Position numbers and translations under genes: made by a program. A stretch of DNA of 64,000 bases from Candidatus Krumholzibacteriota bacterium (GTDB taxonomy: Bacteria; Krumholzibacteriota; Krumholzibacteriia; Krumholzibacteriales; Krumholzibacteriaceae), in assembly GCA_016932415.1 (NCBI GenBank), contig JAFGCX010000010.1, forward strand, positions 1-64,000, given 5' to 3'. Numbering within the stretch: the first letter of the stretch is position 1; each line of letters opens with the position of its first letter. Positions 1-64,000 of this stretch are shown here, one piece after another. Below the pieces are notes generated by a model. It had not been told where the DNA came from. It made no database searches and saw nothing but the letters and a program-made list of their open reading frames with translations.

Positions 1-60
1 AAGGATGGATTAGAAGCTAAAGCAGCTTAAAAGAGGTGACCGTGGATGCAGAGAAAAATC

Positions 61-687
61 TCATACACAACATTTGACAGTATCTCCGGGAAGGCACGCC
101 ATGGCCGGAGCTTTCCAGTTTTTACTGAAGCCGCCCCTTTCAAGGAGCCATATGAAAAGGACAGGGATCATGACCAGGGTAAGTTCGCCTGAAAAGGATC
201 CGGCCAGGAGGACGGCCCCCAGCGAGATCCATCTTTTCCTGTACATCAGCAGGATCCCGGCTGTCAGGCAGACAAGTGAGATAAGGTCCTTGACCTGGAA
301 AAAATTCCACGCAGTCATTCCAAAGAAATGTTTGCTGAATATGAAAAGGATCGAGGAAACGACTGCCGTCTTCCGTCCGATCCCAAGAAAGACGAGCAGA
401 TTGTAGAAGGTCAGCACAAGCAGAATAGATAGAAAGATAGTAAGGGACTTGAATCCGGTAATATCGTTTTCCGCGAGCCCGGCAAGCCATGGCCCGAGAA
501 TCCGGTTGCCCCAGGGGCTTGGGATCGATTCTGCCAGCGATGGAGAGGCTGCCGCCATTTCCCGATAGTACTTGAGGTCCATGCCGGAGAATGGCGCTGA
601 CTTGTAGTCGATCTCGCCGTAAAAAAAAATGGCGAGAGCGGTGACCGCCAGCAGGATCAGGATTTCTTTTTTAATACTAAAAAACAT
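61..687 (-). CDS. Hypothetical multi-pass membrane protein, probably truncated
   Basis: A 208-residue hydrophobic protein with an N-terminal membrane segment (about residues 8-24), a polar stretch with SPWGNRILGPWLAG, then several more membrane segments. The overall look, a short extracytoplasmic loop followed by closely packed helices, resembles the N-terminal half of polytopic glycosyltransferase-like (PMT/DUF2029) proteins. Those usually run to 350 residues or more, so this copy may be truncated. The last residues (GDTVKCCV) are hydrophilic and do not look like a natural end. No catalytic motif can be named. ATG start; no good ribosome binding site seen. Confidence 0.5.
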   Translation of the reverse strand: MFFSIKKEILILLAVTALAIFFYGEIDYKSAPFSGMDLKYYREMAAASPSLAESIPSPWGNRILGPWLAGLAENDITGFKSLTIFLSILLVLTFYNLLVFLGIGRKTAVVSSILFIFSKHFFGMTAWNFFQVKDLISLVCLTAGILLMYRKRWISLGAVLLAGSFSGELTLVMIPVLFIWLLERGGFSKNWKAPAMACLPGDTVKCCV

Positions 688-1075
688 GACCTATCACCGC
701 GATATCTGACAGTCTGTATCCACGTGACCTTTGAAACTACGGCGTATTGTACTCATTTTTCAATAGTCCCACAAGCATATAGACTCCTGCCTCCAATTCT
801 GGACCAGACTCAGCCGCAACTTGTCAGGATTTCCGGGTCGTTCGATCTCTTGGGGGTCGTGCCGCAGAAATGGTCATCATGAAAACAGCTTGAGGCAAAA
901 GTGATATATTTAGCGCTATTATTTTATCTCCCATTTTTGCTAGGATTATCAGACAGGAACCCTCCGGCTAAAAAATGTCTTATCGATCAGCCGGAGCTTG
1001 GTTAAGTCAATTATGGGCGCCTGGTCGTATTTTTCATTGGGTGGAGAGCGATCTCGCGCTGACCGTCAGGAGTTG
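688..1075. other. Intergenic region with a strong inverted repeat
   Basis: About 390 bases between divergent genes with no convincing reading frame. The right end holds a perfect 8-bp inverted repeat, CTCCGGCT at 962-969 and AGCCGGAG at 989-996, with a 19-base loop. It lies just upstream of the possible starts of the CPBP-family gene. No clear promoter hexamers were found. Confidence 0.5.
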
Positions 1076-1702
1076 ATGCGCGGATTATTCATGAATGAGA
1101 CAAAGAGGATGAAGGCCTTTCTGATCGAAGAGCGCCTGAGTGTCACCGTCTTGTCCTTTACGACCCTGTTTCTGATCTCGAGCCGTTTCCTTCCAACCTC
1201 GCCGGAGATACCCGGCACTTTATCATACTACGTGATCCTGCCTCTGCTCGTGATCATCCTGATCCTCCGCAAAAATCCCCTTGATTTCGGCCTTCGAATC
1301 GGCCTGTGGAGGATATGGCTGCCACATGTCGCAATCGCCTGCGCTCTGGCAGTCCTCCTGGCTGTTACGGCGTCAAGGATCCCGGCATTCCGGGGATTTT
1401 ACGGAGGGACGAGGGGGCCGGCGATCAGCCGGATCGCGCTTGTCATGATCGATCTGCTCGCCGTTGAATTCATGTTCCGGGGTTTCATCCTCTTCGGCTT
1501 AAAGGAGAGATTCGGCGGGGGAGCGGTTCTTGTACAGATGATGCCTTTCGCGCTGCTCCATCTCCACAAGCCGGGACTGGAAGCAGCTGGCTGTGTTCTT
1601 TCGGGGATTTATTTCGGATACCTCGCCTGGCGCACCGGCTCGTTATGGCCGGTATATATCATCCACTGTTTTGCCGCCCTGACCATCGTATTACTCACTT
1701 AA
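1076..1702 (+). CDS. CPBP-family intramembrane protease homologue
   Basis: Polytopic membrane protein of the CPBP (CAAX protease/bacteriocin-processing, ABI) family. Its signature blocks are EFMFRGF, FALLHLHKPG and, near the C-terminus, WPVYIIHC. The family's first motif is normally EExxxR; here the first Glu is replaced by Val (VEFMFRG). The His of FxxxH is kept, and the final HxxxN-like motif reads HCFAA. It may belong to a divergent or catalytically weak subgroup. The start is uncertain: the frame is open from TTG 998, with ATGs at 1013, 1076 and 1091. I chose 1076, just after AGGAG at 1068-1072 although the spacing is short. ATG 1091 is equally possible. Confidence 0.75.
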   Translation: MRGLFMNETKRMKAFLIEERLSVTVLSFTTLFLISSRFLPTSPEIPGTLSYYVILPLLVIILILRKNPLDFGLRIGLWRIWLPHVAIACALAVLLAVTASRIPAFRGFYGGTRGPAISRIALVMIDLLAVEFMFRGFILFGLKERFGGGAVLVQMMPFALLHLHKPGLEAAGCVLSGIYFGYLAWRTGSLWPVYIIHCFAALTIVLLT

Positions 1703-1796
1703 TGGTCGGCGCGATCACATCGGGACGGCCGTTTCATTGACAAGCTTACACCCACAGAGTATTCTCTGAGAAATTCAACAGGAAAGGCAATATTAC

Positions 1797-3281
1797 ATGA
1801 ATGATACAGACATGAATTCAAACGAGCACCGTAAGATATTACAGGATATCGCCCGGCGGGCGATGATAGACCGCGGCCTACTGCCCGACTTTTCGCCTGA
1901 AGCGCTTGCCCAGCTCGACGGGATCAAGGTTCCCGCAACTGCTGCTAGGACGGCTGTTCGCGATCTCACCGGTCTGTTATGGTCATCGATAGATAATGAT
2001 GATTCTCTGGACCTCGACCAGCTGACCGTTGCCGAGGTCATGGCGGGAGACGATATCAGGATCTTCGTAGCGATCGCCGACGTGGATTCTGTTGTCAGGA
2101 AAGGATCGGCGATCGACAGCCACGCCCGAAGCAATACGACCTCGGTCTATACGCCGGCCGTGATATTTCCGATGCTTCCCGAGAAGCTCTCTACCGATAT
2201 CACTTCGCTCAACTACGATTCCGACCGTCTGGCTATAGTCGTCGAGATATTGATCGGCAATGACGGAGCGGTTAAAGACTCGGATATCTATCCATCTCTT
2301 GTGCGTAATAAGGCGAAGCTGGCATACAACAGTATTGCCGCCTGGCTCGAGGGGAAGGAAGATGCGCCCGAAGCTGTTGCCGCGGTCGACGGGCTAGATG
2401 AGAATCTGCGCTCGCAGGACCGGGCCGCGCGGCGCATGAGGGAACTGCGGCACTCTCAGGGGGCGCTAAGTTTCGAGACAATAAATTCGAGACCTGTTTT
2501 CGCGGGCGAAAAGCTTAGTGATTTCGGAGTGGAGCATAAGAACGCAGCGACTAGTATCATAGAAGATTTCATGATCGCGGCCAACGGGATTACCGCCAGA
2601 TATCTCGCTTCCAGAGGATTTCCCTCGATCCGCCGCGTGGTCCGTGAACCTAAACGATGGGACCGGATAGTGATGCTCGCGGCAGATCATAAATACGATC
2701 TGCCTCGCGACCCGGACGCGAAAGCGCTGGACAGGTTTCTCCTGAAGGAGAAGGCTGCCGACCCTCTTCGATTCCCCGACCTTTCCCTTGCCATCATCAA
2801 ACTGATGGGGCCGGGAGAATACGTCGCCGAACTTCCAGGTGGCAAGTCTCCGGGGCATTTTGGCCTTGCCGTCAAAGCCTACGCGCATTCAACAGCGCCT
2901 AACCGCCGCTATCCCGACCTGATCACCCAGCGACTTTTAAAGGCGGCGCTCTCCGGCGATACGACTCCCTATAGCGTGGACGAAATTGATGCTCTGGCGA
3001 AACACTGCAGCGAAAAAGAGAATGAGGCCGAAAAGGTAGAGAGGCTCGTCAACAAATCGGCGGCGGCGCTTCTCCTCAAGCCCAGGATCCACGAGAAATT
3101 CGAAGCGCTCGTGACGGGGGCTTCGGAGAAGGGAACATGGGTAAGGCTTCTCAAGATACCGGTCGAGGGAAAGCTCATCAGCGGTTCAAGCGGACTGGAT
3201 GTCGGCTCGCGTGTACGTGTAGAGCTCACCGGTGTGGACGTAGAGAGAGGTTTCATCGATTTCGCGAGGGTTGGCAGATGA
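1797..3281 (+). CDS. RNB-domain exoribonuclease (RNase II/R superfamily)
   Basis: A 494-residue RNB-fold 3'-5' exoribonuclease. The metal site is SIDNDDSLDLDQLT (about residues 64-77), aligning D66, D72 and D74 with E. coli RNase II D201, D207 and D209; the fourth acidic residue is Gln75 here. The RNA-binding signature near the end of the catalytic domain is YAHSTAPNRRYPDL, like the family's YAHFTSPIRRYPDL. A C-terminal beta-rich stretch of about 60 residues looks like an S1-type domain. No N-terminal cold-shock domains are present, so it is shorter than E. coli RNase II (about 640 residues). Probably a variant RNB subfamily that degrades or trims RNA. Confidence 0.85.
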   Translation: MNDTDMNSNEHRKILQDIARRAMIDRGLLPDFSPEALAQLDGIKVPATAARTAVRDLTGLLWSSIDNDDSLDLDQLTVAEVMAGDDIRIFVAIADVDSVVRKGSAIDSHARSNTTSVYTPAVIFPMLPEKLSTDITSLNYDSDRLAIVVEILIGNDGAVKDSDIYPSLVRNKAKLAYNSIAAWLEGKEDAPEAVAAVDGLDENLRSQDRAARRMRELRHSQGALSFETINSRPVFAGEKLSDFGVEHKNAATSIIEDFMIAANGITARYLASRGFPSIRRVVREPKRWDRIVMLAADHKYDLPRDPDAKALDRFLLKEKAADPLRFPDLSLAIIKLMGPGEYVAELPGGKSPGHFGLAVKAYAHSTAPNRRYPDLITQRLLKAALSGDTTPYSVDEIDALAKHCSEKENEAEKVERLVNKSAAALLLKPRIHEKFEALVTGASEKGTWVRLLKIPVEGKLISGSSGLDVGSRVRVELTGVDVERGFIDFARVGR

Positions 3282-3368
3282 AGGAGAAAAGATGTCCTTC
3301 CTGAAAATTTCAAAAGTACAGGCATGTCACACGGGCATTACTATCGGCAGATGGGTTGCCGCCGTAAT

Positions 3369-5003
3369 TTATTCAGCGCTCAAGCTCACATATTGCGTGC
3401 TGAGCGTGCGCGACCATACCCAGCTTCGCGCGTCGTACCCCGGGGCTGTTATGTACTGCTTCTCCTCGCGGATCAGTACGATCATCAGCTGGTAGGCCAT
3501 AGGCGAAATGGGGGCGAGGTCGTCAGAAGTGAAGGTATATTCCCCGTCATCCTCGGTCCTGATATAGACGCCCGTCGAATCGGCGTTGAGATCCATGATC
3601 GTGATATCTATCGTTCCGCTGCAGAAGGTGTGCCACTCCAGGTCGAAGCCGTCCATCGAGACCGTGGCGAACGGCTCGGGGCTGGTGATATACGGCTGGC
3701 AGGTCTGAAGGGCGATCGGGAATGTGGTAAGGTCCGGGACCCCGTCGCCCGCGGTCACCGTGAATGTATAAAGACCGCCCGGATTGAGGAAGTATCCGGC
3801 AATGTAGTCCGAATAGGCGTACTGATCGGAGAAAGACTGCCATACCAGGTCGAAGGAATTGCACGAGACAGCGCCCGGCCGCAGCGGGTATATCGGCCCG
3901 TCGGGGGCGTAGACGCTGTCGAAACGGGCCTGGATATAATCATTCCTTATGACGCCGCTGCTATATGTTATATTACGCCAGAGCCTCATTGCGGCAAAGA
4001 CCTGGGGTGAGCCGTCTCCCGTCGTGAAAGACCATATCGGGCCGGGCGTCGTCTGGTAGTGATCGTCTGTCGCCGATACCTGCCACTCGTATTCGGTCAA
4101 GGGGTCGAGGCCGGTTACCTCAAGGGAACTCTCGGCCAGGTCCGAGCCGATGACGGTGAGAGTCCCGCCGGCAAGACCCATCGCCACGTCATAGGTGATC
4201 GGGTCGTCTTCCGGATCGCTGCAGCCCCAGTCGAGAGCCACGTCGAGCGGCACGGTGGTCGCGTCGTCGTCGGGGAAAAGAACCCATGGCTCTACGGGAG
4301 GCCTGTTGAGCGCTGTCATCGTCTTGAAGACCCACCAGGGCCCGGGAGTGGAACCTCCCTGATCGTCATGAGCGACTACTTTCCAGTAATATCTCCGGTC
4401 CGGCTCGAGGTCATCGGGGTCGAACGGCGGCCCCGCGATCCCGTCCGCGACAAGGGTGCTGTCACCGTACAGGTCCTTGAACCAGAGGTCATATGTAAGG
4501 GGATCGTCATCGAAGTCATAGCAGTCCCAGTCCAGCGTCGCGATCAGGAACACGCCTGTGGAGCCGTCCTCCGGATCGGGGTCGAACGGAGCCACGGGTG
4601 GATTGTTGAATCCGGATCCGGTCGTGAACTGCCACCACAGGCCTATCGATGCATCGTCATGCTGGTCGATGGCATAGATCATCCATTCGTACTCGGTGTC
4701 TTCCTCGAGTGTCAGGGGGCAGACGTAGAACGAGTCATAGACGGCGACTTCATCCAGGATCATGGCATCGTCACCAGGCCCTGAGCGCAGATAGATAAGA
4801 TAGTGGTTCACACCCTGATCGGCATACCTGTAGTGGTTCCAGATGAAAGTAGGGTTCCGGCTCTGCCCCGTGCTGTTATCCGGGGGGTAGATGTAGGTCG
4901 GTGGGGGGGCGTCATTCGGTATCGTATTGTGGCGCGTCGTACTGCAAAAGGCGAAACTGATGGCAAGAGCGGCAAAGAGCAGGATTCTGATAATCTGTCT
5001 CAC
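3369..5003 (-). CDS. Lipoprotein with fibronectin type III-like repeats
   Basis: A 544-residue exported protein. The N-terminus is a lipoprotein signal with lipobox-like AISFAFC, so it is probably anchored to a membrane. Three repeats of about 95 residues follow, each opening with a PPDxSTG-like segment and closing with WWQFTTG, WWVFKTM or IWSFTTG, typical of FNIII-like domains. They contain repeated Asp-rich YDFDDDPLTYDL and SDPEDDPITYDV stretches. The C-terminal 200 residues are a different domain I do not recognise. GTG start preceded by GGAGGG at 8 bases. It converges on the RNB gene. Likely a surface adhesion or scaffold protein; no enzyme motif seen. Confidence 0.8.
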   Translation of the reverse strand: MRQIIRILLFAALAISFAFCSTTRHNTIPNDAPPPTYIYPPDNSTGQSRNPTFIWNHYRYADQGVNHYLIYLRSGPGDDAMILDEVAVYDSFYVCPLTLEEDTEYEWMIYAIDQHDDASIGLWWQFTTGSGFNNPPVAPFDPDPEDGSTGVFLIATLDWDCYDFDDDPLTYDLWFKDLYGDSTLVADGIAGPPFDPDDLEPDRRYYWKVVAHDDQGGSTPGPWWVFKTMTALNRPPVEPWVLFPDDDATTVPLDVALDWGCSDPEDDPITYDVAMGLAGGTLTVIGSDLAESSLEVTGLDPLTEYEWQVSATDDHYQTTPGPIWSFTTGDGSPQVFAAMRLWRNITYSSGVIRNDYIQARFDSVYAPDGPIYPLRPGAVSCNSFDLVWQSFSDQYAYSDYIAGYFLNPGGLYTFTVTAGDGVPDLTTFPIALQTCQPYITSPEPFATVSMDGFDLEWHTFCSGTIDITIMDLNADSTGVYIRTEDDGEYTFTSDDLAPISPMAYQLMIVLIREEKQYITAPGYDARSWVWSRTLSTQYVSLSAE

Positions 5004-5254
5004 TTTTATCCCTCCACAGTCAGGGGACGTTCAATATTTAGCAGTTAAAGGAATTAATCATGTAAATGCTATCAATATTGAATAATATTGTCAATCAGCG
5101 AGGAGTTATTTCTGTCTACCCAGTATATATTTATAAACTGACCTCATTCTGAAAACAGGCCCGGATAGAAAGTTATTATATTACCGGGGCAGATAGATTA
5201 TACTTTTCACATGGTTGCGGCAAATCTCCTGCTTAAAAGCGGAAAGGAAACGTC

Positions 5255-5851
5255 ATGTTTAGAAAATCTATTCTGTTTGCCTGCGCGGTTTTCATAAGCA
5301 TCGTCTTTTCGGGATGCTTCATTCAGTCTCTCAATCATTTTTACACCGACGACTCGGTGATAGATCTTCCTTCCGTCAGGGGACAGTGGAAACTGGTCGC
5401 CGCGGGGGATGAGGATGTATCGGGGAAATACACTGAACCATGGATATTCACAGAAGAAGCGATAGAAACATTCGAGGAAGGCGTCCAATCGAGATTGGCG
5501 GCGACATATTTCTCAGTCGATGGCGTTGTTTTTGTCGATCTGTCGGCGGGCGAACCGTCCGAAGGCAAGGGGATCAACGAGTGGTGGCTCGTGCACGTCA
5601 TGCCTGTACATTCGGTCTGCAGGGTCGAACTTGAGGGAAAGAAGCTTTCCCTGACTCCACTGAACGGGGAATGGGTAGGCAAGTTGATTGAGAGCGGGAA
5701 GTCATCGCTCTCCGGCGTCTCCAGGGCCGATGATGGAGAGGAACTCCTTCTGACAGCTTCTCCGGCAGAACTGTTTGTCTTTCTTAAGGAATACAAGGAT
5801 GAACCGGAAGCCTTTCCTGAAGAGAACCGCCATCTTTTCGTAAAGGAATAG
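5255..5851 (+). CDS. Hypothetical lipoprotein
   Basis: A 198-residue protein with a clear lipoprotein signal peptide (hydrophobic residues 5-19, lipobox VFSGC). The mature part starts IQSLNHFYTDD and continues GQWKLV, with pairs of Trp and many Glu/Asp. This layout is common in small outer-membrane lipoproteins of unknown role. Good ribosome binding site (GGAAAGG) before the ATG. It lies 42 bases upstream of the peroxiredoxin gene and may be co-transcribed with it. Function unknown. Confidence 0.75.
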   Translation: MFRKSILFACAVFISIVFSGCFIQSLNHFYTDDSVIDLPSVRGQWKLVAAGDEDVSGKYTEPWIFTEEAIETFEEGVQSRLAATYFSVDGVVFVDLSAGEPSEGKGINEWWLVHVMPVHSVCRVELEGKKLSLTPLNGEWVGKLIESGKSSLSGVSRADDGEELLLTASPAELFVFLKEYKDEPEAFPEENRHLFVKE

Positions 5852-5893
5852 AATTTTCCCTGTCGATGACGGGGATCAGGCAGAGGAGATGAA

Positions 5894-6364
5894 ATGGACT
5901 TGAAAGAAGGGCAGAAGGCTCCGGCATTCAGCCTGCCGGACCAGAACGGGGATACCCGCAAGCTTGCAGACTACAGCGGCCAGTGGATCCTCCTTTATTT
6001 TTATCCTAAAGACGACACTTCCGGGTGCACGAAGGAAGCGTGCGCGATAAGGGACGACTTTCCCCGATTTGAGAAACTCAGGATCAAAGTGCTCGGTGTC
6101 AGCAAGGATTCGGTGGCGAGCCATCTTAAGTTCGCTCAAAAATACGAGCTTCCATTTACGCTTCTTTCAGATGAAAGACTCGATATGCTCAAGAAGTACG
6201 GAGTCTGGCAGAAGAAAAAGATGGCCGGCAGAGAATATATGGGAATAGTGCGGATGTCCTTTCTGATAGATCCTGCCGGGAAGATAGCGAAAGTATACCG
6301 AAAGGTGAAACCCGCAGAGCATGCGGGAGAGGTGCTGGAGGATCTAAAAAGACTTGCCCGGTGA
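5894..6364 (+). CDS. bcp: Thioredoxin-dependent peroxiredoxin, Bcp/PrxQ type
   Basis: A 156-residue thiol peroxidase of the AhpC/TSA superfamily that reduces hydroperoxides at the expense of thioredoxin. The active site is DDTSGCTKEAC, with peroxidatic Cys45 and resolving Cys50 in the CxxxxC arrangement of Bcp/PrxQ. The preceding FYPKDDTSGC and the following GVSKDSVASHLKFAQKY are standard for the family, and the length is normal. ATG 5894 follows GAGGAG closely. Both active-site cysteines are ordinary Cys codons. Confidence 0.95.
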   Translation: MDLKEGQKAPAFSLPDQNGDTRKLADYSGQWILLYFYPKDDTSGCTKEACAIRDDFPRFEKLRIKVLGVSKDSVASHLKFAQKYELPFTLLSDERLDMLKKYGVWQKKKMAGREYMGIVRMSFLIDPAGKIAKVYRKVKPAEHAGEVLEDLKRLAR

Positions 6365-6412
6365 TCCCGGGACTCCTGCCCGCTGCCGACGGTGAAGGTG
6401 GAGAGAGATCAT

Positions 6413-7789
6413 TTATGAGAATCTGCGGGAGACGTCATCTACATACTCCCCGTATAACTTCCGGCTGAGCAGGATATTTCCCCTGTACGACAGATTACCC
6501 ATTATGCTGATCCATGGTTTCCGGCGGTGCCAGACATTGTCCCAGACCCTTAGAAAGATGCGGGGCAGGCTGTAGAAGGTCCGCGTGCAGACTTCCATTT
6601 CCCGGAGGATGCTGTCGAGCGAAAAATTTTTATACCTGGCCACGGGGAATGTCAATGTGTAGTATTTCCAGTCCTCCGGGAAGTTGTCGAGCACGATTCG
6701 ACCCTCGGACTCCATCTCATCCCATAAGCGCGTTCCCGGAAGGGGGGTAAGAAACAGGGCACTGATACTGTCCACGCCGTACCGGCTTGCCGAGTCTGCT
6801 ACATATCTGCCGATACCTGGTTCGTCGACGTTAAGGCCGATGATAAAAGAGCCGACGACGAGGATGTTATGTCTGTGTATCCGTTTTACCGATTCGTGAA
6901 AGTCGCGGTTATTGAGAAGATTGAATTTCTTGCCGACCTCGATCAGGCCTTCCGGCTTGACCGATTCGAATCCGATAAAGACTCCGCTGCACCCCGCCCT
7001 CGCGGCGAGATCGAGGAGTTCTTCGTCATCAGCGAAGTTGATCGTAGTCTGGGCGATCCATTCCTTCTTCAGGCCGGCATCTATCATCGCGCGGAAAAGT
7101 TCCTTCGCCCGGGCGATATGCTCCGGGCGTGTGCCGATGATATTATCATCGACTACGAGTACTCGTTTTTCCTTGATCTTTCCGAATTCGCGAACCACAT
7201 CGTCAACGGGCCTCAGGCGATAATGAACGCCGTTGAATGCCGAGACGCTGCAGAAACTGCAGTTGAGCGGGCAGCCGCGTGTCGTCTGGATCGATCCGAA
7301 CGCGTATCCTGAATCGAATATGCCATGGTCGGCAACAGGTATATCTTTTGGAGCGGCAAGGCCGCCGTCATAGCGGCGCTTCAGCCTGCCTTCTTTCGCG
7401 TCTTCGAGGACCTCACCCCAGATGCTTTCAGCTTCTCCCGTTACGACAGAATTGACCTGCTCCATCGCTTCTTCCAGACACATCGTCACGTGGATCCCGC
7501 CGATCACTACTGGAACACCGGCTTTTTCGAAGTAAGACGCGACGGCATAGGCGCGATTGGCCTGGGAAGTAAAGGCTGTGACAGCGACAAGGTCGGGGCG
7601 AGGCATCGATTGATAGTCGGGTATCCCGAAGTTTTCATCGATTACGGTTATTTCCCATTCAGGCGGCGTCATTCCCGCGAGGACCATCAGGCTGAGAGGT
7701 TTCCAGACGCGATAGCGGTTCCAACGGCTCTCTTTGATCTTTACCATGCTTACGTAAGGATTCGAAGGATTGATCATGAGAAGGCGCAT
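6413..7789 (-). CDS. B12-binding-domain radical SAM protein
   Basis: A 458-residue radical SAM enzyme with an N-terminal cobalamin-binding-like Rossmann domain (residues 1-135, with VIDENFG and VVIGGIHVTMC). The radical SAM core follows, with the cluster motif CPLNCSFC (Cys173, Cys177, Cys180) preceded by QTTRG. After the TIM barrel (FIGFESVKPEGL, GSFIIGLNVDEPG) there is a C-terminal extension with LFLTPLPGTRLWDEM, typical of the hopanoid/lipid and methylthio-like B12 radical SAM branch. Substrate not predictable. It ends convergently to bcp and has no partner genes. Confidence 0.85.
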   Translation of the reverse strand: MRLLMINPSNPYVSMVKIKESRWNRYRVWKPLSLMVLAGMTPPEWEITVIDENFGIPDYQSMPRPDLVAVTAFTSQANRAYAVASYFEKAGVPVVIGGIHVTMCLEEAMEQVNSVVTGEAESIWGEVLEDAKEGRLKRRYDGGLAAPKDIPVADHGIFDSGYAFGSIQTTRGCPLNCSFCSVSAFNGVHYRLRPVDDVVREFGKIKEKRVLVVDDNIIGTRPEHIARAKELFRAMIDAGLKKEWIAQTTINFADDEELLDLAARAGCSGVFIGFESVKPEGLIEVGKKFNLLNNRDFHESVKRIHRHNILVVGSFIIGLNVDEPGIGRYVADSASRYGVDSISALFLTPLPGTRLWDEMESEGRIVLDNFPEDWKYYTLTFPVARYKNFSLDSILREMEVCTRTFYSLPRIFLRVWDNVWHRRKPWISIMGNLSYRGNILLSRKLYGEYVDDVSRRFS

Positions 7790-8004
7790 TGCTTAGAGGC
7801 TCCATGCAGAAAGAGGCGTTCTGATTATCATGCTATTTAAAAAACAGAATATACCGTTAATAATAATTATTTCCAATAATTTTTTATGCTGCAGCCCGGT
7901 CTGTTCAGGATATCAGGGATCTTGTCGCAGCGCGGGAGCCGTGATCGATTGAGCTTGATTGGACTTGAAAAACGGTCAGCCCAAACCGCGGCGGGCCTTA
8001 GTCT

Positions 8005-9444
8005 TCATGCAATGTCCGGCTTATCTGCGTCGCCGCGGAAATCCTCCTTGCGCAGCCCGTAATGTCTCATCTTGTCGTAAAGACCTCGCGGATGGATGCC
8101 GGCTCTTCTTGCCGCTTCGCCAACGCGCCCTCCAGTTTCCGATAGCACCATCTTCAGGTATGAGCTCTCGACTTTCTCTATCACTCTCGTCTTGACGTCT
8201 TTCAGCTGCTGGTTCCGCCAGTCGGGATCGAGGTTGTCGACGATCCTGTCCATCGACAGATAGTCGTGATTGATCGCGTAGATTCCCTGGGGCAGGTCGC
8301 CAAGAGTTATCATATCGCCCTGGCAGAGTATAATGGCTCTCTCCATGACGTTTATAAGTTCTCTTACGTTTCCCGGCCAGGAATATTCGATCAGGGCGTC
8401 CATCGCTTCTTCGGAGATCCCTTCTACCAGCTTGTTCATCTTCATACTGAAGCGGTCGATGAACTGTTCGACGAAAAAGGGGATATCCTCTTTTCTCTCC
8501 CTGAGCGGAGGGACAGTCAGCGAAAGCACGCTGAGCCTGAAATAAAGGTCTTTTCTGAACCGGTCTTTTTCAATCTCTTTTTCTATCTGCCTGTTTGTCG
8601 TGGCGATGACCCTGACGTCGACCCATATCGATTTTTCCCCTCCAACAGGTTTCACTTCATAATCCTGAAGCACCCTTAGAAGTTTCGCCTGCATGTGAAT
8701 GGGGAGTTCTCCTATCTCATCGAGCAGGAGCGTTCCGCTGTGGGCAAGTTCGAAGGCGCCGCGTCTCTGTCTCACCGCTCCTGTAAAGGCGCCTGCCTCA
8801 TGTCCGAACAGTTCGCTCTCGAGGAGCTGTTCCGGCAGCGCCGCGCAGTTGACGGCGATAAAGGGAGCCGCGGCCCTCTGGCCCTCGGCATGGATCATCC
8901 TGGCAAGGTGCTCCTTGCCGACTCCGGTCTCCCCGAGCAGCAGGATCGGAGAGCTTGTCCCTATGATCTTTCCTACCATCTCCATAAGGATCTGCATCTG
9001 GGGCGAGTGGGCGATCAAAGTCTCTATTCGAGGTTTCTGAAGGCCACCTTCTCCCGTGATAGGCCGCTCGACAAGGTTTCTCCTCGAATAGATCGTCGTC
9101 TCCACTGCCTCGATAAGTATATTCTTCTGCAATCCCTGATAGAGTACGACATCAGCCCCCATCGCGATAAGGTTCGCGTGGTCCTCCGGTGAGTTGCTGT
9201 CATGGAGCACGACAGTCGTCGGCGTTTCGGGAAGGTCGTTCAGGAGAGAGATCGACGACTCGAGAGGTTCGGGAAGCAGCGATGAGGATACTATGAAAAT
9301 ATCTCCGTTCGTGCGCAGCGCTTTCTGAAAAGGATTCTTCAGGTGCCCGATGCTCTCGAGGCGGACGTTCGCCTCGTTGAAATATTCGCGTATCCCTTTT
9401 TCGAGTGTTTTATCCTTTATTATCAGGACAAGACGTATCAGCAC
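8005..9444 (-). CDS. Sigma54-dependent transcriptional activator with degenerate receiver domain
   Basis: NtrC-family protein of 479 residues. Residues 1-120 have a receiver-like pattern but lack the usual catalytic residues. The acidic pair is replaced by IIKD, the expected phospho-Asp position reads S53 in GDIFIVSSSLL, and the conserved Lys is absent (VVLYQGL). The AAA+ domain is intact: Walker A GETGVGKE (171-178), GAFTGA (218-223), Walker B LLDEIGE (D242, E243) and the FRKDLYFRL sensor region. The C-terminus is a Fis-type helix-turn-helix (GRVGEAARRAGIHPRGLYDKM). It probably drives sigma54 promoters under control of something other than phosphorylation. GTG start with AAAGGAAG upstream. 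Confidence 0.9.
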   Translation of the reverse strand: MLIRLVLIIKDKTLEKGIREYFNEANVRLESIGHLKNPFQKALRTNGDIFIVSSSLLPEPLESSISLLNDLPETPTTVVLHDSNSPEDHANLIAMGADVVLYQGLQKNILIEAVETTIYSRRNLVERPITGEGGLQKPRIETLIAHSPQMQILMEMVGKIIGTSSPILLLGETGVGKEHLARMIHAEGQRAAAPFIAVNCAALPEQLLESELFGHEAGAFTGAVRQRRGAFELAHSGTLLLDEIGELPIHMQAKLLRVLQDYEVKPVGGEKSIWVDVRVIATTNRQIEKEIEKDRFRKDLYFRLSVLSLTVPPLRERKEDIPFFVEQFIDRFSMKMNKLVEGISEEAMDALIEYSWPGNVRELINVMERAIILCQGDMITLGDLPQGIYAINHDYLSMDRIVDNLDPDWRNQQLKDVKTRVIEKVESSYLKMVLSETGGRVGEAARRAGIHPRGLYDKMRHYGLRKEDFRGDADKPDIA

Positions 9445-9524
9445 TTTGAATCTTCCTTTCGGGCCGATAAAAATAATTCGATAAATTTCAGCCTGGAGTT
9501 TTCAGCATAATATGAATCAAAATT

Positions 9525-9548
9525 ATATCGGTAATACTATACCGATAT
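9525..9548. promoter_or_regulatory. Perfect 9-bp dyad, possible operator
   Basis: ATATCGGTA at 9525-9533 and TACCGATAT at 9540-9548 form a perfect inverted repeat with a 6-base centre. It sits about 80 bases upstream of the sigma54-activator start. A related half site, TACCGATA, lies at 9724-9731. This looks like a dimeric regulator site, possibly for autoregulation; no binding protein can be named. Confidence 0.4.
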
Positions 9549-9630
9549 GGCTTCTTTTGTCAAGCTCCAGTTTTGTTGAATATAACCTTTTATCAATAGG
9601 GATGCTAAACCGAATCATACTATAAATAAA

Positions 9631-9837
9631 TCACTTTCCAGATTTGCGATTGCTCCGGATCAAGTCAGCTCCGATCAATAGCAGTAAAATAATACTTATA
9701 ATGAAAATAAAAAGTATTATTATACCGATAATTTCTTGGGGCTTGATTTGAAACCTTTGGTAACAGATAGTAATATATAACGTTACAGTGATATGTATAA
9801 ATCGCCCGATTGGCCCGCTAATTGCGTTGACTGTCAA
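9631..9837 (-). CDS. Doubtful small membrane protein
   Basis: A possible 68-residue protein with one strong hydrophobic segment (about residues 38-58, rich in Ile and Leu) and a basic C-terminus (LIRSNRKSGK). It starts at TTG, has no visible ribosome binding site, and lies in an AT-rich gap between divergent genes. AT-rich DNA readily gives such hydrophobic frames, so it may not be a gene. Confidence 0.25.
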   Translation of the reverse strand: MTVNAISGPIGRFIHITVTLYITICYQRFQIKPQEIIGIIILFIFIISIILLLLIGADLIRSNRKSGK

Positions 9838-9854
9838 TCAATTAATTAATCAGG

Positions 9855-9880
9855 CTAAAGGTCCATAAGTGGGGCTTTAG
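9855..9880 (+). other. Leader hairpin upstream of the 9.9-14.2 kb operon
   Basis: CTAAAGGTCC (9855-9864) can pair with GGGGCTTTAG (9871-9880) around loop ATAAGT, with one mismatch and one G-T pair. A run of T at 9890-9896 follows after nine bases. The gap makes it a poor intrinsic terminator, but it could be an attenuator-like leader structure for the operon starting at 9923. Confidence 0.3.
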
Positions 9881-9922
9881 AACGGTCTGTTTTTTTGGGA
9901 AAGGCGTACAGGAGCGACTGTT

Positions 9923-10177
9923 ATGTCAGGTGAATTCAAGAGACGGGATGATGACATCTACGACGGCGACGACGATATATACAACGATTACGACTTTGAG
10001 AGTGAGGATTTTCTGCCCGATGAAGAGCTTGATCTGGACGAATTGGACGCGCGGATCCACCGCAAAGGTGGCAGAAAAGGGACTGATGAAAGAATCGAGC
10101 GTGAAAAGGAACACGCGAGGAAGAAAAAAAGGCGTAAAGAACGCCGGGAAAAAAGGAATATAGACTGGGATGATTAG
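9923..10177 (+). CDS. Small acidic-then-basic protein of unknown function
   Basis: An 84-residue protein with no recognisable family. Residues 8-42 are extremely acidic with interspersed Tyr (for example DDDIYDGDDDIYNDY). Residues 46-78 are Lys/Arg-rich (ARKKKRRKERREKR). It ends NIDWDD. There is no Cys, signal peptide or membrane segment. ATG is preceded by AGGAG. It is the first gene of an operon, 39 bases before the AdoMetDC-like gene, so it may be a substrate, carrier or assembly partner of the downstream enzymes. Its C-terminal DWDD loosely recalls the EDWGE end of the LysW amino-group carrier, but without LysW's zinc-ribbon cysteines. That comparison is speculative. Confidence 0.7.
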   Translation: MSGEFKRRDDDIYDGDDDIYNDYDFESEDFLPDEELDLDELDARIHRKGGRKGTDERIEREKEHARKKKRRKERREKRNIDWDD

Positions 10178-10216
10178 TTGCCCGCGTGATGACGGGTGAC
10201 TTTAGAAAGGGATAAA

Positions 10217-10621
10217 ATGTCAATAACGGTCGAGCGGACAAGTGTAATACGTGAGGAGGCGATCAGGCGGAATGCCTGGGGGATCGCTTCGGCGATAGAT
10301 ATCTATGATTGTGACGCAGATTCAATAAGGGATGCCGATCTGATCCGCAGGTTCGTAGTCGAACTGTGCGACCTGATCGAGATGAAACGTTTCGGAGAGA
10401 CTCAGGTAGTGCATTTTGGTGAGGACGAACGCGTGGCGGGTTATTCGATGGTGCAGCTGATCGAGACATCTCTGATATCGGCTCATTTCGCCAACCAGTC
10501 GAACGCTGTCTATCTGGACGTGTTCAGCTGCAAACCGTACGATCCTGAGGTAGTGAGAGAATTCGCGCAGAAATACTTCGGTGGCCTCAGAAGCGAATTA
10601 AATGTTGTACTCAGAAGCTAG
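10217..10621 (+). CDS. S-adenosylmethionine decarboxylase-family pyruvoyl enzyme
   Basis: A 134-residue member of the small bacterial/archaeal AdoMetDC (SpeH-like) family, which self-cleaves at a Ser to make a pyruvoyl cofactor. Aligned with Thermotoga SpeH, the processing Ser is S85 in LIETSLISAHF, the His of the IHT motif is H90, and the Cys of the FTC motif is C105 in LDVFSCKPYD. The residue before the processing Ser is Thr here, not the usual Glu. ATG 10217 follows GAAAGGG; an upstream in-frame GTG at 10196 is less likely. No aminopropyltransferase gene is nearby. Homologues of this family are known to have been recruited as ornithine or arginine decarboxylases, so the substrate may not be AdoMet. 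Confidence 0.85.
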   Translation: MSITVERTSVIREEAIRRNAWGIASAIDIYDCDADSIRDADLIRRFVVELCDLIEMKRFGETQVVHFGEDERVAGYSMVQLIETSLISAHFANQSNAVYLDVFSCKPYDPEVVREFAQKYFGGLRSELNVVLRS

Positions 10622-11597
10622 CGGTGACAAGACGGGCAATTTAAAAATCAGGATAAACACAGATCTGGAAGAGGCTGCCAGATTGTGGATAGGCCTGTCT
10701 CTCCCTACAGATCTCTTCGGATGCTGGCAGATCAGGAATTCCTTTCATGAAAGCTTTGGCCGACCACTTCATATGGTCGTGGCCGAAAGGGGCGGGAAGG
10801 TCTGCGGTTTTCTCGCGCTGAGCAGGATCGAGGAAGAGGATTATTTCGGCGCGTTTCCCGGTGAGACCTGGAATGGCCAGACCTGGCTGGAACAGAATAC
10901 CATGCCTTCTTCCTCGGCAGATGTGGCGGCAGCCCTCTGGGATGCGGCGCCGGAAAATACTGTTGTCCGGTATGTCGAGCAAGCGATCGCTTCCGGCATC
11001 GCCGATGCCGAGATCGATGAAACGGGGTATCTCTTTCATCCTTCCGATTACAACTGGGATTTCGATGAATACTGGAAGACCTTTTCCGGTAAATCGAGGA
11101 AACGTCTCTCGCGCGAGATAGGGTCTCTGGGCGATATCGTCATCGGGCCGAGTGAAAAGATAGCGGGCGATATCGAGTGGATGTTCCGCGTAAATATCGC
11201 TGAATTCGGGAATCTCTCTTATTTTTCCGATTACAGGTTCGTCGAAGCTTTTGAAAAGATGATCGGATGGTTATCGTCTTCGGGGATGCTCAGGGTGACA
11301 ACGGCTACTATAGGCGGAGTAAGGGCGGCGGTCGACCTGGGAGCTGTCTTTAATTCCCGTTATACCGTAATGGCGGGAGCCACTTCGCCGGAGTTTCCCG
11401 GAATCGCCAAGGCTATCAATCTCTACCATATCCGGGTCAGCTGCCAGGAAAGGTTCAGCCAGACTGACTTTCTCTGCGGTGATTTCGGATGGAAGGAGAG
11501 GTTTCATCTTACGCCGAGGCCACTGTACGTACTAAGCACGCGATCTGCCGGGTACCGGTTGACGGTGGCGGCGGAAGGGAAGGATCGATGTGTCTGA
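10602..11597 (+). CDS. GNAT/BioF2-like (FemAB-fold) acyl- or aminoacyl-transferase
   Basis: A 331-residue protein resembling the BioF2-like acetyltransferase (GNAT_6) group, which shares its fold with FemAB/FemX peptidyl transferases. The C-terminal half is typical: KSRKRLSREIG, then a long helix, GVRAAVDLGAVFNSRYTVMAG and GIAKAINLYHI, and DFLCGDFGWKERF at the end. The N-terminal half (about 150 residues) is less conserved. The start overlaps the AdoMetDC-like gene by 20 bases and the end overlaps the ATP-grasp gene by 8, so translation is probably coupled. It could transfer an acyl or aminoacyl group onto an amine made by the neighbouring decarboxylases. Confidence 0.75.
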   Translation: MLYSEASGDKTGNLKIRINTDLEEAARLWIGLSLPTDLFGCWQIRNSFHESFGRPLHMVVAERGGKVCGFLALSRIEEEDYFGAFPGETWNGQTWLEQNTMPSSSADVAAALWDAAPENTVVRYVEQAIASGIADAEIDETGYLFHPSDYNWDFDEYWKTFSGKSRKRLSREIGSLGDIVIGPSEKIAGDIEWMFRVNIAEFGNLSYFSDYRFVEAFEKMIGWLSSSGMLRVTTATIGGVRAAVDLGAVFNSRYTVMAGATSPEFPGIAKAINLYHIRVSCQERFSQTDFLCGDFGWKERFHLTPRPLYVLSTRSAGYRLTVAAEGKDRCV

Positions 11598-12897
11598 ATC
11601 GCGCGTTCTGGTAGTCGGAGCTACCCGCGACTATATCAGTTATATCCAAGAGAATCTTCCCGGCAGATCGGTATTTCTGACCGATCCTTCCGAATACCCG
11701 AGTGATCAGCCCCTGGCGACGCCAGGCGATTTTCATCTTATCCACCCCCTTCATGAGAGGGAAGCTGTTCTGAGAAAGGTCGATGCCTCACTTGAAAAAT
11801 CCGGCCTGACGATCGGTGGCGTGGCCTGTTTTGACTGTGAATCGCTTCTTCTCGCCTCGGAACTGGCCGGGGGGTATAATAATTTCTCGGATAAGGATGC
11901 TATAATCAGATGCCGCGACAAATTTCTTTCCAAGAAAGCATGGGAGTCACGTGGAGTCGACTGTCCGAAAGCCGCCATGGTAAAGAGCGCAGAAGAAGCT
12001 GTATCGTTTTTTTTCTCGATCGGCGGGCCGATAGTCCTTAAGCCGGCGATCCTCAGCGGAAGCGAACTTACTTTCAAGTGTCTCGATGAGCGGGGAACGC
12101 GGGATGCTTTCGACGTGATATCCCAGGGGCTTGAGCGAAAGAGGCCCGATCCGGCTTTTGACAGGGACGGTCTTCTTGGCGATGGAGCGGTCCTGTGCGA
12201 AGAGTGGATCGAAGGCCCCGAGTACAGTGTCGATTTTATTCATTCGAAAGGAAAGCTTGATATCGTACGCGTGGCGAGAAAGCATCTCCTTCCGGGGGAA
12301 CCGGCAGGGACGGTGCTGGCGTACGAACTACCCGCCCCCGATTTTCCACTGACTCTTTCCCGCTTCAGTGAATTGCTCAGGCCGGCAATAGAATCTCTCC
12401 GGCTCGGGCGGTGCATGGGGATGGCTGACTTCTTTATTCGCGACGGCAGGCCGTATTTCCTGGAAATAACCCCTCGCCCGGCGGGGGATTGCCTGCCCCA
12501 GATGATAAAGTCGAGCAGTGGGCTTGATATGATCTCGGCGCAGATCGATTTTGCCGCGGGGGGAGAGGTGAAGGTGCCGGAAAAGGAACGGTGGGATCAT
12601 CTTGTCGGTCTTCGGGTGCATTCACGCTCGGAGGGCCGTTTCAGATCGGTCAGTGTCAGGAGCGATACTCTGCCGCAGGAGATAATCGAAGTCAGCTGGC
12701 TGAAAAAACCTGGAGACAGCATAAAACTGCCTCCAGAGGATTATGGCAGCTGGCTGATCGGACATATGATCTTCAGGCCTCTATCCGGGATCGACGTCGG
12801 ATCCCAGGTGAAACAGGTGCGGGAAGCTGTTGAACTCGAGATCGAACAGGAAATCAACGATGCAAAAAAACGAAAACTGTCCCACCAGCCGCTATGA
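11590..12897 (+). CDS. ATP-grasp ligase
   Basis: A 435-residue ATP-grasp enzyme forming an acyl phosphate and then, most likely, an amide bond. It shows the pre-ATP-grasp N-terminal Rossmann-like domain, the nucleotide-binding KPAILSGSELTFKC and CEEWIEGPEYSVDFI, and the metal-binding end ADFFIRDGRPYFLEITPRP. The final 130 residues (GLRVHSRSEGRF onward) form an extra domain I cannot name. GTG start preceded by GGAAGG; the gene overlaps both neighbours (8 bases upstream, 38 downstream). Its place between a FemAB-like transferase and a PLP decarboxylase suggests it joins an amino acid or amine to a carboxylate. Confidence 0.8.
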   Translation: MSESRVLVVGATRDYISYIQENLPGRSVFLTDPSEYPSDQPLATPGDFHLIHPLHEREAVLRKVDASLEKSGLTIGGVACFDCESLLLASELAGGYNNFSDKDAIIRCRDKFLSKKAWESRGVDCPKAAMVKSAEEAVSFFFSIGGPIVLKPAILSGSELTFKCLDERGTRDAFDVISQGLERKRPDPAFDRDGLLGDGAVLCEEWIEGPEYSVDFIHSKGKLDIVRVARKHLLPGEPAGTVLAYELPAPDFPLTLSRFSELLRPAIESLRLGRCMGMADFFIRDGRPYFLEITPRPAGDCLPQMIKSSSGLDMISAQIDFAAGGEVKVPEKERWDHLVGLRVHSRSEGRFRSVSVRSDTLPQEIIEVSWLKKPGDSIKLPPEDYGSWLIGHMIFRPLSGIDVGSQVKQVREAVELEIEQEINDAKKRKLSHQPL

Positions 12898-14221
12898 TGA
12901 AAAAGATCTGATCGGGCTGCACCCCGATCTTATGCGCGTCCTTCGAGATACTCCTCCTCCCATGGATGAGGATATGCTGAGAGATTTTGTCGGCGGCTAC
13001 GTGGAGAAAGCCGGGTCTTTTCGTGAAATAGCGAGGGAGTACGGATCCCCGCTTTATATCCTGGATCCATCTGTCCTTAAAAAAAGATTATCCAGGTTCC
13101 GTGAGGCTTTTTCGATCCTTTCCAGACCTGTCGAGGTTTATTACGCTGTAAAGAGCAACAATATGCCTGAGATCGCCGGGATAATCGCCGGCGAGGGTGC
13201 GGGCCTCGATGTTTCAAGCGGAAGGGAACTTCGTCTGGCCCTGAAAGCCGGCGCGAAAAAGATAATGTTCAGCGGTCCAGGCAAGACAGATAGCGAGTTG
13301 TCAGCGGCGCTCGATAACAGTGACAGGGTGACTGTCCTTATCGACAGTTTCGGAGAACTCGATCGTCTCGGCGAGATATCGCGGAAGATGTCACGCACGA
13401 TAAAAGCCGGTGTGAGACTGACGACTGTAGAAGACGGGCTGTGGAGAAAATTCGGCATTCCCCTGGCAAAACTGCGCGATTTTTTTGTCAGATCGGAAAG
13501 TCACCGATTCGTGCGGCTCGAGGGCATACAGTTCCATACAAGCTGGAACCTTACTCCCGATGCCCAGACTGCTTTCCTCGGCAGGCTTGGTGGCGCGTTA
13601 AGGGAACTCCCCGAGTCGATACTTCGGAAGATTGGTTTTATTGATATTGGAGGCGGTTACTGGCCCGAGCATGGGGAATGGCTGAGAGCCGGAGGGACTC
13701 CATCGGGAGCGTTGAGGAACCTTCTTTCCCCGAATGGCCCCGATACAGGATCGAGATATCTGCTGAAAAGCAGGGAGATAGAGGATTTCGTCGAGAGTAT
13801 TTCCGCCGCTATTGACAGGGACCTGCCCGGGATGGAAGATTGCGCGATCTGTGTTGAACCGGGTCGGTGGTTATGCCATGCCAGCATGCACATCCTGATG
13901 ACAGTCGTCGATTTGAAGGATCCCGATATCGCAATTACCGATGCCGGTACCAACGCTGTCGGATGGGAACGTTTCGAGCATGATTTCTTTCCCGTGATCA
14001 ATTTATCACAACCGGGAGTGGAGGAACATCGGTTCGACATACTAGGATCGCTCTGCACTCCGCATGATCTCTGGGGCTATTCATATCACGGGAGATCGAT
14101 AAATCGAGGGGATATGCTTCTTATTCCCACCCAGGGGGCATATACCTACAGTCTCAGGCAGGAGTTTATCAAGGAACTGCCGAAGACTGTCGTCGCGTCC
14201 ATAGACCAATCAAAAGACTAA
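12860..14221 (+). CDS. PLP-dependent fold type III decarboxylase (DapDC/ODC-like)
   Basis: A 453-residue member of the diaminopimelate/ornithine/carboxynorspermidine decarboxylase group. The PLP Lys is K98 in YYAVKSNN. Other family blocks are GAGLDVSSGREL, FHTSW, GGGYWPE, CVEPGRW, and the C-terminal CTPHD pair (C399, D403) matching the CxxxD active-site motif contributed across the dimer. ATG 12860 follows AGGAAATC and overlaps the ATP-grasp gene. An upstream TTG at 12830 is less likely. The substrate is not predictable. It could supply an amine (or D-amino acid) to the ATP-grasp and transferase steps encoded just upstream. Confidence 0.85.
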   Translation: MQKNENCPTSRYDEKDLIGLHPDLMRVLRDTPPPMDEDMLRDFVGGYVEKAGSFREIAREYGSPLYILDPSVLKKRLSRFREAFSILSRPVEVYYAVKSNNMPEIAGIIAGEGAGLDVSSGRELRLALKAGAKKIMFSGPGKTDSELSAALDNSDRVTVLIDSFGELDRLGEISRKMSRTIKAGVRLTTVEDGLWRKFGIPLAKLRDFFVRSESHRFVRLEGIQFHTSWNLTPDAQTAFLGRLGGALRELPESILRKIGFIDIGGGYWPEHGEWLRAGGTPSGALRNLLSPNGPDTGSRYLLKSREIEDFVESISAAIDRDLPGMEDCAICVEPGRWLCHASMHILMTVVDLKDPDIAITDAGTNAVGWERFEHDFFPVINLSQPGVEEHRFDILGSLCTPHDLWGYSYHGRSINRGDMLLIPTQGAYTYSLRQEFIKELPKTVVASIDQSKD

Positions 14222-14304
14222 AGCAGGCAAAGGAATATTTTCGAGATATTTCTGGACGCCGCGCCGCGTGACCGGCGGGTTCGGCGCGAGATCCCGGATC
14301 GGGG

Positions 14305-15198
14305 TCATTTTCTGTTCTTGAAGATCCCCACGACGCTTGCTACTACCAGCGCAGCCCCTGTGATTGTCCACCACGAGACATCCTCTTTCAGGATGAGCCA
14401 GCCGAGGAATACAGCGATGACCGGGTTGACGTAGGCGTAGGTCATCACTACCTGGTATGGAAGAAGCCGAAGCGTCGTCAGGTAAGAAGTAAAGCATATC
14501 ACCGAACTGAGCAGTACAAGGTATCCCCAGGCGGCCCACGCTTCCGCGGTCGGTGCGGGGAAAGGTTCGCCTCGCAGGATGACGAAGACAAGAAGCCCCG
14601 CTCCACCGAGCAACTGTTGCCATCCCGACATGGCCCGGTCGCCAAGGCCGAGTTTACGCCGCTGAAGCCATATCGAGCCGGTAGCCCAGGCGAGAGGAGC
14701 AAGAAGCAGAGCGATCACAGAGAGTACGTCAGCGGTCGTCCCCCGGCTCAGGACGGGCCAGGAGAGGACTCCCACACCGATAAAGCCGCTTAAAATAGCC
14801 CCGGAGATCTTCCATCCCGGCAAATTTTTGTCGACAACGCAGTTTATGCAGGCTCCCCATATAGGCATCGCCGCTACGAGCAGAGCGGCAAGGCCCGATG
14901 AGACTCGCATCTCCGCCCAGCTTACCAGCCCGTTGCCGCCGACCCAGAGGAGGATCCCGCTTCCGGCGAGGATCCCGAGTTCGCTTCGGGAAGGACGTAC
15001 TCTTTCTCCGCGCGAAAGAGCCCAGAGAAGGAGGATCGCCGAAGCTGCGATCACTCTCATCAACGCCATGGTGAAGGGGGGAAATCCGGACCCTTCCCTT
15101 ACCGCGACTCGTATCGCGAGATAGGTCGAACCCCAGACAAGATATACGATCGAGAGGTGAGCAAGCCCTCTCCTGCTTAGTTTTTCTTTTTCTTCCAT
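14305..15198 (-). CDS. EamA/DMT-family transporter
   Basis: A 297-residue inner-membrane protein with about ten hydrophobic segments arranged as two EamA repeats. The first begins VWGSTYLAIRVAV and the second contains PLAWATGSIWLQR. It ends VVASVVGIFKNRK. The sequence SGLAALLVAAMPIWGACI is typical of the YedA/RhaT-like drug/metabolite exporters. Length is normal. It converges on the PLP decarboxylase gene with 83 bases between them, so it need not belong to that operon, though an amino-acid or amine exporter would fit there. Confidence 0.85.
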   Translation of the reverse strand: MEEKEKLSRRGLAHLSIVYLVWGSTYLAIRVAVREGSGFPPFTMALMRVIAASAILLLWALSRGERVRPSRSELGILAGSGILLWVGGNGLVSWAEMRVSSGLAALLVAAMPIWGACINCVVDKNLPGWKISGAILSGFIGVGVLSWPVLSRGTTADVLSVIALLLAPLAWATGSIWLQRRKLGLGDRAMSGWQQLLGGAGLLVFVILRGEPFPAPTAEAWAAWGYLVLLSSVICFTSYLTTLRLLPYQVVMTYAYVNPVIAVFLGWLILKEDVSWWTITGAALVVASVVGIFKNRK

Positions 15199-15430
15199 GC
15201 TGGAATGGAATATACATCCAAAGCTTATGACAGCATATCAATTTATTGAATACCGGGCTCAAAGTGGCCCGTTTTTCAAAAAGAATAGCCAGTTCGGAAG
15301 TCGGAAAAATTACGATTAATCGATAATTATTCTTATATTGTTGACCCTGCCACAGGCATGATGCTACGCTTTCAATCCAACAGAAAAAAGAATGATAATG
15401 CAATCTTGGCCTGTTTTATGGAGGTGCACG

Positions 15431-16738
15431 ATGAATCGCTTGGTATTACTGATCCTTGCAGCTCTGATATCAACCGGATGCGGCGATGATTCTGTCGGGC
15501 CGGGAAGCGGCGACGGAAACGGTTTCGTGACCGGTGAATATGTAGTTTTCGCCTGGAACGATCTCGGCATGCATTGCCTCAACGACACCTATGACAAAGC
15601 GGTCATACTTCCTCCTTACAATAATATCTGGGCGCAGGTGATTAAAAGGGGCGATCCCCCTCAGGTCGTTACATCTGGCCTGACGGTCGAGTATTATCTT
15701 GCCGTCAATACATATTCTTACGGAAAAAGAGATTACGGCCAGTTCTGGGACAACGCCGCGGATATCTTCCGTTCCTTCGCCGGTTTCACAGCTCCGCCGG
15801 TCGATGTCGGGCTGGCAGGCAAGGGACTTTTCGGTGAGATGGAGTCAGCGGCGGGGCATTTTATCGCCGAGGGCGTACCGGTGACTCCTGTCTATGATTC
15901 AGGGACCTGGGATCCATATCAGGTCGCTGTTATAACTGTAAAAAACGACCAGGGCGCGGTCGTCGCGACGACAAGGGCCACAGTCCCCGTCTCGGACGAG
16001 ATAAATTGCGCGCAATGCCACGGAGAGCAGGCCTGGTCTGACATCATATCCGATCATGACCGTCTTCACGAGACCGGCCTGGCAGATTCGATACCATTTC
16101 TCTGCGCGTCGTGTCATGGGAGTCCGGCTCTTGGCACCCAGGGGGCCGGCGCTGCGGGCATATATCTTTCCGAAGCGATCCATGGAGCGCATTCAACGCG
16201 TGAAGCGTCCTGTTATCAATGCCACCCGGGCGAGATCACAAAATGCATGAGAAGCAGAAATCACACCGCGACAGACGGGAATTGCCAGACATGTCACGGA
16301 ACCCTCGCCCATGTGGCTTCTTCGATCGAAGCGGGCAGGATTCCATGGGCTGGAGAACCTTCCTGCGGCCAGTGCCATTCCGGAGTGCCGGGGATGGAAC
16401 CTCAAGGGACGCTTTTCCGCAACGCGACGGGCCACGGCTCGGTCAACTGCGCGGCATGCCATAATTCACCCCACGCGATGTACCCTTCGGAGCTTGATGC
16501 TGATAATCTTCAACCCCTCCAGTACCAGGGATATACCGGGCTGGTAAAGACGATCGGGAGCTGCGGCGTCTGCCACGAGGATTCGAGAGGCGAAGTCGAG
16601 GATATCGGAGAATTCTCTGAAAAACACGGGGGAAGCAGTCCAGAGAGGTCAACAGCCTGCAATACATGCCATACAGTAGTGAGGTATGATACTTCAAAAT
16701 GGCCTCATGCCTGGGGATGGAACAACAGCCGGGATTGA
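15431..16738 (+). CDS. Octaheme c-type cytochrome lipoprotein
   Basis: A 435-residue exported electron-transfer protein. The signal peptide ends in lipobox ISTGC, so the protein is lipid-anchored. Residues 25-190 form a beta-type domain (EYVVFAWNDLGMHC, YNNIWAQVIKRG) that accompanies multiheme cytochromes. Residues from about 193 to 412 contain eight CxxCH heme-c sites: CAQCH, CASCH, CYQCH, CQTCH, CGQCH, CAACH, CGVCH and CNTCH. ATG 15431 follows GGAGGTG with good spacing; an upstream in-frame ATG is less suitable. It stands alone on its strand, with a pilin gene 190 bases downstream. Probable role: periplasmic or outer-membrane electron transfer. Confidence 0.92.
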   Translation: MNRLVLLILAALISTGCGDDSVGPGSGDGNGFVTGEYVVFAWNDLGMHCLNDTYDKAVILPPYNNIWAQVIKRGDPPQVVTSGLTVEYYLAVNTYSYGKRDYGQFWDNAADIFRSFAGFTAPPVDVGLAGKGLFGEMESAAGHFIAEGVPVTPVYDSGTWDPYQVAVITVKNDQGAVVATTRATVPVSDEINCAQCHGEQAWSDIISDHDRLHETGLADSIPFLCASCHGSPALGTQGAGAAGIYLSEAIHGAHSTREASCYQCHPGEITKCMRSRNHTATDGNCQTCHGTLAHVASSIEAGRIPWAGEPSCGQCHSGVPGMEPQGTLFRNATGHGSVNCAACHNSPHAMYPSELDADNLQPLQYQGYTGLVKTIGSCGVCHEDSRGEVEDIGEFSEKHGGSSPERSTACNTCHTVVRYDTSKWPHAWGWNNSRD

Positions 16739-16929
16739 CCGTCGTTATTTAAAATTCCCCCGGGTTACGTGTCGTTCCTGATCATACCGTCTGGCAATAA
16801 GCCGGAAAGTATCTGGAATAGATATTGCATTTTGGTGTTATTGCGCGCGAAGTAAGCGATCCCGCGCTGAGGTGAGATAATTTAAGAGGGACCGGATTTA
16901 AAGGATAATGCGTCAGGACAGGTTGAGTC

Positions 16930-17358
16930 ATGAATAAAAGTGGATTTACACTGATCGAACTTATGATAGTCGTTGTAATAATCGGTATTATAAGTGCGAT
17001 CGCGATTCCCAACTATGCCAGTATGCAGTCCAGGGCAAAGGAAGCAACTGTAAAATCGGGGTGCCACACTGTTCAGCTCGCAGCGGAGGATTTCAGCGTG
17101 ATGTCAGAGGGGTTATATCCCGGTGATGTCGACGCGGACACTACTCCGGGCGGAAACACACTTATTGATATGCTTCCCGGAGGACATACATTGTTCAATC
17201 CCTTCACCAGCAACGATTCAGAACCGATAAACGGCGTAGCTGCCGGGAGTGGGCAGATCGGATATCTGCCTAACGTCAACAACGGGATCCGCGACGGATA
17301 TACGATCACCGGATTCGGAAATGATGCTACCGTACTTACTCTTAAGGGCGGGCAATGA
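16930..17358 (+). CDS. Type IV pilin / pseudopilin
   Basis: A 142-residue type IV pilin-like protein. The prepilin peptidase site is KSG|FTLIELMIVVVIIGIISAIAIPNY, with the usual Phe+1 and Glu+5. The next stretch, SRAKEATVKSGCHTVQLAAEDF, is a conserved pilin helix. The globular part is short and Gly/Asp-rich, without the two closing cysteines of a D-loop. ATG preceded by AGGTTGAG. No assembly genes (pilB, pilC, pilD) are present, so it depends on machinery encoded elsewhere. It lies between a multiheme cytochrome and phoB; no shared function can be shown. Confidence 0.9.
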   Translation: MNKSGFTLIELMIVVVIIGIISAIAIPNYASMQSRAKEATVKSGCHTVQLAAEDFSVMSEGLYPGDVDADTTPGGNTLIDMLPGGHTLFNPFTSNDSEPINGVAAGSGQIGYLPNVNNGIRDGYTITGFGNDATVLTLKGGQ

Positions 17359-17444
17359 AAACAGATCTTCCGGCGAACTGATTTTTTTGATCTGTGCGAA
17401 TCTCAAGTCGGATCCTTCAGTTTTACACTTCTCAAAACAGAATA

Positions 17445-17496
17445 TTAATAATAATATTACTTTGTCTTAACATTATTCTAATATTGGCAGTATAAT
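17445..17496 (+). promoter_or_regulatory. Pho-box array and promoter of phoB
   Basis: Four hexamers at exact 11-bp spacing: TTAATA (17445), ATTACT (17456), TTAACA (17467) and CTAATA (17478). A perfect TATAAT -10 hexamer follows at 17491-17496. The phasing and the TTAACA core match PhoB/PhoP direct-repeat operators (Bacillus PhoP uses TTAACA-like repeats every 11 bp). It implies autoregulation of phoB-phoR. Confidence 0.7.
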
Positions 17497-17542
17497 ATTC
17501 AATCATTATTGTTACGCACGATCCGATCCGGAAAGGTCTGTG

Positions 17543-18232
17543 ATGCCCCACGAGCATATACTGGTCGTTGATGATGAGGAGGATATACTCGAACTTGTCG
17601 CGTACAATCTCGAACTTAACGGATACAAGGTTACTCGTGTAGATACGGGAGAGGATACTGTCAGGGTGGCGCGGGAAATCTCTCCCGATCTGGTCCTGCT
17701 TGATCTGATGCTCCCCGGGATAGATGGACTCGAAGTATGCAGGATACTGAAGCATGACGATGCGACATCCACAATTCCGGTAGTCATGCTTACAGCCAGG
17801 GGAGATGAATCCGATATAGTGAGCGGCCTTGAACTGGGAGCGGATGATTATATTGTCAAACCTTTCAGCCCGAAGGTGCTTGTCGCAAGGATCAAGGCTG
17901 TATTGCGGCGAAAGAAAAACCTGATACCCAAGATGAACGAAGTGATTTCGAAGAAGGATATCGTTATCCATCCGGGAAAACACGAGGTCCTTATAAAAGG
18001 TAAACAGGTCTCCCTGACATCCACAGAATTTCTTATTCTTCACCAGCTTGCGCGCAGACCCGGGTGGGTCTTTACGCGGAACCAGTTGATCGATGTGGCT
18101 CGAGGTGAAGACTACCCCGTTACCGACCGTTCAGTGGATGTCCATATAGTCAGTTTGAGAAAAAAGCTCGGATCGTTCGGCAGGACAATCGAAACTGTCA
18201 GGGGAGTCGGTTACAGGTTCAGGGAGATATAG
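17543..18232 (+). CDS. phoB: Phosphate regulon response regulator PhoB
   Basis: OmpR/PhoB-family response regulator of 229 residues. The receiver holds the acidic pair D10/D11 (VVDDEED), phospho-Asp D54 (LVLLDLMLPG) and the conserved Lys in DDYIVKPF. The C-terminal winged helix includes LTSTEFLILHQLARRPGWVFTR and DRSVDVHIVSLRKKLG, ending with TVRGVGYRF. ATG 17543 follows GAAAGG; a GTG one codon upstream is possible. It overlaps nothing but is one base from phoR, forming a two-gene unit, and precedes the porin and pst genes. Expected to bind the 11-bp-repeat arrays seen here. Confidence 0.93.
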   Translation: MPHEHILVVDDEEDILELVAYNLELNGYKVTRVDTGEDTVRVAREISPDLVLLDLMLPGIDGLEVCRILKHDDATSTIPVVMLTARGDESDIVSGLELGADDYIVKPFSPKVLVARIKAVLRRKKNLIPKMNEVISKKDIVIHPGKHEVLIKGKQVSLTSTEFLILHQLARRPGWVFTRNQLIDVARGEDYPVTDRSVDVHIVSLRKKLGSFGRTIETVRGVGYRFREI

Positions 18233-18233
18233 G

Positions 18234-20012
18234 ATGAAGAAGAAGAGCATAATCTGGCATGTTCTCCCTTATTATTTATTGATAATCTTGTTTTCCCTGA
18301 TTCTGGTCTCATGGTATTCGTCAAAAGCGGTCAGGGATTTCCACGAAAAAGACATTACCAGAAGCCTCGAAGAACGGGCGATAATGGTTAAATTACATCT
18401 TGCCGATCTCATGTCAGGTCCGATCGTGACAAATGTCGATTCACTCTGTGATATCTATGGGGAGAGATCGGACATGAGAATAACTGTGATTGACCGGAAG
18501 GGAAGAGTGATCGGAGATTCAGAGGATGATCCTGCCAGAATGGAAAATCACTCTGACAGGCCCGAGATATTAAAAGCGCTGTCAGGTTCTACGGGAGTTT
18601 CGAAAAGGCACAGCGCTACGCTTAGCCAGGATTTTATTTATGTCGCCATACCGCTTGACGTGGGTGGAGAGATAAAAGGCACGGTAAGGGCTTCGATTCC
18701 ACTTACAGAGATCGAAGGCAGCCTGTCGACGATGTACAAACACCTTTTTATGGCGGGGATAATTACAGCAATGATCGCCGGTCTGTTGAGTGTTTTCGCG
18801 GCCCGAAGAATAAGTTCTCCAATCGAGGAAGTGAAAAAAGGCATAAAACATTTCGATTCCGGAGACCTCGATTACAGGATCCCTGCGCATGGAATGGCTG
18901 AGATCGGCGAACTGTCCCGAGTCATCAACAACATGGCTTCATCGCTGAGTGACCGGATCGATATGGTAGAGCTTCAGAAAAGTGAACAGGATGCTGTTTT
19001 CTCCGCTATACCGGAAGGGCTACTGGTCGTCGACAGGAATGAGAGGATTATCAGGATAAACCCGGGCGCCTCAGAACTTCTAGGTATTTCTGTCGATAAG
19101 GCGGTTGGCAAAAGTATCCAGGAATTGGTAAGAAACAGGCAGCTTCAGAAATTTGTCATTGACACTCTTGGTGGCTCCGGGCCTGCAGAGGTTGATTTTA
19201 TCATCAATAATAATGGAACCGATATTTTTGTTCAGGCAAGAGGAGTCACGATGATGAGTATCGACGGGAACCGCTCCAGCGCGGTAATAGCTCTTAACAA
19301 TGTTACCAGAATAAAGAAGCTGGAGGATGTAAGGCGTGAATTTGTCGCCAATGTGTCCCATGAATTGCGAACACCGGTTACAGCGATAAAAGGGTTTGTA
19401 GAGACTCTTATGGATGGCGCGATCGAGAACAAGTCCGATACGAGGAAATTCCTTGCGATAATCGACCGGCAGGCTGATCGCATGAAAAGGATAATAGCTG
19501 ATCTTCTGATGCTGGCGCAGGTGGAGAAAGAGGAGGAATCCGGTGAGATAAGGTTCGAGAAGACAGATATCGGAAAGGTCATAGATGAAGCAAGGCACCT
19601 TTGTTCTTCCAAAGCTGACGCCAGGAATATAATCATAGAAGTCAATTGCCCGGATGACCTGGTGGCAATGGTTGATCCAGCGCTTCTTGAACAGGCGATC
19701 ATCAATCTTCTTGATAACGCGTTGAATTACAGCGGAGAAGGAAGCAAGGTGACCGTAAAAGCCTGTAAAGAGAACGGTTGGCTCGTAATAGACGTGATCG
19801 ACCGGGGCTGTGGTATTGAACCGCAGTACAGCCTGAAACTTTTTGAGAGGTTCTTCAGAATAGATAAGGCAAGGAGCCGCAAGTTGGGCGGAACGGGACT
19901 GGGCCTTTCGATAGTAAAACATATCGTACAGGTCCACGATGGAAGAGTTTCCGTGGAGAGCGAGCCCGGCAAGGGAAGCATATTCAAAATCGAGATTCCT
20001 CTTTCATCCTGA
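18234..20012 (+). CDS. phoR: Phosphate regulon sensor histidine kinase PhoR
   Basis: A 592-residue membrane histidine kinase. Domains in order: first membrane helix (about 8-28), an extracytoplasmic sensor of about 140 residues, a second helix (about 170-190), HAMP, PAS (DAVFSAIPEGLLVVDRN), HisKA with phospho-His376 in FVANVSHELRTP, and HATPase with N box NLLDNAL and G boxes DRGCGIE and GGTGLGLSIVKH. This order matches long PhoR proteins. The start lies one base after the phoB stop. It should phosphorylate PhoB under phosphate limitation, with PstSCAB-PhoU signalling its state. Confidence 0.92.
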   Translation: MKKKSIIWHVLPYYLLIILFSLILVSWYSSKAVRDFHEKDITRSLEERAIMVKLHLADLMSGPIVTNVDSLCDIYGERSDMRITVIDRKGRVIGDSEDDPARMENHSDRPEILKALSGSTGVSKRHSATLSQDFIYVAIPLDVGGEIKGTVRASIPLTEIEGSLSTMYKHLFMAGIITAMIAGLLSVFAARRISSPIEEVKKGIKHFDSGDLDYRIPAHGMAEIGELSRVINNMASSLSDRIDMVELQKSEQDAVFSAIPEGLLVVDRNERIIRINPGASELLGISVDKAVGKSIQELVRNRQLQKFVIDTLGGSGPAEVDFIINNNGTDIFVQARGVTMMSIDGNRSSAVIALNNVTRIKKLEDVRREFVANVSHELRTPVTAIKGFVETLMDGAIENKSDTRKFLAIIDRQADRMKRIIADLLMLAQVEKEEESGEIRFEKTDIGKVIDEARHLCSSKADARNIIIEVNCPDDLVAMVDPALLEQAIINLLDNALNYSGEGSKVTVKACKENGWLVIDVIDRGCGIEPQYSLKLFERFFRIDKARSRKLGGTGLGLSIVKHIVQVHDGRVSVESEPGKGSIFKIEIPLSS

Positions 20013-20023
20013 TAATCCACATC

Positions 20024-20077
20024 CTCATAAATTTCTAACTTTTCCCTAATAAGCAGCTAATGCGTCGTATCTATATT
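20024..20077 (+). promoter_or_regulatory. Pho-box array upstream of the porin gene
   Basis: Hexamers CTCATA (20024, weak), CTAACT (20035), CTAATA (20046) and CTAATG (20057) repeat every 11 bp. An AT-rich candidate -10, TATATT, follows at 20072-20077. Same spacing and core as the arrays before phoB and pstS. Confidence 0.6.
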
Positions 20078-20214
20078 CACTGCCGAGGTCTCTGAAAGCA
20101 GTACCGTAAATGAACCGGGCCGGGAGTATAAATAATGGCTGGTCGGAAATATAAAGGAAATTTTAGCGTCCGGAGAGCCGGGCGTCGCAGTCTTTTTAAG
20201 GAAGAGGTGAAATA

Positions 20215-21315
20215 ATGAGGAAAAATATCCTTGCCATGGCAGTCTTGATTCTGATGTTGCCTGTCGCGTCTAAATCAGGCAACTGGTTTGACAATATCAA
20301 ATTGAGCGGGGACTTCCGGCATCGTCACGAATTGATTCAGGACGAGTCAAAGGATGAGGATCGGACAAGATGGAGAATAAGGGCAAGGTTGATGGTCTCG
20401 GCGATGATAAGCGAAGAGATCTCGGTCGGATTCCGATTTGCCAGTGGTTCAGACGATCCGGTATCGACCAACGAGACTCTCGATAGCGGCTGGTCGACCA
20501 AGGGATGGAATCTCGATCTTGCCTGTTTCGATTATCACCCGACCGCCGTCAAGGGGCTGAATCTTATCGGGGGAAAGATGAAACTCCCCTTCGAGAAGGT
20601 ACAGAAGACCGAGTTGATATGGGACGGGGATCTTAATCCCGAGGGACTCGCAGCCAGGTTTGAAGGTGATATTAATGATAAGGTGACAGTGATGCTTGGC
20701 ACCGGTTTCTTCTATGTCGAAGAAAACAGTTCATCTGATGATTACTGGATGGCTGGAGCTCAGGGAGTGCTCGAGGTAAAGCCTGCTGACAATCTTCACG
20801 TGATCGTCGGAGCGGGATACTACGATTACAACATCGAGGCTGAGGTAACGCCCGTATTTTTTGACAGTGAGGACGCCTTCGGGAATACGGCGATAGCTGA
20901 CGGGGGTGATCTTCTCTATGCCTGTGATTTCAACGAATTCGAAGTCCTTGGCGAATTCGGGATCAAACTGGACAAAACGGCTCTTTTGCTTTATGCTAAT
21001 TACGTCACCAATACAGCTGCTGACGATCTTGATCAGGGGTATCTCTTTGGAACAACGATAAAACGCGGAAAGGGAAAGGGTAACCTGAAGCTAGCCGTTA
21101 ATTATCGTGAAGTCGAAGATAATGCTGTGATCGGCGCCTTTACCGACTCTGATTTCAGGGGTGGAGGCACTGACGGTAACGGATTTGAATTTGGGTTCGG
21201 TTACGGACTTGCCGAGAAGGTCGATATGGGTGTGAGTTTATTCCTGAACAACAAGGGTATAGATGAAGAGATCGAATACAGGAGATTGATGGTCGACCTG
21301 GCTCTTAAATTCTAG
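20215..21315 (+). CDS. Putative outer-membrane porin, Pho-controlled
   Basis: A 366-residue protein with a signal peptide (about residues 1-20), then alternating beta-strand sequence throughout. It opens FDNIKLSGDFRHRHEL, has RTRWRIRARLMVSA, and ends with a C-terminal aromatic (VDLALKF), as in outer-membrane beta-barrels. The pattern fits the putative-porin family. Ribosome binding site GGAAGAGG before the ATG. Its place between phoR and pstS and the Pho-box-like repeats upstream suggest it admits phosphate or phosphorylated solutes when phosphate is scarce, the PhoE/OprP role, although the sequence is not obviously related to those proteins. Confidence 0.8.
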   Translation: MRKNILAMAVLILMLPVASKSGNWFDNIKLSGDFRHRHELIQDESKDEDRTRWRIRARLMVSAMISEEISVGFRFASGSDDPVSTNETLDSGWSTKGWNLDLACFDYHPTAVKGLNLIGGKMKLPFEKVQKTELIWDGDLNPEGLAARFEGDINDKVTVMLGTGFFYVEENSSSDDYWMAGAQGVLEVKPADNLHVIVGAGYYDYNIEAEVTPVFFDSEDAFGNTAIADGGDLLYACDFNEFEVLGEFGIKLDKTALLLYANYVTNTAADDLDQGYLFGTTIKRGKGKGNLKLAVNYREVEDNAVIGAFTDSDFRGGGTDGNGFEFGFGYGLAEKVDMGVSLFLNNKGIDEEIEYRRLMVDLALKF

Positions 21316-21333
21316 ATTTAATGGAGGGAAATG

Positions 21334-21390
21334 CTAACAAAAAATTAACAATTCCCTAATGAAACGTTAATCCAGGTGAGAGATTATAAA
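21334..21390 (+). promoter_or_regulatory. Pho-box array and promoter of the pst operon
   Basis: Four hexamers at exact 11-bp steps: CTAACA (21334), TTAACA (21345), CTAATG (21356) and TTAATC (21367), separated by five-base spacers. TATAAA at 21385-21390 is a plausible -10. This is the clearest of the three arrays and strongly suggests PhoB control of pstSCAB-phoU. Confidence 0.72.
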
Positions 21391-21409
21391 TGGAACAAGG
21401 AGGAATGAA

Positions 21410-22252
21410 ATGAGATCGTTTTTCAGTAAACTGTCGTTTTTATCACTCGCTATCGTCATGATGGCAGGATTGATATCAGGAAGCGCTTTCGCCGAGGAGA
21501 AGATCATCATCGATGGGTCGACCACTGTGGGGCCGATCGCCAAGGCGTTCGCCGAGTATTATATGTCCCTTCATAACGATGTCAACATCACGGTAAGTGA
21601 ATCAGGAAGCGGTAATGGAGCGAAGAGCCTGATCAACGGCATGTGCGATATCGCGGACATGTCCCGCTTCATGAAGCTGAATGAATTCAGCGCCGCCGTG
21701 GATAAGGGCAGAATGCCGGTAGCTCATGTCATAGCGGTTGATGGGCTGCCGATAATAGTACATCCGAGCAATCCCGTGAAGGATCTTTCGGTAGAGCAGG
21801 TGCGGGATATCTACACGGGAAAAATAAACAACTGGAAAGATGTCGGCGGCCCGAACGTCGAGATCGTAAGGATCAGCCGTGAAACGAACAGCGGAACCTA
21901 CGAAACTTTTGAGAATCTCGTGATGAACAAGGAAAAGATCTACGAGAATACCGAGTATGTCGGCAGCAACGGAGCTGTACGCCAGAGAGTGCAGAGCACT
22001 CCCGCGGCGATTGGCTACGCGGGACTTGGTTTCGTGGATCGTACCGTCAAGGCGCTCAAGATCAATGGTATCATGCCTGATCGTAACACGATATCTTCGG
22101 GTGTCTATCCTGTATCAAGGCCGCTTTTCATGTTTACGAACAAGTATCCTGAACTTGGATCGCATCTTCACGCCTTCATAACGCTCTATCTCTCTACGAA
22201 AGGCCAGGAGATAATCGAAGAGATCGGTTATATACCCGTAACGAAGTACTAG
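21410..22252 (+). CDS. pstS: Phosphate ABC transporter substrate-binding protein PstS
   Basis: A 280-residue periplasmic phosphate-binding protein with a signal peptide ending near SGSAFA. The phosphate-contact segments are IDGSTTVGPIAKAFAEYY near the N-terminus, SESGSGNGAKSLINGMCDIADMSR, and SRETNSGTYETFE in the second lobe. Length and order match the PstS/PhoX family. AGGAGG lies just before the start. First gene of pstS-pstC-pstA-pstB-phoU, all on the same strand with small gaps or overlaps. Delivers phosphate to the PstCA permease. Confidence 0.95.
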   Translation: MRSFFSKLSFLSLAIVMMAGLISGSAFAEEKIIIDGSTTVGPIAKAFAEYYMSLHNDVNITVSESGSGNGAKSLINGMCDIADMSRFMKLNEFSAAVDKGRMPVAHVIAVDGLPIIVHPSNPVKDLSVEQVRDIYTGKINNWKDVGGPNVEIVRISRETNSGTYETFENLVMNKEKIYENTEYVGSNGAVRQRVQSTPAAIGYAGLGFVDRTVKALKINGIMPDRNTISSGVYPVSRPLFMFTNKYPELGSHLHAFITLYLSTKGQEIIEEIGYIPVTKY

Positions 22253-22294
22253 GCCGAAAAGTCACGCGGATCAGATCGCGTATAGGGAAAGTAG

Positions 22295-23455
22295 ATGGCC
22301 GAAGCAGGGATAAATTCAGAGAACAGGGAGTTCGGGAGCCGCCTTCTGATGGGAGCCAGGAAAAAGCGTATCAGGATGATAGGCTCCCGTATCGGCCATT
22401 CTATACTTGTCCTTGTCGCTTCGAGTTCCCTTATCGCCCTTCTGTTTATCTTTTATTTTATCATCAGGGATGCGGTGCCTTTTTTCCAACTCGAGGGATT
22501 CAGGGAATTTTTTTCCAGTACGAAGTGGTATCCATCCAGAGAAACCGCCGAGTTCGGTGCCTTGGCGATTTTTGTCGGCAGCGGTCTCGTGACTCTGGGA
22601 GCGGTGCTTTTTTCCGTGCCGGTCGGCGCGCTTGCTTCCCTTTGCCTGAGTGATATACTTCCCTTTTCGATGAAACAGATCGTCAAACCGGTCATAGAGA
22701 TGCTGGCTGCGATCCCCTCTGTCGTATACGGGTTTTTCGCGCTGGTGATCTTCGCTCCGATGCTTCAGGAAAAAGGCGGTTCACTGTTATCCGTCGGGGC
22801 ACTTATCGTACTGGTGCCGTTAAATATCATCCTTGTCATCGTTGTCAGCGATCTGCTGAGCAACCTCTTTAGCAGAAGGATGAGACTGGCAGCGAGGATA
22901 ATCATCGCTTCCGGATCAGCGGCCTTTGCTTTCCTTGTGGTCAGCAGGATTTATTTATTTCTCAACGGACTCGTGATATCGAGCGGGACAAACGCGATCA
23001 ACGCGTCGGTCGTCCTCGGCATTATGGCTTTGCCTACTATTGTCTCGGTCTCTGAAGATGCCCTCAACGCGGTCGGGAGAGAGCTTAGAGAAGGAAGTTA
23101 CGCCCTCGGCGCGACAAGGGCTGAAACACTTCTCAAGGTCGTCATGCCGGCGGCAAAAAGCGGGATCACTGCCGCAGTGATTCTCGGCGTGATGAGGGCG
23201 ATCGGGGAGACGATGGTCGTCTGGATGGCCTCGGGTAACGCGTCGAGGATACCGAAACCATGGTTCAACCTTCTCGAACCGGTCAGAACATTGACGGCTA
23301 CGATAGCAGGCGATATGGGGGAAGCAGACCATGTAACCGGATCGGCGAGATATCACGTTCTGTTCGCGATGGCTCTGTGTCTTCTTGTAATAGCTTTCGT
23401 ATCAAACCTTATAAGCGAGATGATAGTGCGAAGATCTCGGAAGAGGGTGGCGTAG
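22295..23455 (+). CDS. pstC: Phosphate ABC transporter permease PstC
   Basis: A 386-residue inner-membrane permease with about eight hydrophobic segments, a little longer than the usual 300-320 because of a longer N-terminus and mid-protein loop. The ABC-permease coupling loop reads REGSYALGATRAETLLKVVMPAAKSGI, followed by GVMRAIGETMVV, the PstC-type signature. The stop abuts the pstA start codon directly. Pairs with PstA to form the membrane channel. Confidence 0.93.
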   Translation: MAEAGINSENREFGSRLLMGARKKRIRMIGSRIGHSILVLVASSSLIALLFIFYFIIRDAVPFFQLEGFREFFSSTKWYPSRETAEFGALAIFVGSGLVTLGAVLFSVPVGALASLCLSDILPFSMKQIVKPVIEMLAAIPSVVYGFFALVIFAPMLQEKGGSLLSVGALIVLVPLNIILVIVVSDLLSNLFSRRMRLAARIIIASGSAAFAFLVVSRIYLFLNGLVISSGTNAINASVVLGIMALPTIVSVSEDALNAVGRELREGSYALGATRAETLLKVVMPAAKSGITAAVILGVMRAIGETMVVWMASGNASRIPKPWFNLLEPVRTLTATIAGDMGEADHVTGSARYHVLFAMALCLLVIAFVSNLISEMIVRRSRKRVA

Positions 23456-24802
23456 ATGGACGTAGGGACGCGAAAACTTCTCGATCGTTCATTCACTTCA
23501 GTCGGATTATTCGCCATTATCATCATGGCTGTATCGCTTGTCATCCTTCTTCAGCCTATCATCATACGTGGTTCAAAAGCCTTTCTTTTTCGAGGAACGG
23601 TAGAGTACCGCAAGATGCAGCGCGAACAGTTCGGACGGGGAAAAACCAGTGATCTTGCCGGAGACCTGCGCGAAGCGATGATAGCGCGGCAGCCGGTCTA
23701 TGACCTGATAGATTCTTTCGAGGTAGAGATGCAGGAGTCGGGAAGCGCCTTCAGAAGACAATACAGATCTGATCTTACCGAATTGAAGAAACTGATAACC
23801 GAGTTGCTTGGTCCCAGAGCGGGAGAAAAAAGTAATGTTCTGCCAAGAAAACAATATGGGCAGACAAGATGGGACCGTACCCTTGTAAAGCTTCACCATC
23901 TTCTTTATGTAGAAAGTTACGACTATTCTGACGATTCACGGATGGGGAGAAAGGTGGAGACGCCAAGAGAGGATCTTTTCGCCGGAACTTCTCTTCAGCC
24001 GATCTTCGGAAGACTTGAAGCTGATATAGAAAAGATGATGAAGCCGGAATTGACCCTGTACTGGCGTTTCCTTTTTGATACTTCGAAAGACGCTCATTTT
24101 TTCGGCGGGATATGGCCGGAGATGCTCGGTACCTTCTACCTTTCTGTAGGAGCGATGCTTTTTGCCATACCCCTGGGAATCATAACGGCGATATATCTCG
24201 CGGAATACGCCGGAACAAGCCGGTTCGTCAGTCTTTTAAGGACATGTATAAGCTCTCTTGCCGGTGTTCCCAGCATCGTTTTCGGCCTTTTCGGGCTCGC
24301 CTTCTTTATTAATACGATGCATGTTTCAAGTTCAAAAAGCGTTCTGGCAGGATCGATGACGCTTGCTTTACTCATTCTTCCAACGATTATCAGAGCTTCA
24401 GAGGAAGCCGTCCTTTCCGTTCCGAGGGGATACAGAGAAGCATCTATGAGCCTCGGAGCCGGAAAGTGGTATACAATTATGACTGTCATCCTTCCCGCGG
24501 CCATGCCCGGAATACTTACAAGCACTATCATAAGCCTGGGAAGAGCGGCAGGTGAAACAGCTCCGATAATCTTTACAGCTGCGGTAAGCGTCGGGAAACC
24601 TCTCGGATTATTCGAGACTTTTTCCCAGCCGACTCCTGCTCTGCCCTGGAATATATACAATCTCGCCACTGAACACGAGGCGGTCGACGAGATCAGGCAC
24701 GTGCAGTATGGAATGGTCTTCACGCTTGTGATCATGGTACTTTTACTGAACCTGGCGGCTATTATTATGAGGGCCAGGATATCGAAAAGGTTGAGAGGAT
24801 GA
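23456..24802 (+). CDS. pstA: Phosphate ABC transporter permease PstA, long form
   Basis: A 448-residue permease, against roughly 280-300 in most PstA proteins. The extra length is a polar, probably periplasmic region of about 160 residues between the first membrane segment (about 18-36) and the second (about 215). It resembles the N-terminal extension known in some long PstA proteins. The remaining part is standard, with the coupling loop [30 protein letters not shown] and [14 protein letters not shown]. The start follows the pstC stop without a gap and the end overlaps pstB by four bases (ATGA). Confidence 0.92.
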
Positions 24803-25581
24803 CAGGAACAATGAAATTTCCCGGTAAGAAAGATCTGCTTTCTTCAGAAGGTTTCTCAGTTTTCTACGGAGAGAACGAGGCTGTCAGGAAGGTCGATATT
24901 AAGATCCCTGAAGGACTTGTGACATCGATCATCGGTCCGAGTGGTTGCGGCAAGAGCACCTTTCTGAGGGCTGTCAACAGGATGAACGACCTGATACCGG
25001 GATGCCGTGCAGAGGGGACCCTTAACCTGGAGGGGCAGGATCTTTATTCACAGGGAGTCGATGTCGTCCTTCTTCGTAAAGAGGTCGGGATGGTCTTTCA
25101 GAAGCCGAATCCTTTTCCAAAAAGCATCTTCGACAATATCGCTTTCGGTCCGAGGATCCATGGGACCAGGGACAGATCGAGACTTTCGGAGATAGTGGAA
25201 AAAAGCCTTAAGCAGGCTGCTCTATGGGATGAGGTAAAAGACCGGCTCGGTGACAATGCCCTGGGACTCTCCGGGGGACAGCAGCAGAGGCTCTGCATCG
25301 CGCGGGCCATAGCGGTAAAGCCGAAGATCCTCCTCATGGATGAACCGGCCTCAGCGCTTGATCCACGTTCTACGGCAAGGATAGAAGAACTTATCGATGA
25401 ACTGAAGGGAAACTATACGATCCTTATAGTAACGCATAACATGCAGCAGGCCGCCCGCGTCTCAGATCTGACAGCTTTCTTTTATGAAGGGGACCTGGTG
25501 GAGTTCGGGGAGACCGGCCAGATATTCACAAATCCTGATGAGCAGCAGACGGAAGATTATATAACAGGGAGATTCGGATAG
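24799..25581 (+). CDS. pstB: Phosphate ABC transporter ATPase PstB
   Basis: A 260-residue ABC ATPase with Walker [11 protein letters not shown] loop [15 protein letters not shown] (typical of PstB), signature [14 protein letters not shown], Walker [14 protein letters not shown] and switch His in [13 protein letters not shown]. The C-terminus [24 protein letters not shown] is the standard PstB ending. ATG overlaps the pstA stop by four bases. Couples ATP hydrolysis to phosphate import. Confidence 0.96.
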
Positions 25582-25602
25582 AAGAATGGAGGTCGGGGCG
25601 AG

Positions 25603-26280
25603 ATGTCCAGACATATCGGCAAAGAGATAGAGAACCTGAAGAAATCGATACTTATCATAGGCACGACTGTAGAGGAAAGCCTCTCGAAAGCCGTCAAGTC
25701 TCTCGAAAAGCGAGACGCCGATCTGGCAAAGGCAGTCATCGACGGTGACATCGATATAGACAGGATGGAGGTCGAGCTTGAAGAGGACTGTCTGAAAGTA
25801 CTCGCCCTGTACCAACCCGTGGCGATCGACCTCAGATTGATCATCTCGGTCCTGAAGATCAATAACGATCTCGAAAGAGTCGGGGACCTGTCAGTGAATA
25901 TCGCCGAGAGAGCTCTCTATCTTGCCATGAGCGGCAGGGAGAAATCGCTCTATGATTTTTCTGATATGACGACGAAAGTCAGGGAAATGCTCAAAAAAAG
26001 CCTCGACGCGCTTGTGCAGGAGAGTTCCCAGCTTGCTCACGAAGTCTGCAGGATGGACGAGATCGTAGATACTTTTAACAGGGATTTTTTCCTGCGTATC
26101 CACCAGGATATAAAGGACAGGCCGGAAGATGTCGAATACCTGATACATCAGCTTTCAATATCAAGGCATCTTGAAAGGATTGCCGATCAGGCTACCAATA
26201 TCGCTGAAGATGTGATCTACATGATCGAAGGGGAGATAATCCGCCACAAGGCGGAGGATTATTTTACAGGCACCGAATAG
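25603..26280 (+). CDS. phoU: Phosphate signalling protein PhoU
   Basis: A 225-residue all-helical protein with the two-fold PhoU repeat. Metal-binding-type acidic motifs are visible in each half: DIDRMEVELEED with LKINNDLERVGDLSVNIAE in the first, and EIVDTFNRDFF with ISRHLERIADQATNIAEDVIYMIEG in the second. GGAGG precedes the ATG. The last gene of the pst operon, followed by a strong terminator. It transmits PstSCAB activity to PhoR and dampens uptake. Confidence 0.95.
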   Translation: MSRHIGKEIENLKKSILIIGTTVEESLSKAVKSLEKRDADLAKAVIDGDIDIDRMEVELEEDCLKVLALYQPVAIDLRLIISVLKINNDLERVGDLSVNIAERALYLAMSGREKSLYDFSDMTTKVREMLKKSLDALVQESSQLAHEVCRMDEIVDTFNRDFFLRIHQDIKDRPEDVEYLIHQLSISRHLERIADQATNIAEDVIYMIEGEIIRHKAEDYFTGTE

Positions 26281-26352
26281 ACTCGATGGAGGTTCCATCG
26301 CGCCGGTTGTCTGACTGGATCGGTCAGAGCGGATCAGACCTGGTGAAATAAT

Positions 26353-26390
26353 AAAAGGGAAGCTGGACTACCAGCTTCCCTTTTTATTTT
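26353..26390 (+). terminator. Intrinsic terminator of the pst-phoU operon
   Basis: A perfect 14-bp stem (26353-26366 with 26371-26384) around loop ACTA, GC-rich in the upper part and ending in a T-rich run. It lies 73 bases after the phoU stop. The A-rich 5' arm means it may also work on the opposite strand for the RRM gene. Confidence 0.9.
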
Positions 26391-26443
26391 GACCGGCGTG
26401 TGCCACCCTATCTGTAGCACCCGGTTATTATCGAGCCTGTGCT

Positions 26444-26746
26444 CTAGTATCCGCCACGGCCAAATCCGCCACGGCCGCCGCCACCGCCGCCACCGCGATT
26501 ATCGGTGCGAGGGCGCGCTTTATTGACCTTGAGTGTGCGGTCCATGAACTCTTTATCGTTCATGCTGTCGATCGCGGCCTGTGCTTCAGTGTCGTCCGGC
26601 ATTTCGACGAAGCCGAAACCCTTCGAACGGCCAGTGTCCCTGTCCGTGATAATCGTTACTGAATCAACAGAACCATGCTCTTCGAAAACTTTCCTGAGAT
26701 CGTTTTCTTCCGTATTAAAAGAAATGTTACCAACGTAGATCTTCAT
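26444..26746 (-). CDS. RRM-domain RNA-binding protein with Gly-rich tail
   Basis: A 100-residue protein consisting of one RNA recognition motif: RNP2 KIYVGNI at the start and RNP1 KGFGFVEM around residue 40. A glycine/arginine tail rich in RGG-like repeats follows. This is the small bacterial RRM family known from cyanobacterial cold-induced RNA-binding proteins. ATG at 26746 follows AGGAGG; the frame is open further upstream but without a good site. Likely an RNA chaperone. Confidence 0.9.
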   Translation of the reverse strand: MKIYVGNISFNTEENDLRKVFEEHGSVDSVTIITDRDTGRSKGFGFVEMPDDTEAQAAIDSMNDKEFMDRTLKVNKARPRTDNRGGGGGGGRGGFGRGGY

Positions 26747-27212
26747 TACAGCCTCCTGATAGGCCCTAAATAAAAATATCAACCAAACAGATATTTCTCC
26801 GGAATAGTAACAGGTCCCCTAATAGAGAAGATCAACTAGATAGGTGTCGTTCATCTTTTTCGGTCAACTGATCTAAATCCTTCCCGAATCCATCCGTTTC
26901 GGTGAGAATATAATAAAATTATTCCAGAAAACAACCACAAAATGCGATTTTTCGCAATATTTGAGGATATGAAGAAATGGCTGAAATCGGGGCGATTCAG
27001 TTGTCGTTGAATCCCGTTTTTTTGCCCCAGGAAGCCGTTGATAAAGATTTTTGGACCCTTTCCCGGGAAATTTAGATTGACTTCCGGCCTGCCGGGATTG
27101 ATTCTGTTAGTAACAGTACCGTCAAAAAGGTTGTGCTGAGTCAATGGCGGTCCGGTTTTACCGAAGACCCGTTTCACTGGGGTGGTACGGGGATGATTGT
27201 AAGGAGAGGGAA
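26747..27212. other. Intergenic region with palindromes before the KAS III-like gene
   Basis: About 470 bases between divergent genes, AT-rich on the left. No convincing reading frame. Two palindromes lie on the right side: CCGGC/GCCGG at 27084-27095 and CTGTTAGTAACAG at 27104-27116, just after a TTGACT hexamer at 27077. They could be operator sites for the ketoacyl-synthase gene; no good -10 was found. Confidence 0.35.
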
Positions 27213-28301
27213 TTGAGCGAAAGAATATATTCAGTCATCACTGGGACAGGCAGCTATATACCTTCTACGAAGATCTCAAACAAAAACTTCCTTGAAAAGG
27301 AATTTCTTGATCCGAGCGGTGAGGAATATACAAAGAATAACGATGAGATAATCGATGATTTCGGGAGAATAACCAATATAATCGAAAGACGGTATGTCAG
27401 TGATGATCTGGTCTCTTCCGATATAGCCTATTCGGCGGCGAAGAATGCTCTTGATTCTTCAGGGACAGACGGTGAGGATCTGGATTATATAATCCTCGCC
27501 CATAATTTCGGCGATGTGAAAAAAGACAGCCAGAGTCTCGATATAGTGCCGAGCCTTGCGTCGAGGGTAAAACAGAGGCTTGGAATAAAAAACCCGGACG
27601 CGGTGGCGTACGATGTAGTATTCGGATGCCCCGGGTTTCTTCAGGGGATGATCCAGGCTGATTATTTCATCCGCTCGGGCGACGCGCGAAAAGCGCTTGT
27701 GGTAGGCGTCGAAACGCTATCGAGGATCTCAGATCCGCATGACCGCGACAGCATGATCTATTCGGACGGAGCTGGAGCAGTGGTTCTCGAAGGCCATAGA
27801 AGCAGTGAACCTGCCGGTATCCTTTCACATTCTTCAAGGACGGACGCGGTCAAACAGGCGTATTACCTCAGCATGGGCAAATCAAACCGCAGCGATTTTG
27901 AAAAGAAAAGACTCTTTCTGAAGATGGACGGAAGAAGCGTCTACGAGTATGCCCTGATGACAGTGCCGAAAGTCGTAAAAAAATGCATAGATAGAATAGG
28001 ATTGAAGATAGAAGAGATCGACAAGTTCCTTTTTCACCAGGCGAACGGCAAGATGGTCGAAGCTATCCTCAAACGGGTCGCGAAGATGTACAAGGTCAAA
28101 AGCCTCCCCTCTTCTGTGATGCCGATGACGATCTCCTGGCTTGGAAACAGTTCAGTGGCTACTATACCTACGATCCTCGATCTTTTATACAAGGGTGATC
28201 TCGACGACCATAAGCTGCGCGGGGGGGATACGTATGTCATGGCTTCGGTCGGAGCCGGCATGAACGTAAATTCGCTGGTCTACAGAGTCCCTGATCTTTG
28301 A
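27213..28301 (+). CDS. 3-oxoacyl-ACP synthase III-family protein (FabH-like)
   Basis: A 362-residue thiolase-fold condensing enzyme of the KAS III type. The catalytic triad is visible: Cys139 in VVFGCPGFLQG, His275 in FLFHQANGKM and Asn312 in SWLGNSSVATIP. This is the Cys-His-Asn set of FabH and related acyl-CoA/ACP synthases. TTG 27213 follows AAGGAGAGGG with good spacing and gives a normal FabH-like N-terminus (YSVITGTGSYIPSTKI); the 23 codons upstream do not look coding. It is monocistronic, with no acyl carrier or fab genes nearby, so it may serve a specialised lipid or secondary pathway rather than bulk fatty-acid synthesis. Confidence 0.88.
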   Translation: MSERIYSVITGTGSYIPSTKISNKNFLEKEFLDPSGEEYTKNNDEIIDDFGRITNIIERRYVSDDLVSSDIAYSAAKNALDSSGTDGEDLDYIILAHNFGDVKKDSQSLDIVPSLASRVKQRLGIKNPDAVAYDVVFGCPGFLQGMIQADYFIRSGDARKALVVGVETLSRISDPHDRDSMIYSDGAGAVVLEGHRSSEPAGILSHSSRTDAVKQAYYLSMGKSNRSDFEKKRLFLKMDGRSVYEYALMTVPKVVKKCIDRIGLKIEEIDKFLFHQANGKMVEAILKRVAKMYKVKSLPSSVMPMTISWLGNSSVATIPTILDLLYKGDLDDHKLRGGDTYVMASVGAGMNVNSLVYRVPDL

Positions 28302-28311
28302 TTATCCACTT

Positions 28312-29955
28312 TCAGGGTCGATCTGGTGACAGGCGTTCGAGCGCCTTGATCGCTTCGGTTCTTTCTTCACTCCTGTCGGAATCGGATACTGATCTCCAGT
28401 GATAAAGCGCTTTATCGATCTCACCGCGGTTTTCATACCAGAGGGCGAGAAGCCTGTGGACCTCGATATTTTCAGGAAGGATCGAAAGGGCGTCTTTCCA
28501 GTAATCCTCAGCGCCGCTTTCACCGGTCTTCATCGCGACGATCCCGCGGTTCTTCAGCATGTAGGCGCGCAGATCAAGAAGCCTGGAGGGATGCTTCTTC
28601 CACATCGCGAGTCCCGTATCAAGGATATTACCCGCCTCTTCAATCTTTGCTTTCTCTATATAGAGGGCTCCGAGATTATTGTACGCTCCGTAGAACAAAG
28701 AATCGATCCTTATAGATCTGTTGAAGAACCTCGCGGCTTCTTCACTGTCGCCCCTGTCCCAGGATATTGTGGCGAGGTTATAGAAGGTGGGAGCATATTC
28801 AGGGTTAAGCGCGGCCGCTTTTCTGAACAGTGAATCAGCCTCGTCGAGGTCGCCCGCCTGAAGGGCCAGAGCACCGAGGTTATTCCATGGCACCTCCCAC
28901 TGCTGATCGGCTATAATCGCGTCCCTGTATGCTATTTTCGCCCCGGAGAGGTCATTGTCGCGTTCGAATTGTTGCGCTTTCTCGTTGAGGCTGAGCGCAA
29001 GCTGGCGGTTTCCACTGGGGCTGTTCTGCCTGAGAGAATAATAGCTGATCGACAATCCGAGGATCATCACGAAAATTACAGGCAGCATAAACCGGGGTAT
29101 ACTTCTTTTTCTTCCTGCTTCCGGAGAAAGACGAAGGCCGGCCGATTCTTTTTCCAGCAGAGTTGAAAGGGCTTCGCTGAAATCTGCGGAGTCTTCATAT
29201 CGCTCGCCTGGTTCCTTTGCCATCGCTTTATCAAGGATCTCGACCAGCCTGTCTGGAATATTTATCGAAGAGCGGTCGATCTCAATCGGTTGTTCGCTTC
29301 TTATATTGTACATCACCGCGACAGGATGTTCGCCCGGGAAAGGAAGGACTCCGGTCAGCATCTGATAGAGGACCACGCCCAGGGAAAAGATATCGCTTTT
29401 GCAGTCTGTCGCCGAGCCGCTTGCCTGCTCGGGAGACATATAGAAGACAGTTCCCATCGTACTGCCGTCGATCGATATCGTTTCGCTCGATGCCAGCCTG
29501 GCGATTCCAAAGTCCATCAGTTTTAATTTTTTGTCGGGCGAGACGATGATATTTTCCGGTTTAAGGTCCCTGTGTATGACGCCGGCGTCATGGAGTTTCT
29601 TCATGGCGCTAAGCAAGTCGATAGTCCAGCTTGCGGCCTGTTTCCATGGAAGCGGGCCCGTCTCTATGATATCCTTCAGCGTGGATCCCTCGAGAAGTTC
29701 CATCGCCATATACAATTCTCCGTCTTCTTCACCGGCGGAATAGACTGTTACTATATTTGGATGATTGATCTTCGAGCAGGCTCTTGCCTCGTGAAGGAAT
29801 CTTTTTTTCCCTTCCGGCCCCAGGTCTGTCGAGTTAAGGATCTTTATGGCGAGGTCGCGGTCGAGCGTCTCGTCGCGGGCGAGATAGACTGTTCCCATCC
29901 CTCCACGACCGATGATGCTTTTAATTTTAAAACCGCCTATTATTTCTTTATCCAT
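28312..29955 (-). CDS. Membrane Ser/Thr protein kinase with extracytoplasmic TPR domain
   Basis: A 547-residue Hanks-type kinase: Gly loop GRGGMGTVY, Lys38, catalytic HRDLKPEN (His128-Asp130) and DFG at 148-150, all intact. A single membrane helix spans about 288-307. The C-terminal part (about 320-545) is made of TPR repeats such as WEVPWNNLGALALQAGDLDEADSLFRK, so the TPRs lie outside the cytoplasm. The gene is 35 bases downstream of a FecR-domain protein on the same strand, and they probably form an operon. The substrate is unknown. Confidence 0.92.
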   Translation of the reverse strand: MDKEIIGGFKIKSIIGRGGMGTVYLARDETLDRDLAIKILNSTDLGPEGKKRFLHEARACSKINHPNIVTVYSAGEEDGELYMAMELLEGSTLKDIIETGPLPWKQAASWTIDLLSAMKKLHDAGVIHRDLKPENIIVSPDKKLKLMDFGIARLASSETISIDGSTMGTVFYMSPEQASGSATDCKSDIFSLGVVLYQMLTGVLPFPGEHPVAVMYNIRSEQPIEIDRSSINIPDRLVEILDKAMAKEPGERYEDSADFSEALSTLLEKESAGLRLSPEAGRKRSIPRFMLPVIFVMILGLSISYYSLRQNSPSGNRQLALSLNEKAQQFERDNDLSGAKIAYRDAIIADQQWEVPWNNLGALALQAGDLDEADSLFRKAAALNPEYAPTFYNLATISWDRGDSEEAARFFNRSIRIDSLFYGAYNNLGALYIEKAKIEEAGNILDTGLAMWKKHPSRLLDLRAYMLKNRGIVAMKTGESGAEDYWKDALSILPENIEVHRLLALWYENRGEIDKALYHWRSVSDSDRSEERTEAIKALERLSPDRP

Positions 29956-29990
29956 CCGGTCTGCCAGTTGTTTTTGCCATGCTTGTGAGA

Positions 29991-30941
29991 TTAATGAATT
30001 TCAAGAATCCTGTCATACTCGGCAAGGGCTTCCTCGGTGGAGCCGACTTCAGTATACAACCTCGCGAGGATCGAATGCAGGGCCATATTTCCCGGATCCT
30101 CGCCTGTCGCCATGATCGTCTCGGCTATCGCTTCTTCCGTGAGACCGTGGTCGAAAAGAAGACTTGCCCTGATAATATGATATGATGCTTTTCCCGGCAG
30201 CTGATCGAGGATGATCCTGCCGAGAGCCGTCTCTATCTCACTGTTCTCTTCCTCGGAGATGATCTCGAAAAAATTGGCTTTACTTCTAAGAGGCGGAAAC
30301 ATCAACGGATCTGTCGTTTCCAGGGTCCATGAATACGATTCTCCGCGATTAAGCCGGGGAGCGCCGGAAGGATATTCAATCCTGTCGGATCCTCTGACCT
30401 TTTCTTTCCATACGATCCCTTCATCGCTATAGAGGACCAGTAACAGTTCAGTTTCCTGATCCGGTGGATCCCATCTGAACAGTGGGTTCAGAGTACGGAT
30501 CCTTGTCTGGCCCGGTGAGATTGCCCGGAGTTCTATTTCTTTTTCGACCGATCTCAGCGCCGCTATGGAACTCGTGCCTTTGGCGTTCTTCAGTTTGAGG
30601 AAATTCTGGACGACCTTGAATCCGTCTTTTCCGATATCTGTATGTGAAGCTTCTTCTACTCTCGAGGCCTTGACCTGCATGGTGCTGTTCGGGCCGATCT
30701 CGATCCAGGTCCCGTCTTCAAAATGGATCTCCGCCTCAGAGTTTTTACCCGTCTTGACGCGGTCCCCGGCGACCAGTCCCAGGCCGAATGAGCCACTTAT
30801 CAGTTCCCCGCTGTTTTTTATGACCGTGACATCTCCAGAGAAAGAGAGAAGGATAGCTGCGGGATGATCGGGAGCTGCTCCGGCGGAAACCGATAAAAGG
30901 AAAATCGATATCACTGACAGGACAATCACGGTCTTACTCAT
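29991..30941 (-). CDS. FecR-domain exported protein with TPR-like C-terminus
   Basis: A 316-residue protein with a signal peptide (residues 1-22, cleavage near AGAA). It contains a FecR domain: GDVTVIKNSGE, LVAGDRVKTGKNSEAEIHFEDGTWIEIGPNSTM. A middle domain of unknown type follows, then helical repeats resembling TPRs (EDPGNMALHSILARLYTEVGSTEEALAEYDRIL). FecR domains outside iron transport are common in FCB-type bacteria, where they sit in periplasmic signalling or envelope proteins. Here it precedes a TPR-bearing kinase and may be its periplasmic partner. No TonB receptor or ECF sigma gene is nearby. Confidence 0.8.
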   Translation of the reverse strand: MSKTVIVLSVISIFLLSVSAGAAPDHPAAILLSFSGDVTVIKNSGELISGSFGLGLVAGDRVKTGKNSEAEIHFEDGTWIEIGPNSTMQVKASRVEEASHTDIGKDGFKVVQNFLKLKNAKGTSSIAALRSVEKEIELRAISPGQTRIRTLNPLFRWDPPDQETELLLVLYSDEGIVWKEKVRGSDRIEYPSGAPRLNRGESYSWTLETTDPLMFPPLRSKANFFEIISEEENSEIETALGRIILDQLPGKASYHIIRASLLFDHGLTEEAIAETIMATGEDPGNMALHSILARLYTEVGSTEEALAEYDRILEIH

Positions 30942-31316
30942 GATTCTACCGACCTTTCAGAAAACGTATATGATGATATTCCCCGTTTCATCGACGATTA
31001 TAAGGGATAGCTCTATATATTCAATACAAAAAGATACTTGCGAAGTTGCTGTTTTTTTTCAGGGGGCGAAATCGCAGGGTGTGATAATTGATGACCCCCG
31101 AAATCGATCAGGTCTCAAATAGTAACCCGAGGCAGGATCAGCGGATGGGGAAGATACAATTTGTTGACTGTCTTTACGGTGGTCTGGTAAAATCCGTCTG
31201 TCTTTTGCGGTGAGGGTGTGCCTGGCGACCTTCCAGGGGCAGTTTTGCGGTAACATCTCCGGAACAGGCTGTTACCCCGGCTTGATAATCATTTTTAACC
31301 GAAAGGAGCGTCTACA
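30942..31316. promoter_or_regulatory. Divergent intergenic region with a candidate promoter
   Basis: About 375 bases without a gene, between the FecR and tricorn genes, which diverge. On the plus strand TTGACT (31164-31169) and TAAAAT (31188-31193) are separated by 18 bases and could be the promoter of the tricorn gene. A GAAAGGAG site lies just before its GTG start. Nothing else was recognised. Confidence 0.35.
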
Positions 31317-34300
31317 GTGATAGCGAAGAAATCCCTGTCGCGGCTGTTTGCGTCTTTATCCTTGATCGCGGGAATGCTTTTTTTGACGATGGTGGTCCTG
31401 TCCTTTTCCCTGTCAGCCGGGGAGAAGACCAGGCCGCTTCTGAGATTTCCGGACATTCACGGGGAAATGATCGTATTCGTTTCGGGAGAGGATATATGGA
31501 TTGCCAGCACCGGGGGAGCAGCGGCTTCGCGCCTGACCGTCGATGACGGGATGGAGCGTTTTCCGAAGTTTTCTCCCGATGGGAAGATGATAGCTTTTAC
31601 CGGAGAATATGACGGTAACTCCGACGTCTATGTGATGGATTCGTCCGGTGGAGGAATAACGAGGGTGACATATCATCCGGGAGCTGATGAGGTAGTCGGG
31701 TGGCATCCGAAGTCGGGAAAGATACTTTTCAGCTCGCAACGTTCTTCTTTCAGCAGATTCTCCAGGCTATACCTGATATCTCCAGACGGGACCGGGCTGG
31801 AAGAATTGATCATGCACGAGGCGGTCCAGGGTTCGTTTTCACCGGACGGTTCCAGCATAGCGTATAACAAGGTCTCGAGGGAAAACAGGACATGGAAGAG
31901 ATACAGGGGAGGGACTGCCCAGGAGATATATCTTTTCGATTTTAAAAAGAATGAAAACCGAAAACTTACAGAGTTTGACGGTACTGACAGGATCCCGATG
32001 TGGATCGGATCGAAGATATACTTCAGTTCGGACCGGGATCGTTTCCTTAATATATATTCATACGATACGGCAAGCGGAGAGATCGTCCAGATAACGCATC
32101 ACAACGAGTATGACGTAAGGCGCCCTTCAGCGGGAACCGGCAGGATAGTCTATGAACTCGGCGGTGATATCTGGATGCTCGATCCGGTCACGGGGAAAAC
32201 AGACAGGGTCGATATCGTTATCGGTAGCGACGCTCCCGAGGCACGGCCATATATAAAAGACGTCAGTGATGATGTCACGTCAATTGACTGTTCACCGCAG
32301 GGCGAAAGGGCTCTTCTGGTCGCCAGGGGCGAAGTCTTTTCCGTACCTTCCGAACATGGAGGGACAAGGAATCTCTCCAATGATCCTGGAGCGAGGGACA
32401 AGGACGCGGTATGGTCTCCTGATGGGGGAAAAGTGGCATTCTTTTCCGACCGTAGCGGGGAGTTTCAGATCTATCTGACAAACCAGGATGGCAGCGGGGA
32501 CGATATATGTCTGACCGGATTCATTGACGGATACAGGCACACGCTTCGATGGTCACCCGATGGCAGGAAGCTCGCATTCGCCGACCAGACGCTGCGATGC
32601 TACTATATCGATATCGAGACAAAAAAGATAACAGAGGTGGACAAGGCAGAATATGAGAATGTCGATGTCTCCCTGGACCTTAAACCGATATATGATTTTA
32701 CCTGGTCGCCGGACAGCCGCTATATCGCCTACTCCAAGATGAATGCCGACGGCGTCACGCAGATCTATATTTACAATCTCGACAGTGGTAAGGCGCGCTG
32801 CGCGAGCAACGGATTATTCAACGATTTTCATCCCGCTTTCTCGAAGGATGGCAATTATCTTTTCTTCGTTTCGAACAGAAGGTTTACTCCGACATTCTGC
32901 GATTTCGAGTGGGAGATGGTCTACAAGGACGTAGCGGGTATATACTGCCTGGGACTCAAAAAGGGAGCACCTCCTCTGCTTCCTCTGAGAAGCGATGAAG
33001 TCGAAATAAAAGCTGAGGAAAAATCGAAAAAAGAAGAAAAGAAAGAGAAGGGCGACGGACTTTTCAAGATCGATTTCGAAGGTCTTGATTCGAGGATCGA
33101 GCATCTTCCTCTGCCGCCCGGCAACTACCGTCAGCTTACAGCCGGGGAAAAGGGATTATACTATCTGAACAAGGATGACGGGGATTTCAACCGTTTTGAG
33201 TTCAGGGGATTCGGCCGGCGGGACCTGTTCAGATTTTCCTGGGAATCCAGGAAGGAAGAGACGGTCATCTCGGATATCGATGATTACGCGCTTTCCTCCG
33301 GAGGAAGCAAGATCATCTATCGGCGGGGAAGCGACGCGGGGATCATAGACGCCGGTTCGACAGATTCCAAGGGCAGCGATCTTGATCTGGCTGGCCTGTC
33401 GATGCGGCTAGACCCTCTCGCTGAGTGGAAGCAGATATTTAACGAATCGTGGAGGATGGAACGGGATTATTACTACGAGCCGAACATGCATGGCGTCGAC
33501 TGGACGGCGATGAAGGCCAAGTACGGAAGGCTTCTGGACCGTGCGACCTGCAGGCAGGACATAAGTTTCATAATCGGCGAACTCATAGGGGAACTCAATA
33601 CGTCTCATACATACGTCTATGGGGGCGATTCCCGAAGGAGAGCCGAACCGGTAAATGTCGGCATGCTGGGAGTCGATTGGAAAACGGAGGATGGATCTGA
33701 ATATTACCGCTTTGGCAAAGTATACCGCGTCGCTGACTGGACGAGGGAGATAATCCCTCCCCTTTCAATCCCCGGTTCCGAGGTCGGTGATGGCGAGTAT
33801 CTTATCGCGGTGAACGGCAGGGAAGTAAAGACCGACGCGAACATATACAGTCATTTTCAGGGACTGGCAGATCGCCAGACGACCCTTCTTGTCAACGACA
33901 GACCCTCGCGCAGTGGCGCCAGGGAGTTAAAAGTGGTTCCTCTTCGAGGTGAATATACTCTGCGCTACCTCGATTGGGTGGAGGGCAACCGTCGTATTGC
34001 TGAAAAGGAATCAGGCGGGACCATAGGATATCTGCACCTGCCCGATACATACACGGGATCGACCAGGGAATTTCCCAAGTATTTTTATTCCCAGTCGAGG
34101 AAAAAGGGTATTATCGTCGACGGACGTTTCAATGCAGGCGGACTTGATCCGGCGATCTTCTATCAGCGTCTGACAAAGAAGATCCATTCATATTGGACGA
34201 GGCGATACTCACACGATCAGACAGATCCCGCTTATGCTCCGAACGCGCATCTCGCCTGCCTGACGAACAGGCAGGCGGGGTCGGGCGGGGATATGGTCCC

Positions 34301-34619
34301 GATGGAATTCCAGATGATGAAAATGGGGCCGGTGATAGGAACGAGGACATGGGGCGGGCTGGTCGGAGTGTCGATGTTTCACAGGTTGATAGACGGGGGA
34401 GGGTTGACAGCTCCCGATTACCGTATCTATGATAGCGAGGGTAAATGGATCGTCGAGAACGAAGGGGTGACTCCCGATATTGAGATCGACCTCGATCCGG
34501 TCGAAATGGCCAGGGGATACGACGCTCAGCTTATGAAAGCGATCGAAGTCCTTAAGAAAAAGATAGAGGAAGATCCCAGACCGTGGCCCAGGCACGATCC
34601 GTTCAAGATCGACAGATAG
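31317..34619 (+). CDS. Tricorn-family S41 protease, exported
   Basis: An 1100-residue homologue of archaeal tricorn protease. Domain order: signal peptide or membrane anchor (about 1-34), two beta-propellers built of WD40/TolB-like PDGK...AF repeats (about 40-640), a charged Lys/Glu linker (about 560-590), a core with PDZ (around 790-880) and the S41 catalytic fold. The catalytic tetrad can be placed: Ser763-His764 in NTSHTYVY, nucleophile Ser989 in AGSGGDM and Glu1049 in VENEGVTPD, close to tricorn S745, H746, S965 and E1023. GTG start. Unlike the cytosolic archaeal enzyme, this one appears to act in the periplasm, degrading peptides. Confidence 0.93.
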   Translation: MIAKKSLSRLFASLSLIAGMLFLTMVVLSFSLSAGEKTRPLLRFPDIHGEMIVFVSGEDIWIASTGGAAASRLTVDDGMERFPKFSPDGKMIAFTGEYDGNSDVYVMDSSGGGITRVTYHPGADEVVGWHPKSGKILFSSQRSSFSRFSRLYLISPDGTGLEELIMHEAVQGSFSPDGSSIAYNKVSRENRTWKRYRGGTAQEIYLFDFKKNENRKLTEFDGTDRIPMWIGSKIYFSSDRDRFLNIYSYDTASGEIVQITHHNEYDVRRPSAGTGRIVYELGGDIWMLDPVTGKTDRVDIVIGSDAPEARPYIKDVSDDVTSIDCSPQGERALLVARGEVFSVPSEHGGTRNLSNDPGARDKDAVWSPDGGKVAFFSDRSGEFQIYLTNQDGSGDDICLTGFIDGYRHTLRWSPDGRKLAFADQTLRCYYIDIETKKITEVDKAEYENVDVSLDLKPIYDFTWSPDSRYIAYSKMNADGVTQIYIYNLDSGKARCASNGLFNDFHPAFSKDGNYLFFVSNRRFTPTFCDFEWEMVYKDVAGIYCLGLKKGAPPLLPLRSDEVEIKAEEKSKKEEKKEKGDGLFKIDFEGLDSRIEHLPLPPGNYRQLTAGEKGLYYLNKDDGDFNRFEFRGFGRRDLFRFSWESRKEETVISDIDDYALSSGGSKIIYRRGSDAGIIDAGSTDSKGSDLDLAGLSMRLDPLAEWKQIFNESWRMERDYYYEPNMHGVDWTAMKAKYGRLLDRATCRQDISFIIGELIGELNTSHTYVYGGDSRRRAEPVNVGMLGVDWKTEDGSEYYRFGKVYRVADWTREIIPPLSIPGSEVGDGEYLIAVNGREVKTDANIYSHFQGLADRQTTLLVNDRPSRSGARELKVVPLRGEYTLRYLDWVEGNRRIAEKESGGTIGYLHLPDTYTGSTREFPKYFYSQSRKKGIIVDGRFNAGGLDPAIFYQRLTKKIHSYWTRRYSHDQTDPAYAPNAHLACLTNRQAGSGGDMVPMEFQMMKMGPVIGTRTWGGLVGVSMFHRLIDGGGLTAPDYRIYDSEGKWIVENEGVTPDIEIDLDPVEMARGYDAQLMKAIEVLKKKIEEDPRPWPRHDPFKIDR

Positions 34620-34630
34620 CGAAAATACAA

Positions 34631-34677
34631 GGCAGGGAGGCTTCCGGGTTGAATTCCGATCCGGAAGCTTCCCTGCC
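34631..34677. terminator. Long hairpin between convergent genes
   Basis: Arms 34631-34647 and 34661-34677 pair over 17 bp with a single G-T pair and a 13-base loop. It lies between the tricorn and NIF3-like stops and may end transcription from both sides, although neither strand has a long T run. Confidence 0.6.
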
Positions 34678-34715
34678 AGACCACCTGCCGGAATCGAAAC
34701 GATAGAGAAGTCCTT

Positions 34716-35471
34716 TCAGAGCCCGGTCGGCAGGTCGATGAATTTTGTGTCCAACCCGAGTCTTTCCTCGAGAAATGAGCCAACAGCCCTGACTCCCTGA
34801 GTCTCCGTGGCATAATGTCCCGCGCAGAAGAGATTGATCCTGTTCTCCCTGGCGACATGGTAGGCCGAATGAGAAGTTTCCCCGGTGAGGAGAGCGTCGC
34901 ACCCGGATCTGGCGGCGGCCGATGTCAGAGAGGCTCCACCGCCTGAGACTATTCCGACCTTCCTGATCCTGCTTTTCCCGAAGAGAAGCGAACTGACCGG
35001 TGCCTGAAGCACTTTGCGGACTCTGGCGGAGAAACTTTTGGGGGATACCGCTTCCGGAAGTACCCCGCATCTTCCGATCTCGATACCTGAGTACTCTCCA
35101 AAGAGAAATGTATTGTCAAGGCCGAGAAGTGAGGCGAGGCGGGCGTTATTACCCAGTGATGGATGGACATCAAGGGGGAGATGAGCGGCGTACAGCGATA
35201 TTCCATTGATGAGAAGGAGTTTTATCCGTTTCGCCATGATTCCCGTTATAGTCTCGTTCCTGTTCCAGAAGAGGCCGTGATGGACTATCAATAGCTGCGC
35301 TCCCAGGTTTTTGCTCTTTCTTATCGCTTCTTCGCACGCGTCGACGGCCAGCGCGACCCGGCGGACCTCCGGCGACCCCTCTACCTGAAGTCCGTTCAGC
35401 GAGGAATCCGCCCTGAAGGACGCGATGTCCAGAGTCTCATCGAGAAGCCCCGTGATTTTACTCAACTTCAA
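34716..35471 (-). CDS. NIF3-like dinuclear metal-binding protein
   Basis: A 251-residue protein of the NIF3/YbgI (DUF34) family, toroidal proteins binding two metals. Ligand motifs seen: LLIVHHGLFWN near the middle of the N-terminal half and CAGHYATETQGV near the C-terminus, plus ADSSLNGLQVEG at the start. Roles as GTP cyclohydrolase-like or metal-chaperone proteins have been proposed, but no firm function exists. The start is chosen as TTG 35471, which follows GGAGAATACAG and overlaps the end of the selenoprotein gene by 14 bases. Translational coupling in an operon is therefore likely. Confidence 0.9.
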   Translation of the reverse strand: MKLSKITGLLDETLDIASFRADSSLNGLQVEGSPEVRRVALAVDACEEAIRKSKNLGAQLLIVHHGLFWNRNETITGIMAKRIKLLLINGISLYAAHLPLDVHPSLGNNARLASLLGLDNTFLFGEYSGIEIGRCGVLPEAVSPKSFSARVRKVLQAPVSSLLFGKSRIRKVGIVSGGGASLTSAAARSGCDALLTGETSHSAYHVARENRINLFCAGHYATETQGVRAVGSFLEERLGLDTKFIDLPTGL

Positions 35472-36504
35472 CTGTATTCTCCCTTTTGTCTTCGATCCCT
35501 TTTTGTTCAAGCTCCATCAGGTATCTTTCCTCAAGTCCGGCAAGGTCCTTTCGTCCCGGCATCCTCAGGGCGACCCCTCCCACGTCCGACGCCCTGGTCA
35601 GAAGCTTGCCGTTGGTGAATCTGACTTCTATTTCGGTCAGTGATATCCTGTGCAACCCGGTGTCAACGACGAGAGTGGACCCCGTGCGTTGTTGAAACGT
35701 TCCGTCATGGCCTCTGTGACCGTTTATTACGATATCGATCCCCGGAACAGTCTCCGCTAGCCTGACGCTCTTTTCCCATCCGAGGTGGCTGATCGCGATA
35801 ATGAGATCGCATTTTTTTCCCCTGAGTCTCGATACAGCTTCAAGGGCGGTGACTGCCGGTTCCTTTATATTGTAGTTATCGAGTTCGGCGTTTTCTATCA
35901 TATCGAAGAACGACCGGTCGGTCAGGCTGAAGATCCCGGTCCGGATAGCACCTTTTCGCCCGAGAATAGTCTTTTTCCCTCCCAGGTCTCTGATCATAAA
36001 TGGGGCGGCGAGAAGATCTCCGCTTCGGCGGTCGATGATATTGGACGAGAGAAGGGGCAGGTCTGCGTCCTTTGCAGCTTTAGCGATGATCTCGCGGCCA
36101 TAAAGCAGGTCGTTGGCGCCGACATTGACAGCGTCATATCGGAGCAGTCTCATTCCTTCGAAGAAATACGGGTAATCGATCTCGTCGTCCGGAGTCTTTT
36201 CCGGGCGGAAAAAGTCGCCTGTATCAAGAAGGAGCACCGGGGAAATGGCGCGCCGGCTGTCGATGAAGGAGGCCCACCGGGCCATCCCTGAATAGATATC
36301 CTTCTTTCATCCGCAAGGTTCCCTGTATCCATGAAGTTGATCGGTCAGATATATCCTGAGGGTCGCGCCGTCGGGGACCTCACCCGGCCCTTCAGATCTC
36401 GCTATATAGATCTTAAGGGGGATATATATCAAAAGAAGCAGTATGAATACCACCATGATCATTTTTATGAAGGGGGACCCGTGTCGGGCAGTTTTTCTAT
36501 TCAT
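35458..36504 (-). CDS. UshA-like metallophosphatase, probable selenoprotein (in-frame TGA)
   Basis: A single frame from ATG 36504 to the stop at 35458 is broken only by TGA at 36307-36309. The N-terminal 65 residues (membrane helix about 14-33, then LRIYLTDQLHGYREPCG) and the following part (KKDIYSGMARWASFID) are in the same frame and together match the 5'-nucleotidase-like family in which this spot reads EPCGC followed by a GGLARR-like stretch. TGA replaces the second Cys. Translation as Sec66 gives 348 residues. Other metal-site elements: LLLDTGDFF, NVGANDL, ISHLGW, INGHRGH. It overlaps the sigma54-type gene by 8 bases and the NIF3-like gene by 14. Probably a membrane-anchored periplasmic phosphatase or redox protein. 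The alternative is a point-mutated or misread gene. Confidence 0.8.
36266..36289 (-). promoter_or_regulatory. Candidate bacterial SECIS element
   Basis: On the minus strand, starting 17 bases after the TGA, the RNA can fold into a 10-bp stem. AGGGA pairs with UCCUU (one G-U pair), then there is a single bulged U, then GGCCC pairs with GGGCC around apical loop GGU. The loop is 28 nt from the UGA, within the range described for bacterial SECIS elements (about 16-37 nt). The bulged U below a short GC helix and a G-U-containing loop match the SelB-binding features of E. coli fdhF. It lies within the coding sequence of the selenoprotein candidate. Confidence 0.75.
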
Positions 36505-39500
36505 ATTTCTTCAACCGGGCATACAGGGTCGGTTTCGAGATGCCGAGGAGTTTTGCCGCTTTTTGTTTGTCTCCTGTTTTTTCAACGACCTTCCTGATTA
36601 TCGACCCTTCTACTTTTGGAAGTATCGGATCGCTCGCTGAATACTCAAGATTGTCCAACAGTGAGAGAACGACGTCTTCCAGAGTGCTCAGAGCCTGAGC
36701 GTGTACGGTTTCGGTGTGTTCAAGGATGTTTTCGGGGAGGTCTTCGGGAAGGATCGTATCTTTTTTGGAGATTATTATCATTCTCTTGATCATATTTTCC
36801 AGTTCTCTGACATTTCCCTGCCAATCATACTCGATAAGGTAAGTCATCGCTTCGGGAGATATCTTTTTCGTTGGGATATTGTAAAGCCTGCAGAGGTTAT
36901 TGAGAAAATGATCGCACAGAAGGGGTATATCCTCTCTCCTTTCGCTGAGAGGGGGGATCCTTATAGGAAAAACGTTTATTCTGTAATACAGGTCTTCCCT
37001 GAAGGTCCCCTGGCCGACCATTTTTTTCAGGTCTCTATTGGTCGCCGTTATTATCCGTACGTCGGCATCTATCTCCCTGTTTCCACCGACGCGGAAAAAT
37101 ACCTGTTCCTCAAGGACTCTGAGAAGTTTCGATTGAAGAGGCAGGGGTATCTCGGCGATCTCGTTAAGGTATATGGTGCTGCCTTTTGCTTTTTCAAAGT
37201 GTCCTATGCTCTGTTTGTGGGCGCTTGTAAATGAACCGCGCTCATGTCCAAAAAGTTCGCTTTCGAGCAGGTCCCTTGGAAACGCGGCGCAGTTGATATG
37301 ATGAAATGGTTTGGAACCTCTCGGCCCGGCGCTGTGAATAGCCTTTGCTATCAGGTCTTTTCCCGAGCCGTTCGGTCCTGTCAGCAGAATGGCCGTATCC
37401 ATGTCCTTTATGCTCTCTACAAGTTCGAAGACCTGCCTTATAGCCGGAGATTTTCCCACGACATCCTTGAAGGTGACTCTTTTCTTCAGTCCCGGAACGC
37501 TGACCGGAGTCATTGCCACCTGGGATTTTTCCAGTTCTTTGAGCCTCGTTTCAAGCAATATTCCCTCCATCCCGAGCGCGATCTGCTGGCTGAAAGCAAC
37601 GAGAAAGCTGTGTTCCTCGTCGCTTGTCTCCTCGACCTTCTGCCTCGAATCGAGATAAAGAAATCCAGTCATCTCGTCCTGTATCCACAAGGGCGTACAG
37701 ATTATCCCCGGGTGCCTTTTCAGAAATCCCTTGCCGACTTTTCCTTCAGGTATATTTGACCTCGATATGTCGAGCGGGTATCCGAGCTGCCTTGATATAT
37801 TCAGAATAGCGATGATATCGTTATCGGTCAGGTCCGAGCCTCCTTCGAATTCCCCGATGCTTGATATTATTCTGAAAGAGTTATGATTTTCATTTTGCAG
37901 GATAAGAGCCGCTCTTTCCATCCCGGTTATGTTTTTTGCCGATTCGGTTATAGTGTCGTACAGCTTTTTTGGTTCCCTGATCGTCCTGATAAAGGAGATG
38001 ACCCTGCAAAGCGCTCTGAATCGCGACGAATCTGTGTGTATCTGCCCCGTCTCTTTCCTCGTTATTTCTTCCAGATTGTCCTGAAGCTGTCGGACCTGTT
38101 TCGGAAGTCTTTCACTTTCGCCTATCAGCGAAATAGATCTCAGCAGGTATTCCCGGGCAAGATGTTCATTACCTTCATCGAGATAGAGCTCGCCGATCTC
38201 CGCCGTGACAGATGACGCGGTAGTTTTCCTGCCGAGAAGAGACAGCTCGAAGCTTGTTCCTTCAAGTTTCATCCTGCCTATCTCGCGTTTTCCCTCGGCG
38301 AGCAGGATCCGTCCCTCGAGCAGGTCCAGCAGGATCGTCTCGAGTCTTGAACCGATCCTGTTGTTAAGCTCTTTGGCCTGGTTAAGCAGCTCGGTCGCCT
38401 CGGTAAGTTTCCCCTCTGTCAGAGAGAGGTCTCCGAGTCTTCGAAAGACGATTGCTTTTTCCCTTATCGATTTGGTGGTGTGGCAGATATGAAGATCTTT
38501 GAAGTAATACTCCCTAGCCGAGCTTTTGTCGCCTTTCAGGTAATAAATTTCACCGAGTGTTCCGAATATCTCGGCGAGAAGCTGCTGATTTCCGAGATCT
38601 TCCGCCAGAAGGCGGGCTTTATCGCAGCTCTTCTCGGATTTTTCTATCTCTTCGAGATCCATATATGCGAGTGCAAGATTGAGATGGCCGATCGCCAGGC
38701 CGGGGAGGTTGTTGCTTTTATCCTTGATCTTCATCGATTTTGTGAAATTATCAAGTGCCTCTTTGATCCTTCCCATTGACCTGTATACGAGAGCCAGGTT
38801 GTTGTAAGTCGCGCCGACACCCTGTTCGTCATTGCATTCCTCCCGAATGACAAGACATCGTTTATGGCAATCAAGCGCGTCCTCGTATTTGCTCCTGTTC
38901 CAGTTTATCGCTCCCATAAGGCTCAATGATTCGGATAGTTCCCTGGGGTGTTGTTTTTTATCGACAATCTTGTGCACGATCAGACAGTTTTCCCAGGATT
39001 CATCGAGTTGTCCAAGCCGGTAATGGACCCAGGCCAGATCGTTGTACAGCTTTGCTCTTTCACTCGCGAGAATATGTTCTCCATGCATGTCGAGAGCGCT
39101 TTTAAGAAGGCTTTCAGCTTTTTTGAATTCTCCTCTCTTTTCAAGGATATCGCACTCTCTTCTTACAGCCTTTGTGGCAAGAGCCCTGAGTTTGTACCAT
39201 TCTCCGTTCCTCGTAGTCTCTTCACGGCATTTTCTGTAAAGCTGTTCGGCTTTATCGACCATTCCGATCAGGGAGAAATAATCGCCAAGTTCAAGATACA
39301 GCTTGAAATGCATCTCGGGAGGAAGATGGCGGGCGAGCTTCTTTTTCATGAAATATTCATTGAAACAGTTTATGGCGTTTATACTTTTTATCTCGAGCAG
39401 ATGATGAAATATCTCCATTCCCTTGAAAGAAGCTTCAGTATCCTCGCAACACGCGACAAGATGGTAGAATGTATAAGCCAGTGGAGTATTCCTGTTATCC

Positions 39501-41143
39501 CTGAGGATATGAGCGATATTGCGGTGCAGTTCTTTCTTTCTCGTGGCCGGGATAAGATCAAGTATCTTCTCTGCCAGGTTTCTGCTGCCTATGCTGAAAC
39601 AGAGACTGAGTTTTCTCTCGAGCAGAATCGACCGTTCAGCCGTAACGCTCAATAATCCGAGAGAGATCAGGCGCTGAACGATCTCGTAAAATCTTTTTTC
39701 TTCAGTGGAATATATGGTTTTCAGGACAGAGAGAGGGACCCTGAACCTGAAAGCCGCGATGAAATCCAGTACTGATCTTTCTTCCGGTGTCAGGTCGTCG
39801 ATCAGCGATTTGACTGTCTTTTTCCTGTCAGTGCCGGCCGAGTCCATGGCCAGAGCCCTGGAAAACAGTCCGTAAAAAGAGATTGTCATCCCTGCCGGGG
39901 CCGAATCGTTAAATTCCTCTTTTAAATGGTCAGGTAGAGCGTCTGCGATGATCTCTCTTCTTCTGTCGTTATCAAGGGCTGGAAGTTCGAGGGTATTGAC
40001 GTGAAAGTCATGGGATCTGCCCTCATCCTGGAGACTTTTTCTGAAAGGTCCGGTCGCGTCTTCGCCGATGGAGATAATGGCTATATCCCACCGGTCAAGT
40101 CCGGCGGAAAGAGTCTTCAGTATCTGGCTGTAGAAGATCGGTTCCTGGATGGATGTGTCGATGATCATGCAAACGGGGTTCTTTGAGTCTTCATCCTGAG
40201 CAAGATCGCCGCATATATCCTGGTCGCTGAGAAACCTGCCGTCATTAAAGTCCCACCTGTCTTTTATATTCCGGAGGGCTTCTTCAAGAAAGGATGATTT
40301 TCCCTCTCCGTCCGCGCCCTCGATCAGGACCATCTGTTTTCTTCCTTCCCTCGCCCGGGAGGTGATCTGTCCGAGCCTTTCCATTTCAGAGAGATACGGC
40401 GTCCCGGGATGTTTTTTCAGAAAATACGGAGGGATATCTTTTTCGTCGAGATCGAGAAATGAAGCTGTCTCTGTGATCAGACCGTAATATTCATCGCGGG
40501 TAACCTCTGAGGAAAGAGATGATAGCTTCTCAGCCAGCCTTGCGCATTCGGAAGAGCTTTCAGGTGGCAGATACTCTTTGAATGAATGAAGCAGTTCCCC
40601 GACTCCGTTAAGGTCATTTATAAGAGGATCGAATTCCCTCGTCCTGGCGGAGAATGATTCTCTGGAGATGATCTCTCCCGGAAGAAGGAAGGAGATTGGA
40701 AGTATAACGGGAGAATCATCGATTACGATCACCGATCCGGGTGAGAGGTCATTGAAAAAGAGGCCGGAAGCTTCGGTGCTGATAATATCTGAGAGGAGAG
40801 CTTTAAGAGTTGACAGTGCCTTGGTGGGGCCTATCCGGGAGAGGTGATCAGCCAGGGATGATATCTTTTCGTAGGAAAGAAGAAAAAAGACTCCTTCGCT
40901 GTTTTCCTGAAGCGAGAGTGTCGCGGGAAAAAACTCTGACCGCCTCGAGAAAAGATGGTCTCTCATCTTAAGATCGCTCAGGGAGAGGTCCGCCGCTTTC
41001 GCGTCCTTAAGGTCGAACAGGAGGTAATCTCTTCCGCTCAGGGAATCTGTCACCTCGAATCCGTTCCAGTCTGGGAATCCGGCAAGGCGGGTTTTCACTG
41101 TATAACGGGAAATGAAGTCCTGTTTTCCGTCTTTTCTGTTCAC
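36497..41143 (-). CDS. Giant pseudokinase-AAA-TPR-GAF-sigma54 activator-like regulator
   Basis: A 1548-residue signalling protein. Residues about 14-190 resemble a protein kinase, but HRDLKPEN is replaced by FNDLSPGSV and DFG is missing, so it is a pseudokinase. An AAA_16-type ATPase follows (Walker A GADGEGKS, 276-283), then a long TPR array (about 600-1010) and a GAF domain (about 1040-1200). The sigma54-activator AAA+ domain runs from about 1223 (Walker A GPNGSGKD, 1256-1263), and a Fis helix-turn-helix ends the protein. Two key elements are altered: GAFTGA reads GSFTSA (1303-1308) and the Walker B Asp is Asn1327 (IYLNEIAE). It may act without classical sigma54 remodelling. GTG start; first gene of the selenoprotein/NIF3 operon. 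Confidence 0.88.
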   Translation of the reverse strand: MNRKDGKQDFISRYTVKTRLAGFPDWNGFEVTDSLSGRDYLLFDLKDAKAADLSLSDLKMRDHLFSRRSEFFPATLSLQENSEGVFFLLSYEKISSLADHLSRIGPTKALSTLKALLSDIISTEASGLFFNDLSPGSVIVIDDSPVILPISFLLPGEIISRESFSARTREFDPLINDLNGVGELLHSFKEYLPPESSSECARLAEKLSSLSSEVTRDEYYGLITETASFLDLDEKDIPPYFLKKHPGTPYLSEMERLGQITSRAREGRKQMVLIEGADGEGKSSFLEEALRNIKDRWDFNDGRFLSDQDICGDLAQDEDSKNPVCMIIDTSIQEPIFYSQILKTLSAGLDRWDIAIISIGEDATGPFRKSLQDEGRSHDFHVNTLELPALDNDRRREIIADALPDHLKEEFNDSAPAGMTISFYGLFSRALAMDSAGTDRKKTVKSLIDDLTPEERSVLDFIAAFRFRVPLSVLKTIYSTEEKRFYEIVQRLISLGLLSVTAERSILLERKLSLCFSIGSRNLAEKILDLIPATRKKELHRNIAHILRDNRNTPLAYTFYHLVACCEDTEASFKGMEIFHHLLEIKSINAINCFNEYFMKKKLARHLPPEMHFKLYLELGDYFSLIGMVDKAEQLYRKCREETTRNGEWYKLRALATKAVRRECDILEKRGEFKKAESLLKSALDMHGEHILASERAKLYNDLAWVHYRLGQLDESWENCLIVHKIVDKKQHPRELSESLSLMGAINWNRSKYEDALDCHKRCLVIREECNDEQGVGATYNNLALVYRSMGRIKEALDNFTKSMKIKDKSNNLPGLAIGHLNLALAYMDLEEIEKSEKSCDKARLLAEDLGNQQLLAEIFGTLGEIYYLKGDKSSAREYYFKDLHICHTTKSIREKAIVFRRLGDLSLTEGKLTEATELLNQAKELNNRIGSRLETILLDLLEGRILLAEGKREIGRMKLEGTSFELSLLGRKTTASSVTAEIGELYLDEGNEHLAREYLLRSISLIGESERLPKQVRQLQDNLEEITRKETGQIHTDSSRFRALCRVISFIRTIREPKKLYDTITESAKNITGMERAALILQNENHNSFRIISSIGEFEGGSDLTDNDIIAILNISRQLGYPLDISRSNIPEGKVGKGFLKRHPGIICTPLWIQDEMTGFLYLDSRQKVEETSDEEHSFLVAFSQQIALGMEGILLETRLKELEKSQVAMTPVSVPGLKKRVTFKDVVGKSPAIRQVFELVESIKDMDTAILLTGPNGSGKDLIAKAIHSAGPRGSKPFHHINCAAFPRDLLESELFGHERGSFTSAHKQSIGHFEKAKGSTIYLNEIAEIPLPLQSKLLRVLEEQVFFRVGGNREIDADVRIITATNRDLKKMVGQGTFREDLYYRINVFPIRIPPLSERREDIPLLCDHFLNNLCRLYNIPTKKISPEAMTYLIEYDWQGNVRELENMIKRMIIISKKDTILPEDLPENILEHTETVHAQALSTLEDVVLSLLDNLEYSASDPILPKVEGSIIRKVVEKTGDKQKAAKLLGISKPTLYARLKKYE

Positions 41144-41283
41144 CGTTCAACCTGTCCAGTAAGAATTCTTGACCTGTAAAGATACTTTACCTCAAATCAA
41201 AAAAAAGTACAAGTGGAAGATCAGGCCGGAATAAAAATAAAATCTGCAGAAGGGGGGTATGAAAAGATCCTCAGACAGGATCA

Positions 41284-41628
41284 TCATGGGATATAAAGAA
41301 GGCGGCCGCAATTTTCACAGGTCAGGAGTTCATGGCTGTACGCCGACGAAAAAAAAGAGGTCGGCAGTTTCACAAAACAACCGAGGCACTTGTCGCCTGT
41401 GACTGGAAGGATCGCTACCGTGAAATGGTTGGCGAGTTTTTCATATCTGTTCAGAAGAGCGGTAGGTATCTTTCCCGCTATTTTAGCCCTGGCTGCCTTA
41501 AGTTCTTCAAGCCCTGTCAATTGGAATCCCATGCTTTTCAACTCTTTTGAAGTCGATTTGTCTTTGGCTTCCTTGATCATTACGTCTATATCCTGAAGGC
41601 CTATCAGTAATCTGAATTCTTCTCTCAT
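41284..41628 (-). CDS. Small coiled-coil zinc-ribbon protein
   Basis: A 114-residue protein with a helical N-terminal part and a C4 zinc ribbon at the C-terminus (CLGCFVKLP...LTCENCGRLLY). It resembles the C-terminal half of the bacterial C4-type zinc-ribbon (DUF164-like) proteins, which usually have a long coiled coil of about 240 residues; this one is much shorter. ATG overlaps the EIIA-Ntr stop by four bases, so the two are co-translated. Nucleic-acid or ribosome binding is plausible but unproved. Confidence 0.75.
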   Translation of the reverse strand: MREEFRLLIGLQDIDVMIKEAKDKSTSKELKSMGFQLTGLEELKAARAKIAGKIPTALLNRYEKLANHFTVAILPVTGDKCLGCFVKLPTSFFSSAYSHELLTCENCGRLLYIP

Positions 41629-42089
41629 TCTTTTCCATCCAGGATATCGATCAGGGATTCGAAATCCTTTACTTTTAGAAGTCTGTCGAGTTTGTCCGGT
41701 TTTTGGATCAGAGCGATCAATTCGCTCAGAAGAGCCAGATATGTATCTGCCCCTTTGTCGGAAGGGGCGAGGATCAGAAAAAAGACATTTACTGGTCTGC
41801 CATCGAGAGCTTCGAAATCGATCCCCGCCGTTGATTGGCCGAAAAGGACAGTCAGCTTCCGAATGGCAAGGGATCTGCCGTGTGGAAAGGCTACGCCCAG
41901 CCCAAGCCCGGTGCTTCCAAGGCTTTCACGGTTTTTAAGCATTTCCATTATGAATTGTTCATCAGAGACCCTGCCAGTCTTCTTGAGATGGCGCACCATC
42001 TCCTGAAGAACAGAGTTCTTCTTTTTCGAGCGCAGATGAAACAAACAAAGATCTTCTTCGAAAAACGAAGCGAGTTTTTCTGATTCCAT
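41625..42089 (-). CDS. ptsN: PTS IIA-Ntr-type regulatory protein
   Basis: A 154-residue EIIA fructose/nitrogen-type domain with the phosphorylatable His in VAFPHGRS, preceded by RESLGSTGLGLG and followed by FFLILAPSDKGADTYLALLSELIAL, all diagnostic. ATG 42089 follows AGAGAAG and gives the usual length; the frame is open upstream to a TTG at 42149. No sugar-specific IIB/IIC, EI or HPr genes are present, so a regulatory role (PtsN-like) is more likely than sugar transport. Confidence 0.88.
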   Translation of the reverse strand: MESEKLASFFEEDLCLFHLRSKKKNSVLQEMVRHLKKTGRVSDEQFIMEMLKNRESLGSTGLGLGVAFPHGRSLAIRKLTVLFGQSTAGIDFEALDGRPVNVFFLILAPSDKGADTYLALLSELIALIQKPDKLDRLLKVKDFESLIDILDGKE

Positions 42090-42263
42090 TTCTTCTCTTG
42101 CCTTCAAACCGACCGGTATAATACCTACAAGTCTATATTTGTATAGCAATTTACGCTTTAGATTACAATAGTTTTTTGTTACTCTTTGATAATAAAATCG
42201 TTTTTATGCCGATATATGTCCTTTTTCTGGAAAATCGGATTGGTAACGATCGGAGGGATCTGT

Positions 42264-43193
42264 TTGCCTGAAGGCTTTGTGATAAGGGTCAAGGGGGCTG
42301 ATTATTATGTCGCCACCGAATCCGGCGAAGTGAGGTGTTCGGTGAGAGGGCGCTTCAGGATAGGAAAAAGCCCGGAAGAGACTCTTCCCGTTGTCGGAGA
42401 TAATGTGCTGTTCAAGGAAGAGGGAGGATCGGGGACAAGCGGACCGACCGGTGTCATCACCTCTGTGGGAAAAAGAAAATCGATATTTGCCAGGGGGGAT
42501 TCTTCGGGAAGGAAGAAAATAAAGGTCCTTGGAGCGAATATCGACTTCATATTCCTCGTTCATTCGATACTTCGACCAGAGTTGAACATAAGGCTTCTTG
42601 ACAGGATGATCGTGGCGGCTGAATGTGACAATATCACTCCGCTGATATGTATTAACAAGATAGATCTGTCCACAGAACTCGATGAGACTGAAAAAAAAGT
42701 CGAACCTTACGTCAGAATGGGGTATGAAGTGATCTGGTGCTGTGCTCTCGACGGCAGGGGGATCGATAGGCTTCGGACTTTGATGACCGGAGTGAGATCG
42801 ATGATGGCGGGACCATCCGGAGCAGGAAAGACATCGCTTCTGGCCGCTCTTGAACCGGGGCTTGATATCAGGGTGGGAATTGTAAGTGAAAAAACAGGAA
42901 AGGGAAAGCACACGACGACACATTTCGAATTCCACCCGATCGTGGGAGGAGGATATTTAGGTGACACACCGGGGATCAGGGAATTCGGTATCTGGGGATT
43001 GTCAAAACAAACTCTTTCAGACTGTTTCAGGGATTTCGGAGATTTTGTTCCTGAATGCAGGTTTTCGATGTGTACTCACAGCCATGAGCCTGGATGCGGT
43101 GTAAAGGAAGCGATGGAACGGGGAGATATTTCAAGAGAGAGGTATGAAAGTTATCTCAGGATACTTGAAGAACTGCCCGACAGGACCCAGTAA
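42264..43193 (+). CDS. rsgA: Ribosome small-subunit-dependent GTPase RsgA
   Basis: A 309-residue circularly permuted GTPase that helps mature the 30S subunit. An N-terminal OB fold is followed by the permuted G motifs: G4 NKID, G5-like CCALDGRGI, G1 GPSGAGKTSLL, G2 GKHTTTHFE and G3 DTPGIREFGIW. The C-terminal zinc knuckle is CRFSMCTHSHEPGCGV. TTG 42264 follows GGAGGG at ideal spacing and gives the usual N-terminus; the upstream ATG would add about 26 residues of unlikely sequence. Confidence 0.93.
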   Translation: MPEGFVIRVKGADYYVATESGEVRCSVRGRFRIGKSPEETLPVVGDNVLFKEEGGSGTSGPTGVITSVGKRKSIFARGDSSGRKKIKVLGANIDFIFLVHSILRPELNIRLLDRMIVAAECDNITPLICINKIDLSTELDETEKKVEPYVRMGYEVIWCCALDGRGIDRLRTLMTGVRSMMAGPSGAGKTSLLAALEPGLDIRVGIVSEKTGKGKHTTTHFEFHPIVGGGYLGDTPGIREFGIWGLSKQTLSDCFRDFGDFVPECRFSMCTHSHEPGCGVKEAMERGDISRERYESYLRILEELPDRTQ

Positions 43194-43198
43194 AAGAA

Positions 43199-43222
43199 GG
43201 AGCGGCCGTTGGGGGCCGCTCC
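43199..43222 (+). terminator. GC-rich hairpin after rsgA
   Basis: A 9-bp perfect stem, GGAGCGGCC (43199-43207) with GGCCGCTCC (43214-43222), and a 6-base loop, directly behind the rsgA stop. No T run follows, so termination would be weak or Rho-assisted. Confidence 0.5.
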
Positions 43223-43291
43223 AGTGGTAAGGAGAGATTGAAGGTGGTGGGATTTTGATCCGCTCTCTATCATCTATTACGAAAAAGAAGG

Positions 43292-44452
43292 ATGTTGGTT
43301 CCAGAAAATCTGACTGAAATGACCAGAAAATCAGAAAAACGCTTTAAAGTCATCCTCGCCAGGCTCTTCTCCGGCGTTTTTTCCGGCGGAAGACTTTCTC
43401 CGGGAGAGTTCCGGGCCATGAGAATCGAAAGGCTGCTTGTTATCAGGCAGCATGACCAAATGGGGGATATGCTGCTTGCCGTTCCCGCCCTTAGAGCCCT
43501 GAGAAAACGATATCCCACAGCCATGATCACCTTTCTTGCGTCTGACGTGAATTCAGGTGTAATGCAGAACAATCCATATATCGATGAATTGATCGTCTGG
43601 CCGAAGAAACTCCGAGCTTCCAATATCTTCGCCCTTTTCGGTTTCGTACGAGCTCTGCGCAAAGCATGTTTTGACGCTGTGATCGTCCTTAACACGGTAT
43701 CTTTTTCGGTGACGAGTATGATCCTTGCCGCGATCAGTGGAGCAACTGTCAGGGTCGGGTGCTCGGATGTAAAGTTCGGGCACGGTCTTTCTTCACTCTA
43801 TTACCACCTCGAACTTCCTCTCCCGACCGAGGCCGAAATCGGTGGGATGCATGAAGGGACGCATAACCTCTTTCCCCTTCGATCTGTGGGGATCGAGGAT
43901 GATGACCTGTCTTCAGTGATCGTTCCGACCGGTTCCCAGATTAGAGAGGCGGAAATGATCATGGCGGCGGTCGATCCCAAAAAGAAGGGATTCGCGATGA
44001 TCCATCCAGGTGCCGGAAAAGAGAAGAACAGATGGCCGGTTGAAAGATTCGCCAGTGTCGGCCGAAAGCTGCTTGAAGAATACCAGATACCGGTAATCGC
44101 GGTAAGAGGGCCTTCTGATCTTGAGGCATCAGACCGGCTGATCGAGCAGTACGGGGAAATTCCCCTGCTTCTTTCTTCACCGGAGGCAGGGCTTTTATCG
44201 GAGATCATGAGAAGATCGGTTGTCACTATCTGCAATGATACCGGAGTCATGCATATCGCCGGTGCTTCAGGGGCGCGTGTTGTCGCAATATTCGGTCCGA
44301 CAGAGAGTTTAAGGTGGAAGCCTGCTTCTTGCTCCGTTACGGCGATTGAATCAAGAGACGGGGATATTTCGTCTGTTGGCGAGGATGAAGTGTTTGGAGT
44401 AATAAGCTCTCTATTGTCGGGAATCAGAGAGATACCATGTCGATCCTCATAG
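43292..44452 (+). CDS. Glycosyltransferase family 9 (ADP-heptose-type)
   Basis: A 386-residue GT-B glycosyltransferase of the heptosyltransferase family. Motifs: RLLVIRQHDQMGDMLLAVPALRALRKRYP at the N-terminus, HPGAGKEKNRWPVERFASVGRKL in the middle, and NDTGVMHIAGASGARVVAIFGPTESLRWKP near the C-terminus, the nucleotide-sugar site. It probably adds heptose or a related sugar to lipopolysaccharide core, on the cytoplasmic side of the inner membrane. Its last 29 bases overlap the convergent kinase gene. Confidence 0.88.
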   Translation: MLVPENLTEMTRKSEKRFKVILARLFSGVFSGGRLSPGEFRAMRIERLLVIRQHDQMGDMLLAVPALRALRKRYPTAMITFLASDVNSGVMQNNPYIDELIVWPKKLRASNIFALFGFVRALRKACFDAVIVLNTVSFSVTSMILAAISGATVRVGCSDVKFGHGLSSLYYHLELPLPTEAEIGGMHEGTHNLFPLRSVGIEDDDLSSVIVPTGSQIREAEMIMAAVDPKKKGFAMIHPGAGKEKNRWPVERFASVGRKLLEEYQIPVIAVRGPSDLEASDRLIEQYGEIPLLLSSPEAGLLSEIMRRSVVTICNDTGVMHIAGASGARVVAIFGPTESLRWKPASCSVTAIESRDGDISSVGEDEVFGVISSLLSGIREIPCRSS

Positions 44453-46172
44453 TGACCGTCTCATCCGCCGGAATGTACACTTCATTCGACCAGTCCTTAT
44501 AGCCGGTCTTCTTAAGGTCGATAAGGTGTTTTCCTGTCGGTAGCGATATTTTGCCGGCCAGCGGCGTAATTCCCATGAATTTACCGTTTATGAAGACCCT
44601 GATTCCTGCCGCGGTGGCGAAAAGAAGATCTCCGCTTTTCATTTCGAGATATATCCTTCTGCGGGAAAGTTCGCCCCTGGTGATGATGATCGTCTCCGTA
44701 TATTCAGTAAAATCCTTCTGTTTACAGCTGATCGAATGTGTCCCCGCTTCTATCTCGGAAGGACCGTACCTGTTACCTGAAAGCCGGAATATTCCGTCGA
44801 TGACGATATCGGCTTCAGGCTCGACTATTATATCGATGAATCCCGCTGTTTCCTCTTCCCGCGGATCAGCTGGTTCTTCGATCTTTGAAACCAGTTCGTC
44901 TGTGCCGGCAGGCTCCTGTATTTCTGCCGCGGCCTCCTGGAGGGGAGATGCTGAATCAGCTGCCGTGAATGTCGACGGAAGGGGAGAGACCGGCACTTCG
45001 ATATAAACCGTTTCGGCCGGGACCGGTTGTCCTTGAATTATGACAGCACTCGTATCCGCGATAGTGGAATAAATTCCATCGATCCCGATTCCCGGCGGCA
45101 AAGAGGCGGGAAGGACTCCCTGCGCGTCGTGTTTTCTTAACCTGCCGGTAAATTCGTAGATCGATTCTCTCGCTTTAGAAAGAAGATCAGGGTTGGAATA
45201 GAGATAGAAAGAACTGACGGCAAGTGCCGCTGCTATCATGAAAGTAGAAAGGATCTTTTTTCTTTTCGTTTTGTTCCTCTTCTTTTTCACCTTTGTCTCC
45301 GGTAGCTTCGGTCTCCCCGCTACAAGCCGTTTTAATATGTTTTTCGCTTCGATGATCTTTTCACGCCCGATTATCGTTTCGATCTCACGGGCCATATCGA
45401 GAGCCGTACCGTACCTTTTTGACGGTTCCCTGTTGAGAGCCTTCATCACGATAGATTCCACTTCGGGGCTTATGGAACTCCGTATCTTCGAGGGCGCTTT
45501 GATCGAACTGTTGATTATGTTCTGAATGACGGCAGCATAGTTTGCTCCGGAAAACGGTTGATGTCCCGTAGCCATTTCATAACATATAGTCCCGAGGGAA
45601 AAGAGGTCGCTTCTTCCGTCGACTCCCTCGCCTATCGCCTGTTCAGGCGACATGTAAAGGGGAGTGCCGAGAAGGGTGTCGGCGATAGTCTGTTCCAGAT
45701 GCGCCTGGCTCAACTTAACCAGACCGAAGTCGGTTATCTTGACCTGTCCTTCATTGGTGATCATGATATTGGCCGGCTTTATATCGCGGTGGATGATCCC
45801 CCTCTGGTGAGCGTGATCAAGCCCGAGGCATATCTCCCTGGCTATCAGAAGGGTCAGATCATTCCCCAGGGGACCGTTTTTTTCCAGGACTTCCTTAAGA
45901 GTCGATCCATTGATATATTCCATTACGATATAATAACTGTTTCCGGCAGTCCCGGTATCTATGATCCTGACTATATTCTCGTGGTCGAGGCTCGCGGCGG
46001 ATTTTGCTTCAAGTTCGAATCTTCCGGTAAAATTCCTGTCCGATGTAAGGTGGGAATGCAGTTTCTTGATGACGACTTCTCTGTCGAGCGATTTCTGGAT
46101 CGCCTTGTAAAGTACGGAAGTCCCCCCCGTGGCGATCGTGTTCAGTATCTGATAGTTCCTGTTTTCCATCAT
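44424..46172 (-). CDS. Membrane Ser/Thr protein kinase with PEGA domains
   Basis: A 582-residue Hanks-type kinase: Gly-rich loop ATGGTSVLY, Lys36, HRDIKPAN (128-130) and DFG (148-150). A basic juxtamembrane stretch (KVKKKRNKTKRKK) precedes one membrane helix (about 311-330). The outer part has a Pro/Glu/Ala-rich linker and two C-terminal PEGA-type domains (IDIIVEPEADIVIDGIF; VFINGKFMGITPLAGKISLPTGKHLIDLKKTGY). The ATG is two bases after the phosphoesterase stop, so it ends the FHA-phosphoesterase-kinase operon. PEGA domains suggest contact with envelope polymers. Confidence 0.92.
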   Translation of the reverse strand: MMENRNYQILNTIATGGTSVLYKAIQKSLDREVVIKKLHSHLTSDRNFTGRFELEAKSAASLDHENIVRIIDTGTAGNSYYIVMEYINGSTLKEVLEKNGPLGNDLTLLIAREICLGLDHAHQRGIIHRDIKPANIMITNEGQVKITDFGLVKLSQAHLEQTIADTLLGTPLYMSPEQAIGEGVDGRSDLFSLGTICYEMATGHQPFSGANYAAVIQNIINSSIKAPSKIRSSISPEVESIVMKALNREPSKRYGTALDMAREIETIIGREKIIEAKNILKRLVAGRPKLPETKVKKKRNKTKRKKILSTFMIAAALAVSSFYLYSNPDLLSKARESIYEFTGRLRKHDAQGVLPASLPPGIGIDGIYSTIADTSAVIIQGQPVPAETVYIEVPVSPLPSTFTAADSASPLQEAAAEIQEPAGTDELVSKIEEPADPREEETAGFIDIIVEPEADIVIDGIFRLSGNRYGPSEIEAGTHSISCKQKDFTEYTETIIITRGELSRRRIYLEMKSGDLLFATAAGIRVFINGKFMGITPLAGKISLPTGKHLIDLKKTGYKDWSNEVYIPADETVTMRIDMVSL

Positions 46173-46174
46173 TA

Positions 46175-46903
46175 TTACCTTGCCGTCGCGAGTCTCGACG
46201 CGAGAGATTCTGGCAATCCCTGGCTCCGGATCTTCTTCTGGGCGCCGAGGATATCATACGCCACCCTGTGTATCGTTATTCTTTTCTCGGCGAAGTCGAG
46301 GGACGCGTAACTCGCTTCGTTCTTTCCGTCACGGGGCTGACCCACGCTTCCCGGGTTGACAAGATACCTCCTTCCCGGTTCAATATATATCGACGTTCCG
46401 TTTTCCACCCGTGCTCCCGTGTCCTCCCCGAAGCTTATCACTCCGGGAATATGCGTATGTCCGATGAAGATGAACCTGTCGCTGAATTCGTGGAAGATCC
46501 GCTCTGCCTGCGAGATCGTATATATATATTCCCATTCAAGAGGAGCAGATGGTGAAGAATGCGCGAACAGGCACTCGTCGCGCGATTCCATCGCCGGATA
46601 TTCCCTGAGGATCGATTTCTCGTCCTCGCTCAGGGCGTTCCTTGTCCATTCGATCGAGAGCGCGGCGGTGATGTTGAATCTTTCCCCGCCTGAACTTCGA
46701 GAGGCAGCGAAATCATGGTTACCGCATATCCTGATATCAGAACGTCTCTCGACAAGTTCCACGCACGCGGATGGATCGCCACCATACCCTACCACGTCTC
46801 CGAGAGATACGGTGAGATCGGGACGCCTGGCCTCCAGGTCCGTCACGACTTTTTCCAAAGCCTCGATATTGGCGTGGATATCAGAATAGACTATGATCTT
46901 CAT
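46175..46903 (-). CDS. Calcineurin-like metallophosphoesterase
   Basis: A 242-residue metallophosphoesterase with the full metal-ligand set: YSDIHANIEAL (DxH), SLGDVVGYGGDP (GDxxGYG), CGNHDFAAS (GNHD) and IFIGHTHIPG (GHTH). This group includes YfcE-like phosphodiesterases and some phosphoprotein phosphatases. Between an FHA protein (5 bases upstream) and a Ser/Thr kinase (2 bases downstream), it might reverse kinase action, but it is not a PPM-type phosphatase and its substrate is open. Confidence 0.88.
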   Translation of the reverse strand: MKIIVYSDIHANIEALEKVVTDLEARRPDLTVSLGDVVGYGGDPSACVELVERRSDIRICGNHDFAASRSSGGERFNITAALSIEWTRNALSEDEKSILREYPAMESRDECLFAHSSPSAPLEWEYIYTISQAERIFHEFSDRFIFIGHTHIPGVISFGEDTGARVENGTSIYIEPGRRYLVNPGSVGQPRDGKNEASYASLDFAEKRITIHRVAYDILGAQKKIRSQGLPESLASRLATAR

Positions 46904-46908
46904 ATTGA

Positions 46909-48252
46909 TTACCGTTTGAACACGAATTCTTCCGCGCCGATAGCGATCAGATCCTCTTCTTCGAGTACTTTTTCATTCATCTTCTCGCCATTTATCGATA
47001 TATCCCTGCGACCCGACGCTTTGCGGATGATATAATCCGATCCGCACCTGTTGATCTCTGCCCTTACTCTCGGAGAGAACAATCCGTTGAGCCTGATATC
47101 CGAATCGCTGCTTTTGCCTATTATTGTGCTTTCCGTATTCAGGACGTATTCTTCCTGGTCGGACCTCCTGAATAGTTTTGGAGGAAGTCCGGGCGCTGCG
47201 TCGTTACTTCTGGCGGATATCGCGCGGGAGGGAGCGGAGTGAAAATTCGGTATGATCACGGTCTGATCGAGGTTGTTTCCCTGAACCTCGTCACCTGCAG
47301 GTATCTGGAAGTGTATCTGGTATTTTCCGATGGTGATCCGGTCACCGTTCTTCAGTTCATCACTGTCGACCTGCTGACCGTTGAGATAAGTGTGGTTCTT
47401 GCTTCCAAGATCTTTAATATGGTAACCCGATTTCCACGCGTGGATCACGGCATGTTTGCGTGAGACGCTCAGGTTGTCGATCACGATATCGTTATCGGGT
47501 AGCCGTCCGATCGTCAGTTGCTTGCCTGAGAAGGTGTAAGTCTTCAGGGGCCTGTCCTTCAGTTTTACAATGAGTTTTGGAGGCTGGCTCATGAAAAACG
47601 AGACGATCGAACCCTGGTATTCAGGCGGAATACGTCTGGCGTCTTCAGAATGAGTCACGACGAGATCTGTAAACAGATTGATCTCGAAGATCGCGTGTGT
47701 AGTCAGCGTATAGATCTTGACGAGGAACTCTTCGCGCTTATCGGGGGTCTTGGAACGGTTCACCATGCCGTGGTAACAGGCTACCGGTTTACTTTCCTTG
47801 TACCTGAGCATCATGAAATTGTTAGGCTGGAGGGCTGTAATAAGCGAATTGGACTGTTCCTTTTCGGTCCTGTCTAGCAGGTCGTCGAGATCGACGAGAC
47901 TCGAACTGACTTTCAGGTCAGGTTTTTTCTGGATGAAGACCAGGAGCGAATGATATAGAAGGATGTTTGTTTCATAAGCGACGACCTTGGGATATTGAGT
48001 ACGCTGAAGGCGTGAGAAGAAATCCCTTATGCTCAGTCCCTCGAAACAGTCCGGTCCGCTTGTGCAGGCCCAGTAAAACTGTCCGTCACGAATAAAGAGA
48101 AGGTACTGGATATATTCATTGAATATCTCAACGACGACCGGCACGTTGCTGCTTTTGTCAAGAAGCTGACGCATCGTCGAGTCGAAATTTTCCGGTTCGA
48201 AGTCTGTAGGATTGATTATGACCTTGTCATAAGGTATCTGTAAGCGCGACAT
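46909..48252 (-). CDS. Protein with two FHA domains
   Basis: A 447-residue cytoplasmic protein. The N-terminal 230 residues are an unrecognised domain with helices and NFMMLRYKESKPVACYHGMV. FHA1 spans about 245-320, with the phosphothreonine-binding set TIGRLPDNDIVIDNLSVSRKHA and GSKNHTYLNGQ. FHA2 spans about 365-445 and is more divergent (TIIGKSSDSDIRLNG...SPRVRAEI), lacking the SRxH-type motif. First gene of an operon with a phosphoesterase and a kinase, so FHA1 probably reads phosphothreonines made by that kinase. Confidence 0.87.
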   Translation of the reverse strand: MSRLQIPYDKVIINPTDFEPENFDSTMRQLLDKSSNVPVVVEIFNEYIQYLLFIRDGQFYWACTSGPDCFEGLSIRDFFSRLQRTQYPKVVAYETNILLYHSLLVFIQKKPDLKVSSSLVDLDDLLDRTEKEQSNSLITALQPNNFMMLRYKESKPVACYHGMVNRSKTPDKREEFLVKIYTLTTHAIFEINLFTDLVVTHSEDARRIPPEYQGSIVSFFMSQPPKLIVKLKDRPLKTYTFSGKQLTIGRLPDNDIVIDNLSVSRKHAVIHAWKSGYHIKDLGSKNHTYLNGQQVDSDELKNGDRITIGKYQIHFQIPAGDEVQGNNLDQTVIIPNFHSAPSRAISARSNDAAPGLPPKLFRRSDQEEYVLNTESTIIGKSSDSDIRLNGLFSPRVRAEINRCGSDYIIRKASGRRDISINGEKMNEKVLEEEDLIAIGAEEFVFKR

Positions 48253-48604
48253 TTTCTGGATCCTCGTTGAATTATAGTTACTTTAGTCTTATTCGCAAGA
48301 AAAGTGCCAAGAGACTATGAATGTAACATGCTATTAAACAATGAGATATGCCATCGATCATAATCGGGGGCAGTAAACCTCCCTCTAATATTGCAAATCT
48401 GAAGAAAAAACGGGGATAGGCGGTGTCCGGTGGGATATTCAGATTGAATTTCCCTGTCGTATGTGATAGTATGCGCCGGTTGAATTTAACTTTATAAAAC
48501 TAAGGCAGGTTAAATCGGAGGGCTTAAGGGCTGCCGGTATCAACGGTGGCAGATTCATCGCGGCGGCATGATTGTCGGATCTGCGCTGAAAAAGGAGGTA
48601 ATCG
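48253..48604 (+). promoter_or_regulatory. Cold-shock gene promoter and long 5' leader
   Basis: About 350 bases without a gene. A good promoter on the plus strand, TTGAAT (48444-48449), 17-base spacer, TAGTAT (48467-48472), would start transcription near 48479. That leaves a leader of about 125 bases before the cold-shock gene. Long structured leaders are typical of cspA-type messages. The left part holds the start region of the divergent FHA gene; nothing else was recognised. Confidence 0.55.
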
Positions 48605-48811
48605 GTGGCAGAGACAGGTAAGATCAAGTGGTTCAATGAGAACAAGGGTTATGGTTTTATAATGCAGGAATCGGACGGGAAAGACATTTTTGTTCATTAT
48701 TCAGATATAGATGGAGACGGATTCAGGACACTCAGCGAAGGGGAATCGGTAGAATACGAATTGATCGAAGGGCCTAAGGGGTATCACGCGAAGAACGTGA
48801 AGAAGGTATAG
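48605..48811 (+). CDS. Cold-shock protein, CspA family
   Basis: A 68-residue single cold-shock domain, an RNA chaperone. RNP1 is KGYGFIM and RNP2 is DIFVHYSDI; the start [14 protein letters not shown] is canonical. GTG start preceded by AAAGGAGG. It has its own promoter with a long leader and a strong terminator. Confidence 0.96.
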
Positions 48812-48842
48812 GCACAGGCAGGTTAAAAAAGAGTGGCCTGAC

Positions 48843-48873
48843 AAAAAAGGAGGCGAATGGCGCCTCCTTTTTT
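48843..48873 (+). terminator. Strong bidirectional terminator after the cold-shock gene
   Basis: A perfect 13-bp stem, arms 48843-48855 and 48861-48873, with a 5-base loop and A-run/T-run flanks on both sides. It serves the cold-shock gene on the plus strand and could serve the convergent TPR gene on the minus strand. Confidence 0.9.
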
Positions 48874-48898
48874 GTGTGAGCACTTCAGGTCCGGGCGG

Positions 48899-50179
48899 CT
48901 ATTCCGATTCGGACACTTCAGCGTGAAAACGCTTGAGATTCCGTTTCGCTTTTTCATTGGTAGGATCTATCTCTATCGCCTTGTTCCATGCGTCCAGAGC
49001 TTCATCAGTCCTGTCGAGCTTGTAGTAGGCGTTGCCAAGGTTTGTCCATGCCGAGCTGCTGTCGCTGCTTCTTCCAATAGCCTCGTTGTACATCTCTATA
49101 GCTTCCACAAATGACCCCATCCTGTAGAAGACGTATCCGAGATTATTATACGTCGCACTGAGTTCCGGATTGAGCTCGATCGCTTTCTTGAAGCTTTCAG
49201 TCGCTTTTTCTTCCTGGCTCGTCTCGGTATAGGTAAGTCCGAGGTTGTTGTAAGCCTCGGTGAAAGAGTCGTCGATCTCGACGGCTTTTTTGAAAAGGTC
49301 GAGAGCCTGTTCATACTGTCCGTTGTGATAACTCATGACCCCGGCGTTGTTAAGCCTCCGGGCTTCTGCGAGATGGCGCCTTCTTTCCTCTTCGTCGAGG
49401 GTACTTTTCTGGTTTTCGATCACTTTGAGGATCTCCGTATTGTTCTGCGTCACTTCACCGACGAGTCTCCTGTTTTCATCGAGAGTCTCCTCCATAGTAC
49501 TTATATTTCTGTCTATATTCTCTTTCCAGCTGGAGACCTCATCTTTGAAACTGGCAAGACTGCCCTCGTTCGATTTCAGAGTATCTTCGATTTCACCTGT
49601 CTTTTCCGCGAGAGTATCAGCGATGCTTTCTATGATGATCTTGTTTTCTTCGTTGACTTCAGAGATCATCGATTTTATCTGTGCCAGCTTTTCATTGATC
49701 GATCCGCTCAGATCATCGCGCATCAGATCGGTTTTTTCTTCCATCTGCCTGAACATCGATAGAATATCCGACGTACTCTGTTTCTGGAAATCCCAGGATC
49801 TTTCGATCTCGCTCCTGATTGACTCGATCTCCTCGTATCGCTGGTCTTCGGCCTTTTCGCCGCTGAGCAATATCTCGAACCTGCATTCATTTTTTTCATC
49901 ATCGTGGAATCTACAGCTTTCGCCGAGGCAGTTCACTTGTCCTCTGAATGACTTGGCGAGGAAGCGGACAGATTTTTCCTGCTGAAGCGATCCGGATTCC
50001 TCCTCTGCCAGAGAGGCCTGGTCGGAATCAGGATTCATGAAGATGTCATCTCCGGAGTCTTCCCGTTCTGTCTCTTCCACTTCGGTGTTGAGATCGTGGT
50101 CATCAGCCTCCCTGACAAGGAGTTCCCTGTCGGGACCTTCGAGAATCGATGCCTGTGTGATAAGCGGGCAAATCTTCAT
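48899..50179 (-). CDS. TPR protein with coiled coil and four-Cys N-terminus
   Basis: A 426-residue protein. The N-terminus has Cys4 (MKICPLIT), an acidic linker, then Cys84, Cys89 and Cys99 in VNCLGESCRFHDDEKNECRF. These could form a metal site. A long coiled coil runs from about 115 to 270, and four TPR units (about 275-420; for example SFTEAYNNLGLTYTETSQEEKATESFKKAIELNP) end the protein. The ATG overlaps the stop of the upstream giant TPR gene by four bases. No signal peptide, so a cytoplasmic scaffold is likely. Confidence 0.85.
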   Translation of the reverse strand: MKICPLITQASILEGPDRELLVREADDHDLNTEVEETEREDSGDDIFMNPDSDQASLAEEESGSLQQEKSVRFLAKSFRGQVNCLGESCRFHDDEKNECRFEILLSGEKAEDQRYEEIESIRSEIERSWDFQKQSTSDILSMFRQMEEKTDLMRDDLSGSINEKLAQIKSMISEVNEENKIIIESIADTLAEKTGEIEDTLKSNEGSLASFKDEVSSWKENIDRNISTMEETLDENRRLVGEVTQNNTEILKVIENQKSTLDEEERRRHLAEARRLNNAGVMSYHNGQYEQALDLFKKAVEIDDSFTEAYNNLGLTYTETSQEEKATESFKKAIELNPELSATYNNLGYVFYRMGSFVEAIEMYNEAIGRSSDSSSAWTNLGNAYYKLDRTDEALDAWNKAIEIDPTNEKAKRNLKRFHAEVSESE

Positions 50180-53100
50180 GATAAGTTCCTTTCGTCTGGA
50201 ACCGGAGAAAGGTCTCCGGTCTTCTCAAGTAGTTCCACCTTATGTTCAAATTGTGATTCGAGAAATCTCGCGTAATTCTTTTCCGCTCTTTCCCTGTTGA
50301 GATCAGATGCCTCGTCCTGTCCGATCAGTTTCGCGAATGCCGTTGCCGCTCTTCCAAAATCTCCGACCCTCTCGCTCGCGACTCCCACGATATGGAGGAG
50401 TTCTGCCGCTGCCGGATCGGGCCATTTTTCCAGCCGGCTGATGGAACCAGCAAGGGATAATGCCATGACCGGTTTGTCCATATAGAGGTACGTCTTTGCC
50501 AGAAGTATCTTTCTTTCAGGTTCCGGGATAGACGAGCGTCTTATGAATTTAAGAGCTGAACCGAAATCTCCCAGATCAAGCGCTGTCCGTGAGAGTCTCT
50601 CCAGGTTCTTGTCATCGACCTCTCCCTCTTTCAGAAGTGAGAGTCCTCTCGAGATTTCCGCGCGGGCCGAACCGGTCAGGATCGTTTCTATGCGCCTGAG
50701 GATCGTCTCACGCTCGCCGCAATCACCGAGTACCTCGCTGAATATTCTGGCCGCTTCTTTCGAATGACCGGAATCTTCGAAAAAGCCGGCCAGAGATATA
50801 AGCAGGTCAGTGGCATTTTTGACATCAAAGAGAGCGCAACCCTCGCGGACGAGATCTTCCGCTTTTTCCGGCCTTCGCGCCTCTACGAGGAGACGGCTGC
50901 CGAATAGATAATACTCCGGTCTTTTATCCTGATCGATTATATCGAAGGTCTTTTCAGTCATCTTTTGAAGGATGTCGTCAGTATGTCCATTGATTTTTTC
51001 GAGAGCGGCGAATGCTTCCGCGCTTTTTCCACCTTCGAGAAGGCATTCGGCGCGATGGATCTGAGCTGCCGCGAAAACACTGTCCGGCCAACGGGTAGCG
51101 TCAAATGAAGTCAGGATCTCCTGCCAGGCAGATCGATCTATATTGAGAGCTTCCCTGTATCTGGCCAGCGACTCGTCATAATCGCCAAGTTCACTTTTAA
51201 GGGCCGCGTAGTGGATAATGAAACTGACGTCCAGGTCGAAATGCTCGAGAAATTCGGTCGCGGCATCTTTTTTTCTATCGAGATCAGTGCTGTCGCTGTT
51301 TAGGATATTGAGGACCGATACGAGGGCTTTTTCTTTTTCACCGATGGCGATGTTGATCCTTGCCGATAGCCTGCAGGCGTGAAACTCCACGGGGTCCCTG
51401 CTCAGAATCTCAAGGACGATCTCCATGATCCTGCTCGAAGTCGTCTCATCTTCCTTGAAAAGCTGGAAAAGGAGATCGGCAGATTCATCGTATTTTCCCT
51501 GCAAAGCGAGTGAACGGCCATAGATCGATGTAAGTCTTCTGTTATCGGGACTTTCTTCCCTGATATTTTTGATTGTCTGATCGAGGGCCCGGAGAAACTC
51601 GACAGGTCCGTTCTGAGCCCCGTTAAAATACCGGTACGCGTCTTCCATGCGCTGCTCTTTCCATGCTATCAGGCCGAGAAGTTTCGAAAAGAGCCATGGT
51701 TTTATACTTAAAGGAAGAAGTTCTTCCAGTCTCGTCCTGATCTTCGTGGAATATCCCTGGGAAAGTTCCAGGCATTTTTCCAGTTCGATCATCGCTTCAT
51801 TCTCTTTGCCCATCCGGAGCAGAGTGTCAGCAACGAGGTATCTCGCTTCAGGGTTGCCCGGATCCTTGTCGATTATCCGGCTGAGTTCCTCCAGGATCGA
51901 TCTGAGGTCGACCTCTTTTCCAGTCAGAGCCATGGCAAGGCATCGTAGTGAATCGACAGCCTTTCCATCCGCCATAGATATCCTTGCTCCGTATACATGA
52001 AGCGCCGCTGTCTCTTCTTTCGGCAGCCGGGCGATAGCTCTTCTGAGTATTTCCTTGGCCAGATCGACATGGTTCACATTCAGGGCGGATCTGAGAAGTT
52101 CTTCCCAGATTTCCCTGTTACCCGGTTCTTTTTCAACAAGCCTGTCGAACCTTTCAATGACGTCTTTTATCTGTCCCGGATCGGATTCAAGAGATTTGCA
52201 CAGATAGTGGGCCGCTTTCAGTAAGAGGCCGTTATCGAGGTGAAGCTGATAGAGAGCGAGGTTAAGAGTCGTGTTTCCGGGATCTCTTACCGCGGCCTTT
52301 TCATATTCCGATTCAAGATCGAGTCCGGCCGAATCTCCGAACATCATGAGCTGGTCGAATTCAAATATCGCTTTTTCGATCCTTCCGGTCCTTAAGTCCG
52401 CTTTCGCGCGGAGGACCCTGAACGGTTTGGAAAGATCTTCAGTCTCGGAGATCAGATCGATGATCTTGACCATTTCTTCCCAGTTGCCGTCATCTTCCGG
52501 AAGGAGGGTTTCTATTCTCAGGCGCAGTTCGTCATGCGCGTCGGGGTTATTCCTGTAAAACTCGAGAATGAAGGCTGTGGCTCCACTGACATCTTCCTTG
52601 CGCAGACCCAGTTCGAGGATGGAGATGATCCTGTCGAGGTTGCTTCCCGATTTTTCAATGATCTTGCCGGTCAATCTGAAGAGGTCCTCACTGCTGAACT
52701 GATCATTTCCTTCAAGAGATCCGATCAACTGTTCCGCTTTCTCGGAGTTTCCGCTCAAGGCGTGAAGTTCGACTTTTGCGGCGAGAAGTTCGGTACTATT
52801 GTCTCCGGATGATTCGATCCCTTCTTCGATGATATCGAGGAGTGAACTTATCAGAGCGGGATCCATCTCTGCCGACAGGATGGCGGCTGAGGATGCCTGT
52901 GAGAAGTTTTCAAGGTGTATGTACAGGCGCGCGAGAAGTCTCTGCGATGGAGCGGTGTTTTTGACGTCATCTCTTTCCTCGATCCATCTGACGATATCCC
53001 CGCACGAGTCCCGATCTAAATCAAAAAGTATCTCCATCTGTTCGACAGCCTCTTTGGTCCGTCCGAGATCTTCCGCTATCTCACAGAGAAGGAAGACGAT

Positions 53101-54075
53101 CTTTTTGTTTCCATAATACTTTTCGGGCAGGTGAGACAGCCTGTCAAAGGCGAATAACCTGCTGTCAGTCCTGTCCGGGAAGAGTTGTTTTATCCGGTCG
53201 CTGGCAGATTCGATATTCCACCCTTCCTGTGTTTTTTCGATATATTCCTTTATTCTGCGTTCGCCCTCGTCATCGGAGCCCGACCTTATGAGTATCTCTC
53301 CGAGAAGAAGCAGGTGATTCTCCGATTGTGACTCGGATGAGCCCAGTAGCAGAAGGAGTTCATCGAGTGGAGGGTCGTCGAGTTCTATTGCCTGGAAGAA
53401 CCTAGGTTCCGCCTTTTCAGGATGGGAGAGCAGGATTGATATTTTTCCGAGCTGAAATTTCACGAATGCATGATCGGGATAAGCTCTTTCGATCTCTATG
53501 AAAAGAATCCCGAAGAGTTCAGCGTCTTCAGGCGAGTTGTCAAGGGCCCGGGCAAGGGGTGCCGCGGCCTCCCTGAACCGTCCGGCCGCCATGTGGAGGA
53601 GCCCGAGAAGAAGCTCATTGTCTGTATATTGTGATCCCTTACCCTGCGATTCTTCCCGAAGCCCTTTAGATCTCGTCTCGGATCTTTTAACGAGGCTTTG
53701 AATGAAATCTTCAGAGAAGAGGCGCAGCATTTCCCGGATCCGCTCGATATTTTTACTTCTCAGCAGCATCTCTATTATAAAACTTGCAAGGAAAGGATTG
53801 AAATTCCGCTGCAAGGTCTCCCTGGCCATTTCAATGATCTGGTTCCTTGCTTTTGGATGATGCCTTATCGCCCCTTTCATAAGGGAGACGGACTGTTTGA
53901 AATCGGAGATGTCAAACGAAAGCTGAATCGCTTCGATAGCCAGGTCAAAGTCATCCGGCCATTTTGACAGAGCGTCGACAGAGCGCTGGAATGCTTTTTT
54001 GAGATCGCCTTTCAGACGATCCTGCTGTATCCGTTTAAGAGCTTTCTCCTGTGTAAGAAACAATTCTATCTCCAT
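50176..54075 (-). CDS. Giant TPR-repeat protein
   Basis: A 1299-residue, almost entirely helical protein built of degenerate TPR-like units (for example DDEGERRIKEYI, GRTKEAVEQMEILFDLD and LEDAYRYFNGAQNG-type helices). There is no signal peptide, enzymatic motif or membrane segment. The charge pattern is Glu/Asp/Lys-rich throughout. It is co-translated with the four-Cys TPR protein downstream (4-base overlap). Probably a large scaffold or assembly factor; its partners are unknown. Confidence 0.8.
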   Translation of the reverse strand: MEIELFLTQEKALKRIQQDRLKGDLKKAFQRSVDALSKWPDDFDLAIEAIQLSFDISDFKQSVSLMKGAIRHHPKARNQIIEMARETLQRNFNPFLASFIIEMLLRSKNIERIREMLRLFSEDFIQSLVKRSETRSKGLREESQGKGSQYTDNELLLGLLHMAAGRFREAAAPLARALDNSPEDAELFGILFIEIERAYPDHAFVKFQLGKISILLSHPEKAEPRFFQAIELDDPPLDELLLLLGSSESQSENHLLLLGEILIRSGSDDEGERRIKEYIEKTQEGWNIESASDRIKQLFPDRTDSRLFAFDRLSHLPEKYYGNKKIVFLLCEIAEDLGRTKEAVEQMEILFDLDRDSCGDIVRWIEERDDVKNTAPSQRLLARLYIHLENFSQASSAAILSAEMDPALISSLLDIIEEGIESSGDNSTELLAAKVELHALSGNSEKAEQLIGSLEGNDQFSSEDLFRLTGKIIEKSGSNLDRIISILELGLRKEDVSGATAFILEFYRNNPDAHDELRLRIETLLPEDDGNWEEMVKIIDLISETEDLSKPFRVLRAKADLRTGRIEKAIFEFDQLMMFGDSAGLDLESEYEKAAVRDPGNTTLNLALYQLHLDNGLLLKAAHYLCKSLESDPGQIKDVIERFDRLVEKEPGNREIWEELLRSALNVNHVDLAKEILRRAIARLPKEETAALHVYGARISMADGKAVDSLRCLAMALTGKEVDLRSILEELSRIIDKDPGNPEARYLVADTLLRMGKENEAMIELEKCLELSQGYSTKIRTRLEELLPLSIKPWLFSKLLGLIAWKEQRMEDAYRYFNGAQNGPVEFLRALDQTIKNIREESPDNRRLTSIYGRSLALQGKYDESADLLFQLFKEDETTSSRIMEIVLEILSRDPVEFHACRLSARINIAIGEKEKALVSVLNILNSDSTDLDRKKDAATEFLEHFDLDVSFIIHYAALKSELGDYDESLARYREALNIDRSAWQEILTSFDATRWPDSVFAAAQIHRAECLLEGGKSAEAFAALEKINGHTDDILQKMTEKTFDIIDQDKRPEYYLFGSRLLVEARRPEKAEDLVREGCALFDVKNATDLLISLAGFFEDSGHSKEAARIFSEVLGDCGERETILRRIETILTGSARAEISRGLSLLKEGEVDDKNLERLSRTALDLGDFGSALKFIRRSSIPEPERKILLAKTYLYMDKPVMALSLAGSISRLEKWPDPAAAELLHIVGVASERVGDFGRAATAFAKLIGQDEASDLNRERAEKNYARFLESQFEHKVELLEKTGDLSPVPDERNLS

Positions 54076-54301
54076 GGTTTGAACCGGATATTATGCTCTG
54101 ACCTCATTTTTACAGCTGCCCATCGATTTTTAAGCGAAATACGTACCATATGACGAAAATTTTCAATCGTTCATTAATTATTGATATGCACAGGCTTAAG
54201 ATGTAGATTATCAGGGACCGGGGACTGTCCACAGGCAGAAAGATATCGGTTGGCGTAACTGGTTTATGTTGAACGTGTTGCCTGTTATCTGAAAGGTTCT
54301 G

Positions 54302-54691
54302 GTGATCTGGATGTCAGCTGTCTATTCGATCTCGACGGAGATACATTTCTGCGCTTCGCATTCATTAAAAGGGTATGACGGGGACTGCTCAAGAATGCAT
54401 GGACATAACTGGGTACTCCGTGCATATTACGAATTCGTGAAGATCGATCAAAGAGGTCTCACTGTCGATTATCTCGAACTGAAATCGGGTATGGAAACGG
54501 TGATCCTTCCCCTGTTCGACCACCGCCATCTCAACGAGATCGCTCCGTTTGATTCGATCAATCCGACATCGGAGAATATCGCAGCCGAGATATACAGGCT
54601 CCTTCAGAAAGACCTGAAGATCCCCGGGGGAAGATTGACTGAAGTGGAACTATGGGAGACACACTCTGATATGGTGCGGTATCGTGAATAG
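54302..54691 (+). CDS. queD: 6-carboxy-5,6,7,8-tetrahydropterin synthase QueD
   Basis: A 129-residue QueD/PTPS-family enzyme converting dihydroneopterin triphosphate to 6-carboxytetrahydropterin. Zinc ligands His20, His33 and His35 and catalytic Cys29 are visible in FCASHSLKGYDGDCSRMHGHNW-type context. Further markers are DHRHLNEI and the final VELWETHSDMVRY. GTG 54302 lies well placed after GAAAGG; ATG 54311 is an alternative. First gene of a four-gene 7-deazaguanine operon, overlapping queC by 8 bases. Confidence 0.93.
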   Translation: MIWMSAVYSISTEIHFCASHSLKGYDGDCSRMHGHNWVLRAYYEFVKIDQRGLTVDYLELKSGMETVILPLFDHRHLNEIAPFDSINPTSENIAAEIYRLLQKDLKIPGGRLTEVELWETHSDMVRYRE

Positions 54692-55412
54692 AAGAGAAAA
54701 TCATGATACAAACAAAGAAGCGATGCCCCCCGGACCGGGAGCCGTTATCCTTCTTTCCGGTGGCCTGGATTCGACTGTCTCCCTGGCTCTTTCATTAGAT
54801 GAGTATACTCCGAAGCTCGCTCTTTTCTTCGATTACGGCCAGAAAGCCCTCGCGCGGGAGGAGGATGCGGCGGCAGCGATCACGGACTTTTACCATATCG
54901 AGATGAAAAAGGTCGCTCTTCCATGGCTGTCAGGAATATCTTCATCTGCTATTATAAAAAGTGACAAAGAGATACCGGAGTATTCGGGAGCGGGAGCGAA
55001 GCAGCGGCTCGATGCTTCGAGGGCGGTCTGGGTCGAGAACCGGAACGGTATATTCATCAATATCTCCGCTGCTTTTGCCGCGGCCAGCGGATGCGCCGTA
55101 ATAGTCACGGGATTCAACCTTGAAGAGGCATCGACTTTTCCCGACAACAGTGCCTCATATATTGAAGCAGCCAACAGGGCGCTGGAACTTGGAGCCGGCG
55201 CCGACGTCAGAGTGATCGCGCCGACAGTCTCGATGGAGAAGCGAGAGATCGCGGCAATGGGGATAACTCTTGATATACCGTGGGAATTTTTATGGAGCTG
55301 CTATAACGCCGATGAAACGATGTGCGGGACCTGCGAATCCTGCGTAAGGTTGAGAAAGGCGATAGAGGGCACCTCTGCCGCGGAAAGAGTCCGATTTTCA
55401 AGGGAGAATTGA
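54684..55412 (+). CDS. queC: 7-cyano-7-deazaguanine synthase QueC
   Basis: A 242-residue ATP-dependent enzyme turning carboxy-deazaguanine into preQ0. The PP-loop is LSGGLDSTVS near residue 25-34. The C-terminal zinc site is CYNADETMCGTCESC, the four-Cys pattern of QueC. Other markers are LFFDYGQKALAREEDAA and VIVTGFNLEEASTFPDNS. GTG start overlapping queD. Probably supplies the queuosine pathway of tRNA. Confidence 0.95.
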   Translation: MNRRENHDTNKEAMPPGPGAVILLSGGLDSTVSLALSLDEYTPKLALFFDYGQKALAREEDAAAAITDFYHIEMKKVALPWLSGISSSAIIKSDKEIPEYSGAGAKQRLDASRAVWVENRNGIFINISAAFAAASGCAVIVTGFNLEEASTFPDNSASYIEAANRALELGAGADVRVIAPTVSMEKREIAAMGITLDIPWEFLWSCYNADETMCGTCESCVRLRKAIEGTSAAERVRFSREN

Positions 55413-55413
55413 A

Positions 55414-55992
55414 TTGAAGGAAACAGAGTACAGGTTAATATCCACATCGATCGTCGACAGGGTGATCGACTATGACGGAAGCCAGCTTCGAAGCCATTTT
55501 ATCAGAAAGATCGCGGAAATACGTGGTGACGGGATCGTCGCCTTTTCGGGAGCATGTTATGTCAGGGGAGAGAACCTCGTCGATCTTGAAGATGCCGAGA
55601 ATGGAAGTACAATAGTAGCGGGTGGGATGCTTCATTTTATATGCGAACACTTCCAGGTCCCCCTGGCCGAGATGAATTACAGGCTGAGGTTGTTCGTGAC
55701 TATCATCATGGAGGTCCTCTCCGGACTTGCCCCGGAACGGACTTTCAGGAGAGACGGAGATGATATTTTCGAGGACGACAGAAAGATAACGGTGGCGATA
55801 GCAACGCTCAGTCCTACTTCGGCCCTCTTTCACTGTGGAGTAAATATCGATCCGGAAGGTGCTCCCGTTCCGGCCGCCGGACTCGGAGAATTCGGGGTCG
55901 ATCCGTGGAAACTGGCCAGGATGGTCCTCGACGCGTACAAGTATGAATGCGAATCGGTCGAACTCGCCGTCAGGAAGGTCAGGGGGGTATGA
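55414..55992 (+). CDS. DUF366-family protein in the queuosine operon
   Basis: A 192-residue protein that I recognise as DUF366-like, a family known mainly from archaea and some bacteria. Features: IDYDGSQLRSHFIRKIAEIRGDGIVAF near the N-terminus, MVDLED-like NLVDLEDAENGS, and GGMLHFICEHF. No cofactor motif is evident. TTG start directly after the queC stop, with AGGGAGAA upstream; the end overlaps queE by four bases. Its place between queC and queE implies a role tied to 7-deazaguanine synthesis or use, but the biochemical function is not known to me. Confidence 0.75.
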   Translation: MKETEYRLISTSIVDRVIDYDGSQLRSHFIRKIAEIRGDGIVAFSGACYVRGENLVDLEDAENGSTIVAGGMLHFICEHFQVPLAEMNYRLRLFVTIIMEVLSGLAPERTFRRDGDDIFEDDRKITVAIATLSPTSALFHCGVNIDPEGAPVPAAGLGEFGVDPWKLARMVLDAYKYECESVELAVRKVRGV

Positions 55993-56741
55993 GCGAAAAT
56001 GGAAAGAGCGGCAATGTGACAGAGCTTTTTACCTCCGTTCAGGGTGAGGGGATATATGTCGGAGTAATGCAGCTTTTTATCAGGCTTGCAGGATGTGGTC
56101 TTGAATGTTCTTATTGCGATACTCCCCTTTCGAAGAGAGATCCGGCAGAATGCCTCATTTATGATCAGGGATCGGTCCGAAGGATAGACAATCCGGTCGG
56201 TGTCTCAGAGATCGCGCGGGTGGCAGTCTCTATTGCCTCCCGAAAGCAGGGGATACATTCGTTAAGCGTCACAGGGGGGGAACCGCTGGAACAGCCGGAT
56301 TTCCTGGCAGAATTTCTCAAGTTGTTCAGAAAAAGCGATCTGCCGGTCTATCTCGAGACGAATGGCCTTCCCGAGCAGGCAGCGCGAGTAATCGCTCCCC
56401 TTGTCGATCTTGTCTCACTGGATATCAAACTTCCTTCTCTCTGTGGAGGGGGAGATCTTTTTCCCGTATATGAAAGGGTCCTTCCCGTTTTTGCCACTGC
56501 CAGGATGTTCTGCAAGATAGTCATCACCGACAGCCTTGATATCAATGAGTTCACTGCGGCCGTCAGGATCGTCTCGGGATTTGACAGGGGAACACCTCTG
56601 GTCATACAGCCGGCGACCCCTTCGGCAGGGGCCCGGCCCCCCCTTCCCGGTATGATCATCGATTGCCATGAAAAAGCTTCAGCTTTCCTCAGTGACGTGA
56701 GAGTGATTCCACAGTGTCATCATATTCTCGGATTACCCTAG
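55989..56741 (+). CDS. queE: 7-carboxy-7-deazaguanine synthase QueE
   Basis: A 250-residue radical SAM enzyme that rearranges carboxytetrahydropterin to carboxy-deazaguanine. The cluster motif is CGLECSYC (Cys36, Cys40, Cys43), preceded by SVQGEGIYVG and followed by SVTGGEPLEQPDF, with VYLETNGLPE and LDIKLPS, all typical of QueE. ATG 55989 overlaps the DUF366 gene by four bases; the longer frame upstream is not credible. No queF is in the window, so the operon itself stops at preQ0. Confidence 0.95.
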   Translation: MSENGKSGNVTELFTSVQGEGIYVGVMQLFIRLAGCGLECSYCDTPLSKRDPAECLIYDQGSVRRIDNPVGVSEIARVAVSIASRKQGIHSLSVTGGEPLEQPDFLAEFLKLFRKSDLPVYLETNGLPEQAARVIAPLVDLVSLDIKLPSLCGGGDLFPVYERVLPVFATARMFCKIVITDSLDINEFTAAVRIVSGFDRGTPLVIQPATPSAGARPPLPGMIIDCHEKASAFLSDVRVIPQCHHILGLP

Positions 56742-57209
56742 AAGCGCGGAGAAAAAAAGTGCCGCGAGATGATACGATGCAGGGTCGGGTTCGTGAGGCG
56801 GCGACCACCTCGCAGCATCTCAGATGAACAGCAATAGGCATACCAGATATTATTCTTAAATCGATTAAAAAGCACTATCCCTTGCCAGCAAAGGATTTGT
56901 CAGCTTCATCGCGTAAAACGCGCTTTTGCCTGAAAGATCCGTATCATTCCCTATTGTTCCCCGGGAGTCCCGGAGGGTAGATTGCCATCTTCTTTCTTTT
57001 TGCAACCTGAAGTTGCGTTCCTGCAATTGGGGGTATCAGACCGGGACCTTACCCGGAAGAGGAAGCCCAGCATGGTTAAAAAATAAAATCACTTGACACA
57101 AACGTTCTATTCGTTGTTAAGTAAGGCGTTAGGCTTAAGTTGATAGCTGTATTCTTTTCAGTGCGGAGGGGAATCAGGATCCCTCTTGGAATTAAGGAGG
57201 AGGGCACAG
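56742..57209. other. Intergenic region with inverted repeats and HU promoter
   Basis: About 470 bases without a gene. Three small inverted repeats are visible: CCGGGA/TCCCGG (56961-56973), GCAAC/GTTGC (57002-57016) and CCGGG/CCCGG (57041-57056). A TTGACA -35 at 57093-57098, with a weak -10 (TGTTAA) near 57115-57122, probably drives the HU gene and leaves an 85-base leader. The inverted repeats lie upstream of that promoter and might be an operator region or part of an unrecognised RNA. Confidence 0.45.
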
Positions 57210-57488
57210 ATGACAAAAGCGGAGATTGTAGAGGACATTTCCAGCAAGACCGGGTTGACAAAGAAAGAAGTCGCTGAAGCGGTTGATTGTTTTCTTTCCT
57301 GTATTTCCAAGGGTCTTGTGGAAGGGAAGCATTACGAGATTCGTGGATTCGGTACTTTTAAAGTCAAGGAACGCAAGGCAAGGATGGCGAGAAATCCGCG
57401 TACCGGTGAGCCTGTCCCGGTTCCAGACAGAAAAGTCCCCGTATTCAAAGTCTCGCGCGAGTTGAAAGATATGGTAGCCCAGTCCTGA
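57210..57488 (+). CDS. HU/IHF-family DNA-binding protein
   Basis: A 92-residue nucleoid protein. The dimer helices TKAEIVEDISSKTGLTKKEVAEAV are followed by the DNA-binding arm region YEIRGFGTFKVKERKARMARNPRTGEPVPVP and the final VPVFKVSRELKDMV, the standard HU/IHF layout. ATG 57210 follows AGGAGGAGG; an earlier in-frame start is unlikely. Bends and compacts DNA as a dimer. Confidence 0.96.
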   Translation: MTKAEIVEDISSKTGLTKKEVAEAVDCFLSCISKGLVEGKHYEIRGFGTFKVKERKARMARNPRTGEPVPVPDRKVPVFKVSRELKDMVAQS

Positions 57489-57586
57489 TCATTGGACTGC
57501 TGACGGATTTCTGATTTTCCAGCCACAGCCGGTAAATCCGGTGGGGTCCGTTCTCTATTCAACCGATTACTCCAGGCAGGTGAATA

Positions 57587-58618
57587 ATGTCTGATCGCGT
57601 CGTCGATCTAAGAAGCGATACTGTGACGAGGCCTTCTTCAGGTATGAGAGAGGCAATGTCCAAAGCAGTTGTGGGAGATGATGTCCTCGGGGATGATCCG
57701 ACTGTGATCAGTCTTGAAAAAAGGATGGCCGCGCTTCTCGGCAAGGAAGACGCGGTATATGTCCCGAGCGGAACAATGGCCAACCTTCTCGGGCTGCTTA
57801 CACAGACGAGTCCGGGAGATGAAGTAATACTCGATCGCAACAGCCATATATTCAATTATGAGGCGGGCGGAGCCTCAGTTATCGGTGGGCTGCAGCTGCA
57901 CCCGTTGAATGGTCCGGAAGGATTTCTCCCCGCCGATGAACTCCCCGGAGCTGTAAGGCCGGACAATATCCATCATCCGAGGTCATCCCTTATTTCCGTT
58001 GAGAATACCCACAACAGGGGCGGAGGGAGGATTTATCCGATCGATCAGCTTGAATCGGTTTCGCGGTTCGCCAGGGAGAATCGTCTGAGAATCCATATGG
58101 ATGGGGCGAGGCTTGCCAACGCTGTCGTCGCGACAGGCATCTCGTTCGAAAAGTATGGCCGTCTGGCTGATTCGATCAATATATGTTTTTCCAAGGGGCT
58201 CGGAGCTCCGGTCGGATCGATAATGATCTCGGACAAGGAGACGGTCAAAAAAGGAAGATACTGGCGCAAGAGGCTCGGGGGGGGGATGAGGCAGTCGGGG
58301 ATACTCGCCCAGGCCTGTCACTTCGCGCTGGACAACAATATCGAGAGACTTGCCGATGATCATCTTCTCGCGTCGAGGATAGGTGCCGCGGTTGAGAAGA
58401 ACCCCGGGCTGAAGCTGTCGTTTCCGGTCGAAACCAATATCGTTATCTTCAGGGTAGAGGACGAGAGTATCGATTTCGAGGACTTCACCGGAAAGCTGGA
58501 GCGATCCGGGATCAGGCTGCTCGCTTTTGGTGACAGAAAGATCCGCATGGTCACGCATCTCGACATCAAACCGGAAGATATAGATTATTTTGAGAAAGTG
58601 ATGGCATCGGTCCTTTAA
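57587..58618 (+). CDS. ltaE: Low-specificity threonine aldolase
   Basis: A 343-residue PLP enzyme (fold type I) cleaving L-threonine and L-allo-threonine to glycine and acetaldehyde. Family markers: VDLRSDTVTRPSSGMREAM at the start, GDDVLGDDPTV, VPSGTMANLL, ENTHNRGGG, HMDGARLANA, and the PLP Lys in CFSKGLGAPVGS. Length is normal. It follows HU by about 100 bases and precedes rsmI. Confidence 0.93.
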   Translation: MSDRVVDLRSDTVTRPSSGMREAMSKAVVGDDVLGDDPTVISLEKRMAALLGKEDAVYVPSGTMANLLGLLTQTSPGDEVILDRNSHIFNYEAGGASVIGGLQLHPLNGPEGFLPADELPGAVRPDNIHHPRSSLISVENTHNRGGGRIYPIDQLESVSRFARENRLRIHMDGARLANAVVATGISFEKYGRLADSINICFSKGLGAPVGSIMISDKETVKKGRYWRKRLGGGMRQSGILAQACHFALDNNIERLADDHLLASRIGAAVEKNPGLKLSFPVETNIVIFRVEDESIDFEDFTGKLERSGIRLLAFGDRKIRMVTHLDIKPEDIDYFEKVMASVL

Positions 58619-58678
58619 ATGGATTCTCTTCGATTTTCCCACCGGGAGCGTCGGCAATACAGAGATGGATCATAAGTA

Positions 58679-59377
58679 ATGAGGAAATACCAGTTCTATT
58701 TCGTCGGAACGCCGATCGGCAATCTTGACGATCTGTCTGCGAGGGCTGTCGAAGTGATCAGGTCGGTCGACATGCTTCTCGCTGAAGACACGAGAAAGAC
58801 CGGGATCCTTCTTAAAAAATACCAGATCGAGATCCCCCTTCGTTCATACCACGACCACAACAAAGAGAAGATCACCCCTTCGATAATCGAGAAACTCAAG
58901 GATGGGATGAAGATAGCTCTCGTTTCCGATGCCGGAATGCCGGGAATATCGGACCCCGGATATTATCTGGCGAGAAGGTTGATCGAGGAGGATCTCGAAT
59001 ATTCAGTGATCCCCGGCCCAAGCGCGGTGACGACCGCCATTCTGCTTTCCGGGTTCCCCCCGGACAGATTTACATTCTATGGGTATCTGCCGAGAAAATC
59101 GGGGGCGCGTCTGAAGATCATTAAAGAGGCTGGAGAGACTCAGGGGACCTCGATCTTCTTCGAATCACCTCACAGGATCATAAAAGCTCTCGAAGCGATC
59201 GATTCCCAGCTCGGGGAGAGGCAAGTCGCCGTAGTGAGGGAGATGACGAAGATCTATGAAGAAGTCCTAAGGGGAAGCGCCGCGGAGATCATCTCGAACC
59301 TCGGAGAGAGAAAACTTAAAGGTGAGATAACACTTGTCATAAAGGGAAGGAGCAGGGGAGAGGACGCGGAAAAATGA
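58679..59377 (+). CDS. rsmI: 16S rRNA (cytidine-1402-2'-O)-methyltransferase RsmI
   Basis: A 232-residue tetrapyrrole-methylase-fold enzyme modifying C1402 of 16S rRNA with AdoMet. Markers: FVGTPIGNLDDLSARAVEVI, LLAEDTRKTGILL, SYHDHNKE, LVSDAGMPGISDPGY, IPGPSAVTTAILLSGFP and YGYLPRKSG, then FFESPHRI. All are diagnostic. It lacks the longer C-terminal domain of some homologues (usual length about 280). Confidence 0.95.
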   Translation: MRKYQFYFVGTPIGNLDDLSARAVEVIRSVDMLLAEDTRKTGILLKKYQIEIPLRSYHDHNKEKITPSIIEKLKDGMKIALVSDAGMPGISDPGYYLARRLIEEDLEYSVIPGPSAVTTAILLSGFPPDRFTFYGYLPRKSGARLKIIKEAGETQGTSIFFESPHRIIKALEAIDSQLGERQVAVVREMTKIYEEVLRGSAAEIISNLGERKLKGEITLVIKGRSRGEDAEK

Positions 59378-59487
59378 GATGACCCCGTAAGTGTAATTTC
59401 TTGACAGGGAAATCCTGGGGATTCATAATATGGGCCTTGAAGTTTCAGGTATGAGCATTTGGGATATTTTATTGCAGGAAGTACGAT

Positions 59488-60099
59488 TTGTCAGCAAAAC
59501 ATGATTTTAAGGAAAAATTGAGGAGACTGCTTTCTCCGGTGATTGCTTTATGCGTCTATGCCGGAATAACTCCGATGGGTATTACGCTCTTTGGCATATT
59601 CCTCAGTTTTATCGGGGGCTGGCTGGTCGGTATGGGCAGGCTGGGCCTTGGAGCGCTTGTACTTATAATCTCTGGCCTGAGTGATGCTGTCGATGGATCC
59701 CTCGCCCGCAGTCAGGGGAAAACAACACTTTTTGGCGCTTTTATCGATTCTACGGGGGACAGGGTAAGCGAACTTGTATATTTCATCGGTATCGTCTTCT
59801 ATTATTTTGGAAAGACGCCTGTCAATAACCTTATGATCTTCTTTTCCCTGATCGCTCTTGCCGGTTCTTTCCTTACAAGTTACGCCAGGGCGAGAGCAGA
59901 GGGCCTCGGGCTCGATTGCTCGGTCGGCTTACTCGAGAGGCCGGAAAGGGTCGCCCTGCTCATTACCGGGCTGATCTTCGGCGGAATCGTCCTGGAAGTG
60001 ATAATTGTAGTCCTTGCCGTATTAAGTGTCCTGACATTCATTCAGAGAGTAAAGCATGTCAGGGATCTTACGACCCCCGGTGAAAGCGGTACCTATTGA
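59488..60099 (+). CDS. CDP-alcohol phosphatidyltransferase
   Basis: A 203-residue inner-membrane enzyme with about six helices. The CDP-alcohol motif DG(x2)AR(x8)G(x3)D(x3)D is complete in DGSLARSQGKTTLFGAFID followed by STGD. It transfers a phosphatidyl group from CDP-diacylglycerol to an alcohol (glycerol phosphate, inositol phosphate or similar). The sequence does not decide which. TTG 59488 follows AGGAAG. Confidence 0.9.
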   Translation: MSAKHDFKEKLRRLLSPVIALCVYAGITPMGITLFGIFLSFIGGWLVGMGRLGLGALVLIISGLSDAVDGSLARSQGKTTLFGAFIDSTGDRVSELVYFIGIVFYYFGKTPVNNLMIFFSLIALAGSFLTSYARARAEGLGLDCSVGLLERPERVALLITGLIFGGIVLEVIIVVLAVLSVLTFIQRVKHVRDLTTPGESGTY

Positions 60100-60209
60100 C
60101 ACGGGTTGAATCGGTTCTCCCTGTCTCCGCGCCTGTTTCACCGGTAATGTGTTTTGACCGATCGGACAATCAAGTTAAAGGCAGCAGGCCGGTAAGGCAG
60201 AGCTTATAA

Positions 60210-61595
60210 ATGAAACCGAGATTCTGGTCGATCCTCAAGACATCAGTTCCAATTATTGTAGATTTCGGCGCGCAGGTCGTCATGTGGACGATCGAACCGA
60301 TGCTCGTCGGCCACCTTGCCATACGGTCGATGCAACGCTACTACCCGGGGCTAGGAGCTACCGGAGTAGACGCTCTTACCGCCGTGGGAGGAGTAGTCCA
60401 GGTGATTCTCTTCACCTGCACGATCCTTCTTACTTTCGTCTTTGGCGCGACGATCCTTATCAACAGGCTCCTCGGCGAAAAAAAGAGAGAAGAGGCTGAT
60501 CATTTTCTCGGACAGACACTTTTTACGGCGATGTTCCCCGCCTTCGGTATAGCCCTGATATGGTATTATCTCTCTCCGGTCATATTCAGGACGCTACTGG
60601 GAGCCTCCCCGGCCGTTACGGCGATCAGCGTCGATTATTTCAGGGTGCTTTCCTGGTTCGCTCCTTTCATCCTGATGAATTTCGTGGCGATAGGAATTGT
60701 CCGTGGAGCTGGAGATACCCATCTTTCGATGATCGTAGGCCTTCTGGTCAACGGTATTCATCTCGTTCTCGCCGTCTGTCTGATATATGGCGTCTGGTTC
60801 TTTCCCGGACTCGGCGTGCGGGGAGCGGCGTACGCGGCGGCTATAGGCCATACGACAGGCTTCTTCTTTACCTACAGTGTCATTCTCAGGGGAAAAAGCG
60901 TGTTGACCTTCAAATCATATGATTTTCGATCTATAAAACGAAGCAGCATCTGGAGGATCATAAAGACCGGGACTCCGAGCACTCTTGAGCAGCTTGCCTG
61001 GATGACCGGAATAACGATAGTAATAGGTTTCAGCAATCGTCTTGGTCCAACCGCGGCGGCGGCCCACATCGTTGCTCTGACATTTCACAGGCTTTTTGCC
61101 GTCATGTACCTCGCCTTCGGTATGGGAGCCCTGACGCTTGTCGGGCAGCGGTACGGAGCGAAGGAGTATATACGCGCGAGACAGATGGCTCATACCTTTC
61201 AGGGGATCGTCCTCTGCGTTGTGATTTTTCTCGCGGCAGTGATCTTTTTCAGGGCAAAATACTTAGCGATACTCTTTACTACCGACCCTGATGTCATTCC
61301 GTTGTGTATTGAGATCCTGAAGATAATTGCTATCGTACAGATTCCCAAGGCGATGTCATATATTCTCTCTTTCAGCCTTAGAGGCGTCGGGGAAAACCGC
61401 TACCCGATGTACCTGGCATTCGGAGGCGTGTTTCTGATCGAAGTGCTCCTTGGATTCAATCTTGCTTTTGTCTTTGGCCTGTCTCTCGCGGGATTATGGA
61501 TCGCCGCGATCATCGATGAAGTGTTGAAAGTGCTTCTCAGTGCCAGGCGCTTTCGCGTCAGAATTAAATCGCTGATAGCGGGAAATACCACCTGA
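60210..61595 (+). CDS. MATE-family efflux transporter
   Basis: A 461-residue multidrug/toxin extrusion protein with about 12 hydrophobic segments in two homologous halves. Typical blocks are GATGVDALTAVGGVVQVILF near helix 2, VRGAGDTHLSMIVGLLVNGIHLVL in the first half, and GMGALTLVGQRYGAKEYIRARQMA in the second. It has the family's normal length. Probably a cation-coupled exporter; the substrate is unknown. It lies between a phosphatidyltransferase and tmk, without an obvious link. Confidence 0.9.
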   Translation: MKPRFWSILKTSVPIIVDFGAQVVMWTIEPMLVGHLAIRSMQRYYPGLGATGVDALTAVGGVVQVILFTCTILLTFVFGATILINRLLGEKKREEADHFLGQTLFTAMFPAFGIALIWYYLSPVIFRTLLGASPAVTAISVDYFRVLSWFAPFILMNFVAIGIVRGAGDTHLSMIVGLLVNGIHLVLAVCLIYGVWFFPGLGVRGAAYAAAIGHTTGFFFTYSVILRGKSVLTFKSYDFRSIKRSSIWRIIKTGTPSTLEQLAWMTGITIVIGFSNRLGPTAAAAHIVALTFHRLFAVMYLAFGMGALTLVGQRYGAKEYIRARQMAHTFQGIVLCVVIFLAAVIFFRAKYLAILFTTDPDVIPLCIEILKIIAIVQIPKAMSYILSFSLRGVGENRYPMYLAFGGVFLIEVLLGFNLAFVFGLSLAGLWIAAIIDEVLKVLLSARRFRVRIKSLIAGNTT

Positions 61596-61693
61596 TAAAG
61601 ATAGGCCAGAGTCCCCGGAGCGATCAGCGCGGGAGGGTGGGTCGAGGGTCACAAAAAAAAGGGAGAGAGGATCTTTCAGACCTGGAGAAGAAA

Positions 61694-62341
61694 ATGAGAG
61701 GCCTTTTCATAACGTTCGAAGGTATCGAAGGCTCTGGAAAATCCACCGTTGCCGCGAGGATCGAGAAACTCTTCGCTGACGACGGGGTAGAAATAGTACT
61801 GACCAGGGAACCTGGAGGTACTGTCACATCTGAAGATATCAGGAGTATCCTTCTCGATCCGGACAGGGAAGAGATATCGGCGAGGACTGAACTGCTTTTA
61901 TACCTTGCCAGCAGGGTTCAACTTGTCGAACAGGTCATCGAACCGGCTTTAAAAGAAGGCCGGATAGTTATCTGTGACAGATTTATGGATGCGTCCGTAG
62001 CATACCAGGGTTGGGCGAGAGGACTTGGGGAGGAACTTGTAATCGAACTTAACAGGTTCGCCGTCGGCCAGGCCGTTCCCGACCTGACATTTCTGTTCGA
62101 TCTGGGCGTCGAAGAAGGGTTCAGAAGGGGTCCGGACAAGAGAGAATCGAACGGGGTTCGAAAACGAGACAGGCTCGAGAGAGAGGATATAGCATTCCAC
62201 GAGAAGGTCAGGGAAGGTTATCTGAGGATCGCGGGCAGAGAGAAACAAAGGATCGTAGTCATCGACGCTATTCTTCCCCTTGATTCAGTCGTCGACTCTG
62301 TTTTCCGGAACATCAGGGCTCGCATGGACGTACAATCATAG
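61694..62341 (+). CDS. tmk: Thymidylate kinase
   Basis: A 215-residue dTMP kinase. P-loop FEGIEGSGKST, the DR(Y/F/H) motif region ICDRFMDASVAYQGWARG, and TREPGGT are typical; the LID region RKRDRLEREDIAFHEKVREGY follows FDLGVEEGF. ATG 61694 with GGAG upstream gives the standard start MRGLFITFEGIEGSGKS; the longer frame from 61637 is not needed. Confidence 0.95.
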   Translation: MRGLFITFEGIEGSGKSTVAARIEKLFADDGVEIVLTREPGGTVTSEDIRSILLDPDREEISARTELLLYLASRVQLVEQVIEPALKEGRIVICDRFMDASVAYQGWARGLGEELVIELNRFAVGQAVPDLTFLFDLGVEEGFRRGPDKRESNGVRKRDRLEREDIAFHEKVREGYLRIAGREKQRIVVIDAILPLDSVVDSVFRNIRARMDVQS

Positions 62342-62536
62342 AAGGGTTGAGGAAAAACCCGGAAAAGAAGCATACGTCGGCGGGGAGTATTAAAATGGTT
62401 GTTCAACCCGCGGCCGGGGTATATATTTTTATTCAGCAGTCCTGAAAAAGGGATTAAAACGGATCGGTCCGGGATGGCGATCGCTCTGATCAGGATATGA
62501 CAGTGACATCCGAACGACATAATGGAGGTCTCTATT

Positions 62537-64000
62537 TTGAAGTTTAATAAAAAAGTCATCATCACACTGGTTTTCCTGATCGTAATAGCTGCCGGCTCAT
62601 TCTTCGTGTGGGCCTCCGATCAGCGGGAAAAGAACGAGGAACTTGAATATGAACATCTTAATCGCTTCCGGGACGTAATGGTCAGGATTCTTGACTACTA
62701 TGTCGAGGAAAAGGAATTCAAGGAGCTCATAGACGCCGCTATAGCGGGCATGCTCGAAGAACTTGACGTCCATTCCGTCTATCTCGATCAGCAGGAGTAC
62801 GAAAACCTTATGATCGATACGGAAGGTGAATTCGGCGGTCTGGGTATTCAGATCGTCGTAAGGGAAGATTATCCCACGGTGATCTCCCCCATAGACGATA
62901 CTCCCGCTTCGAGACTCGGCATTCAGGGGGGAGACAAGATTGTCGATATAGAGGGGGAATCGACCAAGGGGTGGAGTTCCGAGGATGCTGTCAAAAAACT
63001 CAGGGGAAGGCCGGGTACCCAGGTCAACATAAAGATAGGGCGCGAGGGGCTTGATGAGTCTATTCCGTTTACGATCACCCGCGAGATAATCAAGGTCCCG
63101 AGTATTACATATTCGACGATACTCGATGATGTCGGATACGTAAGGATAGCACGTTTCGCCAAAAAGACCGCCGCCGAACTGAGCAGTATTCTAAGAGAGT
63201 TCGAGAAAGAGAATACCAAAGGGGTTATTCTCGATCTTCGCGGTAATCCCGGCGGGCTTCTTTCGGCGGCATTCGAGGTTTCGGATCTCTTCCTCGACAG
63301 GAACAAGCTTATCGTCTATACGGAAAGCCGTATTCCCGAGAGCAACCAGAAATTTAATTCAAACGCTAGAAATCTCCATGGCAGCTACCCGATCGTCATA
63401 TTGATCAACGGAGGTAGTGCTTCGGCGTCCGAGATCGTTGCCGGAGCTCTCCAGGACTGGGATCGAGCAGTCATCGTCGGCCAGACCTCTTTTGGAAAGG
63501 GATCGGTCCAGACAGTCTTCAAGGTGGGAGAACACGACGCGTTAAAGCTGACGACGCAGAAGTATTTTACGCCAAGCGGCAGATGCATACACAAAGATTA
63601 CGATGAGAACGGTGATGTCATAAAGAACGAAGATTCTGAAAAGGAATATTACACCGCATCTGGCAGGGTGGTATACGGCGGCGGCGGGATATCTCCCGAC
63701 TGGAAGATAGAGCTCCCCGAGTTCACTGAATTCCAGAGAAAACTCGAGATCAGGTCGGTTTTCTTCAGCTTCGCGGTCCATTATACGGCATATAACGTAG
63801 TGGGAGAGGATTTCGTGGTCGATGACAGCGTGGTAGAGGAGTTCAAGGCTCACCTTGCGGAAAAGGAAATAGAAAATACATCTGAAGAATGGACCGATGA
63901 GAATTCCGATTATATAAGGAGGGCGATCAGACGCGAGATATTCCGCAAGCTCTATGGCACAAAGGGAGCATATATAGCGACCCTCGACAGGGATGAGGAA
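62537..64000 (+). CDS. C-terminal processing protease (CtpA/S41 family), 3' end beyond window
   Basis: Partial gene of at least 488 codons, open to the window edge. TTG 62537 follows GGAGGT (62524-62529). An N-terminal membrane/signal segment (about 7-24) is followed by a helical region, a PDZ domain (about residues 95-165, with GGLGIQIV and GIQGGDKIVDIEG) and the S41 core. The Ser-Lys dyad is Ser296 in GSASASEI and Lys321 in FGKGSVQ, 25 residues apart as in E. coli Prc. LDLRGNPGGLL and the C-terminal tail also fit. Acts in the periplasm on protein C-termini. Confidence 0.93.
   Translation, partial: MKFNKKVIITLVFLIVIAAGSFFVWASDQREKNEELEYEHLNRFRDVMVRILDYYVEEKEFKELIDAAIAGMLEELDVHSVYLDQQEYENLMIDTEGEFGGLGIQIVVREDYPTVISPIDDTPASRLGIQGGDKIVDIEGESTKGWSSEDAVKKLRGRPGTQVNIKIGREGLDESIPFTITREIIKVPSITYSTILDDVGYVRIARFAKKTAAELSSILREFEKENTKGVILDLRGNPGGLLSAAFEVSDLFLDRNKLIVYTESRIPESNQKFNSNARNLHGSYPIVILINGGSASASEIVAGALQDWDRAVIVGQTSFGKGSVQTVFKVGEHDALKLTTQKYFTPSGRCIHKDYDENGDVIKNEDSEKEYYTASGRVVYGGGGISPDWKIELPEFTEFQRKLEIRSVFFSFAVHYTAYNVVGEDFVVDDSVVEEFKAHLAEKEIENTSEEWTDENSDYIRRAIRREIFRKLYGTKGAYIATLDRDEE

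Follow-up and report, generated by a model that had tools for sequence, protein, structure and literature searches.

What does a protein of the DUF366 family do in an operon whose other genes encode enzymes of 7-deazaguanine metabolism? The question was raised by a stretch of 64,000 nucleotides (the window) from a Krumholzibacteriota-like genome (assembly of 3.1 Mb, completeness 95.5%). Four genes follow one another there on the + strand, in the order queD, queC, DUF366, queE (54302-56741):

54302..54691, + strand: queD (6-carboxytetrahydropterin synthase); PF01242 PTPS, 116.6 bits
54684..55412, + strand: queC, variant class; PF06508 QueC, 175.5 bits, with motifs and tree branch support of 99
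55414..55992, + strand: DUF366, 192 aa, predicted biotin/lipoate-ligase fold (model); PF04017, 175.3 bits
55989..56741 (open reading frame from 55947), + strand: queE (radical SAM, CX3CX2C by eye); PF04055, 41.5 bits

The PF04017 match of the DUF366 product spans model positions 3-184 of 184, and its 175.3 bits compare with a curated cut-off of 29.9. The queC product passed TIGR00364 (166.4 bits, cut-off 150.3). The queD product scored 78.6 bits against TIGR03367 QueD, under the cut-off of 89.25, and the queE product stayed under the cut-offs of all QueE models, TIGR03963 and TIGR04349 (61.5 bits) among them (best 61.6 bits). As read from the sequence, the 3' end of queD contains the start of queC, and DUF366 begins with a TTG codon one base past the queC stop. 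For queE, the likelier start is not 55947 but an in-frame ATG at 55989, which shares four bases (ATGA) with the stop of DUF366. The open reading frames, the Pfam scores, and the junction sequence agree with the first-pass annotation, which had described a DUF366 gene overlapping queE and abutting queC in a que operon. Its remark that queF and folE are missing holds for the operon but not for the genome, where folE was found elsewhere (C16).

The arrangement is not confined to the window. Among the best 80 of 130 DUF366 loci, all bacterial by their record titles, 70 carried a que gene (queC, queD, or queE) within 5 kb, which argues against chance; in the 73 of these 80 loci with enough flank, queC lay directly upstream of DUF366 in 43 and queE directly downstream in 48. 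The proposal that DUF366 belongs to 7-deazaguanine metabolism was thus supported, and DUF366 genes were not found mostly away from que genes, the pattern named in advance as speaking against it; nine of the other ten loci come from genomes with QueC of the same class elsewhere, as described below. The same best 80 of 130 loci were spread over Krumholzibacteriota, Latescibacterota, Armatimonadota, Zipacnadia, Coatesbacteria, Gastranaerophilales, Bdellovibrionales, Planctomycetota, Margulisiibacteriota, and others, and the window's nearest named relative by DUF366 among them (69% identity) was a MAG called Candidatus Krumholzibacteriota. In a second phylum (that of L088, Bacteriovorax), 115 of 191 genomes contained DUF366 and 179 contained QueC. 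Among 14 control genomes, DUF366 matched only M. jannaschii and M. acetivorans; QueC matched these two and also Haloferax and Sulfolobus. DUF366 gave no match on plasmids and no confirmed match in viral contigs; the one match in a phage record was left uncounted because its neighbours were ordinary chromosomal genes. Putative fusions in long open frames (L052, L103, and L108) were dropped, DUF366 alone being recognised there.

The window genome holds one copy each of DUF366, FolE, TGT, and QueA, with queA adjoining tgt away from the que operon; it also encodes QueD and QueE. No true QueF turned up in this genome, where the sole match (26.4 bits) lay inside folE. When the order of the window was searched (25 genomes, families f1 and f2), QueA was detected in 23, DUF366 in 21, and QueF in none of the 25; the QueF search returned only weak matches (27.3 bits or less), all inside FolE matches, and the two just over the Pfam cut-off (G014 and G033) were counted as FolE cross-matches. 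This order seems to make queuosine through some other preQ0 reductase or to salvage preQ1. In other lineages, QueF did accompany DUF366, in 22 of the 43 genomes searched (18 matches at E <1e-28, one of them with an internal stop, and four at about 1e-15); this count and the genome-wide QueC search (E 1e-15) took in the genomes of 43 of the best 80 loci. In family f8 of the window's own phylum, DUF366 was found in 6/6 genomes and QueF in 5/6. With QueF in 22/43 and in 5/6, DUF366 is not a general QueF substitute, and the first-pass idea of a role tied to the missing queF did not hold up.

The QueC encoded beside DUF366 differs from the canonical enzyme, for which the available part of the QueC family paper (PMC13329287) gives the signature SGGxDS, YxQxHxxE, VPxRN, YPDC, and CX8CxxCxxC. 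The window protein retains SGGLDS, YGQ, RN, PD, and the zinc cysteines and reads WVENRN and EEASTFPDNS where canonical sequences have YVPxRN and DxSGYPDC; most other variant sequences retain the P of VPxRN, unlike the VENRN of the window. Four residues near the substrate site are swapped (Y, D, Y, C to W, E, F, N), so that the canonical D-x-S-G-Y-P-D-C (S and G vary) is replaced by E-x-x-F-P-D-N (P varies in a few). Among unique sequences of at least 170 residues, W, E, F, and N were found in 89, 89, 88, and 89 of 89 variant proteins, and Y, D, Y, and C in 56, 63, 63, and 63 of 63 canonical ones, a class to which 2pg3 and 3bl5 belong by motif. Both classes share SGGxDS, YxQ, the Arg-Asn, the base-edge Asp, a Lys, the Tyr of CY, and the CxxCxxC zinc cysteines, residues whose roles are described in the available parts of PMC13279940 and PMC13329287. 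The residues reported as essential in E. coli QueC (Y35, R99, Y131, and Y189, with Y131 to Phe partly active; PMC13329287, available part) are retained in the variant, except that the Y131 position is Phe. In a tree of 165 QueC sequences, built by a quick method and containing some long branches, the variant sequences form one side of a branch with support 99, and a third class, with YRDC, likewise forms one side of a branch (support 98). Like the canonical enzyme (PF06508, cluster 1 in the available part of PMC13329287), the variant has the core motifs, a TIGR00364 score, and an operon with queD and queE; unlike it, it has FPDN for YPDC, E for D, and W for Y before VPxRN. Variant (window, L101) and third-class proteins (L226, L229) alike passed TIGR00364, where tested, so that one NCBI equivalog model lumps the QueC classes in annotation.

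DUF366 tracks this variant class closely. All 89 distinct DUF366 genomes whose QueC was read, non-neighbour genes included, carried the variant; this count excludes two repeats (G116 and G134), and some QueC were read both as neighbour and as genome copy. By rows, 90/90 classed QueC of DUF366 genomes were variant (the window, 48 neighbours, and 41 genome copies, from 65 genomes, with four rows partial). Left out of the class counts were L183, a partial second PF06508 match in G081 with no class, and L184, with no QueC hit. These readings cover bacterial QueC and no archaeal ones, and QueC went unread in the genomes of 16 of the best 80 loci. QueC was not found in four DUF366 genomes: G111 in the search of 43 genomes at E 1e-15, and G123, G148, and G204 at E 1e-20. 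Of the 42 genomes with QueC in the search of 43, 40 have a single match; G081 adds the partial no-class match and G115 has two pieces.

Genomes without DUF366 showed the reverse pattern. In the window's phylum, all 31 QueC rows from DUF366-lacking genomes (30 genomes) were canonical, and the scores of full-length QueC did not overlap (136-181 bits with DUF366 versus 207-247 without). Over the two phyla, 61/61 rows of DUF366-lacking genomes chosen by region or top score were canonical, those of the second phylum (L196-L225) being its 30 best-scoring and not a random draw. Among QueC-bearing genomes of the second phylum, 111 of 112 with DUF366 had a low-scoring QueC and 60 of 67 without DUF366 a high-scoring one, at a cut of E 1e-58 that was chosen after the data had been seen (Fisher p 2e-38, ignoring kinship). 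All 26 low-scoring copies read from DUF366 genomes there were variant, and G184, the exceptional DUF366 genome, carries a canonical copy in addition to a variant one. The DUF366-lacking rows of this phylum comprised the 30 best-scoring, all canonical, 14 YRDC, and three variant; 20 loci (L246-L265) and the ambiguous L226-L245 were hand-picked from the second-phylum list. Seven DUF366-lacking genomes were odd: G218, G265, and G282 carry the variant, G238 and G279 the YRDC class, and G285 and G288 were unread. Where it was read, the variant thus occurs with DUF366 in all but three genomes. The G282 locus has an intact queD, and its queC is followed, with no DUF366 in between, by a gene that looks by eye like an aminotransferase; unless DUF366 sits in an unassembled part, this genome has no strict need of it. 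The three DUF366-lacking variants group with DUF366-bearing ones in the tree, which fits later loss. QueC read from plasmid and phage sequences was canonical in 6/6 cases (from 152 and 216 matching records).

The strongest indication of a functional link, over mere neighbourhood, came from the ten of the best 80 of 130 loci with no que gene beside DUF366, some of which have little flank. A QueC was found elsewhere in nine of these genomes (G083, G091, G093, G096, G101, G102, G108, partial, G117, and G121), and it was the variant in 9/9; in the tenth, G111, none was found.

An AlphaFold2 model of DUF366 built from 20 sequences had a mean pLDDT of 90.4. It superimposed on PDB 2ddz, a P. horikoshii (archaeal) protein of the same family with no assigned function, with Z 26.3 and 1.6 A over 183 residues (37% identity), and its next matches were biotin protein ligase (best Z 13.7), LipB (12.8), and LplA (11-12). 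Comparisons with BPL, LplA, and LipB chains gave E about 1e-8 to 1e-6 in Foldseek and Z 11-14 over 150-168 residues in VIA. By this model, the predicted fold of DUF366 is that of the biotin/lipoate ligases (BPL_LplA_LipB superfamily). The likeness extends over the whole fold; unlike biotin ligases, DUF366 has no Pfam match of the superfamily, has R-x-G for KWP, and shows no GRGRxG loop, the substrate/ATP loop of biotin ligases, in its alignment inspected by eye (A1). None of the BPL/LplA/LipB Pfam models was matched by any of 20 DUF366 members up to E 10, in a search whose HMMER filters drop most matches above E 0.1, while all 20 matched DUF366. A family profile search returned 2ddz and then biotin ligases only, weakly (E 0.17-1.8), with KWPND...KK of the ligases opposite R113-x-G-D-D...R-K124 of DUF366.

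Twelve residues were invariant in 82/82 DUF366 sequences (Y20, G22, G46, V56, D57, M72, R113, G115, K124, H140, N144, and E178), and the tail is kept as well (K188 in 77, V189 in 81, and R or K190 in 79 of 82). K124 aligns with the KK of biotin ligases only at E 0.17 or worse; the lysine concerned is catalytic in those enzymes, and K124 is a putative active-site lysine of DUF366. The possibility that Cys48 of DUF366 replaces the lost YPDC cysteine was dropped, as this position is Ala or Gly in 10/82.

Since the remaining enzymes for preQ0 are present and QueC is altered, DUF366 is most simply read as sharing the step from 7-carboxy-7-deazaguanine (CDG) to preQ0, as the dedicated partner of a distinct QueC class; we give this a probability of roughly 0.55. 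The earlier suggestion that DUF366 acts before or after preQ0 is thereby sharpened, the data pointing instead to the QueC step itself. Ligases for biotin and lipoate take up a small carboxylic acid, which they process as an acyl-adenylate or acyl-enzyme. QueC converts CDG to the amide and then to the nitrile, using ATP at each step (PMC13279940, available part).

On this reading, DUF366 and the variant QueC might divide the chemistry as follows. The variant would still bind the deazaguanine base, through the kept aromatic residue and Asp, and ATP, through the kept SGGxDS, but its altered site would do only part of the two ATP-dependent half-reactions, or would need DUF366 to do both well. DUF366, for its part, would keep the acid, the activated acyl group, or the amide in a pocket like that for biotin, where K124 would contact the carbonyl and R113 would stand where biotin ligases have the K of KWPND, and it would hand the bound compound to QueC or receive it from QueC. 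The binding of CDG by DUF366, a catalytic role for K124, and the way the two proteins would split the work are inferred.

Against a partnership stand the variant QueC without DUF366 in G218, G265, and G282, and the residues essential in E. coli, whose retention or conservative change means that the variant may make preQ0 alone. The four DUF366 genomes in which no QueC was found, and the lack in DUF366 of a GRGRxG loop and of a Pfam match to the ligase superfamily, also count against it. Co-transfer of the genes as a module could also produce the same pattern. Beyond the partner reading, we tentatively suggest, at less than even odds, that there are two unlike routes to preQ0: the one-enzyme route through QueC known from E. 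coli, and another in which two proteins form a nitrile synthase, DUF366 with its biotin-ligase fold activating or carrying the deazaguanine acid and a remodelled QueC finishing the amide or nitrile. If so, a second enzymatic arrangement turns a carboxylic acid into a nitrile, one serving many uncultured bacterial lineages and perhaps archaea too (Methanocaldococcus, Pyrococcus), toward archaeosine, and annotators of genomes should check for DUF366 next to variant QueC.

That DUF366 instead makes a separate product, diverting CDG, the amide, or preQ0 as a ligase or transferase that attaches a deazaguanine to a protein or small molecule, seems unlikely. Biotin and lipoate ligases transfer their acid to a protein lysine, and the modelled fold of DUF366 is theirs. 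QueC relatives that conjugate CDG to protein exist, and Cap9, which attaches a deazaguanine to the N-terminus of a CD-NTase, would be the model (PMC13279940, available part). However, with a single QueC in 40/42 DUF366 genomes and QueF in 22/43, the preQ0 made by the variant most likely enters the normal pathway, and the scan of neighbour families (representatives only) brought up no recurrent likely acceptor.

We consider it more unlikely still that DUF366 takes no direct part in catalysis and is an old member of the operon, a passenger or regulator co-inherited with the variant QueC. The genes are clearly inherited together, and three genomes retain the variant without DUF366, as this would allow; but the co-occurrence holds in 9/9 non-neighbour cases read, and the twelve residues invariant in 82/82 include the putative active-site lysine. 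Lower again, and improbable, is a role earlier in the pathway, between GTP and CDG, where DUF366 might for instance handle the unstable 6-carboxytetrahydropterin or replace an enzyme. The position of queE directly after DUF366 in 48/73 loci (best 80 of 130) would suit this role, but FolE, QueD, and QueE are all in the window genome, and in a small comparison neither QueE (1 differing versus 26 shared positions; five DUF366-lacking sequences) nor QueD (1 versus 10; four such sequences) showed a split into classes. Replacement of QueF in the conversion of preQ0 to preQ1, to which the window's order (QueA 23/25, QueF 0/25, DUF366 21/25) might point, is very improbable and was rejected, since DUF366 and QueF are not mutually exclusive (22/43), DUF366 occurs in M. 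jannaschii and M. acetivorans, which to our knowledge make archaeosine and no preQ1, and biotin/lipoate ligases are not redox enzymes.

The pairing of DUF366 with the variant QueC resembles Cap9 and QatC of phage defence, where a QueC-fold enzyme has a specialised partner protein (PMC13279940 and PMC13329287, available parts). Unlike the variant QueC, Cap9 retains YxDC and QatC loses the QueC motifs, and the available part of PMC13329287 reports no linkage of either to queD or queE. That part of the paper does not mention DUF366 and leaves clusters 7, 8, and 10 (almost only archaeal) unanalysed. In the open-licence literature searched, we found no function for DUF366 (COG2029, 2DDZ, PF04017) and no paper linking queuosine, preQ0, and biotin protein ligase. 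The present reading assigns DUF366, a family whose structure 2ddz was released in 2007, to a specific step of a well-studied pathway, where its role can be tested.

As a separate observation, a protein of the HGD-D family (PF06050) was encoded downstream in 22 of the best 80 of 130 DUF366 loci, in 21 directly after queE. The best NCBIfam match of one member was a double-cubane reductase model, at E 1.4e-5 and far below the cut-off. Such a protein was not retained as the window's replacement for QueF: at E 1e-10, 78 genomes of the phylum gave no match to its alignment (A3), in a search run without a positive control. QueF was found in 0/9 genomes of the HGD-D type tested versus 22/34 other DUF366 genomes (p 0.0005, ignoring kinship), and by record title five of these nine are Zipacnadia, Zipacnadum, or Armatimonadetes. 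In those lineages, the HGD-D protein is a candidate for a different type of preQ0 reductase.

In the order to which the window genome belongs (families f1 and f2), QueA was detected in 23 of 25 genomes, and true QueF was found in 0 of these 25. With QueA present and no true QueF found, the preQ0-to-preQ1 step in this order is without a known enzyme. Across tested genomes carrying DUF366, QueF was found in 0 of 9 with an HGD-D/double-cubane-like protein, compared with 22 of 34 others. The HGD-D/double-cubane-like protein is a possible candidate for a non-orthologous preQ0 reductase in the lineages that carry it. Its gene lies downstream in 22 of 80 DUF366 loci (the best 80 of 130), directly 3' of queE in 21 of them. 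Examples from other genomes are:

L098:11279-12286, HGD-D/double-cubane-like protein
L084:6703-7743, HGD-D/double-cubane-like protein
L044:11378-12403, HGD-D/double-cubane-like protein

In two other loci, a different protein, which could supply ammonia as a glutamine amidotransferase-like enzyme, was located:

L051:11396-12481, fusion of Peptidase_C26 (glutamine amidotransferase-like) and DUF488, located after queE
L055:11298-12389, relative of the L051 protein at the equivalent position

The genes flanking the window operon (50176-54075 and 57186-60099) were found again in several related loci (L030-L043), so the synteny is partly vertical. These neighbors include, upstream, a long gene that appears TPR-repeat-like by eye and, downstream, an HU gene, a beta-eliminating lyase gene, and others.

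Within the Bacteriovorax phylum, 14 genomes that lack DUF366 have a third QueC class, which reads GYRDC where canonical QueC reads GYPDC (L226-L235, L239, L240, L242, and L243). This class forms one tree branch (support 98), and 10 of the 14 genomes carry a high-scoring QueC copy alongside the GYRDC copy. In L226 and L229, the GYRDC queC adjoins a gene resembling UDP-glucose epimerase by eye.

DUF366 was also observed in L266 (MW495066.1, 'Microcystis phage MaAM05'), amid secDF, glyS, mtgA, fabI, and fliM; this record looks like a bacterial chromosome fragment deposited as a phage.
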